Assembly: GCF_026004115.1 (NCBI RefSeq)
Contig: NZ_BPIM01000001.1
Coordinates: 868,001-932,000 of the forward strand
Source: Meiothermus sp.
Lineage (GTDB): Bacteria; Deinococcota; Deinococci; Deinococcales; Thermaceae
Direction of reading: 5' to 3'
DNA: 64,000 bases
Positions 1 to 64,000 of the stretch are shown here, in pieces. The stretch's first letter is position 1; every line of letters starts with the position of its first letter. The notes under the pieces are model-generated. The model ran no database searches, had not been told where the DNA came from, and worked only from the letters and a program-made list of their open reading frames with translations. The position numbers and the translations under genes are program-made.

Positions 1-1758
1 CAGGGCACTCCCAGGGCTTACGACGCGGAGGATATCCAGGAAGTGGGTCGGGCCGAGGAAGAGGGCATGGGACCCCCCTCGAGCCAGCCTCCCCCTGCGT
101 CAGAGGTGCCGCTGGATACGCTGGATTTGCAGGAAATTGCCCAGGCCGAAGCCGAAGGCATGACCCACGCCGATATGGGCCTGCCCCCCGAGGAAGAGCT
201 GGCAGACCCCGCTAAAGAAGCCCCCCTTTCTGGGCTCGAGGGAGACTACCTCGAGGAAACCGTACTACCCTCCACCGTGGAAAACTACGCACTTACCCCC
301 GGCTCCACTCACACCTGGGGCTCCCTGACCCTTCAGGTGGAAAGCCCCTACCGGGCAAGCTGGATGTGGGCAACCGAGGGGGGCCAGAGGCTTCTGGTAG
401 GGCCCAAACAAGATGGCCGTCTGCTGGCTGGGCTGGACAACCACCGCCTGCTGCCCCGGCTGATCTATGCGGGCCCCGAAGGCATGGCCGTCGAGGCGGT
501 AGAGGGCGAGCCGATAGGCCGCAAACTCTCGCTGCCGGCGGCCCTGGGGGTGGTGCAGCCGTTGGCCCAGCTGGTGTACTTCCTCGAGCTCAAGGGCTTG
601 GCACTGGTAGACCTCGAGCCCCAGGCGCTCTGCCAGACCAACCAGGGGCTGCGGCTGGCCTTGCCGCCACGGCTGGCCCGCTTGGGCGAGCCAGCGCCCC
701 AGGTCTGGCGGCAGGGCTACACCCCCCCCGAGGTTCTGGCCGAAGCAACCGTGAGCAGCAAGACCGGGGTGTACCTGCTGGGGGCTTTGTTGTTCGAACT
801 TCTCACCGGCACGGCGCTGCCGGTGGAGGGGCCCAGCGAGTTGCTGCTCTCGAGCATCCCCATCCCGGGCGTGCCCCAGGCGCTGGCCCAGATGCTGGCC
901 CCCCCCGGGGAGCGGGCAACCCCCAAGCAGGCTTTGGCCCTGCTCAAAAAGCTTTCGCACCCCAGCGAGGTGGAGGTGGTGCTCGAGCTCGGCGAGGCCA
1001 CCAGCGTGGGCCTTAATCCCAGCCGCCATTACAACCAGGATGCCTATGCCTACCGCCTCGAGCGCGTCCAGTCGGAGTTTGGTCGCACCCTCTTACTCCG
1101 CGCCTGCGTAAGTGACGGCATGGGCGGCATGGCCGCCGGCGAGCGGGCCAGCCAGGCCGCCGTCGAGACCTTCATTGCGGGCCACCCGCCCCATCCCATT
1201 GACGACCCCCAGGCCCAGTCCGACTGGGGGGTGCGGCTGGTCTGGGCTGCCAATCAGGCCGTGCTCGAGACCCTGGCGGGCCTGGACGGGGGCTGCACCC
1301 TGAGCGGGGTGATGCTCTGGGGAGCCCGCTACACCGTGGCCCACGTGGGTGATACCCGCGTTTATCTCTGGCGTCAGGGCCAGCTCCAGCAGCTTACCCG
1401 CGACCATTCGTTGGTAGCCGCCCTGGTGGCCAGCCAGATGATTACCCGTGAGGAGGCCATGCGGCACCCCGACCGCAACCAGGTTTTGCGTTCGCTGGGC
1501 AACCTGCGCCAGCCGCAGGGGGGCTATGTGGAAACCCTCGAGGCCACCACCGGGCAGGTTTCAGGGGTGCTCGAGCCCGGCGAAGCCCTGGTGCTTGTCT
1601 CCGATGGGGTCTGGGGCGAGGTAACCGAGGCCCAAATGGCCGAGATTTTGAGTCAGGCAGGTAGCTTCCAGGCCGCCGCCGAAGCCCTGGTGCAGCAAGC
1701 GCTGGCCGCAGGCGCCCCCGACAACGCCACCGCGCTCATCGTCTGCCGCCGGGCTTAG
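1..1758 (+). CDS. Pseudokinase-PP2C serine/threonine phosphatase fusion (5' end outside window)
   Basis: The reading frame is open to base 1, so the N terminus is probably cut off; the first in-window start is GTG 43, and residue numbers below count from it. After an acidic, proline-rich stretch (residues 1-75) comes a kinase-like fold. GYTPPEV (about 225) followed by GVYLLGALLFELLTG matches a kinase C-lobe. The catalytic HRDLKP is replaced by LVDLEP (188-193) and no DFG is visible, so this part is probably an inactive pseudokinase. The C-terminal half is a PP2C metal-dependent phosphatase with DGMGG (358), GDTRVYL (436), DGVW (521) and PDNAT (559). It probably dephosphorylates Ser/Thr-phosphoproteins in the cytoplasm, with the pseudokinase as a regulatory or docking module (inference). 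It is followed after 11 bases by the VWA/FHA gene, suggesting one operon. The PP2C call is firm; the pseudokinase call is good. Confidence 0.88.
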   Translation, partial: QGTPRAYDAEDIQEVGRAEEEGMGPPSSQPPPASEVPLDTLDLQEIAQAEAEGMTHADMGLPPEEELADPAKEAPLSGLEGDYLEETVLPSTVENYALTPGSTHTWGSLTLQVESPYRASWMWATEGGQRLLVGPKQDGRLLAGLDNHRLLPRLIYAGPEGMAVEAVEGEPIGRKLSLPAALGVVQPLAQLVYFLELKGLALVDLEPQALCQTNQGLRLALPPRLARLGEPAPQVWRQGYTPPEVLAEATVSSKTGVYLLGALLFELLTGTALPVEGPSELLLSSIPIPGVPQALAQMLAPPGERATPKQALALLKKLSHPSEVEVVLELGEATSVGLNPSRHYNQDAYAYRLERVQSEFGRTLLLRACVSDGMGGMAAGERASQAAVETFIAGHPPHPIDDPQAQSDWGVRLVWAANQAVLETLAGLDGGCTLSGVMLWGARYTVAHVGDTRVYLWRQGQLQQLTRDHSLVAALVASQMITREEAMRHPDRNQVLRSLGNLRQPQGGYVETLEATTGQVSGVLEPGEALVLVSDGVWGEVTEAQMAEILSQAGSFQAAAEALVQQALAAGAPDNATALIVCRRA

Positions 1759-1769
1759 TCCGATTTGAG

Positions 1770-3488
1770 ATGAGACCCACCCCCCGCACCTTTGCCCTCC
1801 TGGGTGCTGCCGGCGCACTGCTGGGCGGCCTCCTGGGGGAGTTGCTGATTCCCCGGCCCAACCCCCAGGCAGCCACTTCCCAGCCAGCAGCCATTGCTCT
1901 GGTAATCGATGCCTCGGGCAGCATGAACGAGCAGAACAAACTGGCCGAGGTCAAGCGGGCCGCGCGGGACTTTGTGCTCCGGCAAGACCTGCAGGTCACC
2001 CAAATTGCGGTGGTGGGTTTTGGCAGCCAGGCCCACCTGGAAAGCCCCCTTTCCAGCAACCGGCAAGCTTTGCTCGAGGCCCTCGAGCGCATTCAGGACG
2101 GGGGCGGCACCATGATGGCGGAGGGCTTGCAGGCCGGGCAGGAAGCCCTAGGCCAGACCGAGGTGGTATCCCGTAGCATCCTGCTCTTTACCGACGGGGT
2201 TCCGGGCAGCACCCTCATGCCCGAGTCGGTGGCCCGTCGCCTGGCGCTGGGGGTGGCCGAGCAGATTCGGGCTCAGGGCATCCAGCTGGTAGCGGTGGGC
2301 ACCGAAGACGCCAATTTGCGCTTCCTGGCCGAACTCACGGGCTCGCGCGAGTTGGTTTTTTCCACCACCTCCGGGCAGTTCGACCAGGCCTTTCGCCAGG
2401 CCGAGCAGGCCATCCAGCAACTTTTTGGGAACCGCGCCCCCATCGGTGCAGGCCGGGCTTTGCAAGAAGCCTTTTTGTGGGGGGGCCTGGTGGCTTTGGG
2501 GCTGGGGCTGGTGTTGCTGGTGGGCCAGAACATCCTGACCCTGCGCGGGCGCTGGTTCCGCGATCTGAGCTGGGTGCCCTTTGGCGCTGCCCTGCTGGGT
2601 GGGGCCTCGGCAGGGTTGGGACAGTTGCTCTTGGTGACCGGCAGTGGCCGGGGCCTGGGCTGGGCCATTCTGGGAGCCGGGGCCGGGCTTTTCCTGGGTC
2701 TGGCGGATCGCTCGAGGGCCAAAGCCCTGCGGGGCGCCCTGGGGGGCGCAGCAGGGGGTTTTCTGGGCGGCCTGGTGTTCGAGTGGCTGCTGGGCGGCAG
2801 CGGCACCCTGGCCCGGCTGGTGGGGTTCGCAGTCCTGGGAGCGGCCATCGGGCTGATGGTGCAATGGGCCCAACAAGCCTTCAAAGCAGCCTGGCTGATG
2901 GGCCTCACCACCGGCCCGTACGAGGGAAAGGAATATATTCTGGCCAAGCCGGTGGTCACGGTAGGCCGCTCCGATGCCAACGATATCGGTCTCTACCGCG
3001 AGCGCGATCTGCCGCTCAAGGCTGGTGTGCTGCGGCAGGAAAAGGGGCAGTGGGTCTGGGATGGCGCTACCATTCTGGTCAACGGGCAGGGCACCTCCCG
3101 GCAGGCATTGCAACCAGGCGACCGGCTGGGCTTCGGGGCTACCGAGTTTTTGTTCCAGGTGCGTGGGGCCCTGCCGCCCGAAGCCAAAGAAGCCTGGGTT
3201 TTGCATGGCGACCAGGGCTCGTATCCCCTGCCCTTCCCGCTCCAACGAGCGGTCATCGGCTCGGCCCCAAGTTGCCAGGTACAGGTGCCTGGCATTGCCG
3301 ACCAGCACGTCGAGATTCGTCTGGGCCACGAGGGGTTGAAGCTTGTGGTGCGGGCCACGCCCACCCAGCTCAACGGGCAAAGCCTAAGAGCAGGTCAGCA
3401 ACTACCCCTCAAGGCGGGGGATTTGCTCGAGCTTGGCACGCAAGAACTGGCCCTGGCCCGGCAGCGCAACCTGCCTGAATCTGGGTGA
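1770..3488 (+). CDS. Membrane protein with VWA domain, multiple TM helices and two FHA-like domains
   Basis: The 572-residue protein starts with a hydrophobic segment (about 7-27). A von Willebrand A domain follows, with the MIDAS motif DASGS (about 46-50), then at least five glycine-rich membrane helices between about 230 and 375. The C terminus holds two FHA-like modules. The first begins VGRSDANDI but lacks the usual SRxH core; the second has IGSAPSCQVQV followed by ADQHVEIR. FHA domains bind phosphothreonine peptides, which fits the phosphatase gene just upstream. This protein may be the membrane-side sensor or substrate of that phospho-signalling unit (inference). The start ATG lies 11 bases after the upstream stop, so translation is probably coupled. 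Confidence 0.85.
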   Translation: MRPTPRTFALLGAAGALLGGLLGELLIPRPNPQAATSQPAAIALVIDASGSMNEQNKLAEVKRAARDFVLRQDLQVTQIAVVGFGSQAHLESPLSSNRQALLEALERIQDGGGTMMAEGLQAGQEALGQTEVVSRSILLFTDGVPGSTLMPESVARRLALGVAEQIRAQGIQLVAVGTEDANLRFLAELTGSRELVFSTTSGQFDQAFRQAEQAIQQLFGNRAPIGAGRALQEAFLWGGLVALGLGLVLLVGQNILTLRGRWFRDLSWVPFGAALLGGASAGLGQLLLVTGSGRGLGWAILGAGAGLFLGLADRSRAKALRGALGGAAGGFLGGLVFEWLLGGSGTLARLVGFAVLGAAIGLMVQWAQQAFKAAWLMGLTTGPYEGKEYILAKPVVTVGRSDANDIGLYRERDLPLKAGVLRQEKGQWVWDGATILVNGQGTSRQALQPGDRLGFGATEFLFQVRGALPPEAKEAWVLHGDQGSYPLPFPLQRAVIGSAPSCQVQVPGIADQHVEIRLGHEGLKLVVRATPTQLNGQSLRAGQQLPLKAGDLLELGTQELALARQRNLPESG

Positions 3489-3519
3489 TAGCTCTGTGCA
3501 CCGTTTTCGGAGGTGACCC

Positions 3520-4389
3520 ATGTTCGACGGCTTCGAAAGTCTGGATGTCCAGACCTCCACCGTGCGCATTCACCTGGTCAAAGGCGGCAGCGGCCCCCCG
3601 GTGCTGCTGCTGCACGGCTACCCCCAGACCCATGCCATGTGGCACCGGGTGGCCCCCCTACTGGCGCAGCACTTCACGGTGGTGGCGTCCGACCTGCGCG
3701 GCTACGGCGATAGCGAGAAGCCGCCGGGCGACCCGGCCCATCAGCACTATAGCAAGCGCCAGATGGCCCAGGATCAGGTCGAGGTGATGCGGGCCCTGGG
3801 CTTTGAGCGGTTCTTCGTAGTGGGTCACGACCGGGGCGGGCGGGTGGGCCACCGCATGGCCCTCGATTACCCCGAGCAGGTGCTAAAGCTGGCCGTGCTG
3901 GACATTGCTCCCACGCCCTACGTGTTTGCCCACCTAAGCCGCGAGCTGGCCCTGGCCTACTACCACTGGTTTTTCCTGGCCCAGCCCCCTGGCTTCCCCG
4001 AGCGCCTGATTAGCTTCGACCCCATCGGGTTTTTGCACCAGAAGCTGGGCGGCTGGGGAACGGGCCTGGCAGCCTTTGCCCCCGAGGCCCTGGCCGAATA
4101 CAAGCGTTGCTTCCGCGACCCCGCCACCATCCACGCCACCTGTGAGGACTACCGCGCAGCGGCCGGTATAGACCTAAAGCACCACGCCGCCGATAGCCAC
4201 AAGGTGGCGTGCCCCTTGCTGGTGCTGTGGGGCGCAAAGGGCATAGTTCACCGTACCTGCGATCCCCTGGCGGCCTGGCGGGAATACGCCCTGGATGTGC
4301 AGGGAAAGGCCATTGAGGCGGGCCACTTCCTCTGCGAGGAAAACCCCACCGCTACCACCCAGGCTTTGCTGGAATTCCTCCGGGCGTAG
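3520..4389 (+). CDS. Alpha/beta hydrolase, fluoroacetate/haloacetate dehalogenase type
   Basis: This 289-residue alpha/beta hydrolase has an aspartate nucleophile in GHDRGGR (D104, with R105 and R108). The other residues known from the fluoroacetate dehalogenase family are also in place: acid D128 in LDIAP, halide-pocket H149 and W150 in YYHWFF, Y211 in CEDYR, and H269 in GHFLCEENP. The family displaces halide from 2-haloacetates by an ester intermediate on Asp; some relatives act on epoxides. The full carboxylate- and halide-binding set favours a haloacid substrate. A strong ribosome site GGAGGT (3509-3514) sits 5 bases before ATG 3520. It follows the VWA gene by 31 bases on the same strand and may be co-transcribed, though the functions look unrelated. 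Confidence 0.88.
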   Translation: MFDGFESLDVQTSTVRIHLVKGGSGPPVLLLHGYPQTHAMWHRVAPLLAQHFTVVASDLRGYGDSEKPPGDPAHQHYSKRQMAQDQVEVMRALGFERFFVVGHDRGGRVGHRMALDYPEQVLKLAVLDIAPTPYVFAHLSRELALAYYHWFFLAQPPGFPERLISFDPIGFLHQKLGGWGTGLAAFAPEALAEYKRCFRDPATIHATCEDYRAAAGIDLKHHAADSHKVACPLLVLWGAKGIVHRTCDPLAAWREYALDVQGKAIEAGHFLCEENPTATTQALLEFLRA

Positions 4390-4437
4390 CTGGCCCGGAA
4401 GGTCAACCAAAAGTGTCCACCAGACCAGCCCCGCCCC

Positions 4438-5142
4438 CTACCGCCAGGGGGTGAGGGCCTGCTCCAAACGTGCCAGCGTCCAGTCCAGCAGCACCGCCAG
4501 CAAGGCCACCGCCGCCGCCCCCTGCACCACATAGGCCAGGTTGCTCACAGCCAGCCCGGCGATGATCGGTACCCCCAGGCCTCCCCCGCCCACCAGCGGG
4601 GCCACGGTGGCAGTAGCCAGAATCAGCACCAGGCTGGTACGAATGCCTGCCAGTATCACCGGCAAAGCCAGCGGCAACTCCACCCGCCAGAGCATCTGCC
4701 AGCGGGCATACCCCATGCCCTTCGCGGCATCCAGCACATCGTGGGGCAGTGAAGTGAGCCCTTCTAGACCATTGCGCACTACGGGCAGCAGGCCATACAA
4801 GAACAATGCCAGCACCGCTCCAGAAGAGCCAAAGCCAAAAAACGGCAGGGCCAGCACCAGCACCGCCACCGGGGGGAAGGTCTGCCCCACGGCCACCAGG
4901 TTCTCGAGCAAGGGGCGGAAGGCCGCCCCCGCGGGCCGGGTAACCAGCACCACCAGCGGCAAACCCACCAGTACCACCAGCGCACCCGCGCCAAAGGTGA
5001 TGGCCAGGTGCTGCAAAGTGAGGTTCAGCAGGGTCTCGCGCTCGAAAAGGGGGCCCTGGGCACTGGGAAATAGAAGGGAAAAAAGAACCTTCCAGATAGA
5101 TTGCTGGGCCAATAAGAAAAGTACCAGCCCCCACCCCAACAA
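4438..5142 (-). CDS. Osmoprotectant ABC transporter permease (second, short permease)
   Basis: This is a hydrophobic protein with about six membrane helices and the inner-membrane permease EAA loop (AAKGMGYARWQMLWRVELPL), ending in a GGGGLG segment typical of OpuB/OpuC/ProW-type permeases. It should form the channel of a glycine betaine/choline importer with the ATPase encoded just upstream. The only conventional start I find is TTG 5142, which begins inside the first helix. The frame stays open upstream through a basic stretch (RRVLRKPAHPLW) to an AUA codon at 5190-5188. That AUA overlaps the ATPase stop and has GGAGG 4 bases before it. The true N terminus is therefore probably longer than listed. 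Confidence 0.85.
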   Translation of the reverse strand: MLGWGLVLFLLAQQSIWKVLFSLLFPSAQGPLFERETLLNLTLQHLAITFGAGALVVLVGLPLVVLVTRPAGAAFRPLLENLVAVGQTFPPVAVLVLALPFFGFGSSGAVLALFLYGLLPVVRNGLEGLTSLPHDVLDAAKGMGYARWQMLWRVELPLALPVILAGIRTSLVLILATATVAPLVGGGGLGVPIIAGLAVSNLAYVVQGAAAVALLAVLLDWTLARLEQALTPWR

Positions 5143-5186
5143 AGGGAGCCAGAGCGGGTGGGCCGGTTTGCGGAGGACTCTGCGAA

Positions 5187-6131
5187 CTATGCTTCCTCCT
5201 CCGAGACCGCAGCCAGCAGGGTCTCTAGCCGCACCAGACCGACCAGCCTGCCCGTTGCGTCGCTCACCCCCAGGGTGCGAAGGCCGCTCGCAAGCAGGGT
5301 CGCAAACGCTTCACGGGCACTGGCCGAATGAGGAATGGATACCGATGGACGGTGCGAGTCCAGCGGCTCAATCAGCCCATCTAAAGGAATTCGCGAAAGG
5401 CGCAAAAGGGTGCGCGAGGGCCCCAGAAAGCTCTGAACGAAGGAGGTTTTGGGACGCCGCAAAAGCACTTCGGGGGGGTCGTACTGTTCAATACGCCCCC
5501 CGTTCATCAAGCAGATGCGATCCGAGATTTTGACCGCTTCCTCGAGGTCATGGGTGACAAACAGCACGGTCTTTCTGAGTTCGCTTTGCAGCTTCAAAAA
5601 CTCGTCCTGCAAGCGTTCGCGCGTGGGGGGGTCTACCGCACCAAAGGGCTCGTCCATTAGCAGCACCGGCGGGTCGGCGGCCAGGGCCCGGGCCAGGCCC
5701 ACCCGCTGGGCCTGGCCACCCGAAAGCTCGCGCGGGTAGCGGCCTGCAAAGGTCTGGGGTTCCAGACCCACCAGGGCCAGCATCTCTTTGGCTCGAGCCT
5801 CGCGTTTTTCCTTTTTCCAGCCCAAAAGGCGCGGTACTACCATCACGTTCTCCAGCACACTCATATGCGGGAACAGCCCGATGCTCTGGATTACGTAGCC
5901 CATGCCCCGCCGGAGTTCCACCTCGTCCAGTCCGCGCACGTCCCGATTGTCCACAAACACCGTGCCCTCGGTCGGTTCAACCAGGCGGTTGACCGTGCGC
6001 AGCAGGGTGGTTTTGCCGCACCCCGACGGCCCCAGCAAGGTGACGAGTTGCCCCTGGGCGACCTCGAGGCTCACACCCCCCAGCGCCTCGAAGTCCCCGT
6101 AGCGCTTGACGACATTCTCAAAGCGGATCAT
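5187..6131 (-). CDS. Osmoprotectant ABC transporter ATP-binding protein (OpuCA/ProV-like)
   Basis: The 314-residue protein has a full nucleotide-binding domain: Walker A GPSGCGKTT, Q-loop YVIQSIGLFPHMSVLENV, signature ELSGGQAQRV, Walker B LLMDEPFGAVD and switch FVTHD. The DEPFGAVDPPTR block is typical of the betaine/proline uptake family. About 60 C-terminal residues resemble a single CBS unit (GLRTLGVSDATGRLVGLV); in relatives, CBS modules sense ionic strength. It powers import through the two permeases flanking it. The downstream permease frame overlaps its end. Upstream, about 460 bases containing a dead gene separate it from the long permease. Confidence 0.93.
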   Translation of the reverse strand: MIRFENVVKRYGDFEALGGVSLEVAQGQLVTLLGPSGCGKTTLLRTVNRLVEPTEGTVFVDNRDVRGLDEVELRRGMGYVIQSIGLFPHMSVLENVMVVPRLLGWKKEKREARAKEMLALVGLEPQTFAGRYPRELSGGQAQRVGLARALAADPPVLLMDEPFGAVDPPTRERLQDEFLKLQSELRKTVLFVTHDLEEAVKISDRICLMNGGRIEQYDPPEVLLRRPKTSFVQSFLGPSRTLLRLSRIPLDGLIEPLDSHRPSVSIPHSASAREAFATLLASGLRTLGVSDATGRLVGLVRLETLLAAVSEEEA

Positions 6132-6149
6132 AGGGTTGGGGCAGAGGGG

Positions 6150-6535
6150 TCAGGGATGAGGGGTTTTGGCCAGTTGGACAATCAGCGCCCGGAGCATCTT
6201 CTTTATTTGTGTACAAGATTGCATTAGTCGCCAGGTCTGCCCTTTCTCCATCAAGCCCAATCGCTCCGATAGTCCGATAGTAAGATATGCGCTTTCAGTT
6301 CGCATGACGAGCCATGGGCAATCCACAAAAATTGTACATACCCCTTTCTCGACCCACGCTCATGTCCTTCCGCTATGTTGGCCGGAATGGAAGCGCACGA
6401 GCGGTTGATCTGCAATGCCAAGCCACACAGTTCCTTCGTGGAGAACGACGCCGTCAAGTTGTAGCGCTGCACTGCCAAATCCATGCTTCGTTACCAAACT
6501 ATCAGATCCTGGTAGGTCTTAATCAAAATCTGCAT
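6150..6535 (-). pseudogene. Four-helix bundle protein (23S rRNA IVP/S23 family), inactivated by nonsense and 8-bp duplication
   Basis: From ATG 6535 the frame reads YQDLIVW, then TAA at 6493-6491, then RSMDLAVQRYNLT and the family hallmark SIPANIAEGHERGS. Family members have Gln after DLxVW, so a CAA to TAA change fits. Near the other end an exact tandem duplication of TCCGATAG (6265-6272 and 6273-6280) shifts the frame by 8 bases. Removing one copy restores LSERLGLMEKG and a typical C-terminal helix ending at the TGA at 6150-6152. Both lesions are direct readings. Intact members are about 115-125 residues, and some are encoded in 23S rRNA intervening sequences. Here the gene sits inside the osmoprotectant operon. 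Confidence 0.85.
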
Positions 6536-6591
6536 TCTTTCTAAACACTCCTTTTCCCATCAACTGTCGCCGCGCCCCTGACCCCTAACCT

Positions 6592-7932
6592 CTATATTCC
6601 CATCCTCCGCCTAAAGACCCCACCCACAAACCGCAGCACTGCGTCCACCAGCAGGGCCAGAAGGATAATCGGAATCGCCCCCAGCAGCACCATGTCGGGT
6701 GCGCCCCCTTCTACCCCGCGCAGGATGAAAAAACCCAGCCCTCCCGCGCCAATCAGGGCCGCGACGGTGGCGATGCCGATGGTCAGGGCAGCGGCACCAC
6801 GCATACCCTCGAGCATCAACGGCAAGGCCAACGGCAGCTCGACCCGCCAGAAGAGCTGTGCCGGGCTCATACCCATGCCGCGTCCGGCGTCTTTGACTGC
6901 CTCGGGCACCCCGCGCAGGCCGGTATAGACGTTGAGCACCACCGGTAAGAGCGCATACAGGGTCAGGGCCAGCACAGCGGGGGCCGCCCCAATACCCCGA
7001 ATCCCCGAGGCCTGCAGGGGGGCCTGGAAGGCAATCCGTAGCGGGTCGGGCCCCAGGAGGCTGTGGAGCCAGGCCCCCGCCATCACCAGGGCCAAAAGAC
7101 CCAGCGGCAGCATGAGCAAAACCGCCAACCCCCCCGAAACCGCCCACAGCAAGCGAAAAGCAAACACCCCCACCACCAGCAGGGCCAGGGCGGTCTCGAG
7201 GCGCAGGGTTTGCGAAACCTGGGCCAGCAGCGGCAGGAGCAGGCCAAAAAGCGCCAGCGAGGGAATGGTCTGCAAAAACCCCATCACCCCCAGCACCCAG
7301 CCAAAGCGGGGGCTGCTGGCAGCCAGCACCCCAAGCGGCACCCCCACCCCAACGGCCAGCAGCACCGCGCTACCCGAGAGCGAAAGATGGCGCCATAGCT
7401 CGGTGGCAAACTGCTCACGCCAGGATCGCCACTCCACCACAGGCCCCAGTTGATCGAAGGCCCCAAGCCCAATCAGCAGCGCCAAGGCGAGCGGGGCCGT
7501 GAGCACCGCCCAGCCGCGCCCCTCGCGGTAGACTGCAAAGTAGCCCACATACAGCGCCAGCAGGGAGAGCCACAGGCCCCCCGCGGCAGAGACTCGAGCG
7601 CTCTCGGGCTGGTTGCTCAATAAATATGCTGCACCCTGTCCGACCAGCAAACCCCAGACCAGCAGGGCCATTCCCAGCAGCAACCCCCGCCAGAACCCCC
7701 GGACAAAGGCAATCAACAACCACAGCCCCAGCAACAGCAGGCCCCAGGAACCCGGCCAGCCCCACACGCCAACAGCTTCACCGGCGGCAATACGGCTTGC
7801 CTTAAGCTCGAGCCAGGGCAGCCCCAGGGCCACTAGCCCCAGCCCGACAGCCAGCAGGGCCACCGGGTGGGGGTTCAGGATTGTCCGCCGGGTCTCACCC
7901 TGAGCCCTGGGCCCTGGGCTCACCGCTCTCAC
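6592..7932 (-). CDS. Osmoprotectant ABC transporter permease, long form with extra N-terminal membrane domain
   Basis: This is a 446-residue protein with about 11 hydrophobic segments. The C-terminal half (from about residue 180) is a standard OpuCB/ProW permease with the EAA loop AGRGMGMSPAQLFWRVELPL and then GAGGLG. The N-terminal half adds about five helices not needed for transport in the short permeases; its role is unknown. The GTG start overlaps the stop of the binding-protein gene (GTGA at 7932-7929). The first 20 codons come from a low-complexity tract of repeated GCCCAGGG, so the real start may lie slightly downstream. It pairs with the binding protein, the ATPase and the second permease in one uptake system. 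Confidence 0.88.
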   Translation of the reverse strand: MRAVSPGPRAQGETRRTILNPHPVALLAVGLGLVALGLPWLELKASRIAAGEAVGVWGWPGSWGLLLLGLWLLIAFVRGFWRGLLLGMALLVWGLLVGQGAAYLLSNQPESARVSAAGGLWLSLLALYVGYFAVYREGRGWAVLTAPLALALLIGLGAFDQLGPVVEWRSWREQFATELWRHLSLSGSAVLLAVGVGVPLGVLAASSPRFGWVLGVMGFLQTIPSLALFGLLLPLLAQVSQTLRLETALALLVVGVFAFRLLWAVSGGLAVLLMLPLGLLALVMAGAWLHSLLGPDPLRIAFQAPLQASGIRGIGAAPAVLALTLYALLPVVLNVYTGLRGVPEAVKDAGRGMGMSPAQLFWRVELPLALPLMLEGMRGAAALTIGIATVAALIGAGGLGFFILRGVEGGAPDMVLLGAIPIILLALLVDAVLRFVGGVFRRRMGI

Positions 7933-8840
7933 CGGATAAAGTTCTTGGAGCGCAGGTAGGCCCGCGCCACCTCGGCGGGGTTTTTACCGTTCACCGCCAC
8001 TTCCGCGTTGAGCTGGGAAAGCGCGGCTTCGCCCAGGCTGGCAAAGACCGGGTTAACTAGGGCGGCGAGTTCGGGAAAGCGGTCGAAAACGGCCTTGCGC
8101 ACCGTGATGGCTGGCTGGTACACCGCCACCGCTCCCCTGGGGTCGGTCAGGGCCACCAGGCCCAGGGCCGCAATGCCGCCATCGGTGCCATAGGCCATGG
8201 CCGCATTCACCCCGCCCGTACCCCGGGCTGCCGCCTGCTGGGTCTGGGTGGTGTTGCCGCCGGGCAAGATTACCAGTTGCTCGGGCTTCATCTTGAAGCC
8301 GTAGACCTTCTCGAAGGCCTTGAGGGCATCGTCGCGGTCCACAAACTCCTGGCTGGCCGCCAGCCGCACCTGCGCCCCACCGTTCACCCAGCGGGCAAAG
8401 TCGGCCATGGTGCGGAGGTTATTTTGCTGGGCCAAAGCCTGCGGCACCGCAATGGCCCAGGTGTTGTTGGCCGGGGCCGGATTCAGCCAGACGATGTTGT
8501 TTTTGGCGTCGAGTTCTTTGGCCTTGGCAAAGCCTTTGGCCGCATCGCGGGTTACGGCCTGGGCGCTGGGATCATCCTTGAAAAACACCCCCAGGGCCGT
8601 ACCGGTGTACTCGGGGTAGAGGTCTATCTCGCCGGAAAGCAGGGCCTTGCGCACCACATCGGTGGTGCCGGTGCTGCAACGGTCGTTCACCCGGAAGCCG
8701 TTGGCCTCGAGTAAAATCTTGACCATCTGACACAGCACTGCACCCTCGGTATCAATCTTGGAGCCCACCGTAACAGGGCCTTTCTGTGCCAGGGCCAGGC
8801 CCAGAAGCAGCGAAAGCAGGAAAGCCAATACATTCTTCAT
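7929..8840 (-). CDS. Osmoprotectant (glycine betaine-type) ABC transporter substrate-binding protein
   Basis: ATG 8840 is preferred over an earlier frame start because it has GGAGAGAGGT directly upstream and begins a classic Sec signal peptide (MKNVLAFLLSLLLGLALA, cleavage about residue 18). The mature protein is a periplasmic binding protein of the OpuAC/QAT family, with VGSKIDTEGAVLCQM at the N terminus and the hinge-region LYPEYTGTALG. It should deliver a quaternary-ammonium osmolyte to the permeases encoded immediately downstream, where the stop and start codons overlap. Substrate identity (betaine, choline, proline betaine) cannot be read from sequence alone. Confidence 0.92.
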   Translation of the reverse strand: MKNVLAFLLSLLLGLALAQKGPVTVGSKIDTEGAVLCQMVKILLEANGFRVNDRCSTGTTDVVRKALLSGEIDLYPEYTGTALGVFFKDDPSAQAVTRDAAKGFAKAKELDAKNNIVWLNPAPANNTWAIAVPQALAQQNNLRTMADFARWVNGGAQVRLAASQEFVDRDDALKAFEKVYGFKMKPEQLVILPGGNTTQTQQAAARGTGGVNAAMAYGTDGGIAALGLVALTDPRGAVAVYQPAITVRKAVFDRFPELAALVNPVFASLGEAALSQLNAEVAVNGKNPAEVARAYLRSKNFIR

Positions 8841-8994
8841 ACCTCTCTCCTTTCCACAACGCCCTACGTTGCAACCATAACACACCCTGCAAGGCATTGT
8901 GTTCGCTGGCTTACCTAGCCCATGCTCAGCAGAACCGGTTCAAATGGGCAGCAAACGCACGGTAGCCAGGCGGCCCTTGCAGTAAAAACTAAGC

Positions 8995-10008
8995 ATGTCA
9001 GGGTTGCCTGCCATGCGGGCCATGGTGCTGGAAACGGTGCATCAACCGTTGCGGCAGCAGCAACTAGCGGTACCCCAACCCCTGGGCCGCCAGATCCTGC
9101 TCCGGGTGCGGGCCTGTGGGGTCTGCCGCACCGATTTGCACATCTACGAGGGCGACCTGAAGGAACCCAAGTTACCGTTGGTACTGGGCCACGAGGTGGT
9201 GGGCGAGGTGGTAGCGCTGGGGCCACAGGCACAGCGCTTCCGAGTAGGCCAGCGGGTGGGGGTGCCCTGGCTGGGCTCTACCTGCGGCACGTGCCGCTAC
9301 TGCCGGCGGGGCCAGGAAAACCTGTGCGAACAGGCCCGCTTCACCGGCTACACCCTGGACGGGGGTTACGCCGAATACACCCTGGCCCACGAGGACTACT
9401 GCTTCGCGCTGCCCGAGGGATATGGCGACCTCGAGGCTGCCCCCTTGCTTTGTGCGGGTCTGATTGGCTACCGGGCCTACCGGCTGGCCGGCGAGGGGGT
9501 CGAACGGCTCGGCCTTTATGGCTTTGGCGCGTCAGCCCACCTGCTTGCCCAAGTTGCTGTCTTCCAGGGAAAAGAGGTGTATGCCTTTACCCGACCCGGC
9601 GACACGGCGGCTCAGCAACTGGCGTTGCGATTGGGGGCGGTCTGGGCGGGAGGCTCCGACCAGCTTCCGCCCAAGCTCCTGGACGCAGCCCTGATTTTCG
9701 CCCCGGTAGGGGCCCTGGTGCCCCAGGCCCTGCGGGCTACCACCCGGGGCGGGGTGGTGGTGTGTGGGGGCATCCACATGAGCGAGATTCCCGCCTTTCC
9801 GTACAGCCTGCTCTGGGAAGAACGCGTGGTGCGCTCGGTGGCTAACCTCACCCGCCAGGATGGCGAGGCGTTCCTGGCTTTAGCCCAGGCCGCCGGGGTG
9901 CGGCCAGAGGTGATGCCTTTTGCCCTGGAGGAAGCCAACCAGGCCCTGATGGCCTTGAAAGAGGGGCGGGTGCACGGTGCGGCGGTGCTCCAGGTTAGCG
10001 CGGGGTGA
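8995..10008 (+). CDS. Zinc-binding alcohol dehydrogenase family protein (MDR superfamily)
   Basis: This is a 337-residue medium-chain dehydrogenase. The catalytic-zinc site is GVCRTDLH with GHEVVGEV; the structural zinc has four cysteines in CGTCRYCRRGQENLC. The nucleotide fold is GLYGFGASAH, which departs from the usual GxGxxG, and resembles the subfamily of zinc alcohol dehydrogenases with a GFGASAH loop. It probably oxidises an alcohol or reduces an aldehyde with NAD(P); the substrate is unknown. ATG 8995 is the first start and ATG 9013 is an alternative. It is divergent from the binding-protein gene, and its last 14 bases overlap the end of the convergent exchanger gene. Confidence 0.9.
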   Translation: MSGLPAMRAMVLETVHQPLRQQQLAVPQPLGRQILLRVRACGVCRTDLHIYEGDLKEPKLPLVLGHEVVGEVVALGPQAQRFRVGQRVGVPWLGSTCGTCRYCRRGQENLCEQARFTGYTLDGGYAEYTLAHEDYCFALPEGYGDLEAAPLLCAGLIGYRAYRLAGEGVERLGLYGFGASAHLLAQVAVFQGKEVYAFTRPGDTAAQQLALRLGAVWAGGSDQLPPKLLDAALIFAPVGALVPQALRATTRGGVVVCGGIHMSEIPAFPYSLLWEERVVRSVANLTRQDGEAFLALAQAAGVRPEVMPFALEEANQALMALKEGRVHGAAVLQVSAG

Positions 10009-11062
10009 AGAAGAAGGCAAAGCCCAGCAGGGCATAAACCCCCAGCAACAGCACCCCTTCCAGCCAGTGGCTTTCCCCATCGCGCACGACTGCGTTGGTC
10101 GCCAGAATCGAGGCCGCCAGGGCGGCAAGTTCCAGGGGGTTCTGAAACACCAGATCCATCGGGCGGCCCGCAAAATAGCCCACGATCACCAGAATGGGCG
10201 CGACCAGCAGGGCAATCTGCAAAGAAGAACCCACGGCAATCTGTACGGCCAGGTCCATCTTGTTTTTCATGGCGAATACCACCGCCGCGAAATGCTCGGC
10301 GGCATTGCCCACCAGCGGAATCAGGATGATGCCCACAAAAAACTCCGAGAGGCCCAGCACCTTGGTGGCCTCTTCCAGGCTGCCCACCAGAAACTCGGCC
10401 ATTACCGCCACCCCCACCGTGGCGGCGGCCAGCACCCCCACCGCGGTGGCCACACTCCAGCTGGCCTCGTGGTGCCCCTCATCGGAAAGGCCCGAGACCA
10501 GGTCTTTGTGGGTGCGCAGGGAAAAATAGATGTTGGACAGGTAAATCAGAATCAGCACCCCTGCCGTGGCCAGGCTGAACATCTGGTCGGGCAGGGCGGG
10601 ATTTGGCACCTTGAAAAAGTTGCGCTCGGCGATGTCGAAAAAGGCCGGCAGCATGAAGGCAATCAGGGTGAGGGTCAGGAGTGAGGCCATCAGGCCCGCG
10701 GCCTGGGCATTGAAGCGCTGGGTGCTGTAGCGCAGGCCACCCATGAATATGGAAAGCCCCAGCACCAGAAGCAGGTTGGACAGAATGGAGCCGGTGATGC
10801 TGGCCTTCACCACCTCGATCTTGCCAGCCAGCAGGGCCACCAGCGCAATGATGAGCTCGGCGGCATTCCCAAAGGTGGCGTTGAGCAAGCCCCCTACGGT
10901 GCTACCTGCGCGGGCCGCCAGTTCCTCGGTTGCGCGGCCCATGAAACCCGCCAGCGGCAGCAGGGCCAGGGCCGAAACCAGGAATATCCACACCGCCGGG
11001 GCATGTAGCACTTCCAGCGCAATCGCCAAGGGCACAAAACCCAGCAAAATATAGTTCCACAT
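9995..11062 (-). CDS. Calcium/proton exchanger (CaCA superfamily, CAX type)
   Basis: This is a 355-residue membrane protein with about 11 helices and the two inverted alpha-repeat signatures of cation/H+ exchangers: GNAAELIIALVALLAG (about 65-80) and GNAAEHFAAVVFA (about 248-260). The paired GNAAE motifs line the ion path and are diagnostic for the CAX branch. It should extrude Ca2+ in exchange for protons across the inner membrane. A GNAT gene ends 4 bases upstream of its start, suggesting co-transcription. The 3' end overlaps the convergent dehydrogenase by 14 bases. Confidence 0.93.
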   Translation of the reverse strand: MWNYILLGFVPLAIALEVLHAPAVWIFLVSALALLPLAGFMGRATEELAARAGSTVGGLLNATFGNAAELIIALVALLAGKIEVVKASITGSILSNLLLVLGLSIFMGGLRYSTQRFNAQAAGLMASLLTLTLIAFMLPAFFDIAERNFFKVPNPALPDQMFSLATAGVLILIYLSNIYFSLRTHKDLVSGLSDEGHHEASWSVATAVGVLAAATVGVAVMAEFLVGSLEEATKVLGLSEFFVGIILIPLVGNAAEHFAAVVFAMKNKMDLAVQIAVGSSLQIALLVAPILVIVGYFAGRPMDLVFQNPLELAALAASILATNAVVRDGESHWLEGVLLLGVYALLGFAFFFTPR

Positions 11063-11065
11063 GGT

Positions 11066-11479
11066 CTATCCCCCCAGCCACTTCTCCATAAAAATAAGCT
11101 CATCGCGGCGGTAACCCAGCCGCTCGAAAAAATCCTGTGCCCCACTGTAGGAAGGCTCCACCAGCAGGTTCAGCTTCTGGCAACCCTTGGCCCGAAGGCG
11201 GGCCTCGAGCTCCTCCATCATCCGCTTGCCCCAGCCCTGCCCCTGCCCAAAGGGGTGGATGGCCATGTGGTACAGCCAGCCCCGGCGTCCGTCGTAGCCT
11301 GCGAGCAAGGCCCCCAGAATCTGGCCGTCTTCCTCCACCACCAAAAACAGGTCGGGGTCGCGCTCGAGCTTCTTCTGCAAGCCCTCAAAGCTATCCGAGG
11401 GGTTGAGCTCCAGGCCCGCGTCTTGCCAGAGGGCCATCACGCTGGAGTAGTCGGCCATGCGAAACTCACGGATGGGCAT
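11066..11479 (-). CDS. GNAT family N-acetyltransferase
   Basis: The 137-residue single GNAT domain has the acetyl-CoA pyrophosphate loop in HPFGQGQGWGKRMMEELE (motif A, Q/RxxGxG/A) and the C-terminal AQDFFERLGYRRDE (motif B). It transfers an acetyl group from acetyl-CoA to an amine; the substrate is unknown. There is no ribosome site upstream. Instead a -10-like TAGGCT (11494-11489) lies 9 bases before the ATG, consistent with a leaderless mRNA. The downstream exchanger gene starts 3 bases after the stop. Confidence 0.88.
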   Translation of the reverse strand: MPIREFRMADYSSVMALWQDAGLELNPSDSFEGLQKKLERDPDLFLVVEEDGQILGALLAGYDGRRGWLYHMAIHPFGQGQGWGKRMMEELEARLRAKGCQKLNLLVEPSYSGAQDFFERLGYRRDELIFMEKWLGG

Positions 11480-11488
11480 GATGCCATT

Positions 11489-11494
11489 AGCCTA
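11489..11494 (-). promoter_or_regulatory. -10 element, leaderless GNAT gene
   Basis: TAGGCT lies 9 bases before ATG 11479. No ribosome site is present, and no clear -35 is visible. Confidence 0.4.
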
Positions 11495-11547
11495 GCGCAT
11501 AGCCCTGTCTAAACGAAAGGGTAACCAGGATTTCCGGTAAGTTCTTA

Positions 11548-11672
11548 TACCAGATTCGGTTAGTTCGTCACCATTCGGTGACGAACTAACCCGACCGAAG
11601 GGAGTGCTCTAGGATTCAAAAAGACAGCCTCTGGTGTTTTTGGTTTTGTAAACTGTCTTTTTGAATCCGATA
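11548..11672 (+). mobile_element. Two-hairpin MITE-like repeat, copy A (125 bp, no internal units)
   Basis: The ends are TACCAGATTC and the complement of TACCGATTC-like GAATCCGATA, flanked by TTA at 11545-11547 and 11673-11675. The left hairpin is a perfect 15-bp stem (11558-11572 with 11577-11591, loop ATTC). The right hairpin pairs GGATTCAAAAAGACAG with CTGTCTTTTTGAATCC. It contains no ORF. The right TTA duplication is exactly the TAA stop codon of the next leftward gene (11673-11675). Confidence 0.85.
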
Positions 11673-12077
11673 TTACGGCTTTTGGGGGAAAAACGCCTGG
11701 GCCATCTGGGCCATAGGGGCTAGCTCATGGTGCTGCTCGGCCATCACTCGGACAGCGGTACTCAGACTTTGGCCCTTGGCTTCGGCCTCGTGGGCCCGCT
11801 GGCTCCACTGCTGCCACTGCTGCTCGGCCTGGCGGGCGCGCAGCTCGGCGCTCTCGGCCCGCTGGCGGTGCACCTCCCGCCCAAAAAAATACCCCGCCGC
11901 CGCAAAAGCAATGGCCTCCACCCCGGCAAAAAGGTAGAGGGCACGGTTCCAGGTGGTCTCGCTCGAGTCCAGCAGGCTCAACATGTACACCACCAAAACC
12001 GCAAACCCCACCAACACCGCCGCCCCTATCCAGAGGGTGGCCCGCTCCCTAACCTGGGTCGGTTTGTCTTCGGTCAT
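11673..12077 (-). CDS. Membrane protein with two TM helices and a coiled-coil tail, unknown function
   Basis: ATG 12077 is chosen because GGAGG lies 5 bases upstream; an in-frame ATG at 12098 has no such site. The 134-residue protein has two membrane segments (about 17-37 and 46-66). An alanine-, glutamate- and glutamine-rich stretch of about 45 residues (REVHRQRAESAELRARQAEQ onward) should form a coiled coil in the cytoplasm. I do not recognise a family. Its stop codon TAA coincides with the right target duplication of repeat copy A, so the repeat inserted precisely at the gene end without changing the protein length. Confidence 0.72.
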   Translation of the reverse strand: MTEDKPTQVRERATLWIGAAVLVGFAVLVVYMLSLLDSSETTWNRALYLFAGVEAIAFAAAGYFFGREVHRQRAESAELRARQAEQQWQQWSQRAHEAEAKGQSLSTAVRVMAEQHHELAPMAQMAQAFFPQKP

Positions 12078-12402
12078 AAATCCTCCCATTTGCTCCAAAA
12101 TCGCCGCGCTAACCGCCTACCGTGCAGTGGATGCAGGAACTATGCGTTGGGGGCATTGCGCCAAATGCTAAGGGGTCTGGTAACCAGGAACTCGGCATGC
12201 ACCACTGTCTCTTCAAATGAGCCGCACATCGCATTTTTGGGCAATCAACGTGCTTCAAAACGTACCACAAAACAAGTTACCGCTGCACTAAGTAAGCTGG
12301 CCTGAGGTTCAAGTACCTACAACCAAAAGATTCCGAAAGGGCCTGCAACAATAGGTACTCTGCTGTTGGGCTATGATCTATCAGCTATGTGGCATCAACG
12401 CT
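12078..12402. other. Intergenic region, no gene seen
   Basis: These 325 bases lie between two leftward genes. Reading frames here are short and without a ribosome site or recognisable protein. No hairpin followed by a T-run, tRNA or repeat copy was found. It presumably holds the promoter of the coiled-coil gene, but I cannot pick out a convincing one. Confidence 0.5.
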
Positions 12403-13647
12403 CTAGGGTTTGAACACCACTTTGATGCCCCGCCGGGTTGCTGCGGCCTTGATGGCCTCGGGCCAGGCTTCCAGGCCGAACCGGTGGGTCACCATGGCCT
12501 CGATGCCGTTTAGCTCGGGCAGCAGCTTGACGGTCTGGGCAAAGTCGTCCCAGCTATAGGCATAGCTGCCCAGAAGCCCGATCTCGCGGAACCAGTAGGG
12601 CGAAAAATCGTGGAGGGCCGTGGCCGGGGCGCCCAGCAGCAAGACCCGCCCCCCTTCGCGCACCGCCCAACTGGCCTGCTGCAAACCTCCGGGAGAACCG
12701 GAAGCCTCCACCACCCCCTCGAAGCCACCCCGCCAGGAGATCGCCCCCAGGATGCCCCGGTAGCGCCGGGCTCCCACGGCTTGCTGGGCGGCTTGGGTGG
12801 AGGGGAATATCTGGTTGGCGCCCAACAGTTGGGCCAGTTCGGCCTGGCGGGGGTGGCGGGCTACGGCATACAGAGGCCCCTCAAAGCCCAGCACCCGCAG
12901 CATTTTGACGGTCAAGAGCCCAATGGTTCCCGCCCCGATGACCAGCATCTGCTCAGGCCAGTTCATGCTGTCGGCAGATGGGTACGAACCTTCCGGGCTT
13001 GGCCGGAGATCCGTCGGTGGCCTGCCCTTCCCCCAGGCTTGCCGCAGCCCATGCAAGACCACTGCCGCCGGTTCGGTCAGCACGGCACGTTCGTCGGGCA
13101 CCTGCTCGTTTATGGGAAAAATGCGCTCGCGGTGGGCCACCATGCGCTGGGCCCAGCCACCGCCCAGGCTATTGCAAAAACCAATCATGCCGGGCCCCAG
13201 GTTGCCTTCGGCCACGTTAAAGCACAGGTGATCGTCGCCCCTGGCGCAGGCCGGGCAGTCCGGTAGGCCGCGCTCGAGGCAGGCCAGTACTGGATTGACC
13301 ACCACCCGTACCCCCCCCAGTTCAGCCAGAATTTCGTGCCCCAGCACCGCCGGAAAGGAGAACATCCCCGAGAGGGTGGGGGCTTGTTTGCCATAGAGCA
13401 GGGCCAGGTCACTCCCGCAGATGCCCGCAAGCCGCACCTTCAAACGCTCGAAGCCCGGAGGACGTTCGGGCTCGGGCAGGGTGGTTAGTTGAAGGGACAA
13501 CGCCCTGGTGGGATAGCGCTTGCCCAGCAACTTAGCAGCCACGTAACGCGGTATGGAAGGGGTAAAAAGCAAACCGCGCATGAGTACCTGGGCACCTGCA
13601 CTCTGGCGGGTCAGGCTTTGGGCGGGGGCCGTTAACGTGGTTTGCAT
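12403..13647 (-). CDS. Zinc-binding dehydrogenase (MDR superfamily)
   Basis: This 414-residue MDR protein is longer than usual. The catalytic-zinc loop is GICGSDLAL with LGHEIL. Structural-zinc cysteines fall in CLERGLPDCPACARGDDHLC. The cofactor fold is VIGAGTIGLLTVK (GxGxxG). An insert (about 205-225, rich in Pro and Ser) precedes the cofactor domain, and about 40 extra residues lie at the N terminus. It is probably an NAD(P)-dependent dehydrogenase of a polyol or secondary alcohol; the substrate is unknown. An AGGGGG sequence 3 bases before the ATG can serve as ribosome site. The next leftward-transcribed unit upstream is metY-metF, whose end is 39 bases away. Confidence 0.88.
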   Translation of the reverse strand: MQTTLTAPAQSLTRQSAGAQVLMRGLLFTPSIPRYVAAKLLGKRYPTRALSLQLTTLPEPERPPGFERLKVRLAGICGSDLALLYGKQAPTLSGMFSFPAVLGHEILAELGGVRVVVNPVLACLERGLPDCPACARGDDHLCFNVAEGNLGPGMIGFCNSLGGGWAQRMVAHRERIFPINEQVPDERAVLTEPAAVVLHGLRQAWGKGRPPTDLRPSPEGSYPSADSMNWPEQMLVIGAGTIGLLTVKMLRVLGFEGPLYAVARHPRQAELAQLLGANQIFPSTQAAQQAVGARRYRGILGAISWRGGFEGVVEASGSPGGLQQASWAVREGGRVLLLGAPATALHDFSPYWFREIGLLGSYAYSWDDFAQTVKLLPELNGIEAMVTHRFGLEAWPEAIKAAATRRGIKVVFKP

Positions 13648-13686
13648 TTCCCCCTATTCTGCCCCTAAATGTGGCCTGGGAAAAGA

Positions 13687-16020
<2,334 letters not shown>

Positions 16021-16039
16021 CTTACCCTGGCCGGGTAAG
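16021..16039 (-). other. Small hairpin at the 5' end of the metY leader
   Basis: A 7-bp stem CTTACCC/GGGTAAG with a TGGCC loop stands between the predicted transcription start (about 16043) and the S-box. It may protect or insulate the 5' end of the leader. Confidence 0.45.
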
Positions 16040-16049
16040 GTTCTATGCA

Positions 16050-16078
16050 ATGGTATGGGCTGGGAGAATCAGCGTCAA
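16050..16078 (-). promoter_or_regulatory. Promoter of the metY-metF operon
   Basis: TTGACG (16078-16073), exactly 17 bases, then TACCAT (16055-16050). A start near 16043 would place the whole SAM-I aptamer in the leader. Confidence 0.65.
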
Positions 16079-16166
16079 GCGACCTCGAGGCTCATGTTTC
16101 TGCCTCCGGTACACAGCAAGTCCTGCCCCCACACTTCACTTTTTTGCCCAGGGGGTTCTTGAAGCC

Positions 16167-17144
16167 CTAGATATAGCCCACCCGCCGGAGTTCTTCTTCC
16201 ACGGCTGCCAGCACCTTCGGGTAGGCTTCGTCCAGGGTCAGCCCCCGCAAGGTAGCCCCCGCCGCAGGCACATGGCCGCCCCCACCCAGCTTAACCGCCA
16301 CTGCCTGGGCCGAAACACCACCGCGGCTGCGGATGCTGAGCTTCACGCCCTCTTCCCGCTCGCGCAAAAAAACCGCGATCTGGCTGCCCTCCGCGTAGCG
16401 GATGATACCCACAAAATCGTCGGAGTCCTCTACGCTGACCTCGGAGGGCATATGAGCCGTCACCAGCAGGCCCCCAAAGTGAAACCCCACCGTGGAAAGC
16501 ACCGCCCCCATGGCCTTGAAGTAGCCCACCGGTCGCCACTGCAAGCGGTCGGTAAGTTCGGCCAGTTTCACGCCGTGCCCCACCAGCTCGGCAGCAGTGT
16601 GGAGTACCTCGGGGGTGGTGTTGGCAAAACGAAAGTTGCCGGTATCGGTAATCAAGCCGGTCAGCACCGGTGTGGCCATCTCGGCAGTCCAGCCTACCCC
16701 CAGCGCATCTATCAGGTCTTTGACAATCTGGGCCGTGGCCGCTTTAGAAGGATCCACCACCGAAAGGTAGCCGAAGCGCGGGTTGGTGCCGTGGTGGTCA
16801 ATGTTGATAACAAACCCCTCTACCGGTGCCCCCGCTACCCGGCCCGGTTCGGCGGCATCCAGCACCACCAGGGTGGCCCCTTCCGGTACCTGAGCGATGG
16901 GCTCGCTGTACTCGTCTTCTTTGACCAAGAAGCGCAGAAAACGCGGAGGGTCGGCAATCCAGGTCACTTTTTTGTCCATGGCCTTGAGGGCCCGGGCCAG
17001 CCCCAACGAAGAACCAATGGCATCGCCGTCGGGATCCACATGCGAAACAATAATGATAGGACCCTCGAGCTCCCGCAGCGTGTCGGCCACGGTGCGAACC
17101 TTCTCCCAGTAGCGCGGCTCGGGGCCGTTATGCAGAGCATCCAT
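16167..17144 (-). CDS. DHH/DHHA1 phosphoesterase (NrnA-like oligoribonuclease/pAp phosphatase)
   Basis: The 325-residue protein has all DHH motifs: SHVDPDGDAIGSSL (about 34-47), VVLDAAE, NIDHHGTNPRFG (about 113-124), and ITDTGNFRF. The C-terminal DHHA1 domain ends with KLGGGGHVPAAGA. NrnA-type enzymes degrade 2-5 nt RNAs to mononucleotides and dephosphorylate 3'-phosphoadenosine 5'-phosphate using Mn2+. The size and motif set fit this branch rather than RecJ or polyphosphatase. It lies leftward, divergent from aroA with 136 bases between. It is probably transcribed alone, since the metY promoter lies beyond its end. Confidence 0.9.
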   Translation of the reverse strand: MDALHNGPEPRYWEKVRTVADTLRELEGPIIIVSHVDPDGDAIGSSLGLARALKAMDKKVTWIADPPRFLRFLVKEDEYSEPIAQVPEGATLVVLDAAEPGRVAGAPVEGFVINIDHHGTNPRFGYLSVVDPSKAATAQIVKDLIDALGVGWTAEMATPVLTGLITDTGNFRFANTTPEVLHTAAELVGHGVKLAELTDRLQWRPVGYFKAMGAVLSTVGFHFGGLLVTAHMPSEVSVEDSDDFVGIIRYAEGSQIAVFLREREEGVKLSIRSRGGVSAQAVAVKLGGGGHVPAAGATLRGLTLDEAYPKVLAAVEEELRRVGYI

Positions 17145-17261
17145 AGCTCTTCAACTATACCGGCTGGCTCTATAGCCGGATGAGTTTTCCATGCATTACG
17201 GCGCACGGCAAACAAACCGACTGGATCCAGGCCGTTGCAAGCCCCAAGGGCCCTCACAGGC

Positions 17262-17267
17262 TATAAT
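17262..17267 (+). promoter_or_regulatory. -10 element of aroA
   Basis: TATAAT ends 13 bases before ATG 17281, giving a leader of only about 7 bases; no ribosome site is present. TTGCAA at 17235-17240 is 21 bases upstream, too far for a normal -35. Confidence 0.5.
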
Positions 17268-17280
17268 CCCGGTTGGACTT

Positions 17281-18558
17281 ATGGAACGGCTCATCCCCCC
17301 CACCCCGTCTCTAAAAGGCACCCTTCGCGTTCCAGGCGATAAATCGGTCACCCACCGTGGGCTGATGCTGGGCGCGCTGGCCCAGGGCGAAAGCACCCTC
17401 TACTACCCCCTCAAGGCCGGTGATACCCTCTCGACCGCCCAGGTCATGCGCCAGCTCGGAGCCGAGATTACCGAACGGGGCGAGCATTTTCACATCAAAG
17501 GGGCAGGCCTTCGGCTCCAGGAACCCACCGATGTACTCGACTGCGGCAACGCCGGAACCCTGATGCGGCTGGTGGCCGGGCTGCTCTCGGGGCAGGAAAT
17601 CTTCACGGTGCTCACCGGCGATGCCTCGCTGCGGCGGCGGCCCATGGGCCGGGTCACCACCCCTCTGCGGCAGATGGGAGCTCGGATCGAGGGGCGTGAG
17701 GGCGGCAAGCTGGCGCCTCTGGCCATACGCGGCGGCGGCCTGCGCGGCATTCACTACGAGCTGCCGGTAGCCAGCGCGCAGGTCAAAAGTGCGGTCTTGT
17801 TGGCAGGTTTGTTTGCGGAAGAAGATACCGAGGTAGCCGAGCCCGCCCCCACCCGCGACCACACCGAGCGGGTCTTCCGGCACTATGGCCTGCCCATCGA
17901 ACTCGAGGGCAACCTCATCCGCACCCGCCGGGCCGAGCCATTCGCCGCCAGAGACCTTATTGTTCCGGGCGATTTCAGCAGCGCGGCCTTTTTCATCGTA
18001 GCGGCCCTCATCACCCCCGAATCTGACATAACCCTCGAGGGCGTGGGCCTGAACCCCACCCGCACCGGGCTGCTTACGGTGCTCAAGGAGATGGGCGCCG
18101 ACCTGAGCTGGGAGGTGACCGAGGGGCAAGACGGTGAGCCGGTGGGCGCTATTCGGGCCCGGTCGTCCAGGCTCAAAGGGGTCTCGGTAGACCCCAAGCT
18201 GATCCCGCTGATGGTGGACGAGGTGCCGGTGCTGGCGGCGGCAGCGGCCTGGGCCGAGGGCGAAACCTATATTCCTAACCTGGAGGAGCTCCGGGTCAAG
18301 GAGTCCGACCGTGTAGCGGCCATCGCCCACAACCTGCAAAACCTGGGTGCGCCGGTCGAGATGGGCCCCGACTGGCTCAAGATTCGCGGTGGTAGCGTGC
18401 AAAGCGGTGTGGTGGAACCTTTCCATGACCACCGCATCGCCATGGCCTTTGCGGTCTGCGGCCTGCCCAAAGGTGTAACCGTGCAGGATGCCGAGTGGGC
18501 CAGCATCAGCTTTCCGAGTTTCTGGGAAGCGTTAGAACGACTGACCGGTAGGGTTTAG
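17281..18558 (+). CDS. aroA: 3-phosphoshikimate 1-carboxyvinyltransferase (EPSP synthase)
   Basis: This enzyme joins PEP and shikimate-3-phosphate in the shikimate pathway. The signature motifs are PGDKSVTHRGLMLGALA near the N terminus, GNAGTLMRLVAGLL, RRRPMGRV, SAQVKSAVLLAGLFA, PAPTRDHTERV, PGDFSSAAFF, LRVKESDRVAAIA and FHDHRIAMAFAV. ATG 17281 starts 425 residues with the usual N terminus. An earlier in-frame ATG (17191) would add unrelated sequence and would lie upstream of the -10 box. cmk follows 177 bases downstream on the same strand. Confidence 0.96.
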   Translation: MERLIPPTPSLKGTLRVPGDKSVTHRGLMLGALAQGESTLYYPLKAGDTLSTAQVMRQLGAEITERGEHFHIKGAGLRLQEPTDVLDCGNAGTLMRLVAGLLSGQEIFTVLTGDASLRRRPMGRVTTPLRQMGARIEGREGGKLAPLAIRGGGLRGIHYELPVASAQVKSAVLLAGLFAEEDTEVAEPAPTRDHTERVFRHYGLPIELEGNLIRTRRAEPFAARDLIVPGDFSSAAFFIVAALITPESDITLEGVGLNPTRTGLLTVLKEMGADLSWEVTEGQDGEPVGAIRARSSRLKGVSVDPKLIPLMVDEVPVLAAAAAWAEGETYIPNLEELRVKESDRVAAIAHNLQNLGAPVEMGPDWLKIRGGSVQSGVVEPFHDHRIAMAFAVCGLPKGVTVQDAEWASISFPSFWEALERLTGRV

Positions 18559-18735
18559 TGCAGTCCGGCCCCGGGCGTCTGAGCCAATGTTGAAATGTAC
18601 GAGCAAACTCGAGTAAGGCAATCTCAGACTCGTATGTGCCCTGATCTCTGGCTTTCCGACCTGCGACGTGGAACCCGAGACATGGGGCAACATACAGGCC
18701 TCTTTGCAAAAGTGTTCTGGTACTTCACCTAGCGT

Positions 18736-19359
18736 ATGCACGACATCATCACCATAGACGGCCCCTCCGCCTCGGGCAAAACCAGCGTGGCCAAGCTGGT
18801 CGCCCAGCGCCTGGGCATTCCCTACATCTCCAGCGGCCTTCTGTACCGGGCGGTGGCCCTGATGTGTTTGCTCGAGAACGTCTCGGCCGAGGAAATTGAG
18901 GGGCGGCTGGAGAAGTACCGCCTCGAGCTCAGACCCACCTCCACCCAAAACCTGGTTTATCTGGACGGCCACGAGGTCAGCGAGGCTTTGCACAGCCTCG
19001 AGGTAGACCAGATTGTTTCCGCTGTAGCTGTGCGACCTGCCATAAGGGAGTACGTTAACAATGTGCTACGCAAAATTCCGCCCCCGTTCGTGGTAGACGG
19101 ACGCGATATGGGCAGCACGGTTTTTCCCCAGGCCCGCTACAAGTTCTACCTGACCGCCAGCCCCGAAGTGCGGGCTAAGCGCCGCGTGCCCGAGCGCGAC
19201 GCCGCCTACGAAACGGTGCTGGCCGAAATTATCCGACGTGACCAGGCCGACCAGAAACAGAGCGCTCCCGCCCGGGATGCCATCATCCTAGACACCAGCC
19301 ACCTCGACCTCGATGGGGTAGTGCGGGCTGTGCTAAAGCACCTAGCCCCACCGAGCTAG
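18736..19359 (+). CDS. cmk: Cytidylate kinase
   Basis: The 207-residue P-loop kinase phosphorylates CMP/dCMP. Walker A is IDGPSASGKTSVAKLVA at residues 6-22. YISSGLLYRAVAL matches the CMP-binding start, VVDGRDMGSTVFP carries the conserved GRDxG, and FYLTASPEVRAKRR forms the lid region. Length is slightly below the 220-230 typical of bacteria. ATG 18736 has no clear ribosome site. aroA next to cmk is a frequent bacterial arrangement. Confidence 0.95.
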   Translation: MHDIITIDGPSASGKTSVAKLVAQRLGIPYISSGLLYRAVALMCLLENVSAEEIEGRLEKYRLELRPTSTQNLVYLDGHEVSEALHSLEVDQIVSAVAVRPAIREYVNNVLRKIPPPFVVDGRDMGSTVFPQARYKFYLTASPEVRAKRRVPERDAAYETVLAEIIRRDQADQKQSAPARDAIILDTSHLDLDGVVRAVLKHLAPPS

Positions 19360-19474
19360 AGCGATCTGCACAAAGATCGAGTCTCCCCTGCATTATCGCG
19401 CCCTTCACAGACCTTGCTGCCCATGTGAGCACGTGGCCCCTCTGCTCGCCCACAGGCTGGGCCGGTCTGGGTCA

Positions 19475-19644
19475 TACCAAATCCTCATGAACCCCTTGCC
19501 TTCTCTCCGTTGGGAGAAGGTGGCGACACCCCGACCGCGCCATTTACAAACAGCAATAGGAACAAGATTGACTGCACCTGGGGTGTCGCCGGTTGAGGGA
19601 GCTTGGGACGATCCTCAAAGCCAACTGTCTAAGTAAAGTTGGTA
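19475..19644. mobile_element. Unrelated MITE-like element with TACCAA ends and TCA duplication (170 bp)
   Basis: The ends are TACCAA (19475) and TTGGTA (ending 19644), flanked by TCA at 19472-19474 and 19645-19647. Inside are an 11-bp perfect inverted repeat GGCGACACCCC (19522-19532) with GGGGTGTCGCC (19580-19590), and a hairpin CCTTCTC/GAGAAGG (19499-19520). No ORF is supported. It shares only the TACC ends and the TNA-type duplication with the seven-copy family. It fills the gap between cmk and the E2 gene. Confidence 0.55.
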
Positions 19645-19731
19645 TCACACAAAAACCCAGACCACAGCAAGAGCCAAATAGGCCGGCCCCCACGCCTTGC
19701 AGGGCAACCCAAACAGCCGCGCCGACCTTAC

Positions 19732-21054
19732 CTAACCCTCAAACCCCAACAAGAAGGGGTCTTCCAGCATCTCGGCCACAAAACGGCAGAAGCGGGCTGC
19801 ATCGGCGCCGTCAATCAGGCGATGGTCGTAGGAGAGCGAGAAAGGCATGATGTTGCGCGGCTCAAAAGCGCCCTTCTCGGCGTTCCACACCGGCTCTATG
19901 CTGCTGCGCGAAACTCCCATGATGGCCACCTCAGGCCAGTTGACGATGGGGGTGAATCCCGTCCCGCCGATGCCACCCAGATTGGAGATGGTAAACGAGG
20001 CCCCTTGCATCTCTTCCGGGGTTAGCTTGCGGTCTCGAGCCTTAGCGGCAATCTCGCCTAGCTCGGCGGCCAGGGTGATTACCCCCTTCTTGTCCACATC
20101 GCGCACCACCGGCACCAGCAAGCCCGTGGGGGTATCCACAGCCACGCCAATATGGATGTACTCCTTGAAAATGACCTCGTTGGTAGCCGTATCTATGGAG
20201 GCGTTGAACTTGGGGAACTGCTTGAGGGCCGCTGCCGCAATCTTGAGCAGGATTGCGGTCATGGTGACTTTAGCGCCCCGCTTTTCCGCCCTGGGACCCA
20301 TCTTCTTGCGCAGGGCCTCCATCTCGGTGATGTCGGCCTTGTCGAACTGGGTTACCATCGGGATGGTGCTCCAGGCCTGGGCCATGCTGCGCACGGTGGC
20401 CCGGCGAATCCCCGACATGGCCTCGCGGCGTACCGAACCAAACTTGCTGAAGTCAGGTAAGGGCATTGCAGGCACAGGGGCAGAAGTGGTGGGCGCAGGG
20501 ACAACCTCACCGGTCGCAAACCGCTTTACATCGCTTTCGGAGATGCGGTAGGCGGGGCCGCTGCCCACCACATCCAGCAGATTGACCCCCATTTCTCGAG
20601 CCAGCCGGCGCACACTCGGTGCAGCCGGAATCAGCTTGCGCTGCCCTGCTGGCGCACTGGGCACAGAAGCCGCACCACGTGGGGGAGCCGGTACACTGGG
20701 GGGTTGGGCTGATGGTGCCGTACTGGCGGGCTGGGCTGAGGCAGGTGCAGGGGGTGGGGTTGTAGGGGTCGGCGGGGGGGGCGTTGCGGGTGCAGACTTG
20801 GGGGCTTCCGCGGATGTCGCAGCACTCCCCAGGACCGCTATCACCTGCCCGCTTTTCACCTCATCGCCGGGTTTAACCATCACTTTGGAAACCGTGCCCC
20901 CTTCAGAGGCGGGGGCTTCCATCACCGCTTTGTCGGTTTCCAACTCCAACACCGGCTGTCCTGCCGCGATGGTATCGCCCTCTTTGATCAACACCCCCAC
21001 CACCACAGCGGAGGCCACATTATCGCCCAGGTCGGGTAGTTTTAGTTCTGCCAT
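19732..21054 (-). CDS. Pyruvate dehydrogenase E2, dihydrolipoamide acetyltransferase
   Basis: The 440-residue protein has one lipoyl domain (1-76) with the lipoylated lysine in [13 protein letters not shown] long Ala/Pro/Thr linker (77-140) follows, then a peripheral-subunit-binding domain ([21 protein letters not shown], about 150-185). The C-terminal catalytic domain ends with the active-site [13 protein letters not shown]. It transfers acetyl groups from E1 to CoA in the multienzyme core. It follows aceE by 84 bases on the same strand. The gap holds a short direct repeat of GGCTATCAGC, and a ribosome-type GGAAGGGAGCAA sits before the ATG. No E3 gene is in the window. Confidence 0.94.
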
Positions 21055-21138
21055 GTATTGCTCCCTTCCTTCACGCCCATAGCTCAGTGCGAATAGCGAA
21101 TGGCTGCTCTTTTGCTGTGGGCTATCAGCTATTGGCTA

Positions 21139-23859
21139 TCAGCGTTTGTATGGCGCCTCCCGCTTGGGGTCGATGCCCAGTTTCTTGATGGCTTCGCTAA
21201 GGGTATTGACGTTTACCTTGCCCTCGCTGCGCAGCGCCGAGAGGGCCGCCACCACCACATGTTTGGCATCCACCTCAAAGAAGTCGCGCAGGGCCTCGCG
21301 GGTCTCGGAGCGCCCGAAGCCGTCGGTGCCCAGGCTGTGGATGGGGCGGTTTAGATAGCCCGAGACCATATCCGGCAAGACCTTCATGTAATCACTCGCA
21401 GCGATGATGGGCCCCTCGGTTCCATTCAAACACTGCGCCACATAGGGCAGCTTGGCCTTGCTACCGGGGTTAAGGCGGTTCTGACGCGCGGTCTCCTGGG
21501 CCTCGTAGTAGAGGGCTTTATAACTGGTCACGCTCCATACATCAGCGGCGATGTTGTAGTCTGCCAGCATCTCGGCGGCCTTGAGCACCTCGTTCAGGAT
21601 GGTGCCGGAACCCAAGAGCTGCACCCGGGCTTTGGGCTTTTTGAGGTCGCTTTTCTTGAACAGATAGAGGCCCTTCAGAATGCCCTGGCGGGTCTGTTCG
21701 CGTGGCTCGGGCATGGCAGGCTGGACATAGTTCTCGTTCATCAGGGTGATGTAGTAAAAGATGTCCTCGCCATCGTGGTACATGCGCTTTAGGCCGTCTT
21801 GCAGGATGACCGCCAGCTCATAGGCAAAAGCCGGGTCATAGGCGGGCATGTTGGGCACCGGAAGGGCCAGTACATGGGAGTGGCCGTCCTCGTGTTGCAA
21901 ACCCTCGCCGTTCAGGGTGGTGCGGCCTGCGGTAGCCCCCATCAGGAAGCCCTTGGTGCGCTGGTCGCCTGCGGCCCAGACCAGATCGCCTACCCGCTGC
22001 AATCCGAACATCGAGTAGTAGATGTAGAAAGGAATGGTGGGCACGCCGTGGTGGGCGTAAGCGGTTCCGGCAGCGATAAAGCTGCACATGGCCCCGGCCT
22101 CGTTGATGCCCTCCTGTAGCAGTTGGCCGGTCTCGGACTCGCGGTAGACGGTCACGGTTCCGGCGTCCACAGGCGTGTAGAGCTGGCCCTTGGGCGAGTA
22201 GATGCCCACCGAGTTGATCACGCCTTCCATGCCGAAGGTACGGGCCTCGTCGGGCACGATGGGTACGATGAGCTTGCCCACCTCGGGGTGGCGCACCAGC
22301 TTGGTCAGTATCCGCACGAAGGCCATGGTGGTGGAAATCTCGCGCCCGCTCGAGCCTGCATAGAACTCCTCAAAGAAGGCACTATCGGGGGTGTTCAGCT
22401 TATACTCGCGCACACGTCGCTCGGGAATCAGACCCCCCAGTGCCTTGCGGCGCTCGAGCATGTAGCGCACCTCCGGCGAGTCGGGGCCGGGGTGGTAGAA
22501 AGGGGTCTTCTCCAGCTCTTCGTCGGGGATGGGAATACCCAGGTGATCCCGCGCTTCCCGCAGGTCTTCCAGGGTGAGCTTCTTGACCTGGTGGGCCACG
22601 TTCTTGGCCTGAGCGCTGGGCCCCAGGCAGTAGCCCTTGACCGTGCGGGCAATAATGACGGTGGGTGAACCCCGGTGTTCAGCGGCCGCTTTGAAGGCTG
22701 CATAAATCTTGTGGTTGTCGTGGCCCCCGCGCGAGAGGGTCAGACGGTCGAGGTCTTCGTCGCTCATCCCCTCGATGAGTTTTCGGAGGGCCGGGGTATT
22801 GAAGAACTTTTCGCGCAGCTCCTTACCGCCGTAGGCCGCATAGCGCTGGCTCTCGCCGTCTACGAGTTGCTCCATGCGTTCCAGCAACACCCCTTCGGTG
22901 TCTCGGGCAAAAAGCTCGTCCCAGGCACTGCCCCAAACCACCTTGATTACGTTCCAGCCCGCGCCCCGGTAGAGGGCCTCGAGCTCCTGGATAATTTTGG
23001 AATTGCCCCGCACCGGCCCGTCCAGGCGCTGAAGGTTGGCGTTGATCACAAAAACCAGGTTATCGAGTTCCTCGTTGGCAGCTACCCGCAAAGCCCCGGT
23101 GGTCTCGGGCTCGTCCTGTTCGCCGTCGCCCAGGAAAGCCCAAACCTTGGCATCGGACTTAGGCTTAAGGCCCCGGTCTTCCAGGTATCGCAGGAAGCGG
23201 GCCTGGTAAATAGCTTGCAGCGGCCCCAATCCCATGCTGACGGTAGGGAACTCCCAGTAGTCGGGCATCAGCCAGGGGTGGGGATAGCTAGACAGGCCGC
23301 GTCCCGGCCCACCCAGCAATTCGCGGCGAAACTTGCCCAAGTCATCTTCGGTCAAGCGTCCCTCTAGGTAGCTACGGGCATACACCCCCGGCGACATATG
23401 CCCCTGATAGAAGACCAGGTCGCGGTCGGGAGAGTCCTGGCCACGGAAAAAATGATTGAAGCCCATCTCCATTAGCTCGGCGATGCTAGCGTAGGTGGAG
23501 ATGTGCCCCCCGATGCCATCGGCTTTTTTGTTGGCCTGCTGTACGATGGCGATGGTATTCCAGCGCAGGATGTTGGCGATGCGCTGCTCGAGCTCCATGT
23601 CGCCCGGATAAGGTGGCTGGTGCTCCAGCGAGATGGTGTTCACGTAAGGCGTATTGACCTTGTCGTGGATGACCACCCCGTAGCGGTAGGCGTAGTTCTC
23701 GAGCATCTCCATGAGCTGCGCCACCCGGTCACGCCCGGCAGTACGCAGGATGTACTCGAGGCTTTCGCGCCACTCCTGGTTCTCGAGATCTTCTAGTCGG
23801 ATCTGCTCTTCGGCAGATAGCCCGGCACGGGCAGCAATTAGTTCGCGGTCTTCAACCAT
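21139..23859 (-). CDS. aceE: Pyruvate dehydrogenase E1, homodimeric type
   Basis: The 906-residue enzyme decarboxylates pyruvate with thiamine diphosphate and passes the acetyl group to E2. It is the single-chain AceE type, not alpha/beta. The thiamine-diphosphate motif is [30 protein letters not shown] (about 258-287). Other family blocks are [30 protein letters not shown] and [20 protein letters not shown] 23859 is preferred over an in-frame ATG at 23886 because AAGGAG lies 6 bases upstream. It is the first gene of an aceE-E2 operon. Confidence 0.96.
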
Positions 23860-24027
23860 GCGGTGCTCCTTTGAGCCAGTAACCAAACACCCATGACCGA
23901 AGACGCGATTCCGCGGCCATTGGCGTTCGGCGTTTGGCGGCCGTTCTTTGTCATCAGCCTTACATTACAGCAGATATTTTCAAGGCCAATCGTAAGGAAG
24001 TATGTTTTTTACAGCATATAAAAAACT

Positions 24028-24043
24028 TTTACCAAATGGTAAA
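24028..24043. promoter_or_regulatory. Dyad symmetry TTTACC-N4-GGTAAA upstream of aceE, possible operator
   Basis: The palindrome sits in an AT-rich island (23960-24060) unlike the surrounding high-GC DNA, about 170 bases before aceE. This is where a promoter and operator would be expected. No regulator is assigned. Confidence 0.4.
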
Positions 24044-24055
24044 TCTAGACCGGCT

Positions 24056-24090
24056 AAAAACCCGTAGCCAAGAGGCTAAGCAAGGTTTTT
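24056..24090. terminator. Bidirectional stem-loop terminator between the 24286 gene and aceE
   Basis: AAAAACC (24056-24062) pairs with GGTTTTT (24084-24090), with an inner stem TAGCC/GGCTA and loop AAGA. Both strands end in a T-run. It would end transcription of the leftward gene before the aceE promoter. The rest of 23860-24285 shows only one more dyad (CCTGAGT 24103-24109 with ACTCAGG 24125-24131) and no gene. Confidence 0.55.
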
Positions 24091-24285
24091 CGGAAGAACC
24101 ACCCTGAGTGAGCCGCCGCTACTTACTCAGGCGCTGTTCCTTTACCGTAACCTGTGGATTTCGCTCCACGATGCCACAAATCTACTCCGTCCGCGCCCAA
24201 CCAAACAGCTCGCTTCCCTACCCTGCCGCCCCTTCTCCGAGTGGATTTCGCACGGGGCCAGCGGCCAGTTAGATAGACTAATGTC

Positions 24286-24960
24286 TCAAGGCCCCAGCTT
24301 GCGCTTGAGGTACAAAAGCAAATCCTCCAGCGCCGTGCGCAAGGCCCGCTGCTCACGCAGGATGGCCTCGATGCGGTCTTCTGGGGTGGCCAGGGTAAGG
24401 GTTTTGAAGATCATGTTGGTGTTGCCGCAGCGCGGGCAGGGGATGGTGGGGGGTGAGCTGGTAGGGGCGTAGAAGATGCGGGTGTTGTCGCGGGTGCAGA
24501 GCATGTACTTGGCCCCGGCAGCCTCGCCGCGCCGGATGGCCTCGGCCAGCTCCCTGGCTTCTTCGGTAGCGTAGCCCAGGAAAAAGTCGCCCCCTACCTC
24601 TTCTATTGAAGGGAGCACTTCCCGGGTGGCGGTCAGGTCGGACTTCAGACCGCGCGGGGCAGTCCAGGAGATGCCGTTCCACTTGAAGTGGCGCAGGTGG
24701 CGCTTGCGGGCTTTGTCTTCGATTTCAACGATCAGGTTAACCTCGGGGTCTTTGGGGTAGTAGTACAGACGCACTGCCGCTACCCCGCTCAAAGCTGGCT
24801 CAGGGGGCATGGTATACGAGAGCGGGCCATCGGTTTTGATGCGGCTGTTGTAGCCGACCAGGTTTTGCAAATCGTAGAGGGTGAGTCCCGGATGCTCAAA
24901 GTCACCCTCTAGAAACGCCCGAACCTTGGCAAAGGCTTGCTCGAGACCCACATCTACCAT
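24286..24960 (-). CDS. Conserved-looking protein with a CxxC knuckle, unknown function
   Basis: The 224-residue soluble protein has no signal peptide or membrane helix. A single CPRCGN pair (about 180) hints at half of a zinc ribbon; no second CxxC is present. A charged helical tail (EDRIEAILREQRALRTALED) probably forms a coiled coil. I do not recognise the family. It stands alone, divergent from trmB by 164 bases and followed by a terminator. Codon use and CTCGAG content match the neighbours, so recent transfer is unlikely. Confidence 0.75.
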   Translation of the reverse strand: MVDVGLEQAFAKVRAFLEGDFEHPGLTLYDLQNLVGYNSRIKTDGPLSYTMPPEPALSGVAAVRLYYYPKDPEVNLIVEIEDKARKRHLRHFKWNGISWTAPRGLKSDLTATREVLPSIEEVGGDFFLGYATEEARELAEAIRRGEAAGAKYMLCTRDNTRIFYAPTSSPPTIPCPRCGNTNMIFKTLTLATPEDRIEAILREQRALRTALEDLLLYLKRKLGP

Positions 24961-25110
24961 AACTGGCTAAAGTCTACCATCCAGGTCAAGGGGCAAAAAA
25001 ACCGCAACCTGGCACCCAGACACCCCAGAGGTTGTGTTGACCCCTCGACCATACACTATGGACTATTGGCTTTGCTTGCGCTTTCGCCCACAAGCCCAAG
25101 CGCCAAACCG

Positions 25111-25116
25111 TATAAT
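25111..25116 (+). promoter_or_regulatory. -10 element, leaderless trmB
   Basis: A perfect TATAAT ends 8 bases before the GTG start at 25125; there is no room for a ribosome site. Confidence 0.6.
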
Positions 25117-25124
25117 GACCCCCC

Positions 25125-26045
25125 GTGTTGATCCGCGTCGGCGACACCGACTTCCCCCTATCCAGACCCCCCCAGGTGCTCGAGGTGGGCTTTGGCGATG
25201 GCCGTTTTACTGCCCAACTGGCGCGCCTGTACCCCGATTGGCAGATTCTAGGGGTAGAAATTTCGGCAGGCTCGGTGGCCAGGGCCCTGAAGCGCTTTCG
25301 GCGGGAGGGCATTGGGAATGTGCAGGTCTACCACGGCGAGGCTCTTTTTGCCTTGCGCAACCTAATCGCTCCACACAGCTTGCAGCGGGTCTATGTTAAC
25401 TTCCCCGACCCCTGGCCCAAAGCTAAGCATGAACACAACCGCCTGCTGCAGCAGGCCTTTTACCGGCGGCTTTCCACCCGCCTGACCGATGGGGGCGAGC
25501 TGTTGCTCACCACCGACCACGAGCAATACTGGCAGTTTGCCCAGGCCGAGGGCAGGGCCAGCGGGCTTTTCGAGGTCGAGACCCCCCCGCCGCCCGAACA
25601 CCACCTCACCACCAAGTACGCCCTGAAATGGAAAGAACAGGGCCGCAGGTTCTACCACGCGGTTTTTCGAAAGATTGCCGAAGACCCCACCCCCTGGCCC
25701 CCCCTTCGGAGGTATCCCATGCCCCATGCCCTAATGTCCGGTACCCTACCCGAACTCCACAACTTCGAGAAAACCGTAGTTCGCTTTGAGGGCGGCACAG
25801 CGGTGCTGCTCGAGGCCACCCGCACCCTCGGCCCTCAAAGCGGCTATTATTTCCATACCCATATCGAGGAAGAAGACCTTATTCAAGACGTACTGCTGGA
25901 AGCCCGCCCCAGCGCCCACGGGTTGTATGTGGGCATCTCGCGTTTTGGCGCACCCCTCAGCACCGCGGGGGTACGGGCTGCGGTGGAGTGGCTGGTAGGC
26001 TGGCTCGAGGGCCAGGGGCTTCGGGTTATGCAGCGTTCGTATTAG
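25125..26045 (+). CDS. trmB: tRNA (guanine-N7)-methyltransferase with C-terminal extension
   Basis: This SAM-dependent enzyme makes m7G46 in tRNA. The SAM-binding motif is [15 protein letters not shown] (about 19-33), with [13 protein letters not shown] and the hallmark [19 protein letters not shown] (about 87-105). After about residue 190 an extra domain of some 115 residues follows ([11 protein letters not shown] onward), absent from the short E. coli and Bacillus enzymes (about 215-240). A long C-terminal region is known for Thermus-type TrmB. The start GTG 25125 fits the -10 box spacing. Its last four bases overlap the convergent hemerythrin gene. Confidence 0.93.
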
Positions 26046-26446
26046 ACGGTGCTTCGCAAGGCCACGTCAACTTTGCAGATGTGCTGGGTCAGCCAGCCAG
26101 CCAGTGTGGCATGCAGGTTTTCCAACGCCGCAGTGGAGATGCTTTGGGGCGTGTGCTGACGGTTAAATTCCGTCCAAAACTCCAGAAACTTGTTATGGGC
26201 TTCTTTGTTCTTTTGCGCTACCTTGCAGCCCCGCAAAGCCATACACAGCTCCTCATAGGCAAAATGGGTGTTTACGTAGGCATCTAGAAAAACAAACAAA
26301 TGCTCAACCGCCTGGCGGTCAAGACGTCCGGCTCGAGCCTGCTCAATGAGTTGCTCGATCTGGTTGGCGTAGTCAAACAGGTTTCGGTGCTGGCTGTCAG
26401 TTCGAGGGTCTCCTACTTCGTACTGTTCACTCCACTGAATCGGCAT
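26042..26446 (-). CDS. Bacteriohemerythrin, O2-binding four-helix protein
   Basis: The 134-residue non-heme diiron protein starts with [22 protein letters not shown]. The diiron ligands fit the family: H in DSQH, H and E in HFAYEE, H in EAHNKF, and HICKVD at the end. Members carry or sense O2 or supply it to oxygenases. ATG 26446 is chosen because GGGGTGG sits just before it and the sequence begins at the family's usual N terminus. An upstream in-frame ATG (26551) would overlap the neighbouring phosphatase gene. The phosphatase gene ends 49 bases upstream on the same strand. Confidence 0.92.
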
Positions 26447-26495
26447 ATCCACCCCGTTGCTGCATTGTAGGCAGTTGGGGGCGGAAAAATGTCCT

Positions 26496-27458
26496 TTACG
26501 GGGTTGCGCTGCTGCCCAGCTGGTTGAACAAGACGAAGCCCAGCAGGCCAAACCACAGCAAAAGCAGAATCACGCTCCCCCAGCGCTGCCAGAAGGTCGG
26601 TTTTTTCTCCGGTTCGGCAATCTGGGTGGTGAGCACTTCCGGATCCGTGCCGCTTTGCAGGTGTACCGGCTGGCCGTTGTTGGCATCGAGCGGGAGGGCG
26701 TAGGGCTTGGGGCTCTCGGCCACCTGGCTGCCAATGGTCACCACCACCGCGCTGATATTGTCGGGGCCGCCCCAGTCGTTGGCCAACTTGATCAGTTTAG
26801 CCACCGCCGGTTCGGGCGGGTTGGTGAGGATCATCTCGGCAAGCACCTTGTCTTCCAGCACGCCGCTAAGGCCGTCCGAGCAGAGCAAAAACACATCGCC
26901 AGGCCGCACCTTGAGGCCTATCAGATCCACCCGCGCATTGGGAAACGAGCCCAGAGCATTGGTGATGACGTTGCGCCAGCGATGGTTGCGGGCCTCGTCC
27001 TCGGTCAAGAGGCCCTGGCGCACCCGATCGGCCACCCAGGAGTGGTCCTGGGTCAGTTGCAAGAGTTCCCCATCGCGCAGCAGATAGGCCCTCGAGTCGC
27101 CCACATGGGCAATCAGGGCATAGGGTAGGTCAAGCCATAGGGCCGTACAGGTAGTACCCATCCCCCGCGATTCGGGCTTTTGCCCGGCCAGGTAGATGGC
27201 CTCGTTGGCGGCCTCGTAGGCTTCCAGCAAACCCTGCGGCGAGGGCTCGCTGCGCTTGAGCACCTCGACAATCTGGCTCACCGCCATCTGTGAGGCTATC
27301 TCGCCGGTTCGGTGCCCGCCCATGCCATCGGCCACGATAAAAATACCCCCATAGCTGGTGACGAGCTGGTTCACCGCATCCTCGTTGAGGGCCCGCTTGC
27401 GGCCTGGGTCGGTCAGGGCCGCTGCAAACACCATGGGTAGGCTTTCTGAGCCCGGCAT
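26496..27458 (-). CDS. PP2C-family serine/threonine phosphatase with C-terminal membrane anchor
   Basis: The 320-residue protein contains an Stp/PrpC-type phosphatase domain: RALNEDAV, VADGMGGHRTGE, GMGTTCTALWL, AHVGDSRAYLLRDG, LCSDGLSGVLED and GGPDNISAVVV. One hydrophobic helix near the C terminus (WGSVILLLLWFGLLGFVLF) anchors it with the catalytic domain in the cytoplasm. It reverses Ser/Thr kinase phosphorylation. Unlike the phosphatase at the left edge, the metal site is complete and there is no kinase-like region. ATG 27458 lies 9 bases after a TATAAT box; ATG 27434 is an alternative. No kinase gene is in the window. Confidence 0.92.
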   Translation of the reverse strand: MPGSESLPMVFAAALTDPGRKRALNEDAVNQLVTSYGGIFIVADGMGGHRTGEIASQMAVSQIVEVLKRSEPSPQGLLEAYEAANEAIYLAGQKPESRGMGTTCTALWLDLPYALIAHVGDSRAYLLRDGELLQLTQDHSWVADRVRQGLLTEDEARNHRWRNVITNALGSFPNARVDLIGLKVRPGDVFLLCSDGLSGVLEDKVLAEMILTNPPEPAVAKLIKLANDWGGPDNISAVVVTIGSQVAESPKPYALPLDANNGQPVHLQSGTDPEVLTTQIAEPEKKPTFWQRWGSVILLLLWFGLLGFVLFNQLGSSATP

Positions 27459-27467
27459 ATAAGGCGC

Positions 27468-27473
27468 ATTATA
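27468..27473 (-). promoter_or_regulatory. -10 element, leaderless PP2C phosphatase gene
   Basis: TATAAT on the minus strand lies 9 bases before ATG 27458; no ribosome site is present. Confidence 0.55.
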
Positions 27474-27582
27474 GGCCACCCCAGGGCAAAGTAAGGCCAA
27501 AAATCACCCAGCCGTTGGCTCTACGGCCCAATTGCAGTTGTCTCATCATTTGCCTCATGGCTTTTGCCCTACCCTGGAGTGT

Positions 27583-27816
27583 GTGAGACAGTTTTATTCC
27601 AATCTTCCGCGGGGCCCTGTAGGGGTGCTTTTGCTGGTGCTGGCCGGAACGGTGGGGCTGTTTTTGGTGTTATGGCTCATCACCACCTTGTGGGTGTTGG
27701 CCGTAGTGGCCGGCATTGTCGGTGCTTTGGCCTATGGGTGGCGGCGGCTGGAGAGCAGGTTTCGCCGGGGCCGCTGGCGCAGGCTACCCCAGCGTGTTCA
27801 GCGCTGGGAGGACTGA
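27583..27816 (+). CDS. Small membrane protein, unknown function
   Basis: About 77 residues: a short N terminus, then one or two tightly spaced hydrophobic helices (GVLLLVLAGTVGLFLVLWL and WVLAVVAGIVGALAYGW), ending in an arginine-rich tail (RRLESRFRRGRWRRLPQR). The start is uncertain. GTG 27583 has GGAG 3 bases upstream; the frame is open back to TTG 27532. It lies between the divergent phosphatase and the convergent nth gene, and its stop is 3 bases from the nth stop. The basic tail suggests the C terminus faces the cytoplasm. Confidence 0.6.
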   Translation: MRQFYSNLPRGPVGVLLLVLAGTVGLFLVLWLITTLWVLAVVAGIVGALAYGWRRLESRFRRGRWRRLPQRVQRWED

Positions 27817-27819
27817 CCC

Positions 27820-28455
27820 TCACCAAGCACCCTTACTCAAGCACTCGGCCCAAAGTGGGCAGCCCTCGCACTGGGGCTTGCGGGCCGTGCAGCGGTAGCG
27901 GCCAAACAGAATCAGGGCGTGGTGAACAAAAACCCATTTTTCTTCGGGGAACAGGCGCTCGAGGTCGGCCCCAATCTTCTCGGGGTCTTTTTGCTCCGAC
28001 AACCCCAGCCGCCGGGCCAGCCGGGTCAGGTGGGTATCCACCGCAATGCCCGGCACGCCAAAAGCCGCCCCCAGCACCACCGTGGCGGTCTTCCAGCCCA
28101 CCCCCGGTAGCTCGCGCAGCTGGGCCTTATCCATTGGCACCTCTGCCCCATGCTCCTCGACCAGCTTCCGGGCCAGCATGACCAGGTTCTTGGCCTTGCT
28201 CCGGTACAGACCGATGGTCTTGATGTAGGGCTCGACTTCCTCGGGGTGGGCCTGGGCCAGGGCAAAGGCATCGGGAAAGCGCTTGAAGAGGGCCGGGGTG
28301 GCCTTGTTCACCGAGGCATCGGTGGCCTGGGCCGAGAGCACCGTAGCAACCAGCAGTTCAAACGGGTTGGTGTGGGCCAGCTCGGTAGCGGCCTGGGGAT
28401 AAAGCTGCTCCATGACAGAGAGCACCTTGGTGGCTCGAGCCCTTTTACTCTTCAC
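27820..28455 (-). CDS. nth: Endonuclease III (DNA glycosylase/AP lyase)
   Basis: This base-excision-repair enzyme removes oxidised pyrimidines. The helix-hairpin-helix LPGVGWKTATVVLG contains the catalytic lysine, AVDTHLTRLARRLGLS the catalytic aspartate. The C-terminal 4Fe-4S cysteines are spaced C-x6-C-x2-C-x5-C (CTARKPQCEGCPLWAEC). The frame is open upstream for 48 more codons, but that stretch is a low-complexity tract of repeated GGCCTTCGGCTTT. GTG 28455, with GAGG 9 bases upstream, gives the normal length of about 211. It lies downstream of proS on the same strand. Confidence 0.92.
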   Translation of the reverse strand: MKSKRARATKVLSVMEQLYPQAATELAHTNPFELLVATVLSAQATDASVNKATPALFKRFPDAFALAQAHPEEVEPYIKTIGLYRSKAKNLVMLARKLVEEHGAEVPMDKAQLRELPGVGWKTATVVLGAAFGVPGIAVDTHLTRLARRLGLSEQKDPEKIGADLERLFPEEKWVFVHHALILFGRYRCTARKPQCEGCPLWAECLSKGAW

Positions 28456-28496
28456 AGACACCAGCCTCTTCCCCGCTGACCCCTTACCCCGGCTCT

Positions 28497-28600
28497 GCAC
28501 CCTCAGCTCTGGGCTTTTGGCCTTCGGCTTAGGGCTCTTTGCTTTCAGCTTCTGGCCTTCGGCTTTGGGCCTTCGGCCTTTCCCCACAACCCTGGGCATA
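28497..28600. repeat. Degenerate tandem repeat of GGCCTTCGGCTTT-like units between proS and nth
   Basis: About 100 bases built of imperfect 12-14 base units (GGCTTTTGGCCTTCGGC, TGGCCTTCGGCTTTGGGCC). It reads as a lysine-, alanine- and proline-rich extension in the nth frame but resembles spacer DNA rather than a protein domain. Confidence 0.6.
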
Positions 28601-28602
28601 CT

Positions 28603-30050
<1,448 letters not shown>

Positions 30051-30305
30051 GCGGATGAAGCCTGAAATGGTTCTGGTCGCAATAAAATAAAATGTAACGA
30101 ATCCGGTCTTGATGAAACGTCTAAGTAACTGCATTCTGTAACCCACACGCAGGCCATGAAGACATAGCATTAGAGGCGTCTTCACATAGAAGCTTCAGAA
30201 AGGGGTGATCTGGTCAAGTCAAGCGAATCACGTTTTATAAACCCTACAAATCTTAAAGTTGGAGTATCACGCTTACGAGGCATTGCAAAAGCGAAAGGAG
30301 TACAA

Positions 30306-32888
30306 GTGAGAAGGTTAGCTTTACTAGCTAGCGTAGCTGCGATCCTGGCGGCCTGTGGAGGCCCCAGGAGCAGCCAACCCGGCCCCGAGGTAATCGGCAG
30401 CCTACCCCCGGCCCCAACCAGCCAGATGGTAGACGAGACCCCGAGTCGTTGGTTCGTTGAGCTATCGGGCGGCGCCGTGAACGATGGCATTAGCCTGCAA
30501 AGCATCCAGGCCCAACATGCTGCCTTCCGGCAGGCCGCGCAAGCTGCCGGTGTGAAAATACAGTACGCCTATACCCAGCTCTTCAATGGCTTCTCGGTCG
30601 AAGTGCCCGGCAACAACCGCAAGCTGCTCTATACCTTGCCCGGGGTCGAGGGGGTGTATCCCATCGGCACCTACAAACTTCCCCCACGCGAAGCGGCCAA
30701 TCCCGACCTGGCCAGCGCCATTACCCAAACCGGAGCCGATATCGCCCAAAACGACCTTGGCCTGACCGGACGCGGTGTAAAGGTGGGCATTATCGATTCG
30801 GGCATCGACTTGCAGCACCCAGCCTTTGCTGGCCGGATTGTAGACGGCTACGACTTTGTGGGCGACGATTACGATGCCTCCGACCCTGCCAAGTCGACCC
30901 CCGTACCCGACCCCAACCCCGACGACTGCGACGGCCACGGCACCCATGTGGCGGGTATTGTGGGCGGAAAGGACAGCCAGATCACCGGGGTGGCCCCCGG
31001 GGTCACCTTTGGAGCATACAAGGTGTTTGGCTGCGAGGGTTCTACCGGCGACGATGTGATCCTGGCTGCTCTCGAGCGGGCCGAGACCGCTGGCATGGAC
31101 GTAGTGAACATGAGCCTGGGCTCACCCTTCGGCTGGAGTGTGCTGGGTAAGGCCATTACCAAAATGGTCAAGCGCGGTACGGTGGTGGTGGCCTCGGCAG
31201 GGAACAACGGCAACCTAGGCTTGTTTGCCACCGGTGACCCTGCCGCTACCGAGGGCGTAATCAGCGTGGCCTCCTTCGATAACATCAGCGTGAGCGCCCA
31301 GAAAGCCATTGTGAATGCCACCGGCAACCCCCTGGGCTACCTGGTGCTGGGCGGTGCCGAAGCACCCCCTACCAGTGGCATCAGCGCCGAAGTAGTCTGG
31401 GTGGGCCGGGGTTGCAATGTCGATACTCTGTTGGCCGACCCGGCCGGTAAAGTTGCCTTGATCGAGCGGGGAGCTTGTACCTTCAACGAAAAATACCAAA
31501 AAGCAGTTGCGGCCGGTGCGGTGGGTGTCATTATTCATAACAACACCACTGGCCTGTTTGCGGGCGGCGGCGTGGTCGGTGTTTCGGGCAAATTTGGTAT
31601 CAGCATCTCCCAGGCCGATGGGCTGGCCTTACGGGCCCTGGCCACCCCCACCACCCTGACCTGGACGCCCGATACCACCCTGGTGGCCAACCCCACCGGA
31701 AACCTCATCTCTAGCTTTAGCTCCTGGGGTCTGAGTCAAGACCTGAAGCTCAGACCCGATCTGGGCGCACCCGGCGGCCTCATTCGTTCAGCAGTGCCTC
31801 TGGAGCAAGGTGGTTATGCCATTTTGAGCGGCACCTCCATGTCCTCGCCCCACGTGGCTGGCGCGGTGGCTTTGCTGCTGGAGGGCAACCCGGCTTTCTG
31901 GCGCACCCAACGGCCCAGCGAGGTGCGCAAGTACCTGCAGAATACGGCCATGCCCAAGCCCTTTGCCTTGGCGCCTACCAGCGGTTTCCCCGAAACCAGC
32001 TACCGCGAGGGCGCAGGGATGATCGACATCGTGGCCGCAGTGCAAAACCGTGTTACCGTAACCCCCTCGGCCATTTCCTTCGCCGAGAAAGCCGGGCCCC
32101 ATACCGAGCGGCTGGTGCTCAAGAACCGCAGCAATGTGCCCCTCATCTACAGTCCCACGCACGTGCCCGGGCCCTCGGCGCAAGGCAGTATTTACGCGCC
32201 CACTTTTACCACAGCGGCCGCAACGGTCAGCTTCAGCCCCAGCCAGATCACCGTTCCTGCTCGAGGCGAGGCCATCCTTACCGTGACCATCACCCCTCCC
32301 GCTGGACTCCCTTCCAAGGGTCTTTACGGGGGCTACCTGATTCTTAATCCGGTGGGCGCGGGTATCAAGATGAACGTGCCCTATGTGGGCATGCAGGGCG
32401 GCTACCAGTCCGTGCAGATACTAACCCCCGCTGCCCCGGGTTTCCCCCTGCTGGGCAAACTTAACGCCGCAGGTACCGGCTTTGACATCCTGCCCAGCGG
32501 CGGTAGCTTTACCCTGCAAGGCAACGATGTACCGCAACTTCTGGTGCACTTCGAGCACGGGGCTCAGGTCTACGAGCTGGTGATTCTTGACGCAGCCACC
32601 AACGCCCCCATCCACCCCAAGTTTAACCGGGCGGATTACGGCGAGTATATCCCGCGCAACTCCTCGGCCAATGGCTTTTTTGCCCTTCCCTGGGACGGCA
32701 CCCGCATCACCAAGTACCAAAAAGAAGACGTTTACGGCAACAAGATTCCGGTACCCAGCGAGTTCCAGGCTGTGCCCAACGGACAGTACAAGCTCCAGAT
32801 CCGGGTACTCAAACCCACCGGCAAGGTACAAAACCCAGCCGACTGGGAGTCCTGGACCTCTCCGGTCATCACCATTGCCCGCCCCTAA
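30306..32888 (+). CDS. Secreted lipoprotein subtilisin-like serine protease (S8) with PA domain
   Basis: The 860-residue protein has a lipoprotein signal ending in LAAC (lipidated C17). A propeptide-like region (45-120) precedes the S8 domain. The catalytic triad is D164 in IIDSGID, H211 in GHGTHVAG and S511 in LSGTSMSSPHVAG. A protease-associated domain (KVALIERGACTFNEKYQKAV, about 380-435) is inserted before the serine, as in large bacterial subtilases. The C-terminal 270 residues are beta-rich, with an Fn3-like segment. It degrades extracellular protein at the cell surface. GTG 30306 has AAGGAG 6 bases upstream. The 269 bases before it are AT-rich and hold no gene. Confidence 0.94.
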   Translation: MRRLALLASVAAILAACGGPRSSQPGPEVIGSLPPAPTSQMVDETPSRWFVELSGGAVNDGISLQSIQAQHAAFRQAAQAAGVKIQYAYTQLFNGFSVEVPGNNRKLLYTLPGVEGVYPIGTYKLPPREAANPDLASAITQTGADIAQNDLGLTGRGVKVGIIDSGIDLQHPAFAGRIVDGYDFVGDDYDASDPAKSTPVPDPNPDDCDGHGTHVAGIVGGKDSQITGVAPGVTFGAYKVFGCEGSTGDDVILAALERAETAGMDVVNMSLGSPFGWSVLGKAITKMVKRGTVVVASAGNNGNLGLFATGDPAATEGVISVASFDNISVSAQKAIVNATGNPLGYLVLGGAEAPPTSGISAEVVWVGRGCNVDTLLADPAGKVALIERGACTFNEKYQKAVAAGAVGVIIHNNTTGLFAGGGVVGVSGKFGISISQADGLALRALATPTTLTWTPDTTLVANPTGNLISSFSSWGLSQDLKLRPDLGAPGGLIRSAVPLEQGGYAILSGTSMSSPHVAGAVALLLEGNPAFWRTQRPSEVRKYLQNTAMPKPFALAPTSGFPETSYREGAGMIDIVAAVQNRVTVTPSAISFAEKAGPHTERLVLKNRSNVPLIYSPTHVPGPSAQGSIYAPTFTTAAATVSFSPSQITVPARGEAILTVTITPPAGLPSKGLYGGYLILNPVGAGIKMNVPYVGMQGGYQSVQILTPAAPGFPLLGKLNAAGTGFDILPSGGSFTLQGNDVPQLLVHFEHGAQVYELVILDAATNAPIHPKFNRADYGEYIPRNSSANGFFALPWDGTRITKYQKEDVYGNKIPVPSEFQAVPNGQYKLQIRVLKPTGKVQNPADWESWTSPVITIARP

Positions 32889-32906
32889 AGCAGCCAGCCG
32901 TGCTCT

Positions 32907-32932
32907 AAGACCCGCTTCGGCGGGTCTTTTTT
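32907..32932 (+). terminator. Intrinsic terminator after the S8 protease gene
   Basis: Stem AAGACCCGC/GCGGGTCTT with a TTCG loop, followed by a T-run, 18 bases after the stop. Confidence 0.85.
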
Positions 32933-32948
32933 CGTATGCTGGGGGTAC

Positions 32949-33479
32949 ATGGAACTGCGCGGCCCCCGCCTGCTGCTTCGCTCCCCTCGACCAGAGGACA
33001 CCGAGACGCTGTTTGCCCTGATGTCCGACCTCGAGCTGGCCCCCTTTGTCTACTGGAACCCCCACCAGAGCCCCCACGAAACCTACGAGTACCTGGAGCA
33101 CCTGCAAGCCCAGGAGGGCTTTTTCATCATCGAGACCGAGGGCCGGCCCGCCGGGGTGATCGGGCTGCACCTGGACTGGCCCAACAAGCTGGGCGAGACC
33201 GAGACCTGGCTGGGGCGGCCCTACTGGGGCACCGGCCTCAACACCGAGGCCAAGGTGGTGCTCTTCGATTTTGCTTTTGGGCCCTGGGACTTGCGCCGCA
33301 TCCAGGCCATTGCCCATGTGCATAACCCCCGCTCGCAGCGGGCGCTGGAAAAGCTGGGCTTTCGGCGCGAGGGGCTGTTGCGCCGCTGGCGCTGGATTCG
33401 CGGGGAGCCGTGGGACTTCTACATGTACAGCCTGCTGCCCGAAGAATGGATGTCGAGCCGACCACCCATTTTTTACTAG
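32949..33479 (+). CDS. GNAT acetyltransferase, RimJ/RimL type
   Basis: The 176-residue protein begins MELRGPRLLLRSPRPEDTE, typical of the RimJ/RimL branch that acetylates N-terminal alpha-amino groups or small molecules. LGRPYWGTGLNTEAK is the acetyl-CoA loop, and HVHNPRSQRALEKLGFRREG the family's C-terminal N/S..A..K.GF block. The substrate cannot be named. The -10-like TATGCT (32935-32940) lies 8 bases before the ATG, directly after the protease terminator. Repeat copy B begins 32 bases after the stop. Confidence 0.9.
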   Translation: MELRGPRLLLRSPRPEDTETLFALMSDLELAPFVYWNPHQSPHETYEYLEHLQAQEGFFIIETEGRPAGVIGLHLDWPNKLGETETWLGRPYWGTGLNTEAKVVLFDFAFGPWDLRRIQAIAHVHNPRSQRALEKLGFRREGLLRRWRWIRGEPWDFYMYSLLPEEWMSSRPPIFY

Positions 33480-33511
33480 CGCAACCGATGCCGTTACACT
33501 CCCGCGACTTA

Positions 33512-33592
33512 TACCAGATTCGGCCAGTTCGTCATCCTTCGGTGACGAACTGGCCTGACCGGAGTTATCCGCGTAGCGGGGGGCTACCGGCA
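33512..33592 (+). mobile_element. Two-hairpin repeat, copy B (truncated: left end only)
   Basis: Begins TACCAGATTCGG after TTA (33509-33511). The left hairpin has stem GGCCAGTTCGTCA/TGACGAACTGGCC, in which TTA-type pairs of other copies are replaced by matching CC/GG changes. It continues into a partial 38-bp unit (GTTATCCGCGTAGCGG), then ends. The right hairpin and right end are missing. It lies just upstream of the apgM promoter. Confidence 0.75.
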
Positions 33593-33612
33593 GACCTACA
33601 TCTTTTCATCGG

Positions 33613-33618
33613 TAGAAT
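33613..33618 (+). promoter_or_regulatory. -10 element, leaderless phosphoglycerate mutase gene
   Basis: TAGAAT lies 6 bases before ATG 33625. Its upstream flank is the remnant of repeat copy B. Confidence 0.5.
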
Positions 33619-33624
33619 GAGCGC

Positions 33625-34854
33625 ATGGATATGCTCCCGGTGATTGCCGAGTTGACCCAAAAAACCCCTTCCAAGATTCTGCTGGTCGTGCTGGACGGCG
33701 TGGGCGGGTTGCCGCAAACGCCCGGCGGGCCCACCGAACTGGCTGCAGCCCACACCCCCAACCTGGATGCCCTGGCCCAGCAGAGCGCTCTGGGGCTCCT
33801 GACCCCGGTCTATCCGGGCCTGGCCCCCGGCTCGGGCCCCGGCCACCTCTCGCTCTTTGGCTACGACCCCTTCAGGTACCTGGTGGGGCGGGGGGCGCTC
33901 TCGGCCATTGGAATTGGGGCCGATTTCCAGGACGGCGACGTGGGGGTGCGCGGCAACTTTGCCACCCTGGACGCCTCGGGTCTGGTGGTAGACCGCCGGG
34001 CAGGCCGGCCCAGCGACGCCGAGAATGTGCGGGTAGTGAGCAAGCTTAAGGCTGCCATCACAGAAATTGAGGGTGTGCGGGTGAGCTTCTACACCGAGTC
34101 CGAGCATCGCTTTGTGGTGATTTTGCGCGGGGCTGGTTTGGGCGAAAAAGTGAGCGATACTGACCCCCAGAAAACCGGCGTAGCCCCCCTCCCCTCGCGC
34201 CCTCACGATGAAACCGACGCAGCCAGCGCCAAAACTGCCCGCGTGCTCAACGCCCTTACCGCCCGCATTCGGGAAGTGCTGCACAACGAGCCGCAGATCA
34301 ACGGGGCGCTCTTCCGGGGCATCTCCGAGAAGCCACGGTTTCCCAGTATGGCTGAGGTCTACAAGGTGCGCCCGGCTTGTGTGGCCAGCTACCCCATGTA
34401 CAAGGGGGTGGCCAGTCTGGTGGGCATGGACGTGCTGCCGGTGGAGGGAGCAGAAGACGCCCCCCAGGGCAAGGTCAAGGCCCTGCAAGCGCACTGGGAG
34501 CAGTACGACTTCTTCTACCTGCACTTCAAGAAAACCGACTCCACAGGTGAGGATGGCAACTTCCAGGAGAAGGTACACAAGGTGGAGCTATTCGACCAGT
34601 TGCTGCCCGAGCTGCTGGCCCTGAAGCCCGATGTGCTGGCCATCACCGGCGACCACTCCACCCCCTCGGTGCTGAAGGCCCACTCCTGGCACCCCGTACC
34701 CTTGCTGCTGCAAGCGCCTTTCCTGCGCAACGACCCCGCCCAGCGCTTCACCGAGGACGAAGCTGCCAAGGGTAGCCTGGGCCACCTGCGGGGGGTGGAG
34801 CTGATGCCCTTGCTGCTGGCACACGCAGGCAAGCTACAAAAGTACGGGGCCTAG
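33625..34854 (+). CDS. apgM: 2,3-bisphosphoglycerate-independent phosphoglycerate mutase, archaeal type
   Basis: The 409-residue metal-dependent mutase of the alkaline-phosphatase superfamily interconverts 3- and 2-phosphoglycerate in glycolysis. The first metal/phosphate site is [12 protein letters not shown] (D near residue 24). TPNLDALA, the catalytic serine region in [40 protein letters not shown] and the late metal motif ITGDHSTPS followed by HSWHPVP are all present. This is the aPGAM branch rather than the longer GpmI of about 510 residues. ATG 33625 fits the leaderless layout. Confidence 0.94.
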
Positions 34855-34962
34855 TCGGTTTCTAGCGAATGCTCAGTTCCGCGTTGTGGCTCATCGCGCC
34901 CTTCAAAGATGTGGCCCCTCATCCAGACTGCCACTGTTTTCGTCCAGAAAAAAGGATTCTTA

Positions 34963-35195
34963 TACCAGATTCGGTTAGTTCGGCGCCGGATGGCGGCGAA
35001 CTAACAGGGCCGAAGTTATCCGCGTTGCGGAGGGCGATACCGCCCCTTGGAAGTTATCTGCGTAGCGGAGGGCGTAAGCCCCTTTGGAAGGGAGACGCTT
35101 TCTTCGCCGACCGTTCGGGAGGGGGGTGCTCTAGGATTCAAAAAGATAGCCTCTGGGGGTCTTTGGTTTGGATGATTATCTTTTTGAATCCGGTA
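34963..35195 (+). mobile_element. Two-hairpin repeat, copy C (233 bp, two internal units)
   Basis: Flanked by TTA at 34960-34962 and 35196-35198. The left hairpin is GTTAGTTCG...CGAACTAAC. Two tandem units follow (GAAGTTATCCGCGT and GAAGTTATCTGCGTAG), then AGACGCTTTCTTCGCCGACC. The right hairpin pairs GGATTCAAAAAGATA with TATCTTTTTGAATCC. It lies between the convergent apgM and ABC permease genes, where it could act as a terminator. Confidence 0.88.
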
Positions 35196-35232
35196 TTACT
35201 GCTGGATGGTTCAATTTTTGTGAAGCAGCGCC

Positions 35233-36207
35233 CTAAGCCCGCACTTCCCGCCGCTGGAAAAGCACATAGGCCAGGGCAAACAGCAGCAAGGTAAGCGCGA
35301 TTAGGCCTGTCAGCTGGGGCCAGGCCAGTAAGAAACTCTGACCTATGGGGAGGGGTGAACCCAGCAAAGCCCCCTGCAGTTGAGTAATCAGCACCGGGCC
35401 CAGGCTCCGTACCCCAGGGTTCAGGAGGACCTGGATGGCCTCAGCGTACAGGGTGTTGGGTGAAAGACGGGAGAAAGCCAGCAGGGCTTCAGTCTGGCGC
35501 AGCTCACTCTCGGGGTCAAATGGGTCGAAAGGGGCTACAGCCTGAGCCAGAAGCTGGGCTATGATGCCCCAGAACAGGGCAAAAAAAAGCCAGACTGCTA
35601 TGGCCGCCAGTGCCGAGGTGGCCGCGCTACGGAAAAGCACCGAGGTGACCAGGGCAACACCCAGCCAAACCCCGGTATAAGCCAGTGTAGCCAGCAAGAA
35701 GAGCAAGGCCCGTCCGACTTCCTCGCTTCCGGGAGGAACACCCAGAAAAACCAGACCCAGGCCCACCACCAGCAAAAACAGGGCCAGCAAAATCAAAGCC
35801 AGGGTGGCCAGTCCGGCCAAAAACTTACCCCACAAAAGGGCATCGCGGTAGATGGGCTGGGCGAGGATGCGCGAAAGGGTGTTGCGGTTATACTCGCCGT
35901 TAATGGCATCGAAGCCCAGGGCAATAGCTGCGAGGGGTAAGAAGAAGCTCAAAAAAGCTACAAACGAGGGTAAAGGATCCTGGGCAGCGGTAAAAACCCT
36001 CAGCAGCAGAAAGGGGTCTTCGCTGATGGTTTGGCGCAGGGTTTGAGCCCCTGCGTAGACCGCACCCACCGCCGAGAACAGGATCAGCACCTCCAGGATT
36101 CGCATCCGGGTACTGCTGAGGTGGTCGGCCATTTCCTTGAAAAAGACCGCCCATAACCCCGTCCAAGGCGATCCTTCACGCCGAAGTTTGTTGGGACTAG
36201 GCTGCAT
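35233..36207 (-). CDS. ABC-2 type transporter permease
   Basis: The 324-residue membrane protein has six predicted helices: one near residue 40 ([17 protein letters not shown]), a block between 80 and 100, two at about 130-165, one at 185-225, and a last one near 300. The segment [36 protein letters not shown] is typical of ABC-2/NosY-like permeases. It should work with the ATPase whose gene overlaps its start by 11 bases. Substrate and direction are unknown; such systems usually export lipids, polysaccharides or peptides. Confidence 0.87.
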
Positions 36208-37126
36208 GGCGTACCTCCTGGAAGTAACGGGCGTAGACCTCGTCTAGACTGGGTTGCTCCAACAAGAGGCTATGGAGGGCTGCCCCGGCCTCGAGCACGG
36301 TGCGGGCCACCTGGGGCCGGATGTCCTGGCTGGCCTCCAGCCTGAGCCCGCGGGTATCGGTTTGAACCCGGCTTATCTCTGGCAAGGCTTGCAAACGTTC
36401 TACCAGGCCATCCAAAGGGGTGGCCTCGAGGCGAATCCGGTACGCACCCCCCAAAATCCGCTGGGCCAGCTCTTCTACCCGCCCCTCCAGTACCAGTTTC
36501 CCTTTGTGGAAAAGCCCCACCCGGTCGCAGATGGTCTGCACTTGGTGTAGCAGGTGCGAGGAAAGCAGCACCGTTATTCCCTCGGCCTTCAGGCTCTGGA
36601 TCATTTTCAAGAACTCTTGCGCCGCCTCAGGATCGAGGCCCAGGGTAGGCTCGTCTAAAACAACCACCCGGGGCTCTTTGAGGAGCACCTCAGCCAGCCC
36701 CAGGCGCTGGCGCATACCCCGGGAAAACGCGCTGACCGGGCGATGGGCCACCTCGGCCAGGCCCATGCGCTGCAGCACCCGTTCAATGCGGATCCTGGAC
36801 AGGTCTCGAGGCAGACCATTGAGGCGGGCGGTATAAGCGAGGTTCTCCCAGGCTGTCATCTCGTTATAAAAACCCACCGAGTCGGGAAGGTAGCCCACCT
36901 GTTTTTTGAGAGAAAGGGGCTCGCGGGTAGGGTCGAGCCCCAGCACCCGCACCGTTCCAGCGCTGGGCTCGGTCAGCCCCAACAGCATGAGGATGGTTGT
37001 GGTTTTACCGGAGCCGTTGGGGCCTAAAAGGCCGTAGACTTCCCCCGCCTCGATGCGCAGGTCGAGTCCATCTACCGCTACCACCTTGCCATAGCGCTTG
37101 GTCAGGCCTTGGGTCTCTATGACCAT
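36197..37126 (-). CDS. ABC transporter ATP-binding protein (ABC-2 export type)
   Basis: The 309-residue ATPase has Walker [18 protein letters not shown] (about 36-52), Q-loop [20 protein letters not shown], signature [17 protein letters not shown], Walker [16 protein letters not shown] and SSHLLHQV. About 90 C-terminal residues follow, as in NosF/CcmA-like exporters. It energises the permease encoded downstream. The start codon lies 9 bases after the stop of the NEW3-domain gene, giving a three-gene operon. Confidence 0.93.
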
Positions 37127-37135
37127 AGGGCCTCC

Positions 37136-38275
37136 CTAACGGCGTCCAAAGCGCGAAACGGCAAAGCCCACTGCCCCAACCGCCACCGCGATCAAGGCCA
37201 CCCCCACCAGACCCCATAAAGTAGAGGTCTGCACCGTAACCCGGTAATCGGCCGAGGCCTGGGCGCTACCCGCAGATGTCCTCAGGGTGAGCATATAGTC
37301 GCCTGCTACAGCTCGAGGAGACGGCTTGATTTTAGCCGTGACCTCCGACTCGCCCCCCGGGGCCAGCTTCTCGATTTTGTCGGGTTCAAACTTGACTTCC
37401 CAACCCGATGGCTCACTGGCCGAGAACTCGAGGTTTTCTGCCGGTGCGCTGCCGGTGTTCTTGACCACCAGCTTGATGGGGTTTTCTCGGCCTGCATAGG
37501 CCCGCCCAGAAAGCCGCCCCTCGGGGGTGGTGAGGCTAAGCTCGGTTTGGCCGGTGATGTCCAGGTTCACGACCAGTTCAGCCTTGGCTTCCCCTGCCAA
37601 TGCACGCAGGGTAACGGCATACACCTTGGCTTCTACCTGCCGCGGAGGCGTGACCTGAACATCAAGATCTTTGGTTTCTCCGGCCTTTAGGGGCAAGCTG
37701 TTGACCTCCTGGCCGCCAAAAGCGGTGCTGAAGCTGACCCGGAAGTTTTCCGGGGCCTCGGCCTCCAGGTTGGTCAGCAGGTCTTGGTCGCTTTCGTTTT
37801 TGAGGATGACACGATAGCGAAAGCTGGCGGTGGGGGTGCCTTTAAGCACCGGAAGCTCGGACTCGAGGGAGAGCCGTTTGGGTAGTACCTGACCCAGCGT
37901 GAGTGCAATCGGCAACTCGGCCCGTACCCCACTGCCCTCGGCGATTAACCTGAAGCGATAGGTGCCGGGTCGCACGTTCTGGGGGGGTTCGAGGCGCAGG
38001 GAAAGGCTTTGTTCTCCGTCGGGCAACACATAGACCGCACTCACGACCCGGCCTCCACCCAGCAGGCTGGCCTTCCAGCCCTGTGCCGACTCGGTGAGCC
38101 GCACCTGGACGGTTTGGGGCGGCAGACTATAGCCCTTGAGGGTAATGGGCAGGTTTATGGTTTCTCCCACGCGCACACTTTGGGAAGGATAAGGTGTGTA
38201 CAGAGCCAGACCCCGGTAACCCTGGGCGAGGCCCAGGCTCGTCAGCAGAAGCATTAACGCAATCAGGCGTGGCAC
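37136..38275 (-). CDS. Exported, membrane-anchored protein with NEW3-type beta domains
   Basis: The 379-residue protein has a signal peptide (MPRLIALMLLLTSLGLAQG). Three to four beta-sandwich repeats follow, each of the form ...GETINLPITLKGY..., FRYRVILKNESDQDLLTNLEAEAP, and IKLVVKNTGSAPAENLEFSASEPSGW. The last resembles the NEW3/alpha-galactosidase-associated domain. A C-terminal helix (LWGLVGVALIAVAVGAVGFAV) ends in RFGRR, so the protein sits on the outside of the inner membrane. GTG 38275 is preceded by GGAGG at 6 bases. In other bacteria similar proteins sit beside NosF/NosY-like ABC genes, as here. It may pass a substrate to that exporter (inference). Confidence 0.85.
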   Translation of the reverse strand: MPRLIALMLLLTSLGLAQGYRGLALYTPYPSQSVRVGETINLPITLKGYSLPPQTVQVRLTESAQGWKASLLGGGRVVSAVYVLPDGEQSLSLRLEPPQNVRPGTYRFRLIAEGSGVRAELPIALTLGQVLPKRLSLESELPVLKGTPTASFRYRVILKNESDQDLLTNLEAEAPENFRVSFSTAFGGQEVNSLPLKAGETKDLDVQVTPPRQVEAKVYAVTLRALAGEAKAELVVNLDITGQTELSLTTPEGRLSGRAYAGRENPIKLVVKNTGSAPAENLEFSASEPSGWEVKFEPDKIEKLAPGGESEVTAKIKPSPRAVAGDYMLTLRTSAGSAQASADYRVTVQTSTLWGLVGVALIAVAVGAVGFAVSRFGRR

Positions 38276-38354
38276 GTTTCACCTCCAGGCCAAGTTTTTT
38301 TCAACTGTGAATCTAGGCCAGAAACATGAAATATGCATTAGAACCATAACAATA

Positions 38355-38375
38355 CTTGACAAAGTAACGCTCAAG
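38355..38375 (+). promoter_or_regulatory. HAIR-like HspR operator overlapping the hsp20 -35
   Basis: CTTGACA-N7-GCTCAAG matches the HspR consensus CTTGAGT-N7-ACTCAAG at 11 of 14 positions with exact 7-base spacing. It covers the -35, so bound HspR would block transcription. HspR control of hsp20 is known in Deinococcus; here it is inferred. Confidence 0.6.
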
Positions 38376-38384
38376 TTTTATATT
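38356..38384 (+). promoter_or_regulatory. Promoter of hsp20
   Basis: Perfect TTGACA (38356-38361), exactly 17 bases, TATATT (38379-38384). One of the few canonical -35/-10 pairs in the window. Confidence 0.82.
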
Positions 38385-38429
38385 TTGTGATTGTAGGGAA
38401 CAGCCCGCCCTACGAAAGGAGGTTTCAGT

Positions 38430-38894
38430 ATGCTGGAGATTGTTCGGAACACACCTGTTCAGACCATGCCTCTGCGGAGCTGGAATCTCTCAACTACAAA
38501 CGACTTCTTCCAAGAATTTGACCGGCTCTGGAACGAGGTAACCACCTCTCTAGGCAGCCCGCTGACGAGCAGGTATCCTTATGACCTCTACGAAACTGGA
38601 GACAGCCTGGTACTTGAGATGGCTGTACCCGGCCTGCGCAAGGATGACCTCGAGGTTCGCCTGGAGGGCAACCAGCTTACCATTCGCGGCACTTACCCCG
38701 AGACCCAGAACGCCGAGGAACGCCGCTATTGGTCGCGCGGATTGCCGCGGGGAAGCTTCGTTCAAAGCCTTACCCTGCCTGCTTCGGTTGAGGTAGACAA
38801 GATTCAGGCCACCATTACCGATGGTCTGCTGCGCCTGACCCTGCCCAAAGTCGAGCAGGCCCGGGTACGTAAAATCGCTATTAGCTCGGCGTAA
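38430..38894 (+). CDS. Small heat shock protein, Hsp20/alpha-crystallin family
   Basis: The 154-residue holdase chaperone binds unfolding proteins and forms large oligomers. The alpha-crystallin domain spans about 48-140: YPYDLYETGDSLVLEMAVPGLRKDDLEVRLEGNQLTIRG, then FVQSLTLPASVEVDKIQATITDGLLRLTLPK. The C-terminal tail carries the I-x-I-type motif RKIAISS used for oligomer contacts. The ribosome site AAAGGAGGT is among the strongest in the window. It is transcribed alone from a canonical promoter under a probable HspR operator. Confidence 0.94.
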   Translation: MLEIVRNTPVQTMPLRSWNLSTTNDFFQEFDRLWNEVTTSLGSPLTSRYPYDLYETGDSLVLEMAVPGLRKDDLEVRLEGNQLTIRGTYPETQNAEERRYWSRGLPRGSFVQSLTLPASVEVDKIQATITDGLLRLTLPKVEQARVRKIAISSA

Positions 38895-38990
38895 TAGAGC
38901 GTCTCGACGAAAATCGAGTCATTCGGGACCCAAAAATCCTTTGTCCTGAACAAAACAGCGGCCGCCTGAAAACTCGAGACCCAAGCGCCC

Positions 38991-39010
38991 GTGGGCCGGG
39001 CCCGGCCCAC
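38991..39010. repeat. Perfect 20-bp GC palindrome
   Basis: GTGGGCCGGG followed directly by its complement, with no loop, about 100 bases after hsp20 and 160 before the end of the VanW gene. Bases 38895-39167 contain no gene; a weak CTCGA/TCGAG hairpin lies just after the hsp20 stop. Confidence 0.6.
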
Positions 39011-39167
39011 AGGTGGGGTGCATCACATGCGTCTGCCAGGGAGTGAGCCACTACGTGGCTAACCTGGCCCAGACGCATTCTCATTTTCGCGGGTGGCCGC
39101 GCCAGCGAAGAGCGCGATAGGGGCAGTAAATTGCCCGATATCGGCTCGCCAGGTTACCCGGATTTGT

Positions 39168-40349
39168 CTAGCGGTTGCTGGCTGGGCGCAGGGCGGTCTG
39201 GGTGGGCAAGCGGTAGCCGTGGTTGTCGGGTGCGTCGTCGGTGGCGGCGGTAATCACCCGACCCGAGCGCAGGCGGGTACCCTCCCCCACCAGCCAGACC
39301 GCACCCCAGGGACGGTAGGTGCTGGTCAGGGTGTCCCTGGTCACCTTACCGCTTGCAAAGCGGATGGTGCGGTAAACGTTCACCGTGGCCCCCTCGGCGG
39401 CCCAATCCACCTGCACAAAGCGCTGGGCGGGTAGCTCGGGGCTCACGATAAAGCGGGTGGGCGGGGCCGGGGTGCGGCTAATGGTAACCGGGTTGCTCCA
39501 GGTCACCTCTCGGTCTTTGGTGCCGAACACGCGGAAGGTGAGGCGGCTGCCGCTGACGCTGCTCTGGATGAGCAGGTAGCCGGGGGTGTCGTTTTTGAAC
39601 CGGAGGTCGAGGGCGGGCAGAAACACTGCTGCATCGAGGCCGGTAGGCTGATAGTAGCGCACCTGGTAGCTGTGCGGGCGGCGCTGCACAATGGGCAGCC
39701 CGGAGAAGTAGGCCGAGCGGAAAAGGGTGGTAGAGACCTGACACATGCCCCCGCCCACGCCCTCCACGGTTTGTTCGCCGGAGATCACAAAGGCTTTTTT
39801 GAAGCCGGTGCGCTCGGAGACCTCGCCCATGGCTTTAGCAAAGGAAAAGGTCTCGCCGGGGGCAATCTGCACCCCGTTCAGGCGGCTGGCTCCCAGGGTG
39901 ATGTTGTAGCGGCGTTCGTAGGAGGAACCGGCAAAGGAGGTGGTGGCCTCGGCCAAGAGCTGACGGATGCCCAGGTTGTAGTAGTAGGGGGCGCCTTTGG
40001 GGTGAAGGGTGTGGGAGACCGGCAGGATAAATTCGTCCTGCTTGTTGCTGAGGGCCTCGAGGTAGCGTTTTTTGGCCTCGGCAACCGCAAAGCTGTGGCC
40101 CATCTGGTCGGCGAGTACCCAGTCCTTCAGGGCCTCGTCGTAGAACCAGCGGGCCTCCCGCGCAGGTCGGGCGGCTTTGGTCAACAGAGTTTCAAGCTGG
40201 CCCACCCCGCCAATCTTGATGCGCTGAGGGGTGCCAATGGTGACGATCTGGCCTTTTTCAATGCGGTTCTCCAAGGCATAGTAAATGCCATCTGGCCCCG
40301 CCCACGCCAGAGAAATCCAGAAAAAAGCAGCGAGAATGGTTTTTCGCAT
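39168..40349 (-). CDS. Exported VanW-domain protein
   Basis: The 393-residue protein starts with a signal peptide (MRKTILAAFFWISLAWAG). The VanW domain (about 115-255) has LLAEATTSFAGSSYERRYNITLGASRLNGVQIAPGETFSF and the hallmark GGGMCQVSTTLF. The C-terminal 120 residues are beta-rich and may be a G5-like cell-wall-binding module. VanW proteins are widespread in bacteria that have no glycopeptide resistance; the biochemical role is unknown. A TAAAGT box lies 5 bases before the ATG. Confidence 0.85.
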   Translation of the reverse strand: MRKTILAAFFWISLAWAGPDGIYYALENRIEKGQIVTIGTPQRIKIGGVGQLETLLTKAARPAREARWFYDEALKDWVLADQMGHSFAVAEAKKRYLEALSNKQDEFILPVSHTLHPKGAPYYYNLGIRQLLAEATTSFAGSSYERRYNITLGASRLNGVQIAPGETFSFAKAMGEVSERTGFKKAFVISGEQTVEGVGGGMCQVSTTLFRSAYFSGLPIVQRRPHSYQVRYYQPTGLDAAVFLPALDLRFKNDTPGYLLIQSSVSGSRLTFRVFGTKDREVTWSNPVTISRTPAPPTRFIVSPELPAQRFVQVDWAAEGATVNVYRTIRFASGKVTRDTLTSTYRPWGAVWLVGEGTRLRSGRVITAATDDAPDNHGYRLPTQTALRPASNR

Positions 40350-40389
40350 ACCTTACTTTAGGACATAAAGCATTCAAAAGCTGTGCAAA

Positions 40390-41022
40390 CTAGCCCCGAC
40401 CCCGCTCATGCCGAGCTACCCAGCTTCGCAGCACAGCCTCGTAGTGCTCTGGTGAAAGGCGGGGCTGTTCATAAAACCCCGCCTGTAGGCGCTGCCGCTG
40501 GGCCTCAAAGAGGATCACCGCCGCCGCTACCGACACATTCAGGCTCTGCACCATGCCCATCATGGGAATCTGGATATGCCCGTCCGATAGTTCGGCGGCT
40601 TCGGGCGAAACCCCCCACTTTTCGGTACCCAGCAGGATACAGGTCGGGCGGGTGTAGTCGGCCACGCGGTAGTCCACGGCCCGCTCAGAAAAATGCGCAG
40701 CCAGCACCTGAAACCCGCGCGCCCTCAGATGGGTAAAAGCCGAGGCGGTGCCTTCATGAAGGTGCAGCCCCACCCATTTGGCCGCCGAGCCAGAGGTCTC
40801 GTTGTAGGTTTTGCCCTCCAGGCTCAGGCCATCGGCTCCTTCCAGGTCGGGAATGCCGTGCTTAGCGGGAATTGCGTTGGCCTCCAGCACTCCTACCGCA
40901 TCGCAGGAGCGCAGGATGGCCGAGAAGTTATGGGGCTTGTGCACCCGTTCCAGGAGCACCGTCAGGTCGGGCTGGCGCTTATCCAGCACCGCACGCATTT
41001 TGGCAAGGCGCTCCGGCGTCAC
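40390..41022 (-). CDS. trmH: tRNA (guanosine-18-2'-O)-methyltransferase
   Basis: The 210-residue SPOUT enzyme methylates G18 in the tRNA D-loop. The three conserved motifs are present: [18 protein letters not shown] (motif 1, catalytic Arg), [14 protein letters not shown] (motif 2) and [23 protein letters not shown] (motif 3, the SAM-binding knot). Size and C-terminal tail match the class I TrmH described in T. thermophilus. The start is GTG 41022, only 32 bases from the divergent quinone-oxidoreductase start, so the two promoters must overlap. Confidence 0.94.
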
Positions 41023-41054
41023 GAGGGTTTATTGTAACGTGCCAAAATAGCACC

Positions 41055-42023
41055 ATGAAAGCCATTGTGGTTGAGCAAAACGGCCCCCCCGAAACCCTGC
41101 GCTATCAGGAAGTGCCCGACCCCAGCCCCAAAGCGGGCGAAGTGTTGGTACGCACCACCCTCACGAGCCTTAACTACGCCGATGTGCAGGCCCGGCGGGG
41201 GGGCTACGAGGCGGGCTCGCCCCCGCCCTTCATCCCTGGGCTGGATGCAGTCGGAATCGTAGAGGCGCTGGGAGAAGGGGTGGAAGGCCTGCAGGTAGGG
41301 CAACGGGTGGCGGCGTTTGCCGCCGGGGGTTCGTATGCCGAAAAGGTGGTTGCAAAAGCGGTACTCGCCTACCCGGTTCCCCCCGAGCTGCCCGACGAGG
41401 CGGTGTCGGGCCTCACCGCGCTGGTCACGGCCTACAACACCCTGACCTGGGCCGGGCGGCTACAAAAAGGTGAGACCGTGCTGGTACACGCCGCTGCTGG
41501 AGGGGTGGGGAGTCTGGCGGTACAGATAGCCAATGCACTGGGCGCCGGACGGGTCTTCGGAACCGTGGGCAGCTCAGCCAAGGCCGGGTTTGTGCGCAAC
41601 CTGGGAGCCGATGAAGTTTTGGACTACGATGGCTTTGCGGAAAAGGTACTGGGTCTCACCCAGCAACAAGGCGCCGACCTGATCCTGGACTCGGTGGCCG
41701 GCGAGGTCTTCAATCAGGGAATGCAGTGTCTGGCCCCCTTTGGCCGACTGGTGGTGTATGGGCACGCCAGCGGACAGGCTGGAACCTTCGAAACCCGCCC
41801 CCTGCACCGCCAGACCAAGGCGGTCATCGGCTACAGCAGCGGACACTACCGGCGCAGCCGACCCGAGCTGCTAAGGCCCACGGTGGAAGCGGTGTTTGAG
41901 CTGCTAGAGGCCGGGAAAATTCGGCTAGAAATTGGGGCCCGGTTCAAAATGGAAGAAGCCCCCAAAGCCCACGCCCTGATGGAGAACCGCCAGAGCATGG
42001 GTAAAATTCTCCTGTATCCCTAA
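41055..42023 (+). CDS. NAD(P)H:quinone oxidoreductase, zinc-free MDR family
   Basis: The 322-residue protein begins [25 protein letters not shown], typical of Qor-like enzymes. It lacks zinc-binding cysteines. The cofactor motif is [23 protein letters not shown] (AAGGVG), with [19 protein letters not shown] following. It reduces quinones or conjugated carbonyls with NADPH. A frame start at 40872 would run through trmH, so ATG 41055 is used. Its stop overlaps the end of the convergent aldo/keto reductase gene by four bases. Confidence 0.92.
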
Positions 42024-43036
42024 ACCTCCCGCTCGGTGCGCGAAAGGGGCCAGCTCGACACTTCGGCCAGCGCAGCTATCTCCTCCGGGCTCAACTGCAG
42101 GCGAACCGCAGGCATCAGGTCTTGGAGTTGTTGCACGCTGTTGGCCCCAATGATGGGCGCGGTCATGAAAGGGCGCGAGAGCAGCCAGGCCAGCGCTATC
42201 TGCGCCGGGTGTACCCCATGCTGCTGAGCGATTTCCAGGATTTTGTCCAGGATCTTCCAGTTCTGCTCGCTAAAGCGCCCACTAGCAATGCCCTGGGCCC
42301 GCACGCTTTCGGGCAGGGGCTGGTCGCGGCGATACTTACCGGTCAGGAAGCCACCGGCCAGGGGGCTGTAGGGAATCACCCCCAGACCGTAGGTTTCGCA
42401 CACCCTGGCCAGTTCCCGCTCGAAGTTCATGCGGGTGGGCATGGCCAGGCTGTACTCGGGCTGGATGGAAACAAAGCTTTCCAGGCCATGCTTGTCCGAG
42501 GCCCACAAAGCCTGCATCAAGCGCCAGGCCGAGAAATTGGAGCAGCCGATGTAGCGCACGTAGCCCCTGCGTACCAGGTCGGTTAGGGCCGAGAGGGTTT
42601 CTTCGATGGGAACCTGGTTGTCTATCCAGTGCACCTGATAGAGGTCTATGTAGTCCACCTGCAAGCGGCGCAGGCTGTCCTCCACAGCCCGCATAACCCA
42701 GGCTCGCGATAGACCTTCGCGTTGCAAGGGATGGTTGCGCCCTTCGGAACCGCCGGGCCCCATGGCCCCGCGCACCTTGGTGGCCACAATCACCCGGTCA
42801 CGCAGCCCCCGGCTCTTGAGCCAGCGACCAATAATTTCCTCCGAAACCCCGCCGGGGTTGCCGGCAGCCCAGGTGGTGTAGATATCGGCGGTGTCAATGA
42901 GATTACCCCCCGCTTCCACAAAGGCGTCCATAATGGCAAAAGCCGTGGGCTCGTCGGCGGTCCAGCCAAACTGCATGGTGCCGAGGGCGATAGGGTGAAC
43001 AAACAGGCCGGATTTTCCCAGTCTACGGTAGCTCAT
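42020..43036 (-). CDS. Aldo/keto reductase
   Basis: The 338-residue TIM-barrel NADPH oxidoreductase has family motifs [27 protein letters not shown] (catalytic Asp and Tyr), VIVATKVRG (catalytic Lys), [12 protein letters not shown] (His), and [10 protein letters not shown]. The [11 protein letters not shown] segment near the end binds the cofactor. It reduces an aldehyde, ketone or sugar; the substrate is unknown. ATG 43036 lies 8 bases after a TAGAAT box; an earlier frame start (43078) lies upstream of that box and is rejected. Confidence 0.93.
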
Positions 43037-43044
43037 AGGGTTCG

Positions 43045-43050
43045 ATTCTA
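43045..43050 (-). promoter_or_regulatory. -10 element, leaderless aldo/keto reductase gene
   Basis: TAGAAT on the minus strand lies 8 bases before ATG 43036. Confidence 0.5.
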
Positions 43051-43210
43051 CGTCGGCCGTGTTCTTGGTAAAGGGCACTGGCTGATATACCCAGAACGGC
43101 CTTGCGATGAGCTTGTATCTAGTGCAGCTCGTTCTTCAGCAGCGCAGTACATGAAGTACATCCGCCTCCACACCGTAGGGGTGTTTGTCCATCAACAAGA
43201 TCCTCTTCGG

Positions 43211-43852
43211 TCAGGTGGAGGCTGGCAGGGTATGGGCATTGGCCCGCAAGCGTTCGATGAGCGGGCGCAGCAGATCGCGCTTGAGCTTGAGCGACTGCCG
43301 GTTCACGATGAAACGGGCGGTGGAGTGGGCCAGCACCTCGAGCTCCACCAGACCCGCCGCCCGCAGGGTGGCCCCAGTCTGCACCACATCCACCACGGCA
43401 TCGGCCAGCTCGGTAAGAGCAGCCAGTTCAACGTTACCCGTGAGTTCGATGATGTCGGCGACTAAACCCCGTTCGCGCAAGACTTGGGCAGTAAAGCGCG
43501 GATACTTGGTGGCAATGCGGCGGATGGGGCCGGTGGCCTGGGGGTGGCGAATCAGCGAGAGGCGGCAGGCCCCTGTGCCCAGGTCTACGGGCTCGTATAC
43601 ATCGCGCCCCGACTCCAGGAGTACGTCGTTGCCTACCACGCCGACATCGGCAATGCCCAGGTCTACGTAGGTGGGGACATCGTGGTTGCGGAGCTCGAGG
43701 ATCGCCACCCCCCCCTCCTGACCGTGCAGCAAAGCCCGCTCGTTTTCGAGGGTTGGTAGGGCCAGTCCTGCTGCTGCCAGGGCGTTGTAACCATCGGCAA
43801 AGTTGCGCCCTTTGGGCAGGGCTACCACCAGAGCGAAACGTCCCCTTATCAT
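43211..43852 (-). CDS. hisG: ATP phosphoribosyltransferase, short form
   Basis: This enzyme catalyses the first step of histidine synthesis, joining ATP and PRPP. The 213-residue length is the short HisG(S) form, which needs the HisRS-like partner HisZ for activity and feedback; no hisZ is in this window. Family motifs are VVALPKGR near the start, [32 protein letters not shown] and the PRPP loop [25 protein letters not shown] box (43867-43862) lies 9 bases before ATG 43852. The gene stands alone here, outside any his operon. Confidence 0.94.
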
Positions 43853-43928
43853 CCGAACTTTCTTATATCACAAACCGACCCACGTGAATCAGGAAAACCC
43901 GGTGAAATCGCATTCGCCTCGTATAACC

Positions 43929-43957
43929 TTGACGCATAGCGCATAAGGCGATATATT
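43929..43957 (+). promoter_or_regulatory. Promoter of the rRNA pseudouridine synthase gene
   Basis: TTGACG (43929-43934), 17 bases, TATATT (43952-43957), giving a start near 43964. Confidence 0.7.
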
Positions 43958-43968
43958 ACTTTTATAGG

Positions 43969-43990
43969 CCCCGAAAAGCGGGGGTTTTTT
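43969..43990 (+). terminator. Terminator-like hairpin in the short leader of the pseudouridine synthase gene
   Basis: Stem CCCCG/CGGGG with AAAAG loop and six T. It begins about 5 bases after the predicted transcription start and ends 7 bases before the ATG. No rightward gene ends upstream, so it is not an ordinary gene-end terminator. Confidence 0.6.
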
Positions 43991-43997
43991 GTTTAAC

Positions 43998-44732
43998 ATG
44001 GCCAAAGAACGCCTCGACAAAGTGCTGGGACACCTGGGGGTGGGCACCCGCAAGGAGATACACCGACTGGCTCGAGCGGGCCTGATTGTCATAGACGGCC
44101 ACACCATCACCGACGCGGCCTTCAAGTTCGACCCCGCCTTGTCGCGCATCGAGGTGGCGGGGGAGTTGCTGGAGTACCAGGCTTATTTTTACCTGATGCT
44201 CCACAAACCTGCTGGCTACATTACCTCCACCAAAGACCGTGACGGCATTCCCATCACCGCCCTGCTGCCCGAGGAATGGCAGCGCAGCGACTGGATGCCG
44301 GTAGGCCGCCTGGACAAGGATACCGAAGGGCTCTTGCTGCTTACCACCGATGGTGAACTGCTACACCGCCTGACCCACCCGCGCTGGAAGGTAGCCAAAC
44401 GCTACTATGTCGAGCTGGCCGCCCCGGCCACGCCCGAAGATGAAGCGGTGTTTGCATCGGGCACACTTGAACTCGAGGGCGAACCGCTCCAGCCTGCCGA
44501 ACTGCACATTGGCCCCGACCCTCACAAGGTGGAGCTGGTAATTCGGGAAGGCAAGTTTCACCAGGTCAAGCGGATGTTTGCCGCCAGGGGCAACCAGGTA
44601 ACCTATCTCAAGCGGGTTGCTTTTGGGCCGCTCTCCCTTCCCAGCGACTTAACTACGGGAGAATCGCGCAAACTACTTCTCGAGGAAATAGGTGCTCTAT
44701 ACGAGGCCGTGGGTTTGGAGTGGCAGGAATAA
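43998..44732 (+). CDS. rRNA pseudouridine synthase, RsuA/RluB family
   Basis: The 244-residue protein has an N-terminal S4 RNA-binding domain (RLDKVLGHLGVGTRKEIHRLARAGLIVIDG) and a catalytic domain with GRLDKDTEGLLLLTTDG, where the second Asp is the catalytic residue. LMLHKPAGYITST and EGKFHQVKRMF are also hallmarks. Members modify either 16S (RsuA) or 23S (RluB/RluE) rRNA; which one cannot be decided here. ATG 43998 fits the S4 start; an ATG three codons earlier is possible. No ribosome site is evident between the hairpin and the ATG. Confidence 0.92.
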   Translation: MAKERLDKVLGHLGVGTRKEIHRLARAGLIVIDGHTITDAAFKFDPALSRIEVAGELLEYQAYFYLMLHKPAGYITSTKDRDGIPITALLPEEWQRSDWMPVGRLDKDTEGLLLLTTDGELLHRLTHPRWKVAKRYYVELAAPATPEDEAVFASGTLELEGEPLQPAELHIGPDPHKVELVIREGKFHQVKRMFAARGNQVTYLKRVAFGPLSLPSDLTTGESRKLLLEEIGALYEAVGLEWQE

Positions 44733-44784
44733 AAAAACGATATCCAGGAAACCCGCTTCAGGAAGAGTTCTTTGACACCTCTGA

Positions 44785-44940
44785 TACCAGATTCGGTTGA
44801 TTCATTACCGAGCGGTAACGAATCAACCCAACCAAGGGAGACGCTTTCTTCGCTGACCGACAGGGAGGGGTGTGCTCTAGGATTCAAAAAGACAGCCTAT
44901 GGGTTATTTGGTTTTGTGAACTGTCTTTTTGAATCCGGTA
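44785..44940 (+). mobile_element. Two-hairpin repeat, copy D (156 bp, no 38-bp unit)
   Basis: Flanked by TGA at 44782-44784 and 44941-44943. The left stem is GGTTGATTCATTACC/GGTAACGAATCAACC, whose changes relative to other copies occur on both arms. The spacer GGGAGACGCTTTCTTCGCTG is present without 38-bp units. The right stem is GGATTCAAAAAGACAG/CTGTCTTTTTGAATCC. Confidence 0.87.
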
Positions 44941-44966
44941 TGATTTTTGCTGAGATTAACTAACTT

Positions 44967-44982
44967 TTAGGATCCATCCTAA
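44967..44982. promoter_or_regulatory. Dyad TTAGGAT-CC-ATCCTAA upstream of the nitroreductase gene
   Basis: Perfect 7-bp arms with a 2-base centre, about 80 bases before ATG 45065; a possible operator. A TTGACC (45030-45035) lies between, but no good -10 is found. Confidence 0.35.
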
Positions 44983-45064
44983 TGGGGTGCAACTGTTCTA
45001 AACGCTATGAATTGTAAAGTGTGGCATGGTTGACCACAGAAGATAGGCTAGAGTAGGCCTTTAT

Positions 45065-45685
45065 ATGGACGCCGTTAGCGAACGAATTCTTTCGGTCAAA
45101 GAGGCTGTACTGACCCGCCGCAGCATCCGCAAGTTCAAGCCCGAACCGATTCCTCAAGAGAAATTGGAAGAAATACTTGCTCTTGCCCTGAAGGCACCCA
45201 GCTCAAACAATCTTCAGCCCTGGCGGGTGGTGGTGGTGCAAGACCCCGAACTCAAGGAGCGCTTGCGCGAAGCTGCCAACAACCAGGCCCAGGTGAGCTC
45301 AGCACCTGCAGTATTGGTGGTATATAGCGATATGAAGGACACCCTCGAGCGGGTAGAGGAAATCTTCCACCCTGGGTTTTCCGAAGAGCAAAAGCAAACC
45401 AGAGCCGCCAATATGCGCAAGGCCTGGGAGGGCAAAAGCGATGAAGAACGGGAAAACTGGGGCAAGGCCCAGGGCTTTATTTTGCTGGGTTTTCTGATGC
45501 TGATTGCCCGTTCGTTTGGTTACGATACCGTGCCGATGGGCGGCTTCAATGCTGCCAGGGTTAAGGAACTTTTGGGCCTGCCTTCCTATGTGGCTATTGC
45601 GGCCTTGTTGCCCATTGGCGTTGCGGATGAAGCGGGGCGCGAACACCACCGCCGCGACCTCGAGCGCGTGGTGCGGTGGCAGTAA
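45065..45685 (+). CDS. Nitroreductase family flavoprotein
   Basis: The 206-residue FMN enzyme has the FMN phosphate motif TRRSIRKFKPEPIP, then LKAPSSNNLQPWRVVVVQ, and late PMGGFNAARVKELLGLP with VAIAALLPIGVADE. Family members use NAD(P)H to reduce nitroaromatics, quinones or related compounds. The middle segment (HPGFSEEQKQTRAANMRKAWEGKSDEER) is more charged than usual. ATG 45065 has no ribosome site. The next gene follows 47 bases downstream. Confidence 0.92.
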   Translation: MDAVSERILSVKEAVLTRRSIRKFKPEPIPQEKLEEILALALKAPSSNNLQPWRVVVVQDPELKERLREAANNQAQVSSAPAVLVVYSDMKDTLERVEEIFHPGFSEEQKQTRAANMRKAWEGKSDEERENWGKAQGFILLGFLMLIARSFGYDTVPMGGFNAARVKELLGLPSYVAIAALLPIGVADEAGREHHRRDLERVVRWQ

Positions 45686-45732
45686 GAGCAAAAAGGGTGT
45701 TCTTATAGAGAAATTTGCTCTAGTCTAAGAGC

Positions 45733-46176
45733 ATGTACGATCTGCTTCTGTCCGTCCACAACATCACCCGATGGCTGGTGTTGCTGGCTGCCATTTATCT
45801 AATCTATCGAAGCCTGAGCGGGCTCAGGAGCCGCACCTATGCGTCCGCCGATCGCCAGGCCGGCCAGGTTTACACTGGCTTGATGGATTTGCAACTGTTA
45901 CTGGGCATCTTGCTGCTCTTTTTGAGCCCTCTGGTACAAAGCGCATGGGGCAACCTTGGCGCAGCCATGCAAAATAGCCAGACCCGCTTCTTCATTGCCG
46001 AACACTGGGTGCTAATGCTGGCAGCAGTGGTGCTCGCGCATGTGGGCAGCACCCGCGTCAAAAAAGCTGCTGAGGCCTTGCTCAAACAACGCCAGGCCTT
46101 GATCTGGTACGGGCTGAGCCTGGCATTGATGTTGCTGGCCATTCCCTGGTGGCGGCCCTTGTTGCGCTTGGGTTGA
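45733..46176 (+). CDS. Four-helix integral membrane protein, unknown function
   Basis: The 147-residue protein has four membrane helices (about 12-30, 50-70, 90-108, 120-138). Conserved-looking polar residues are H9 in SVHNITRWL and H91 in AEHWVLML. Similar small proteins of this layout occur in many bacteria without known function; the histidines could in principle bind heme or metal (inference). TAGTCT (45721-45726) lies 6 bases before the ATG, so it is probably leaderless. It lies 47 bases after the nitroreductase gene. Confidence 0.78.
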   Translation: MYDLLLSVHNITRWLVLLAAIYLIYRSLSGLRSRTYASADRQAGQVYTGLMDLQLLLGILLLFLSPLVQSAWGNLGAAMQNSQTRFFIAEHWVLMLAAVVLAHVGSTRVKKAAEALLKQRQALIWYGLSLALMLLAIPWWRPLLRLG

Positions 46177-46346
46177 ATAGCTGATTTCTTGCAGTTTTGC
46201 GTTTCGTGCATGAAATCTGATAACTCCGCCGTAGGTTATTCCGAGCGAAGCGAGGAATCTGATACGTATCGCACAGCAGTAATCTTCGGCTTGAATTACA
46301 AGTTTGAGATAAGGCACTTTTGAAGCGGTTTACGCTTTGGTGTAAA

Positions 46347-46581
46347 TACCAGATTCGGTTAGTTCGGGGCCGGATGGCGGCGAACTAACAGGGCCGAAGT
46401 TATCCGCGTAGCGGAGGGCGATACCGCCCCTTGGAAGTTATCCGCGTAGCGGAGGGCGATACCGCCCCCTGGAAGGCAGACGCTTTCTTCGCCGACCGTT
46501 CGGGAGGGGTGTGCTCTAGGATTCAAAAAGATAGCTTCTGGGGGATCTTTGGTTTGGATGATTATCTTTTTGAATCCGGTA
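46347..46581 (+). mobile_element. Two-hairpin repeat, copy E (235 bp, two internal units)
   Basis: Flanked by TAAA at 46343-46346 and 46582-46585, a 4-base rather than 3-base match. Two nearly identical 38-bp units (GAAGTTATCCGCGTAGCGG...) follow the left hairpin. The right hairpin is GGATTCAAAAAGATA/TATCTTTTTGAATCC. It lies between a rightward gene and the HU terminator. The rest of 46177-46346 holds no gene. Confidence 0.88.
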
Positions 46582-46603
46582 TAAATCTGTAGTGAGGTAC
46601 GGT

Positions 46604-46639
46604 AAAAAGCAATAGAGGAGGCCGAAGCCTCCTCTATTG
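46604..46639 (-). terminator. Intrinsic terminator of the HU gene
   Basis: A perfect 13-bp stem (46610-46622 with 46627-46639, tetraloop TTCG on the transcribed strand) followed by CTTTTT, 15 bases after the HU stop. Confidence 0.9.
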
Positions 46640-46654
46640 GAAGGGACTGCAAGT

Positions 46655-46957
46655 TTATTTCTTGACGGTTTCCTTCAGGGCTTTGCCGGGTTTGAAGGCA
46701 GGATACTTGGAAGCGGGGATCTTGATCTTTTGGGTAGTACCGGGCTTCACGCCAGTACGGGCCTTGCGGCTGCGCACTTCAAAGGTGCCGAAACCGGTCA
46801 ATTGCACTTTGCTACCGGCCTTGAGCGCATCTTCGACTTTGCTGAGGAAAGCGTCCACAGCAGCCTTGGCGTCTTTTTTCTTCAAGCCGGCGGCCGCGGC
46901 TACCTGGTCGATCAGGTCGGCTTTGGTTCTGGTTTTCTTGGATCCAGCTCTTGCCAT
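46655..46957 (-). CDS. HU-family DNA-binding protein
   Basis: The 100-residue histone-like protein bends and compacts DNA as a dimer. It has [27 protein letters not shown], the family signature [22 protein letters not shown], and the beta-arm [18 protein letters not shown] lysine-rich N-terminal extension of about 10 residues is longer than in E. coli HU (90 residues). It has a strong ribosome site (AAAGGAGGT), a -10/-35 promoter and a perfect terminator, as expected for an abundant protein. Confidence 0.96.
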
Positions 46958-46990
46958 ACAGTTACCTCCTTTATTTTCCCTTCAGCACGG

Positions 46991-47020
46991 AGTGTATCAC
47001 ACCTTATCTCCAAATTGCAA
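46991..47020 (-). promoter_or_regulatory. Promoter of the HU gene
   Basis: TTGCAA (47020-47015), 18 bases, TACACT (46996-46991) on the minus strand, followed by a leader with AAAGGAGGT. Confidence 0.6.
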
Positions 47021-47064
47021 GCACCAGGGCGACGTTGGTAGCCATTTCGCCCTAGACAGAATGG

Positions 47065-47706
47065 CTAAACGGTGGGCTTTCTGTGATATTCAGGGGGCAA
47101 AAGCGCGGTCACGGCGGCCTCGAGTTGCCGGGTCACCTCTTCTAAGGTCTGGTGGTCGGTCTTTCCTTGGGGCAGGACAATGGGGTCGCCAAACACCACC
47201 CGAATGGGCCGCCGCAGGCGGGGCCCCTTGCCCACCGGCCAGGCCTTATCGCTTCCGATAATGGCAGCAGGGACGATCGGGGCATTGGTGCGCAGGGCAA
47301 TCGCAGCCGTGCCGGTCTTGAAGGGTTCGATAAAGCCGGTACGGCTACGGCGCCCCTCTGGGAAAATGCCAAAAGCCATGCCGCTTTTTAGGGTACGAAT
47401 AGCCGCTTTGACCGCGCCCAGGTCGCCCGCGCCCCTCGAGACCGGTATTACGTACAGCCGTGGCAAAAGCCAGCGCAGGATGGGGTATTTGAACACATCG
47501 TCGCGTGACATATAGCTCACCACCCTGGGGCAGGCCACCCCCATCACCACCGGGTCGAGGAAGGACATGTGGTTGGAGGCCAGGATGACCGGACCTTCCT
47601 TGGGAATTTTCTCCGCACCTTCTACCTGTAAACCAAACAGCACCTGAAGCAGTGCCTTAGCCAGCGCTTTGGTGTTGTAGTAGACCCTCAGACCATACTC
47701 GTACAT
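47065..47706 (-). CDS. 1-acyl-sn-glycerol-3-phosphate acyltransferase (PlsC-like)
   Basis: The 213-residue acyltransferase acts at the membrane in phospholipid synthesis, adding the second acyl chain to make phosphatidate. The catalytic HxxxxD is NHMSFLD (about 46-52), followed by the acceptor-binding FPEGRRSRTG (about 115-124) and IVPAAIIGSDKAW. The size is typical of the short PlsC form. TATGAT (47720-47715) lies 8 bases before ATG 47706, with no ribosome site. Confidence 0.92.
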   Translation of the reverse strand: MYEYGLRVYYNTKALAKALLQVLFGLQVEGAEKIPKEGPVILASNHMSFLDPVVMGVACPRVVSYMSRDDVFKYPILRWLLPRLYVIPVSRGAGDLGAVKAAIRTLKSGMAFGIFPEGRRSRTGFIEPFKTGTAAIALRTNAPIVPAAIIGSDKAWPVGKGPRLRRPIRVVFGDPIVLPQGKTDHQTLEEVTRQLEAAVTALLPPEYHRKPTV

Positions 47707-47714
47707 GGCATCCC

Positions 47715-47720
47715 ATCATA
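47715..47720 (-). promoter_or_regulatory. -10 element, leaderless acyltransferase gene
   Basis: TATGAT on the minus strand, 8 bases before ATG 47706. Confidence 0.5.
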
Positions 47721-47767
47721 AGCAAATAAGCCAAAAGCCAGGCATCCGACCATGAAGCCACATGGCT

Positions 47768-48748
47768 TCAGGACAACCGCACCACCACCCGCCCCCGCAC
47801 CTGGCCTTGCAGAATGGCCGGGGCCAGCCCCGGCACTTCCTCCAGGCTTACGGTCTGCATGGCCGCTTCCAGGAAGGGCTTGGGCAGGTCGTGGGCCAGG
47901 CGTTGCCAGGCCCGAAGGCGTTTTTCTCTGGGGCACATTACCGAGTCAATGCCCAGCAGGTTCACGCCCCGCAGAATGAAGGGGAAGACAGTGGTCTCGA
48001 GCTTCACCCCCCCCGCGTTGCCACAGGCCGCTACACTGCTGCCATAGGCCATGCGCGGCAAAACCCCCGCCAGCACCGCCCCGCCTACGGTATCCACCGC
48101 CCCACCAAAACGCTCGGACTCGAGGGGCTTGGCTGGGGCAGCCAGCACGCTGCGATGCAAAATTTCACCAGCTCCCAATGACTTCAAATAGGCTTCTTCA
48201 CTCGTGCGGCCCGTAGCCGCCACCACCCGGTAGCCCAGCCGGGCCAGCAGGGCCGTAGCCACGCTGCCTACACCCCCTGCCGCGCCGGTTACCAGTACAT
48301 CGCGGTTCTTATCTATGGTGTGGGCCTCGAGGGCCATCACCGCCAGCATGGCGGTAAAGCCAGCCGTGCCGATGCCCATGGCTTGCTGCAAGGTGAGCCC
48401 ATCGGGTAGGGGCACCAGCCACTCAGCCCGCACCCTAGCCAGTTGCGCAAGCCCACCCCAGTGCCGCTCGCCCACGCCCCAACCGGTAAGAATCACCAAA
48501 TCCCCCGGCTTATAGTCCGGCGACGCCGACTCCACCACCGTTCCGGCCAGGTCAATGCCGGGAACCATCGGGAAGCTGCGAATCACCTTGCCCGCGCCGG
48601 TAATGGCCAGGCCATCCTTGTAGTTGAGGCTGCTGTAAGCCACCCGCACCAGCACGTCGCCGGGGGGCAGTTCGTCTACCGAAGCCTGCCGAATCTGGGC
48701 CGTGTAGGGGTCGCCGGTTTCTACTACCAAAGCTTTGAAGGTTTGCAT
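47768..48748 (-). CDS. Acryloyl-CoA reductase/YhdH-AcuI family oxidoreductase
   Basis: The 326-residue zinc-free MDR protein matches the YhdH/AcuI branch: VRVAYSSLNYKDGLAITGAGKVIRSFPMVPGIDLAGTV, GWGVGERHWGGLAQLARV, VLVTGAAGGVGSVATALLA and LLGIDSVMCPREKR. AcuI reduces acryloyl-CoA to propionyl-CoA with NADPH, protecting against acrylate; YhdH homologues are less defined. No DMSP or 3-hydroxypropionate genes are nearby. TATGTT (48760-48755) lies 6 bases before the ATG. Confidence 0.92.
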   Translation of the reverse strand: MQTFKALVVETGDPYTAQIRQASVDELPPGDVLVRVAYSSLNYKDGLAITGAGKVIRSFPMVPGIDLAGTVVESASPDYKPGDLVILTGWGVGERHWGGLAQLARVRAEWLVPLPDGLTLQQAMGIGTAGFTAMLAVMALEAHTIDKNRDVLVTGAAGGVGSVATALLARLGYRVVAATGRTSEEAYLKSLGAGEILHRSVLAAPAKPLESERFGGAVDTVGGAVLAGVLPRMAYGSSVAACGNAGGVKLETTVFPFILRGVNLLGIDSVMCPREKRLRAWQRLAHDLPKPFLEAAMQTVSLEEVPGLAPAILQGQVRGRVVVRLS

Positions 48749-48877
48749 GGCAACAACATACAGGATGGCACCTGGAAGCGTCTTGAAACGGCCCCAAAGC
48801 TGAACACCCGCTGATCTTTACCAAAAGGCGGTTAGACTCAAGCCGGGCACAAAAACACCATCCACCACAAGCCCTAA

Positions 48878-49148
48878 TACCAGATCCGGTTAGTTCGGGG
48901 CCGCATGGCGGCGAACTAACCGGGCCGAAGTTATCCGCGTAGCGGAGGGCGATACCGCCCCTTGGAAGTTATCCGCGTAGCGGAGGGCGATACCGCCCCT
49001 TGGAAGTTATCCGCGTAGCGGAGGGCGTAAGCCCCTTTGGAAGGGAGACGCTTTCTTCGCCGACCGTTCGGGAGGGGGGTGCTCTAGGATTCAAAAAGAT
49101 AGTCTCTGGGGGTCCTTAGTTTGGATGATTATCTTTTTGAATCCGGTA
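48878..49148 (+). mobile_element. Two-hairpin repeat, copy F (271 bp, three internal units)
   Basis: Flanked by TAA at 48875-48877 and 49149-49151. It is the longest copy. Units start at 48927, 48965 and 49003 (period 38, 38, then 37); the third carries the variant GGCGTAAGCCCC. The left stem is GGTTAGTTCG/CGAACTAACC, the right stem GGATTCAAAAAGATA/TATCTTTTTGAATCC. It lies between two divergent genes, 60 bases before the sulfurtransferase ATG. Confidence 0.9.
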
Positions 49149-49208
49149 TAACCCGCGCTGTGGCCAACGCCCTCGACCCCCGGCACCCTGCTCTGTTAGG
49201 CTGCTGCT

Positions 49209-50042
49209 ATGAATCCCCTGGTCAGCGTCGAATGGTTGCACCAACACCTCGGCCAACCGCAGCTTCGCATTGTGGATTGCCGCTTTTCCCTACAAGACCC
49301 TACGGCCGGAAGGCGGGCCTACCAGGTGGGGCACATTCCAGGGGCCATTTTTTTGGATCTGGAGCAAGACCTCTCTGGGCCCGTAAGGCCCGACCGAAAA
49401 GGTGGCCGCCATCCCCTACCCACACCGAAGGCATTGGCTGAGACCCTGGGCCGTGCTGGTATCGGCAACGAGCACTTTGTGGTGGCCTACGACGAGCCGC
49501 CTGCCGGTGGGATGTATGCCCCGCACCTGTGGTGGCTTTTGCGGTGGCTGGGCCACGACCAGGTGGCTGTGCTGGACGGCGGCATAACGGCCTGGAAAGA
49601 GGCCGGCTACGGAGTTTCTACCCTGGCCGTCGAATACCCCGCTACCTCCTTCAGGGCCTACCCCCGGCCCGAGATGGTGGTGGATGCCGAGGCGGTGGCC
49701 CAGCGTCCGCCAGGCACCATCCTGATTGATTCCAGAGCTCCCGAGCGCTACCGGGGCGAGGTAGAACCCATAGACCCCGTGGCCGGGCACATTCCCGGCG
49801 CCATTAACCGCAACTGGCTGGACAGCCTGGATACCTTGGGGCGGTTCAAGCCAGCCGAGGCCCAGGCGGCACGGTTTGCCGGGCTCGAGGGTGAGGTGCT
49901 TGCGTACTGCGGCTCGGGCGTCTCGGCTACAGTAAATGTGCTGGCGCTCGAGCTCATCGGCAAACCGGCCAGGCTCTACGCAGGTTCGTGGAGTGACTGG
50001 GTATCAGACAACAGCCGTCCGGTGGCAAAAGGCGAGGCTTGA
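49209..50042 (+). CDS. Thiosulfate/3-mercaptopyruvate sulfurtransferase (two rhodanese domains)
   Basis: The 277-residue enzyme has an inactive N-terminal rhodanese domain ([28 protein letters not shown]) and an active C-terminal one ([27 protein letters not shown]) with the catalytic loop CGSGVSA. CGSGV/I-T/S loops occur in mercaptopyruvate sulfurtransferases, while CRKGV/T is typical of rhodanese, so the mercaptopyruvate type is favoured. It transfers sulfane sulfur to thiols or cyanide. TAGGCT (49197-49202) lies 6 bases before the ATG. Confidence 0.9.
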
Positions 50043-50280
50043 AGAGCCGGGAAAAAGCGATGGAAACTCGTGTTAACCCATAGCAAAAGCCCCCACTTCT
50101 GCTCATAAGCTGTAAGTACGTTATTCTGGGGTAAATCGGTAAAGGGCAGCGGCCCGGGCCGCGCCTTCGGGGGGGCGACACCGCGCACAAACAGCCGTAT
50201 GGTTGGAATCAACTCCAAAAAGATTTGAACCTGCAAACGGCAGGTTGAAGACCCCCCGAGTACGCGGGCAGGTGGTTGGT
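50043..50280. other. Intergenic region with a GC palindrome
   Basis: GCGGCCCGGGCCGC (50149-50162) is a perfect 14-bp palindrome. The amine oxidase frame is open from 50203 but those codons do not resemble the family. No gene or clear promoter was found. Confidence 0.45.
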
Positions 50281-51618
50281 ATGAGCGAGGCAGGTAGTAA
50301 CCAAGCCGATGTGGTGGTGGTGGGCGCAGGAATTTCAGGGCTGGTAGCAGCACGAATGCTACAAGAAGCCGGGCTGAAGGTGATGGTGCTGGAGGCCCAT
50401 CACCGGGTGGGGGGGCGGCTTTTGAGCAAAACTCTGCCCGATGGTTCGACCTTCGATTTGGGCGGGCAGTGGGTCAGCCCGGATATGCCCCGGGTCATGG
50501 GGCTGATTCGGGAGTTGGGACTAACGACCTTTGAACAACACAACTCGGGGCGGATTGATCTGGCCGTCCAACCGCTCTCCTCGATGGACCGGCTCACCCA
50601 GGCCGAGTGGGCCTGGGTAAAGGCCCAACTGGATTTTCTGGTCGAGAGCGTGAACGTAGAAAAGCCCTCGGCCACCCCCAACGCCTCGGCGCTGGATGTA
50701 CAGAGCGTGGAGGAGTGGAAGCGCCTGAATCTTGATAGCCCCTATCTACGCAACCTGTTCGACCAGATCATCCGCACCGAGTACACCATCGAGCCCAAGG
50801 ACTTCTCGGTGTTGCACCTGCTTTATAGCCTCAAGAGCGCGGGTGGCTTCGAGGGGGTACTGGGCCTCGAGCGCGGCAACGAAACCCTGCGGGTGCGTGA
50901 GGGGATGCAAACCCTCTGCACCCGGCTGGCCGAGCAACTAGGCGATGCACTCCGGCTGAACTGCCAGGTCTACGACATTCTGCACGACACCCAGGGCGTC
51001 ACGGTCATTGCTGAAGGCCTGAGCGCGCGGGCCGAGCGGGTCATACTGGCCATCCCGCCCAATCAGGTCACCCGCATCGACTTTGAGCCGGTGCTGCCCC
51101 GCCGCCGCACCAAGCTCATGCAGCGGCTCGAGATGGGCTCGGTAATCAAGTGTTTCGCCCTCTACGACCACCCTTTCTGGCGCCACAGACCCGCCACCCC
51201 CATAGACCCCGACCGGCTGCTCTTCGACGACACCATTGACGCCACCCCCCACGATGAACGCAACCCCGCCCTGGTGGCCTTCATCGGTGGGGATGACGCG
51301 GTGCTGTGGAGCGACAAGCCGTTTGAAATTCGCCGCCGGGCGGTGCTGGAAGACCTGGCCCTGGTTTTCGGAGAAGAAGCCCTTTACCCCAGGCTCTACT
51401 TCGACCACGACTGGCTGACCGAGCCCTTTATCGGCGGAGGCTACCAGTGCTACGCCCCGCCGGGCGTAATGTCAGCGGGGTTTGAGGAAATACGTGTTCC
51501 CATCGGGCGTATCCACTGGGCCGGAACCGAGACGGCGGTCCACTACTACGGGTATATCGAGGGGGCCATCGAAGCCGGGGAGCGGGCCGCCAGGGAGGTT
51601 CTGGAAAACCGGGCATAG
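50281..51618 (+). CDS. FAD-dependent flavin amine oxidase
   Basis: The 445-residue protein has the FAD dinucleotide fold [36 protein letters not shown] (about 10-45), with LGGQWVS after it. The C-terminal [32 protein letters not shown] is the amine oxidase FAD-closing segment. Members oxidise primary or secondary amines to aldehydes, H2O2 and ammonia; the substrate is unknown. ATG 50281 is the family-like start; an in-frame start at 50203 adds a non-conserved stretch. Confidence 0.92.
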
Positions 51619-51691
51619 CAGTCTAGCAGTCTGCAAAACCCCCACCTGCCCACATTGCCGGCTGAGCCTCAGGGTAAACTTAGGCAGATGT

Positions 51692-52552
51692 ATGGTGGCC
51701 CTGACCAGCCGACTCAAAACCTATCTCGATCTGGTTCGTTTTGAACATACGCTGTTTGCCCTGCCCTTCGCCTATGGCGGCATGCTGCTGGCCGCCCGGG
51801 GCTGGCCGGGCTGGGAGGTGTTTGGTTGGATCACCGTGGCCATGGTAGGCGCCCGCACTGGGGCCATGGCCCTCAACCGGCTCATTGACCAGCGCATAGA
51901 CGCTGCCAACCCCCGTACCGCCGGGCGGCATCTGCCCAGGGGCCTGGTCAAGCCAAACGAAGTCCTGGCCCTGGCGGTAGTGGGCCTGCTCTTGCTGACC
52001 CTGGCCGCCTTGAACCTCAACCCCCTAACCGCACAACTGCTACCGGTAGCGGTTTTCTTTCTGGTTGGCTATAGCTACACCAAGCGTTTTACCTGGCTGT
52101 GCCACTTCTGGCTGGGCCTGACCATCGGGGCCGCCTCGGCAGGCGGCTGGATTGCCGTTACGGGTGCGTTTGAACCCGCTTTGTTTGCGCTGTGGGCCGG
52201 TACGGCCTTCTGGCTGGCAGGCTTCGATATTCTCTACGCTACCCAAGACTACAGATTCGACCGTGAAAACGGCATTTACAGCATCCCGGCCCGCTTTGGC
52301 ATTCCTGTGGCGCTGCGCATCGCCCAGGTCTCCCACGCCCTCACCTTTGGGTTCTTCTTACTTACGGGGTTTCTGGTTGGGACAGGTTGGGTTTACTACC
52401 TGGGTGTACTGGGGGTGGGCGCGGTGCTCTGGTACGAACACCGGTTGGTAAAACCGGACGATTTGAGCAAGGTAGACCAGGCCTTCTTCCAGGCCAATGT
52501 GGTAGTGAGCCTGGGCATGCTGCTGATCATTTTGCTCGAGACCTTGATTTGA
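51692..52552 (+). CDS. UbiA-type prenyltransferase (4-hydroxybenzoate/menaquinone pathway)
   Basis: The 286-residue membrane protein has about eight helices. The first Asp-rich prenyl-diphosphate site is [20 protein letters not shown] (NxxxD.xxD) and the second is [16 protein letters not shown] (YxxxDxxxD). [16 protein letters not shown] at the start is typical of the UbiA/MqnP-type branch. It attaches an isoprenoid chain to an aromatic acid. The Thermaceae make menaquinone through the futalosine pathway, so an MqnP role is plausible (inference). ATG 51692 is chosen because the long upstream frame overlaps the amine oxidase gene. Confidence 0.9.
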
Positions 52553-52589
52553 ACCCCCCCAAAGCCTCTGGCCCGTTATCCTCGGAGGT

Positions 52590-52793
52590 ATGTCGGTGTT
52601 GGGGCTACTGCTCTCCCAGGGGCTGGTAAGCATGGGGTTGATCGTTCTTGTGTACGTCATTTTCTACGTGTTTCGTCCGGGTAGCTACACCGAACTAGCC
52701 GTGGTTTTCTACGCCTGGCGGTGGCCAGCTGGCTTTACGACCTGCTGCGGCCTCCCGGGGTCAGGCCCCAAGCTCGGCCCAGACCTCGCGTAG
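52590..52793 (+). CDS. Small single-helix membrane protein, possibly frameshifted
   Basis: A 67-codon frame with one membrane helix (GLVSMGLIVLVYVIFYVF). GGAGG lies 1 base before ATG 52590 but 7 bases before GTG 52596, so GTG is the better start. After codon 43 (FYAWR) the reading turns into an unlikely Cys/Gly/Pro tail. A one-base shift gives the more protein-like VASWLYDLLRPPG but has no early stop. The 3' end overlaps the convergent aminotransferase gene by 33 bases. It lies 37 bases after the prenyltransferase gene. Confidence 0.45.
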   Translation: MSVLGLLLSQGLVSMGLIVLVYVIFYVFRPGSYTELAVVFYAWRWPAGFTTCCGLPGSGPKLGPDLA

Positions 52794-53825
52794 CATCTGG
52801 GCTACGGCGTAGGCATCGTAGAGGTCGGAGTAGCCCATCAGCGAGAGCCGGAAGATCTTGCCCTTGAGCTGGCCCTGCCCGCCAATGATGGTGGCACCCC
52901 TCGCGGCAAAAGCGTTTTTGACCTGGCCATAGGAAACCCCTTCCGGCAGGTAAAAACAGGTGGTGGCAGGGCTTCGCACCTCGGGCACCACTTGCAGGCC
53001 GAGTTGCTCGCCGGTGGCGTACAGGAGGTCGTTCTGCTGTTGCTTGAGGGCGATGTGCTCGGGCAGGCGGGGCAGCAGGTCTTCCAGCACCGCGGCGGTG
53101 GCAGCGACCAGGTTGATGGCGGGTGTCCAGGCCGACTCGCCACTGCTTTGCACCTTCAGCTCCGAGGCCAGGTTGAGGTAAAAGCTGCGGGGCTTCAAGC
53201 GCTCCAGGGCGCGGGGCGAGAGGGCCGCATAGGCCAGCCCCGGCGGGCACATGATGCCCTTTTGCGAGCCACAGGCGGCCGCATCGAGGTCCCAGCCCTC
53301 GAGGGCGAACTCGCTTACAAACAAGCTGGTGATGGCGTCCACCACCACCAGGGCCTCGGGAAAGCGGGCCTTAAAGGCCTGGGCCAGGGCGCGCACGTCG
53401 TTCAGGGCCCCGGTGGAAGACTCGGAGTGGGTGAGCAGCAGCCCGGCAAAGGGGCCTGTGGCGCTTTCCAGGTGCTCCGGGCGCACCACCTGGCCCCAGG
53501 GGAGGTCTATACGCTCCACTTCTAGACCAGCTTCCTTGGCAATCTTGGCCCAGCGCTCGGAAAAGTTGCCGTGCACCGGCACCAGCACCCGCTCGCCGGG
53601 GGCAAACAGGTTCTGCACCAGCGCGTCCATGGCCGCCGTGCCCGAGCCGGTAAGCATAAGCACCTGGCCCTGGGTCTGGAAGGCGGCCTCGAGGCCCGCT
53701 TTGGCCTGCAAGAAGACCTGTTTGGCAGCGTCCGAACGGTGGTGAAGCTGCGGCCGGGAGAGAGCTTCCAGGGCTTTGGGATGCAGTTCAACCGGGCCGG
53801 GGGTAAGCAGGCGGGGGCGGTACAT
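52761..53825 (-). CDS. Class V aminotransferase, alanine-glyoxylate/serine-pyruvate type
   Basis: The 354-residue PLP enzyme begins MYRPRLLTPGPVELHPKALEAL, typical of the small AGT/SGAT subfamily. GSGTAAMDALVQNL, VVVDAITSLFVSEF and the PLP lysine in ACGSQKGIMCPPGLAY are present. It transfers an amino group between alanine or serine and glyoxylate or pyruvate. ATG 53825 is chosen: an in-frame start at 53981 adds an unconserved hydrophobic stretch, and TAAAAT (53838-53833) lies 7 bases before ATG 53825. Confidence 0.93.
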   Translation of the reverse strand: MYRPRLLTPGPVELHPKALEALSRPQLHHRSDAAKQVFLQAKAGLEAAFQTQGQVLMLTGSGTAAMDALVQNLFAPGERVLVPVHGNFSERWAKIAKEAGLEVERIDLPWGQVVRPEHLESATGPFAGLLLTHSESSTGALNDVRALAQAFKARFPEALVVVDAITSLFVSEFALEGWDLDAAACGSQKGIMCPPGLAYAALSPRALERLKPRSFYLNLASELKVQSSGESAWTPAINLVAATAAVLEDLLPRLPEHIALKQQQNDLLYATGEQLGLQVVPEVRSPATTCFYLPEGVSYGQVKNAFAARGATIIGGQGQLKGKIFRLSLMGYSDLYDAYAVAQMLREVWAELGA

Positions 53826-53832
53826 GGGCTCT

Positions 53833-53838
53833 ATTTTA
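53833..53838 (-). promoter_or_regulatory. -10 element, leaderless aminotransferase gene
   Basis: TAAAAT on the minus strand, 7 bases before ATG 53825; a TAGACC sits 18 bases further upstream as a possible -35. Confidence 0.45.
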
Positions 53839-54014
53839 GGCGCACACCCCGACCATGGTCTAAAGCGAGAACCACCCTGTGGCTTTATGGTCACAAGCCA
53901 GCGTTCCAAGAGGCGAAGAAATAAGAGAAATGCTGAGAGAGGAAAAAGGAAAGGTCGGGCAGCTACTAGTATGGCTCCCAAGCTTTCCTCTTTCCTCTGG
54001 GCTCCTTTCCCCTC

Positions 54015-56795
54015 TTATGGCCGCGCCAGCCCGCTCAGGACATAGATGATGATGCTCCTGGAGTTGAACCCGCCGTTGTCGTCTTCTATCTGGGCCACAA
54101 TGGTGCGGGGCCCCGGGGTGTTGAAACGGGCGTTCACGCCATTTCCGGTGCGCCCGTTGATGTTGTCGCCGGGTTCGCTCGAGCTCCACACCGGGTTATC
54201 GCCGCTCACTGTGAAGTTCACCTGGTCGCCCACGTAGATGTAGCGGCTGTTGCTGGGAGCGGTGTACTGAATGCTGCCGATGTTCAGGCTCAAGATTCTC
54301 GAGGCCGCCACCTCGGCGCTGTCCTTCACGGTCAGGCCGTCTCGGCTGAAGCGGGCGATGATGGTCTGGCGGTCGGCCATCTTGGGCACCGTAAAAGAGT
54401 GCTCGCATGCCGGGCCATTGGGGTCGGCGGGGGGGATAAAGACCCCGCTGCTGCCGCCCAAGCTACGGCGCTTGAGGTTGGAGCGCCAGTTGACCTCGTG
54501 GGTGGGGCAGCCCGCCTGGGAGAAGGGCGAGGTGCGGGCCTTGAGTAAAGCCGAGTAAGGGAAGGGCAGGGTCTCGTCGCTGTTGCCGGTAATCCGTACG
54601 GTGGGGATGCCATTCGGAAACTGGCACTGGTTGGCCGCCAGGCGCACCTCGAACTGGCGGGTGGTGGTGGCCTGCTGGCTATCGGTGAGGGTAGCGGTAA
54701 GGGTGTGGGTACCGTTGGGCAGGTCTACCTCCAGGGTGTGCCGGTCGGCCTGAAGGGTGGTGCCCAGCAGGGTGGTACCCCTGCGCCACTGGATGGTGCC
54801 GGTGCCGGGGCCGTCTTCCTTGTCATCGGTGACAGCAAAAAGGGTCACCTGGTTGTTGGCGTTGCGGGCGGCGTGGCCGCTGTCGCAGACAAACTTGGGG
54901 CCTACCTCCTCGAACTTGGGGCGGCTGTTGGGGGCTTCCTGGGTGTTCAGGAGGATGTCGAAGAGCTTGACCTCCCAGTCCTTGCGGAAGATGAGCAGGT
55001 CTATGTCTACCCCCAGGTTGCCCTCGAGGCCATAGCGCATGGTCCAGTAGGGCTGCTGGGGATACTGAGCGGTGAACTTCACGTAGGGCCCGGCCTCAGC
55101 AGAAACCCCGGCCACCCCATAGAGCATCAGCCGCAGTGCCCCGTACACCCCGGTCTTGACGTCAACGCTACCTTCGATGGTGGGGCCGATGATGCCGCTT
55201 TGGTTTTTGGTGATGTTATTGATTTTGTGAAAGGCGCCGTCCTCGTAGCGCACCCCGGCCTCGAGCTCGAGCTCCTGCCAGGCCCCCACCTCAAACTCCA
55301 CCCGCAGCGTACCATCCACATCCACTGTAAAGACCATCTCAATCAGGAAGACCAGCGGCCCGGCGGTGATGGTGCCCAGGGGCACCCGGGCAATCTGGAG
55401 GGACTTGTGCAGGTTCTTCTCCAGGGTGGCATTGAGCCGCACCTCGGCGTACTCGTTCAGCACAAACTTGGACAGGAAGAAGGGGCTCGAGCAAAAACCA
55501 CTCCCACAGCGGAACTGCACCACCACCGAGGGGGTAAAGCGCACAAAGCCCGAGAGCGTGACCCCTTCCACTAACTCCACCGGGCCGATGTCCCTTCGGA
55601 TGGGGCCCAGGGCCTGGGTGCTGGGCCCCAGTTGCTGGGCGGCGTAGAGAATCTGACCCCGCTCGAGGGCCGTCGCTCGCTGGGCCTCGGCCTCGCTCAG
55701 GGGCTGGGTCATCTCGATGTCGGCCTGGTCCAGCAGGTCGGCCACGTCGGCCTTGGCAGTGCGGACTTCCACCTTGCCGTCGTTGGTGTTCTGGATGGCC
55801 GTCACCCGGCGCAGGAAGCCGTTGGGGGCGTTGATGCGGGGGGCGCTGGCGACAATCTCGCCCACCGCCAGGTTCCGCAGGTTGCCGGCCAGGCGGTTGA
55901 AGATCAGGGTGCCGTTCTCCTGGTTGAAGCTCACCAGCTCCGCGCCCGAGACGTTGCCCAGTTCTTTCACGTTGGTCTTGAGGCTGGCGGTAGCCCTCAG
56001 GCTGCTGGCGGGCAGGTTGCTCGAGGCCAGCGTCACGCCCTGGGAGGGCATAGCCAAAACCACCTGCCCCCGCAGACTGCTCCCACCCACGCCGGGGGCC
56101 AGGCTGCCCTGGAAGCTGAAGATGGTGCCCAGGTGGGTCTCCACGGCAGTGTAGCTCAGGGCAACGGGCAGGCTGGCCTCCTGGACCTCGCCGGGGGTAC
56201 AACCCAGGGTGTCCCCGGCCTTCACGCCGGTCAGGGCGCCTGTAAGCTCGAGGCTGCCCTGCTTGAGGCTATACGAGCCGCTCAGGCCGTCCTCGGCGCA
56301 AACCCCCTGAAACTCAGCGCTGCCACTGAACTGGTAGATGGTGCCCGCCAGCGGCCCCAGGAAGCGGGCGTTCTGACCCGCTGCCATAAAGGCGATGGGG
56401 TTCAGGCTGGAGTTGGGGTCGCGAGGCACCAGCCAGCCCGCCAGCACTACCTGACCCTGAATGCGCCGGAGCTTAGCCTTTATGCGGAGCTGACCTTGCA
56501 GGGCCTCGGGATCCAGGCCCTCATCCCCCAGGGCAATAGCCTTGAAGGGTAGCCCCTTGGGCGTGGTGCCGGTAATCTCGTAGACAGTGAGGCCGCCAAT
56601 GAAGGGGTTGAACTGGGTGGTAATGGTAGCGGGCTTGAAGCTTCTCTGTACCTCGAGCTGCACCTGCGCGTCGGCCTGGTCGCCCACCAACAGTTCGGCC
56701 AACTCAGCGGGCGGAGGGGCCACCGAAGCCCCCCCGCCACACGCCGCCAGCGCCAAAACCAGAATCGTACCGATAATCCACTGTTTGATGTCCAT
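54015..56795 (-). CDS. Large lipoprotein with Ig-like C-terminal repeats, unknown function
   Basis: 926 residues from ATG 56795, which has GGGGAGG 2 bases before it. A lipoprotein signal ends in LALAAC, followed by GGGASVAPPP. The middle part is beta-rich with no domain I recognise. The C-terminal third has two or three Ig/cadherin-like segments (LFAVTDDKEDGPGTGTIQWRRGTTLL; VRITGNSDETLPFPYSALL; LNIGSIQYTAPSNSRYIYVGDQVNFTVSG). It is probably anchored at the cell surface or envelope. It follows a small ORF and the large BTAD regulator on the same strand, with gaps of 63 and 80 bases. This suggests it belongs to the regulator's target unit (inference). Confidence 0.85.
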   Translation of the reverse strand: MDIKQWIIGTILVLALAACGGGASVAPPPAELAELLVGDQADAQVQLEVQRSFKPATITTQFNPFIGGLTVYEITGTTPKGLPFKAIALGDEGLDPEALQGQLRIKAKLRRIQGQVVLAGWLVPRDPNSSLNPIAFMAAGQNARFLGPLAGTIYQFSGSAEFQGVCAEDGLSGSYSLKQGSLELTGALTGVKAGDTLGCTPGEVQEASLPVALSYTAVETHLGTIFSFQGSLAPGVGGSSLRGQVVLAMPSQGVTLASSNLPASSLRATASLKTNVKELGNVSGAELVSFNQENGTLIFNRLAGNLRNLAVGEIVASAPRINAPNGFLRRVTAIQNTNDGKVEVRTAKADVADLLDQADIEMTQPLSEAEAQRATALERGQILYAAQQLGPSTQALGPIRRDIGPVELVEGVTLSGFVRFTPSVVVQFRCGSGFCSSPFFLSKFVLNEYAEVRLNATLEKNLHKSLQIARVPLGTITAGPLVFLIEMVFTVDVDGTLRVEFEVGAWQELELEAGVRYEDGAFHKINNITKNQSGIIGPTIEGSVDVKTGVYGALRLMLYGVAGVSAEAGPYVKFTAQYPQQPYWTMRYGLEGNLGVDIDLLIFRKDWEVKLFDILLNTQEAPNSRPKFEEVGPKFVCDSGHAARNANNQVTLFAVTDDKEDGPGTGTIQWRRGTTLLGTTLQADRHTLEVDLPNGTHTLTATLTDSQQATTTRQFEVRLAANQCQFPNGIPTVRITGNSDETLPFPYSALLKARTSPFSQAGCPTHEVNWRSNLKRRSLGGSSGVFIPPADPNGPACEHSFTVPKMADRQTIIARFSRDGLTVKDSAEVAASRILSLNIGSIQYTAPSNSRYIYVGDQVNFTVSGDNPVWSSSEPGDNINGRTGNGVNARFNTPGPRTIVAQIEDDNGGFNSRSIIIYVLSGLARP

Positions 56796-56858
56796 AACCT
56801 CCCCTTTCTGTATTTCTCCAAAAGATGCCCATCCAGCGTTCCACAGGCGTTCCATCCC

Positions 56859-57047
56859 CTAACGCTCTTGCTCCAGGGGGTAGGGCGGTGCCTTGCTCAG
56901 CGAAGCCTCAAGGAAGCTCGAAAGCTCCTTGGCGCTCTCGAACTGGCGTACCTCTCCAGTACGCACATCCAGCAGCTCGTAGGTCAGTCGACTGAGCCGC
57001 TGGGTAAGTCGCAGGATGTAGCTCGAGTGAACCTTACTGAGGGCCAT
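56859..57047 (-). CDS. Small protein between the BTAD regulator and the lipoprotein gene
   Basis: 62 residues (starts MALSKVHSSYILRLTQRLSRLTYELLDVRTGEVRQFES). There is no signal peptide or membrane helix; it looks like a compact beta-hairpin plus helix. I do not recognise it. It sits 80 bases after the regulator and 63 before the lipoprotein start, on the same strand. Normal codon use and a plausible fold support it, but no ribosome site is clear. Confidence 0.5.
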   Translation of the reverse strand: MALSKVHSSYILRLTQRLSRLTYELLDVRTGEVRQFESAKELSSFLEASLSKAPPYPLEQER

Positions 57048-57127
57048 GCACCCAGTCTGAAGACCGAGCGTTCCACGGGCGTTCCATGGCGATCCCCCAG
57101 GAAAGCCTGGTCAAATTGAAGCAGGCC

Positions 57128-60100
57128 CTACAGCGTATTGACCGCTGCTGCTCGCAAACTACCCTGACGCTTTAGCCAAGCAGTGGCTGCCCAGTAATCC
57201 ATATCTTTGACCTGGGCACGAAACCTATCCAGCTCGGACTTGCCGGCCACTTCTGCGTATCTGGCAATCATCTCATCGGCTTCGTCGCGCACCCACTGCT
57301 CACATTCTCTTGTCTTGGACAGAAAACACGCCAGAATAAGCCCGTTCTCCAACAACCCTTTTCTCTCAAAGAACTTGCAGAACGACCAAAATGAGCGGGC
57401 CGTGTAGATCATCGCATGAACTTCAAGGGTCAGATCGATGACCTGGAAGTTGATTCTGTGCGCCGCTGCTTCTTGACCCAGTGCATACAGGACATCGGCC
57501 AGGTTGATCATCGAGATGGCCATAGCCACCGGCTCACCCAGGGTTTGCTTGATGTGCAAGCTCTGTTCGTAGTACTTGCGGGCCTCCAGAAACTCCCCCT
57601 TCCGTTCGTGTACGTGCCCGAGGTTGGTCAAGGCTGCCGACTGCCCCCGCAGGTAGCCAATGCGCTCGCAGATTTCCAGACTGGACTGGTACATCCGGAT
57701 GGCCTCCTCGACCTGTCCGGTGGACTCGAAGTTGATGGCGTAGTTGTTGAGCAGGTTGCCTTGCTCGGAAAGGTCGCCGACCTCAACCGCGATTTCGAGG
57801 GCTTGCCGATAAAGACGATTCGATTGATCGTAGCGCTCGAGCTGTTTCAGCAACGCCGCCAGCCGATTGAGCACCCGACACTGTTCCGAGCGATTGCCCA
57901 CCGTCTCGAAGACGGTCAGGGCCCTGCTGTACCAGTCCTGGGCTTCCTCAAAACGACCAGCAAAGTGATTGCAAAGAGCGCCTGCGCAGTAGGCAATACC
58001 AAGATAGTCGCTTGGAGAAAAGGTTTTCAGGTAGGCCACGGCAGACTCTGCATAGTGCTTAGCTTCTTCATCCCTACCAATCCTGAAGAGGAAGTAGCCC
58101 TTGATGGCCTCGAGTTCTGCCTGCAAAGTCTCGTCGTTGGAACCTCGGGCTTTGAGAGCTGCGGCCATGTCTTCGATCTTGGCAATCCCGTCCTTAAACA
58201 GACCAGTAATCTCAAGAATTGCATATAAGCTGAGTAACGCCCGATTTAGCCGAAGCGTATCTCCGGTAACCGCCAGGTAGTCCAGCACGAAGAAGATATT
58301 GCTCAGTTCCTGCCGACATCTTGTCACCGTGTTTCGCTGGATACTGGTGCGCACAGCAGTCCCCAAATCCAATAGTTGATACAGGAAGTAGTCGCCAAAC
58401 AGGGCGTAAACCTTCGTCTTTTCCCCTTCATTTAGCTGCTTTTCAGCGAACTGTCGCACCAGCTCGTGCATCGCGTAGCGCCTATCTTCTCCCCGCTGCA
58501 CCAAGCTCTGGTTGATGAAGCGCAGCAGCAAACCCAGATGCGCCCCCGCCACGATCTGGGCGGCCTCGAGAGTAAAACCCCCGCGGAAGACCGAAAGCCG
58601 GGCCAACACCCCCTGCTCGGCCTCGGAAAGAAGCCGCCAGGAGTAGTCCAGAATGGCCTCGAGGCTACGGTGCCGCTCGGGCAGGTCGCGCCGGGGAGTT
58701 TGCAAAAGCTCGAAGCTGCGACCCAGTTGGGTCAGGATCTCATTCACGCTCAGTCCCCGCACCCAGGTCGCCAAGAGTTCTAAAGCCAACGGCATCCCCT
58801 GCACCCGGCGGGTTAGTTCGGCGATGGCCTCGAGGGCGGCTGGGGTCAGCACAAAGCGGTTGGAGAGCCGCTCAGCCTGCGCAATAAACAACCGTACCGC
58901 ATCGAAGCCATCCAGGTCTTCCTCGGTCTGGGGGGGTGGGTAGCTCAAACCCTCTAGGTCGAAGAGCCACTCGTTGGGGAGTTCCAGAGCCACCCTCGAG
59001 GTCACCAATAGCTTGAGGCCAGGGGCCTGGGACAGCAATTCCTCCAACAAAGGTGCCCCTTCGAGAAGGTGTTCGAAATTGTCCAGCAATAAGAGCAGCG
59101 CTTTGCTGCGCAAGTAGAGGAGCAACTGGAGTTTGGGGTCGGTGGGCCCGGCAAAGGTGAAGTTCAGGGCGCCGGCAATGCTGGAGACCAGTTGCTCGGG
59201 CGAGGCCACCCCTTCAAGCGCCACCAGCCAGACCCCTTCAGGAAAACACTTCACTTGCTGGGCGGCCAGTTCCAGGGCCAGCCGGGTCTTGCCCATGCCG
59301 CCCAGCCCGACTAGGGTTAGGAGGCGGCAGTCGGGGTTGGCCAGGTGCTGGGCCAGGGTTCGCAGCTCGCGCCGCCGTCCAATGAAACGGGTGCTGGAGG
59401 TGGGAAGGTTGTGCTTTAGGGGAGCGGTTTCAATCGGTACGGCCGTACCCGCATTAAGCAAGCTATCGGCCAGCGCCCGGGTGGCCTCCAGGGGCCCGAC
59501 CCCCAGCTCGGCCTTCAGGCTCCGTCGGAAGCGCTCGAAGACCCCCTGGGCCTGGGCGGGCTTCCCTGCCCGGTGCAGAACCCGCATCAGCGCCTGCACC
59601 GCTTCCTCATCCAGGGGGTCGGCGGCCAGCAGTCGGGAGAGCCAGCGCTCAGCCTGGGGCCAGTCGGTCTGGCTTTCCAGCACCCGAACCTGCTCATGCA
59701 CCGCCATCCGCCAGGCCCGCGCCAGATCCTGGCGCTCGAGCTCGAGCCAGGCCCCGTAGCCGCTCAGGTCGGGGAAGGCGAGGCCCTCCAGAAAGGTTCC
59801 CCGGTAGCACGCCAATGCAGCCTGCCAGTCCCGGCACTCCAGGGCGCTGCGAAACTCCTGCATGTCGGTAGGCAGGGGTAGCCGCAGGCGGTGCGCATCG
59901 GCTTCCAGCGCCTCGGCCCACCCCTGTTGCCGCAAGCGGTGCACCAGTTTGCGCAGGTTAGAGAGTGCGCTGGCCTCGTCGGCCTCGGGGCTGTAGAGGT
60001 AGGCCATCTCACTGCGGCGCACCCAGTCGCCGCGCACCGCCAGGTAGTAGCCCAGCGAGGCAGGCCGGTCGAGCGGGAGGTCGCTAGTGGTGCTGGCCGT

Positions 60101-60142
60101 CTCGAGGCGAGGCGTGCCCAGCAGGCAAAGACGCACATCCAT
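57128..60142 (-). CDS. BTAD-type transcriptional regulator with NB-ARC-like ATPase and TPR repeats
   Basis: The 1004-residue regulator begins with a degenerate winged-helix segment (MDVRLCLLGTPRLE... LSNLRKLVHRLRQQGW) followed by the bacterial transcriptional activator domain (FRSALECRDWQAALACYRGTFLEGLAFPDL... WLELERQDLARAW, about 95-225). The STAND-type ATPase has P-loop TLVGLGGMGKTRLALELA (about 275-292), Walker B ALLLLLDNFEHLLE and GMPLALELLATWVRGLS. At least five TPR repeats fill the C-terminal 350 residues (for example ALTNLGHVHERKGEFLEARKYYEQSLHIKQTLGE). Such proteins switch genes on when ligand-bound TPRs release the ATPase. ATG 60142 follows a TACAAT box by 8 bases. Confidence 0.9.
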   Translation of the reverse strand: MDVRLCLLGTPRLETASTTSDLPLDRPASLGYYLAVRGDWVRRSEMAYLYSPEADEASALSNLRKLVHRLRQQGWAEALEADAHRLRLPLPTDMQEFRSALECRDWQAALACYRGTFLEGLAFPDLSGYGAWLELERQDLARAWRMAVHEQVRVLESQTDWPQAERWLSRLLAADPLDEEAVQALMRVLHRAGKPAQAQGVFERFRRSLKAELGVGPLEATRALADSLLNAGTAVPIETAPLKHNLPTSSTRFIGRRRELRTLAQHLANPDCRLLTLVGLGGMGKTRLALELAAQQVKCFPEGVWLVALEGVASPEQLVSSIAGALNFTFAGPTDPKLQLLLYLRSKALLLLLDNFEHLLEGAPLLEELLSQAPGLKLLVTSRVALELPNEWLFDLEGLSYPPPQTEEDLDGFDAVRLFIAQAERLSNRFVLTPAALEAIAELTRRVQGMPLALELLATWVRGLSVNEILTQLGRSFELLQTPRRDLPERHRSLEAILDYSWRLLSEAEQGVLARLSVFRGGFTLEAAQIVAGAHLGLLLRFINQSLVQRGEDRRYAMHELVRQFAEKQLNEGEKTKVYALFGDYFLYQLLDLGTAVRTSIQRNTVTRCRQELSNIFFVLDYLAVTGDTLRLNRALLSLYAILEITGLFKDGIAKIEDMAAALKARGSNDETLQAELEAIKGYFLFRIGRDEEAKHYAESAVAYLKTFSPSDYLGIAYCAGALCNHFAGRFEEAQDWYSRALTVFETVGNRSEQCRVLNRLAALLKQLERYDQSNRLYRQALEIAVEVGDLSEQGNLLNNYAINFESTGQVEEAIRMYQSSLEICERIGYLRGQSAALTNLGHVHERKGEFLEARKYYEQSLHIKQTLGEPVAMAISMINLADVLYALGQEAAAHRINFQVIDLTLEVHAMIYTARSFWSFCKFFERKGLLENGLILACFLSKTRECEQWVRDEADEMIARYAEVAGKSELDRFRAQVKDMDYWAATAWLKRQGSLRAAAVNTL

Positions 60143-60150
60143 TGGGGTTT

Positions 60151-60156
60151 ATTGTA
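60151..60156 (-). promoter_or_regulatory. -10 element, leaderless BTAD regulator gene
   Basis: TACAAT on the minus strand, 8 bases before ATG 60142. Confidence 0.5.
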
Positions 60157-60384
60157 TAAACTTTTCTTTCACCCCGTTGGGCTACATGAGTTGCGCAGGA
60201 TGGGTTTGCGAAATGGTTGGACGCAGTAACCACATGCCTGGCGCAGCTCCACTTAAGATCTTGCCGAAGGGTGTTTCGCTTTTCAGTGATGGAGTCAGCC
60301 AGCCCAAACCCCAATTCCAGGTTGCCACCATCGCCTGCAAAACGCTTTGAAGTTAGCAGATGGCGGTGTTTGCAGGATGTCTTA

Positions 60385-60510
60385 TACCAGATTCGGTTAG
60401 TTCGGCGCCGGATGGCGCCGAACTAACCCGACCAAAGGGAGTGCTCTAGGATTCAAAAAGATAGCCTCTGGGGGTCTTTGGTTTGGATGATTATCTTTTT
60501 GAATCCGGTA
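60385..60510 (+). mobile_element. Two-hairpin repeat, copy G (126 bp, no internal units)
   Basis: Flanked by TTA at 60382-60384 and 60511-60513. The left stem is a perfect GGTTAGTTCGGCGCC/GGCGCCGAACTAACC; the right is GGATTCAAAAAGATA/TATCTTTTTGAATCC. The right TTA is the TAA stop codon of the next leftward gene, as in copy A. Bases 60157-60384 hold no gene. Confidence 0.88.
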
Positions 60511-61053
60511 TTACTTGACGCTGATCTCGAGGGTGAAGTCCGCCGCCGTCAGGTCTGCCGGGCCGCTCACCCCAATCACAATGCCCTCGCTCTTGGTGCC
60601 CATGGTGATGTAACGGGTATGATCCTGGGTCTGACCCTTCCAGGGCCGATCCCATTTGTAGTCGGCTTCGCAGCTTCGCACGCTCTGGATATTGGGCGGC
60701 AGGCGGTAGTCGTTGCTGGCGTAAACCCACAGGCTCAGGTTGACGCTGGGGTCGGTGGGAATTACCCGCACCATCAGCTCGCCGATGCCGCTGAGCCGGG
60801 TCTGGGTGGCAAAGATCACGTGTTTGGCGGCAAACTTGGGAGCCTGCAACTGCACGAAACAGGCCATGCTGGAGCGCCAGGCCCAGGAGAGGTCGGGCAT
60901 CTCGATGCCGTTTTCCAGCTTGCCGCTGACCTTTACAACCTTGCCGCGCTCCACCGGGGGAACCACCGTAACATGGCCGGGCCAGCCGCTTTGCGCCAGG
61001 ATGACCGCTACAGCAAGAAAGATCAGAATAACCAAAGACCGAACCACTTTCAT
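60511..61053 (-). CDS. Exported or membrane-anchored protein, unknown function
   Basis: The 180-residue protein has an N-terminal hydrophobic signal (VRSLVILIFLAVAVILAQS) and a beta-rich remainder with two cysteines (SMACFVQLQ; VRSCEADYKW) that could form a disulfide. No family is recognised. The ribosome site GGAGG lies 4 bases before ATG 61053. It is the last gene of a leftward cluster below the right-end BTAD regulator. Its TAA stop is shared with the target duplication of repeat copy G. Confidence 0.7.
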   Translation of the reverse strand: MKVVRSLVILIFLAVAVILAQSGWPGHVTVVPPVERGKVVKVSGKLENGIEMPDLSWAWRSSMACFVQLQAPKFAAKHVIFATQTRLSGIGELMVRVIPTDPSVNLSLWVYASNDYRLPPNIQSVRSCEADYKWDRPWKGQTQDHTRYITMGTKSEGIVIGVSGPADLTAADFTLEISVK

Positions 61054-61274
61054 AAGGCCTCCTCAGGACTGAACCTGCTTACCTTCTCTGTGCTCTGCCT
61101 ATGGGATGGGGGAACGTGGAAGCCAAGACAATCCCTCACGATGAACCCCCTGAAGGTTTTGACGTGTACTTAGGGATGGTCTTGGCTTACGGTTGAAGCC
61201 CATTCCGGGCGTGTGGGTGGATTGAGCTGGCTGGCTCGATTGGTCTTATTGCGGGCCCCAGTTTCTTTAGCTGC

Positions 61275-62519
61275 TCAAGGAACCAGGAAGGTTACCCTGA
61301 GCTCGGGCGGGTTGGTGGTGCTCTCACGGGCGGTAAGGCCGGCCGCGTCGAAGACGCCATCGCCATCGGTCGCACGGGCGAAGAAGAACATGAACTGGGA
61401 GCGGTTGTTGCGGGACGCGCGGTTGGCCCAGTCGTCGCGCACGGACTCGAGCGCGTCCGAAATGAGCTTGTACTCGACAATGGCATTAGCGGAAAGCTCG
61501 CCCAGTTCGTGCAGGATCGAGGTGCTGAAATCCGCTGCGTTCAGCGAAGGTCCATAGTCAACATGAGCTGCCATCAGGTGTTTACCGCCCAGCACGAGAT
61601 CCGTGTAAGGCGTACCCGCGATGCCATTTTGATAGACACGCAACTGGGCTGAGGTGATGCGGCCCGGAACCGTGAGGCCCTCCGTTGCGAAGCTGGAAAG
61701 GTCGAAGCTCACAAAACCCTTGTACTGGGCGTTACCGGAGGCCCCACTGTCACCCGCATTGATGCTCACATCATTCGTATCGACAGTGCCATCCCCGCGA
61801 ACATCACCATCCAAGGCAGCCACGCTCGTCAGGGTTCTGGTCAGTTCGCGGAAGGTAGTGAAGCTCGAGGTCACCGGAGCGAGCTTGTTGCCGGCCAGGT
61901 CGGTGGCGCTGTTGTTGAGATTGAATCTGTAGACCTTGCCTACACTGGTGTACTCGAGGTCGCCCACCGGGTCAATCTCGAGGCGGGTGTCACCGTTTGA
62001 CCAGGTGAAGGTCACGGCGGGTATATCGGCGGACTGGTAGGCCAGCTCGGTGGTCTGACGGTTCATGGCTTCGCTGAAATCAATTACGATCTTGACGTTC
62101 TTGTTCACACCAATCGAACCGTTGTTGGGGGTAATGGAGACGATGCTGGGTGGGGTGGTGTCACCGGGCGGCGGTGGGGGCGGCGGTGCATCGCCCTGCG
62201 TAACGTTGAGGTTAGCCGAGCCGCTTACCGCGCCAGTCGTGGCAGTGATGGTGGTGGTGCCCACCGATATGGCGCTGGCTACACCGGTAGCGCCGATGGT
62301 AGCGACCGCGGTGTCGCTGGAAGTCCAGGTGAAGCTGGCGTTCACCACGTTGCCACTGGCATCTTTGGCTACTGCAGTGAAGGTCTGCGTCCCGCCAACC
62401 CGCACCGTAGCGGGGCTGGGTGAGACCGACACACTGGCAATGGTGGGTGCGCCGGGAGCGCAACCGGCCATCAGGGTCAGAACCATCAGAGCGGAGATGA
62501 AGAAGAACCGTTTTTTCAT
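61275..62519 (-). CDS. Lipoprotein with Ig-like (Big) domains and a DNRLRE-like C-terminal domain
   Basis: The 414-residue protein has a lipoprotein signal ending in TLMAGC. A BIG_2-type Ig domain follows (VSVSPSPATVRVGGTQTFTAVAKDASGNVV, then TTTITATTGAVSG), then a polyproline linker (PPPPPPPGDTTPP) and a second Ig-like domain (IVSITPNNGSIGVNKNVKIVIDFSEAMN). The C terminus resembles DNRLRE/CBM-like modules (FVSFDLSSF, ITSAQLRVYQNG). It is probably on the cell surface. ATG 62519 with GGAGGT 4 bases upstream clearly starts this gene. No stop codon separates it from the membrane-domain frame upstream. Confidence 0.82.
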   Translation of the reverse strand: MKKRFFFISALMVLTLMAGCAPGAPTIASVSVSPSPATVRVGGTQTFTAVAKDASGNVVNASFTWTSSDTAVATIGATGVASAISVGTTTITATTGAVSGSANLNVTQGDAPPPPPPPGDTTPPSIVSITPNNGSIGVNKNVKIVIDFSEAMNRQTTELAYQSADIPAVTFTWSNGDTRLEIDPVGDLEYTSVGKVYRFNLNNSATDLAGNKLAPVTSSFTTFRELTRTLTSVAALDGDVRGDGTVDTNDVSINAGDSGASGNAQYKGFVSFDLSSFATEGLTVPGRITSAQLRVYQNGIAGTPYTDLVLGGKHLMAAHVDYGPSLNAADFSTSILHELGELSANAIVEYKLISDALESVRDDWANRASRNNRSQFMFFFARATDGDGVFDAAGLTARESTTNPPELRVTFLVP

Positions 62520-62843
62520 ACCTACCTCCATGACCTGCAAGCTTGCGGGCCGACCCAAAGCGGGCCGATGCTGCTTTGGCAGCCTAGCTTGGTTCAAGTC
62601 TTCCCGTTTGGGGTTACCTGGTTGGCGCTGGCGGGGCAGCGCTTGAACAAAGCGATAGAGATTGATGGGCAACAGCAGCGTGTGCAGTAGCAGCACCGGG
62701 ACAATGTCGGCCAGCACTGCGTAGCCGATAAAGGCCAGGTTGCTGGCTATGGCTACCAGGCGCAGCGTGGACATGTCGCGCATGCAGAATGTGGCCAGCA
62801 CCAACAACGAAGCCAGATAGCCGGTGGGTTCGTGGACGTTCAT
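62520..62843 (-). CDS. Small membrane-domain ORF without its own stop, in frame with the downstream lipoprotein
   Basis: ATG 62843 has AAGGAGACTGGT upstream and begins MNVHEPTGYLASLLVLATFCMRDMSTLRLVAIASNLAFIGYAV, a three-helix segment. It resembles the small membrane domain found with some cyclic-nucleotide-binding proteins. After about 72 residues it degenerates into a basic, unlikely sequence (QALPRQRQPGNPKRED) that runs, in frame and without stop, into the lipoprotein ATG at 62519. Either the original stop was lost or the C-terminal part is a remnant. It could yield a fusion, but the lipoprotein has its own strong start. The coordinates cover the part before that ATG. Confidence 0.5.
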
Positions 62844-62899
62844 ACCAGTCTCCTTTCTATTGGAAATTCCTGCTGCAGTCAGGAAATATTCCCTATATG

Positions 62900-63463
62900 T
62901 CACAGACCGATTAAGGCGGCCACCTCAGGCAAACCTTGCTCATGCAGGTCAAAGTGCAAGGTGTAGGTGTTGCGTAGATTCAGACTCTTCTCAAGGGCAC
63001 CCTGCTCGATAAAAGCCACTGGTGCAGCGCCAGGGCGATAGCCTACGAAGCCAAAGCACCCGGCAGCCGAGCAGGCCTCGCCCAAAAGCACGGCTGCGCC
63101 CTGGGCAGTAAAGCCCCTGGCTTGCACTACCCTGGCCGCTATCTGGAGGGTCTGGGGGTGGCGCTCGCTGCGACCCAACAAAAAACCTTCTATGGCTTGT
63201 CCATCGGCCAACCTGCCCTTGTAGCGGTAGAGTTGTAGCTCTGCCAGAGCAATGGGACTGCGGATAGCCAGGTGTTGGACGGGTTCAGTCTGGATAATCT
63301 GTATGCGGGCCTCGGTATAAATCTGGCCCCGCGCGTCAGCCAGAGCCATGAATGCAGCCATGCTTTCGTTGCGGCCCAGCGAGCCTGATCCCATCCACCA
63401 GGCCCCCAGGCTCAGACCCAGAACCAAAACTGTTGCTTGCGAGCCAGTGCTAAAGCCTGTCAT
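62900..63463 (-). CDS. Exported protein, unknown function, divergent from the BTAD regulator
   Basis: 187 residues from ATG 63463, chosen because GGAGG lies 6 bases upstream (an in-frame ATG at 63484 lacks this). An N-terminal hydrophobic segment (ATVLVLGLSLGAWWMG) acts as signal or anchor. The rest is mixed alpha/beta with one likely cysteine pair (GEACSAAGCFG). I do not recognise it. It is the first gene of a leftward set (this gene, the membrane ORF, the Ig lipoprotein, the 60511 gene). It is transcribed from the same intergenic region as the regulator. Confidence 0.7.
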   Translation of the reverse strand: MTGFSTGSQATVLVLGLSLGAWWMGSGSLGRNESMAAFMALADARGQIYTEARIQIIQTEPVQHLAIRSPIALAELQLYRYKGRLADGQAIEGFLLGRSERHPQTLQIAARVVQARGFTAQGAAVLLGEACSAAGCFGFVGYRPGAAPVAFIEQGALEKSLNLRNTYTLHFDLHEQGLPEVAALIGL

Positions 63464-63500
63464 TGCGAACCTCCTGATGCGCATAGCCTGCCAGGGGGTT

Positions 63501-63529
63501 CTTGACGCACCCTTGACGAACCCTTAACA
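63501..63529 (+). promoter_or_regulatory. Three heptamer repeats with an 11-bp period, SARP-like binding site
   Basis: CTTGACG (63501-63507), CTTGACG (63512-63518) and CTTAACA (63523-63529), each separated by 4 bases. SARP/BTAD regulators typically bind heptamer direct repeats of this period. It lies between the divergent 63463 gene and the BTAD regulator, so it may control both. Confidence 0.5.
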
Positions 63530-63548
63530 AGGACATCCGAACGGGGAG

Positions 63549-63554
63549 TACAAT
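63549..63554 (+). promoter_or_regulatory. -10 element, leaderless right-end BTAD regulator
   Basis: TACAAT lies 6 bases before ATG 63561. Confidence 0.5.
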
Positions 63555-63560
63555 GGGCAA

Positions 63561-64000
63561 ATGCGGCTCATCAGCCTTGGCCAGGTGAGCTTGGAGGGTA
63601 CTGCCTTCTCCCGGCCCAAGCCCCTGCTGTTGCTGGCCTACCTGACTCTGGAGGGCCCGCAGGATCGCCGCCGGCTGGCCGAACTGTTCTGGAACGAGGT
63701 CGGCTCCAAGGCCCTCAGCAACCTCTCGGTGGTGCTGGCCCAGTTCAAAAAAGAGGGAGCCGCTGAGGCTTTCCCCGATAAACCGGGGGTCAACCCCCTC
63801 TCGAGCCAGGTCGGCTGCGATGCCCTGGATTTCCTCGAGGCCCTGGAAAACCAAGACCTCGAGCGGGCCATTCATCTGTACGAAGGGCCGTTTTTGCGGG
63901 ACCTGGGCAAGCCCCTGGAGACCCTGGAAGTCTCCGACGAAATCCTCGATTGGGTGCTGGAGAAGCGAGAGTCCTTTGCCCAGAAAGCCCAGATGGCGAT
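63561..64000 (+). CDS. BTAD-type transcriptional regulator, N-terminal part (runs off the window)
   Basis: From ATG 63561 the frame is open to base 64000 (146 codons). It starts MRLISLGQVSLEGTAFSRPKPLLLLAYLTLEGPQDRRRLAELFW, the winged-helix segment of SARP-like regulators. The beginning of a BTAD domain follows (CDALDFLEALENQDLERAIHLYEGPFLRDL). It resembles the start of the 57-60 kb regulator and is probably also a large ATPase/TPR protein, but the rest is outside the window. The heptamer array upstream suggests autoregulation. Confidence 0.85.
   Translation, partial: MRLISLGQVSLEGTAFSRPKPLLLLAYLTLEGPQDRRRLAELFWNEVGSKALSNLSVVLAQFKKEGAAEAFPDKPGVNPLSSQVGCDALDFLEALENQDLERAIHLYEGPFLRDLGKPLETLEVSDEILDWVLEKRESFAQKAQMA

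Follow-up and report, generated by a model that had tools for sequence, protein, structure and literature searches.

Architecture of the repeat

The repeat described here is a non-autonomous transposable element, a MITE, of Meiothermus, and the number of its internal tandem units changes in place after insertion, by whole units. It is very probable that the element is moved by a TNA-targeting transposase, probably of IS5 type, and that its array is changed by slippage or unequal exchange.

The window (the whole 64,000-nucleotide stretch of DNA that was analysed) contains six complete copies, with 0, 0, 0, 2, 2 and 3 units, and one truncated copy. All belong to one repeat and lie on the plus strand. 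Elements A (11547..11673, 127 bp) and G (60384..60511, 128 bp) have neither units nor spacer, and element D (44784..44941, 158 bp) has the spacer and no units. Elements C (34962..35196, 235 bp) and E (46346..46582, 237 bp) each have two units and the spacer. Element F (48877..49149) is complete, with three units and the spacer, and measures 273 bp counting ATACC...GGTAT. Element B (33511..33590, end approximate) consists of the 5' hairpin and a partial unit; the unit is partial because the 3' part of the copy is missing. The preliminary description had already given two units to C and E, none to A, D and G and a partial one to B, and all of these assignments are borne out; the lengths that it listed (125, 126, 156, 233, 235 and 271) are off by one or two bases, the measured values being 127, 128, 158, 235, 237 and 273.

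The order of the modules, as in F, is 5' fixed hairpin, units, spacer and 3' fixed hairpin. The 5' hairpin (48888..48921) shows compensatory stem changes across copies. Units 1 (48927..48964) and 2 (48965..49002) are 38 bp long and of the commonest type, unit 1 comprising the hairpins TCCGC-GTA-GCGGA and GGGCG-ATAC-CGCCC. Unit 3 (49003..49039) is a 37-bp variant with the hairpin GGGC-GTAA-GCCC, in which GGGCGTAAGCCC replaces GGGCGATACCGCCC; this type is mostly the last one in arrays. The spacer module (49048..49079) is followed by the 3' hairpin (49087..49144; GGATTCAAAAAGATAG...TTATCTTTTTGAATCC), which adjoins the right terminal repeat. Direct reading and Tandem Repeats Finder, which reports 48927-49043 with a period of 38 and 3.1 copies, confirm the unit starts first proposed for F (48927, 48965 and 49003), and the proposed unit length of 38 bp applies to units 1 and 2 but not to unit 3. 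F lies between divergent genes (window 48749-49208), oxidoreductase-like (minus strand) and sulfurtransferase-like (plus strand) by ORF reading only. It ends about 60 bp before the start of the sulfurtransferase-like gene and is absent from M. hypogaeus. Elsewhere in the window, a SAM riboswitch (RF00162, 70.4 bits) is present at 15864-16015 on the minus strand.

In the 3.35-Mb Meiothermus genome the 3' module has about 175 matches and the 38-bp unit 216; the reversed-pattern control gives 0 matches against these 216, so the unit pattern is not due to chance. From the stretches around the copies 140 complete elements were parsed, about 35 of the ~175 copies being outside this complete set. The family is mostly 118-321 bp in length, high-copy and devoid of a transposase gene, as is characteristic of a MITE. 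Most of the 140 complete copies fit a length of 127 + 38n + 31s, where n is 0-5 units and s is 0 or 1 spacer. This gives two length ladders, 127/166/204/242/280/318 and 158/197/235/273/310, with a few lengths off the ladder (e.g. 245, 282, 321 and 436). The spacer, previously described as 30 bp long, does exist; it forms a module of its own, 31-32 bp long, which copies across the family either have or lack as one block. Stepwise growth between two fixed end hairpins, as first described, is likewise seen. The series of 0, 2 or 3 units proposed from the window is valid inside it; genome-wide the copies hold 0-5 units and include many with a single unit (33/140).

Transposition and insertion sites

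The ends of the element, TACCRGATTC...GAATCYGGTA, lie within TNA. The 10-bp terminal inverted repeats are found in nearly all of 137 copies and sit just outside the two fixed hairpins. The middle base of the TNA is the same on both sides in 109 of the 137 copies, and all three bases match in 91, compared with 33 expected when the right flanks are shuffled. At nineteen of the sites occupied here, M. hypogaeus has no element, and the two flanks joined by one TNA align across the junction. F is one of these: its target duplication TAA (left 48875..48877, right 49149-49151) corresponds to a single TAA and no element in M. hypogaeus. The empty sites show the insertions to be recent and species-specific and, together with the TNA duplications, substantiate the earlier view that the repeat is transposable. 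Since the nineteen insertions carry 0, 1, 2 or 3 units, elements of all sizes have moved.

The copies are intergenic, with 7 of 139 lying within an ORF compared with 403 of 545 random placements. Gaps between convergent ORFs are moderately enriched (37/116 against 37/221, p = 0.002, on crude ORF calls). At loci C and E, M. hypogaeus has a different member of the family, oppositely oriented; at locus C this copy occupies the very same TTA and has 3 units, compared with 2 here. Such copies suggest either hot spots for insertion or a target that was used more than once, independently. That a single element was inverted at locus C is disfavoured, as the two species hold different subfamilies there; because of this difference, independent insertion of two elements at the same TNA is the better fit.

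A second small element is found at window 19475-19644, with the ends TACCAAATCC...TTGGTA and TCA on both sides, and probably represents another TNA-duplicating MITE family. Left ends of similar sequence (TNA-TACCAAATCCACATGAACCCC) recur at several other places in the Meiothermus genome and in that of M. hypogaeus.

The putative transposase partner

Members of the IS1031 group of IS5 are described as targeting TNA and duplicating 3 bp (PMC12016507), and the Meiothermus element likewise duplicates a 3-bp TNA. By analogy, the mover would be a TNA-targeting DDE transposase acting in trans, most likely of the IS5-family type. The target and the length of the duplication are thus shared with the IS5 MITEs of the IS1031 group, while TACCRGATTC is unlike the one repeat of the group that was compared, GAACCTGTCTAGTATCT in ISLrh.

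Searches among the PF01609, PF13586 and PF07592 transposases of the genome revealed no autonomous IS with TACCRGATTC ends, the PF07592 search being positive in no control genome either. Pairs of TACCRGATTC spaced 0.5-3.5 kb apart turned out either to enclose other ISs inserted in a repeat copy or to belong to two separate copies. The transposases that lie between such ends (L141, L144 and L150) were rejected as candidates, as they belong to other ISs that inserted into repeat copies. These inserted ISs (L141 1130-2033, L144 and L150) have different ends, e.g. GAGGCTGTCGTAAA with a TGA duplication. The IS5-like elements of this genome have the ends GAGGCTGTCGTAAA or GAAACTGTTGTAAA instead of TACC. 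As the genome yielded no IS whose ends match, the partner transposase is one that we can only infer.

Change of unit number

The plasmid site C2:15365 has one unit here and two in M. hypogaeus, with no other difference in the element or in the aligned flanks. Of the three clean sites occupied in the same orientation in both species, it is the only one with an in-place change of unit number; the M. hypogaeus genome is a draft assembly of about 180 contigs, several contig ends lie inside or beside arrays, and short-read assembly could alter arrays. The remaining two sites have one unit in both species. In M. taiwanensis, at one site, the copy on pMtWR-220 is identical to the copy in the M. taiwanensis genome (G021), unit number included. 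The comparison of orthologous loci that the preliminary description had suggested therefore finds unit numbers that are not all identical, C2:15365 differing although the other clean sites agree.

Further evidence comes from the variants within arrays. In a five-unit array, a-g-g-g-g, the GCGCAG variant occurs four times side by side, and other private variants also stand in tandem inside single copies (gg, a-h-h and c-c-c). The first and last units within an array are more alike than when shuffled (0/2000 permutations). The 36-37-bp unit variant is found mostly at the 3' end of arrays.

It could be proposed that units are traded between different copies, through gene conversion or homologous recombination, rather than by slippage within a copy. 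Ectopic exchange is possible, because units across the genome hardly differ, with 91 of 163 being of the commonest type. However, private variants adjoin one another in one array, units are more similar within arrays than between them, and the fixed modules that flank the changed array at C2:15365 are untouched; trading between copies is therefore rather unlikely, though it deserves some weight. Of the two processes first suggested, slippage or unit exchange, slippage-type change is thus upheld by one orthologous site and by the duplicated private variants, and exchange between different copies is not needed.

Folding and possible function

Each unit consists of two small hairpins. The whole element is predicted to fold far better than shuffled sequences on both strands (z -6.45 and -5.93), and so is the unit array as DNA. 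The 5' hairpin features paired changes, e.g. from A-T/G-C to G-C/A-T at stem positions 5 and 6, and its paired fraction is 0.908 compared with 0.868 when the arms are shuffled among copies, a modest excess. The folding and the paired changes support the maintenance of a palindrome and imply no particular function.

The strong predicted folding on both strands, the compensatory changes in the 5' hairpin, the intergenic location and the excess between convergent genes would also suit a selected RNA or DNA structure (a terminator, an attenuator or an mRNA-stability element), with the unit number tuning its strength. Nevertheless, the insertions are recent and species-specific, the convergent excess is that expected of tolerated insertions, as argued for BOX (PMC3049150), and template switching can keep palindromic arms matched without selection. 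The element has no Rfam match at the gathering score, the matches to DUF3800-X and sucA being weak and far below it, and a terminator and promoter scan of 48700-49300, around F, returned nothing. Selection for such a structure is accordingly improbable. A more specific form of this proposal, in which the arrays would be length-variable hairpin cassettes that set the ending or stabilisation of transcripts of neighbouring genes, is very doubtful; if it were true, slippage after each insertion would provide a heritable, reversible tuning of many loci.

Unit number and the history of the copies

In a tree of the fixed modules (about 125 columns), unit numbers of n = 1-3 show no signal among 104 spacer-bearing copies, with 47 changes compared with a shuffled mean of 48.2. 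On the same tree, signal is present for unit presence (32 against 53.9 for shuffled data), for the spacer (42 against 61.0) and for genome of origin (22 against 50.0), and these three signals serve as a positive control for the tree. In addition, copies with identical fixed modules can differ in unit number. Because n lacks the tree signal that unit presence and spacer have, change appears to proceed at two speeds, fast in n once units exist and slow between none and some.

An alternative is that unit numbers were fixed by a few source copies, so that subfamilies of fixed length were transposed and the arrays did not change in place. Unit presence and spacer do track the fixed-module tree beyond chance, and the 0-unit class is for this reason partly a subfamily. 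The absence of tree signal in n = 1-3, the differing unit numbers of copies with identical fixed modules, the private variants duplicated in tandem and the difference of exactly one unit at C2:15365, in an element and flanks that are otherwise identical, make it decidedly improbable that source copies account for the unit numbers in place of such change.

In the preferred combination of transposition with slippage or unequal exchange, the transposase would recognise the terminal ends only, and because of this the middle would be free to vary. The steps would arise, once at least two units are present, through strand slippage during replication or when identical tandem units exchange unequally, and the unit hairpins may help either process. 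Slower changes, in which a module is deleted or gained, would affect the state of 0 versus at least 1 unit, and the spacer. It would follow from ends-only recognition and slippage that the array is neutral or near-neutral cargo, tolerated between genes. That a RAYT (Y1) transposase moves the repeats as palindromes of REP/BIME type, as short tandem hairpins in intergenic DNA might suggest, can practically be dismissed in view of the terminal inverted repeats, the 3-bp target duplication and the clean single-TNA empty sites; REP-type elements are not known to make a target duplication.

Onset of tandem growth in relatives

M. hypogaeus is the best relative, about 92-97% identical in the shared blocks around F. 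Unit-unit junctions number 93 here and 141 in M. hypogaeus, and 0 in 48 other Thermaceae genomes. Thirteen of these 48 genomes hold about 195 units, none adjoining another within the reach of the pattern, and the sister-species copies that were examined belong to the same element and have n = 0 or 1. As the junctions are confined to the pair formed by this Meiothermus and M. hypogaeus, and the sisters have n = 0 or 1, tandem growth is most simply derived in this pair. Sister species still display the ancestral state of one unit, which makes the onset of tandem growth datable and its mechanism testable. In addition, strains of Meiothermus could be typed by the lengths of their arrays.

An extra hairpin module, TGAAGGGCCATCGGCCCCCGGCTAGCGCCGGTACTCAAG, adjoins the spacer in L055 (G001, probably Allomeiothermus silvanus), in L042 (G010, Meiothermus) and in L157 at locus E (M. 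hypogaeus). It is duplicated in L055, and extra modules occur in few copies overall. Since this module has been inserted in relatives, once in duplicate, the modular habit is wider than the 38-bp unit.

Comparison with known modular elements

Literature searches yielded no description of the Meiothermus repeat. The kind of element, which had been thought unusual, does have a precedent: pneumococcal BOX, with the structure boxA-boxB(n)-boxC, has the same plan, including target duplications, a convergent excess and orthologous copies that differ in unit number (PMC3049150). BOX of S. pneumoniae and the Meiothermus repeat have in common two fixed ends, variable tandem inner units and MITE-like terminal repeats, as well as target duplications, predicted stem-loops, about 100-200 copies, the convergent excess and orthologous unit variation (PMC3049150). 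In contrast to BOX, the Meiothermus repeat belongs to another phylum, is GC-rich and features TACCRGATTC ends, a 3-bp TNA, a 38-bp double hairpin and a separate on/off spacer, and it forms tandem arrays only in two species that are close relatives. The likeness is one of build and manner of change, and no kinship of sequence with BOX is claimed. The BOX-type repeats of Streptococcus suis (boxA-F; PMC3049150) are mosaics of modules between fixed ends, resembling in this respect the extra hairpin module of the Meiothermus relatives, although the sequences differ and extra modules are found in few copies here. By this comparison the Meiothermus repeat is a new and apparently independent modular MITE on a plan of known precedent. 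It would bring the cases of the BOX plan to two, apparently independent of each other, the second being in a thermophile from a different phylum.
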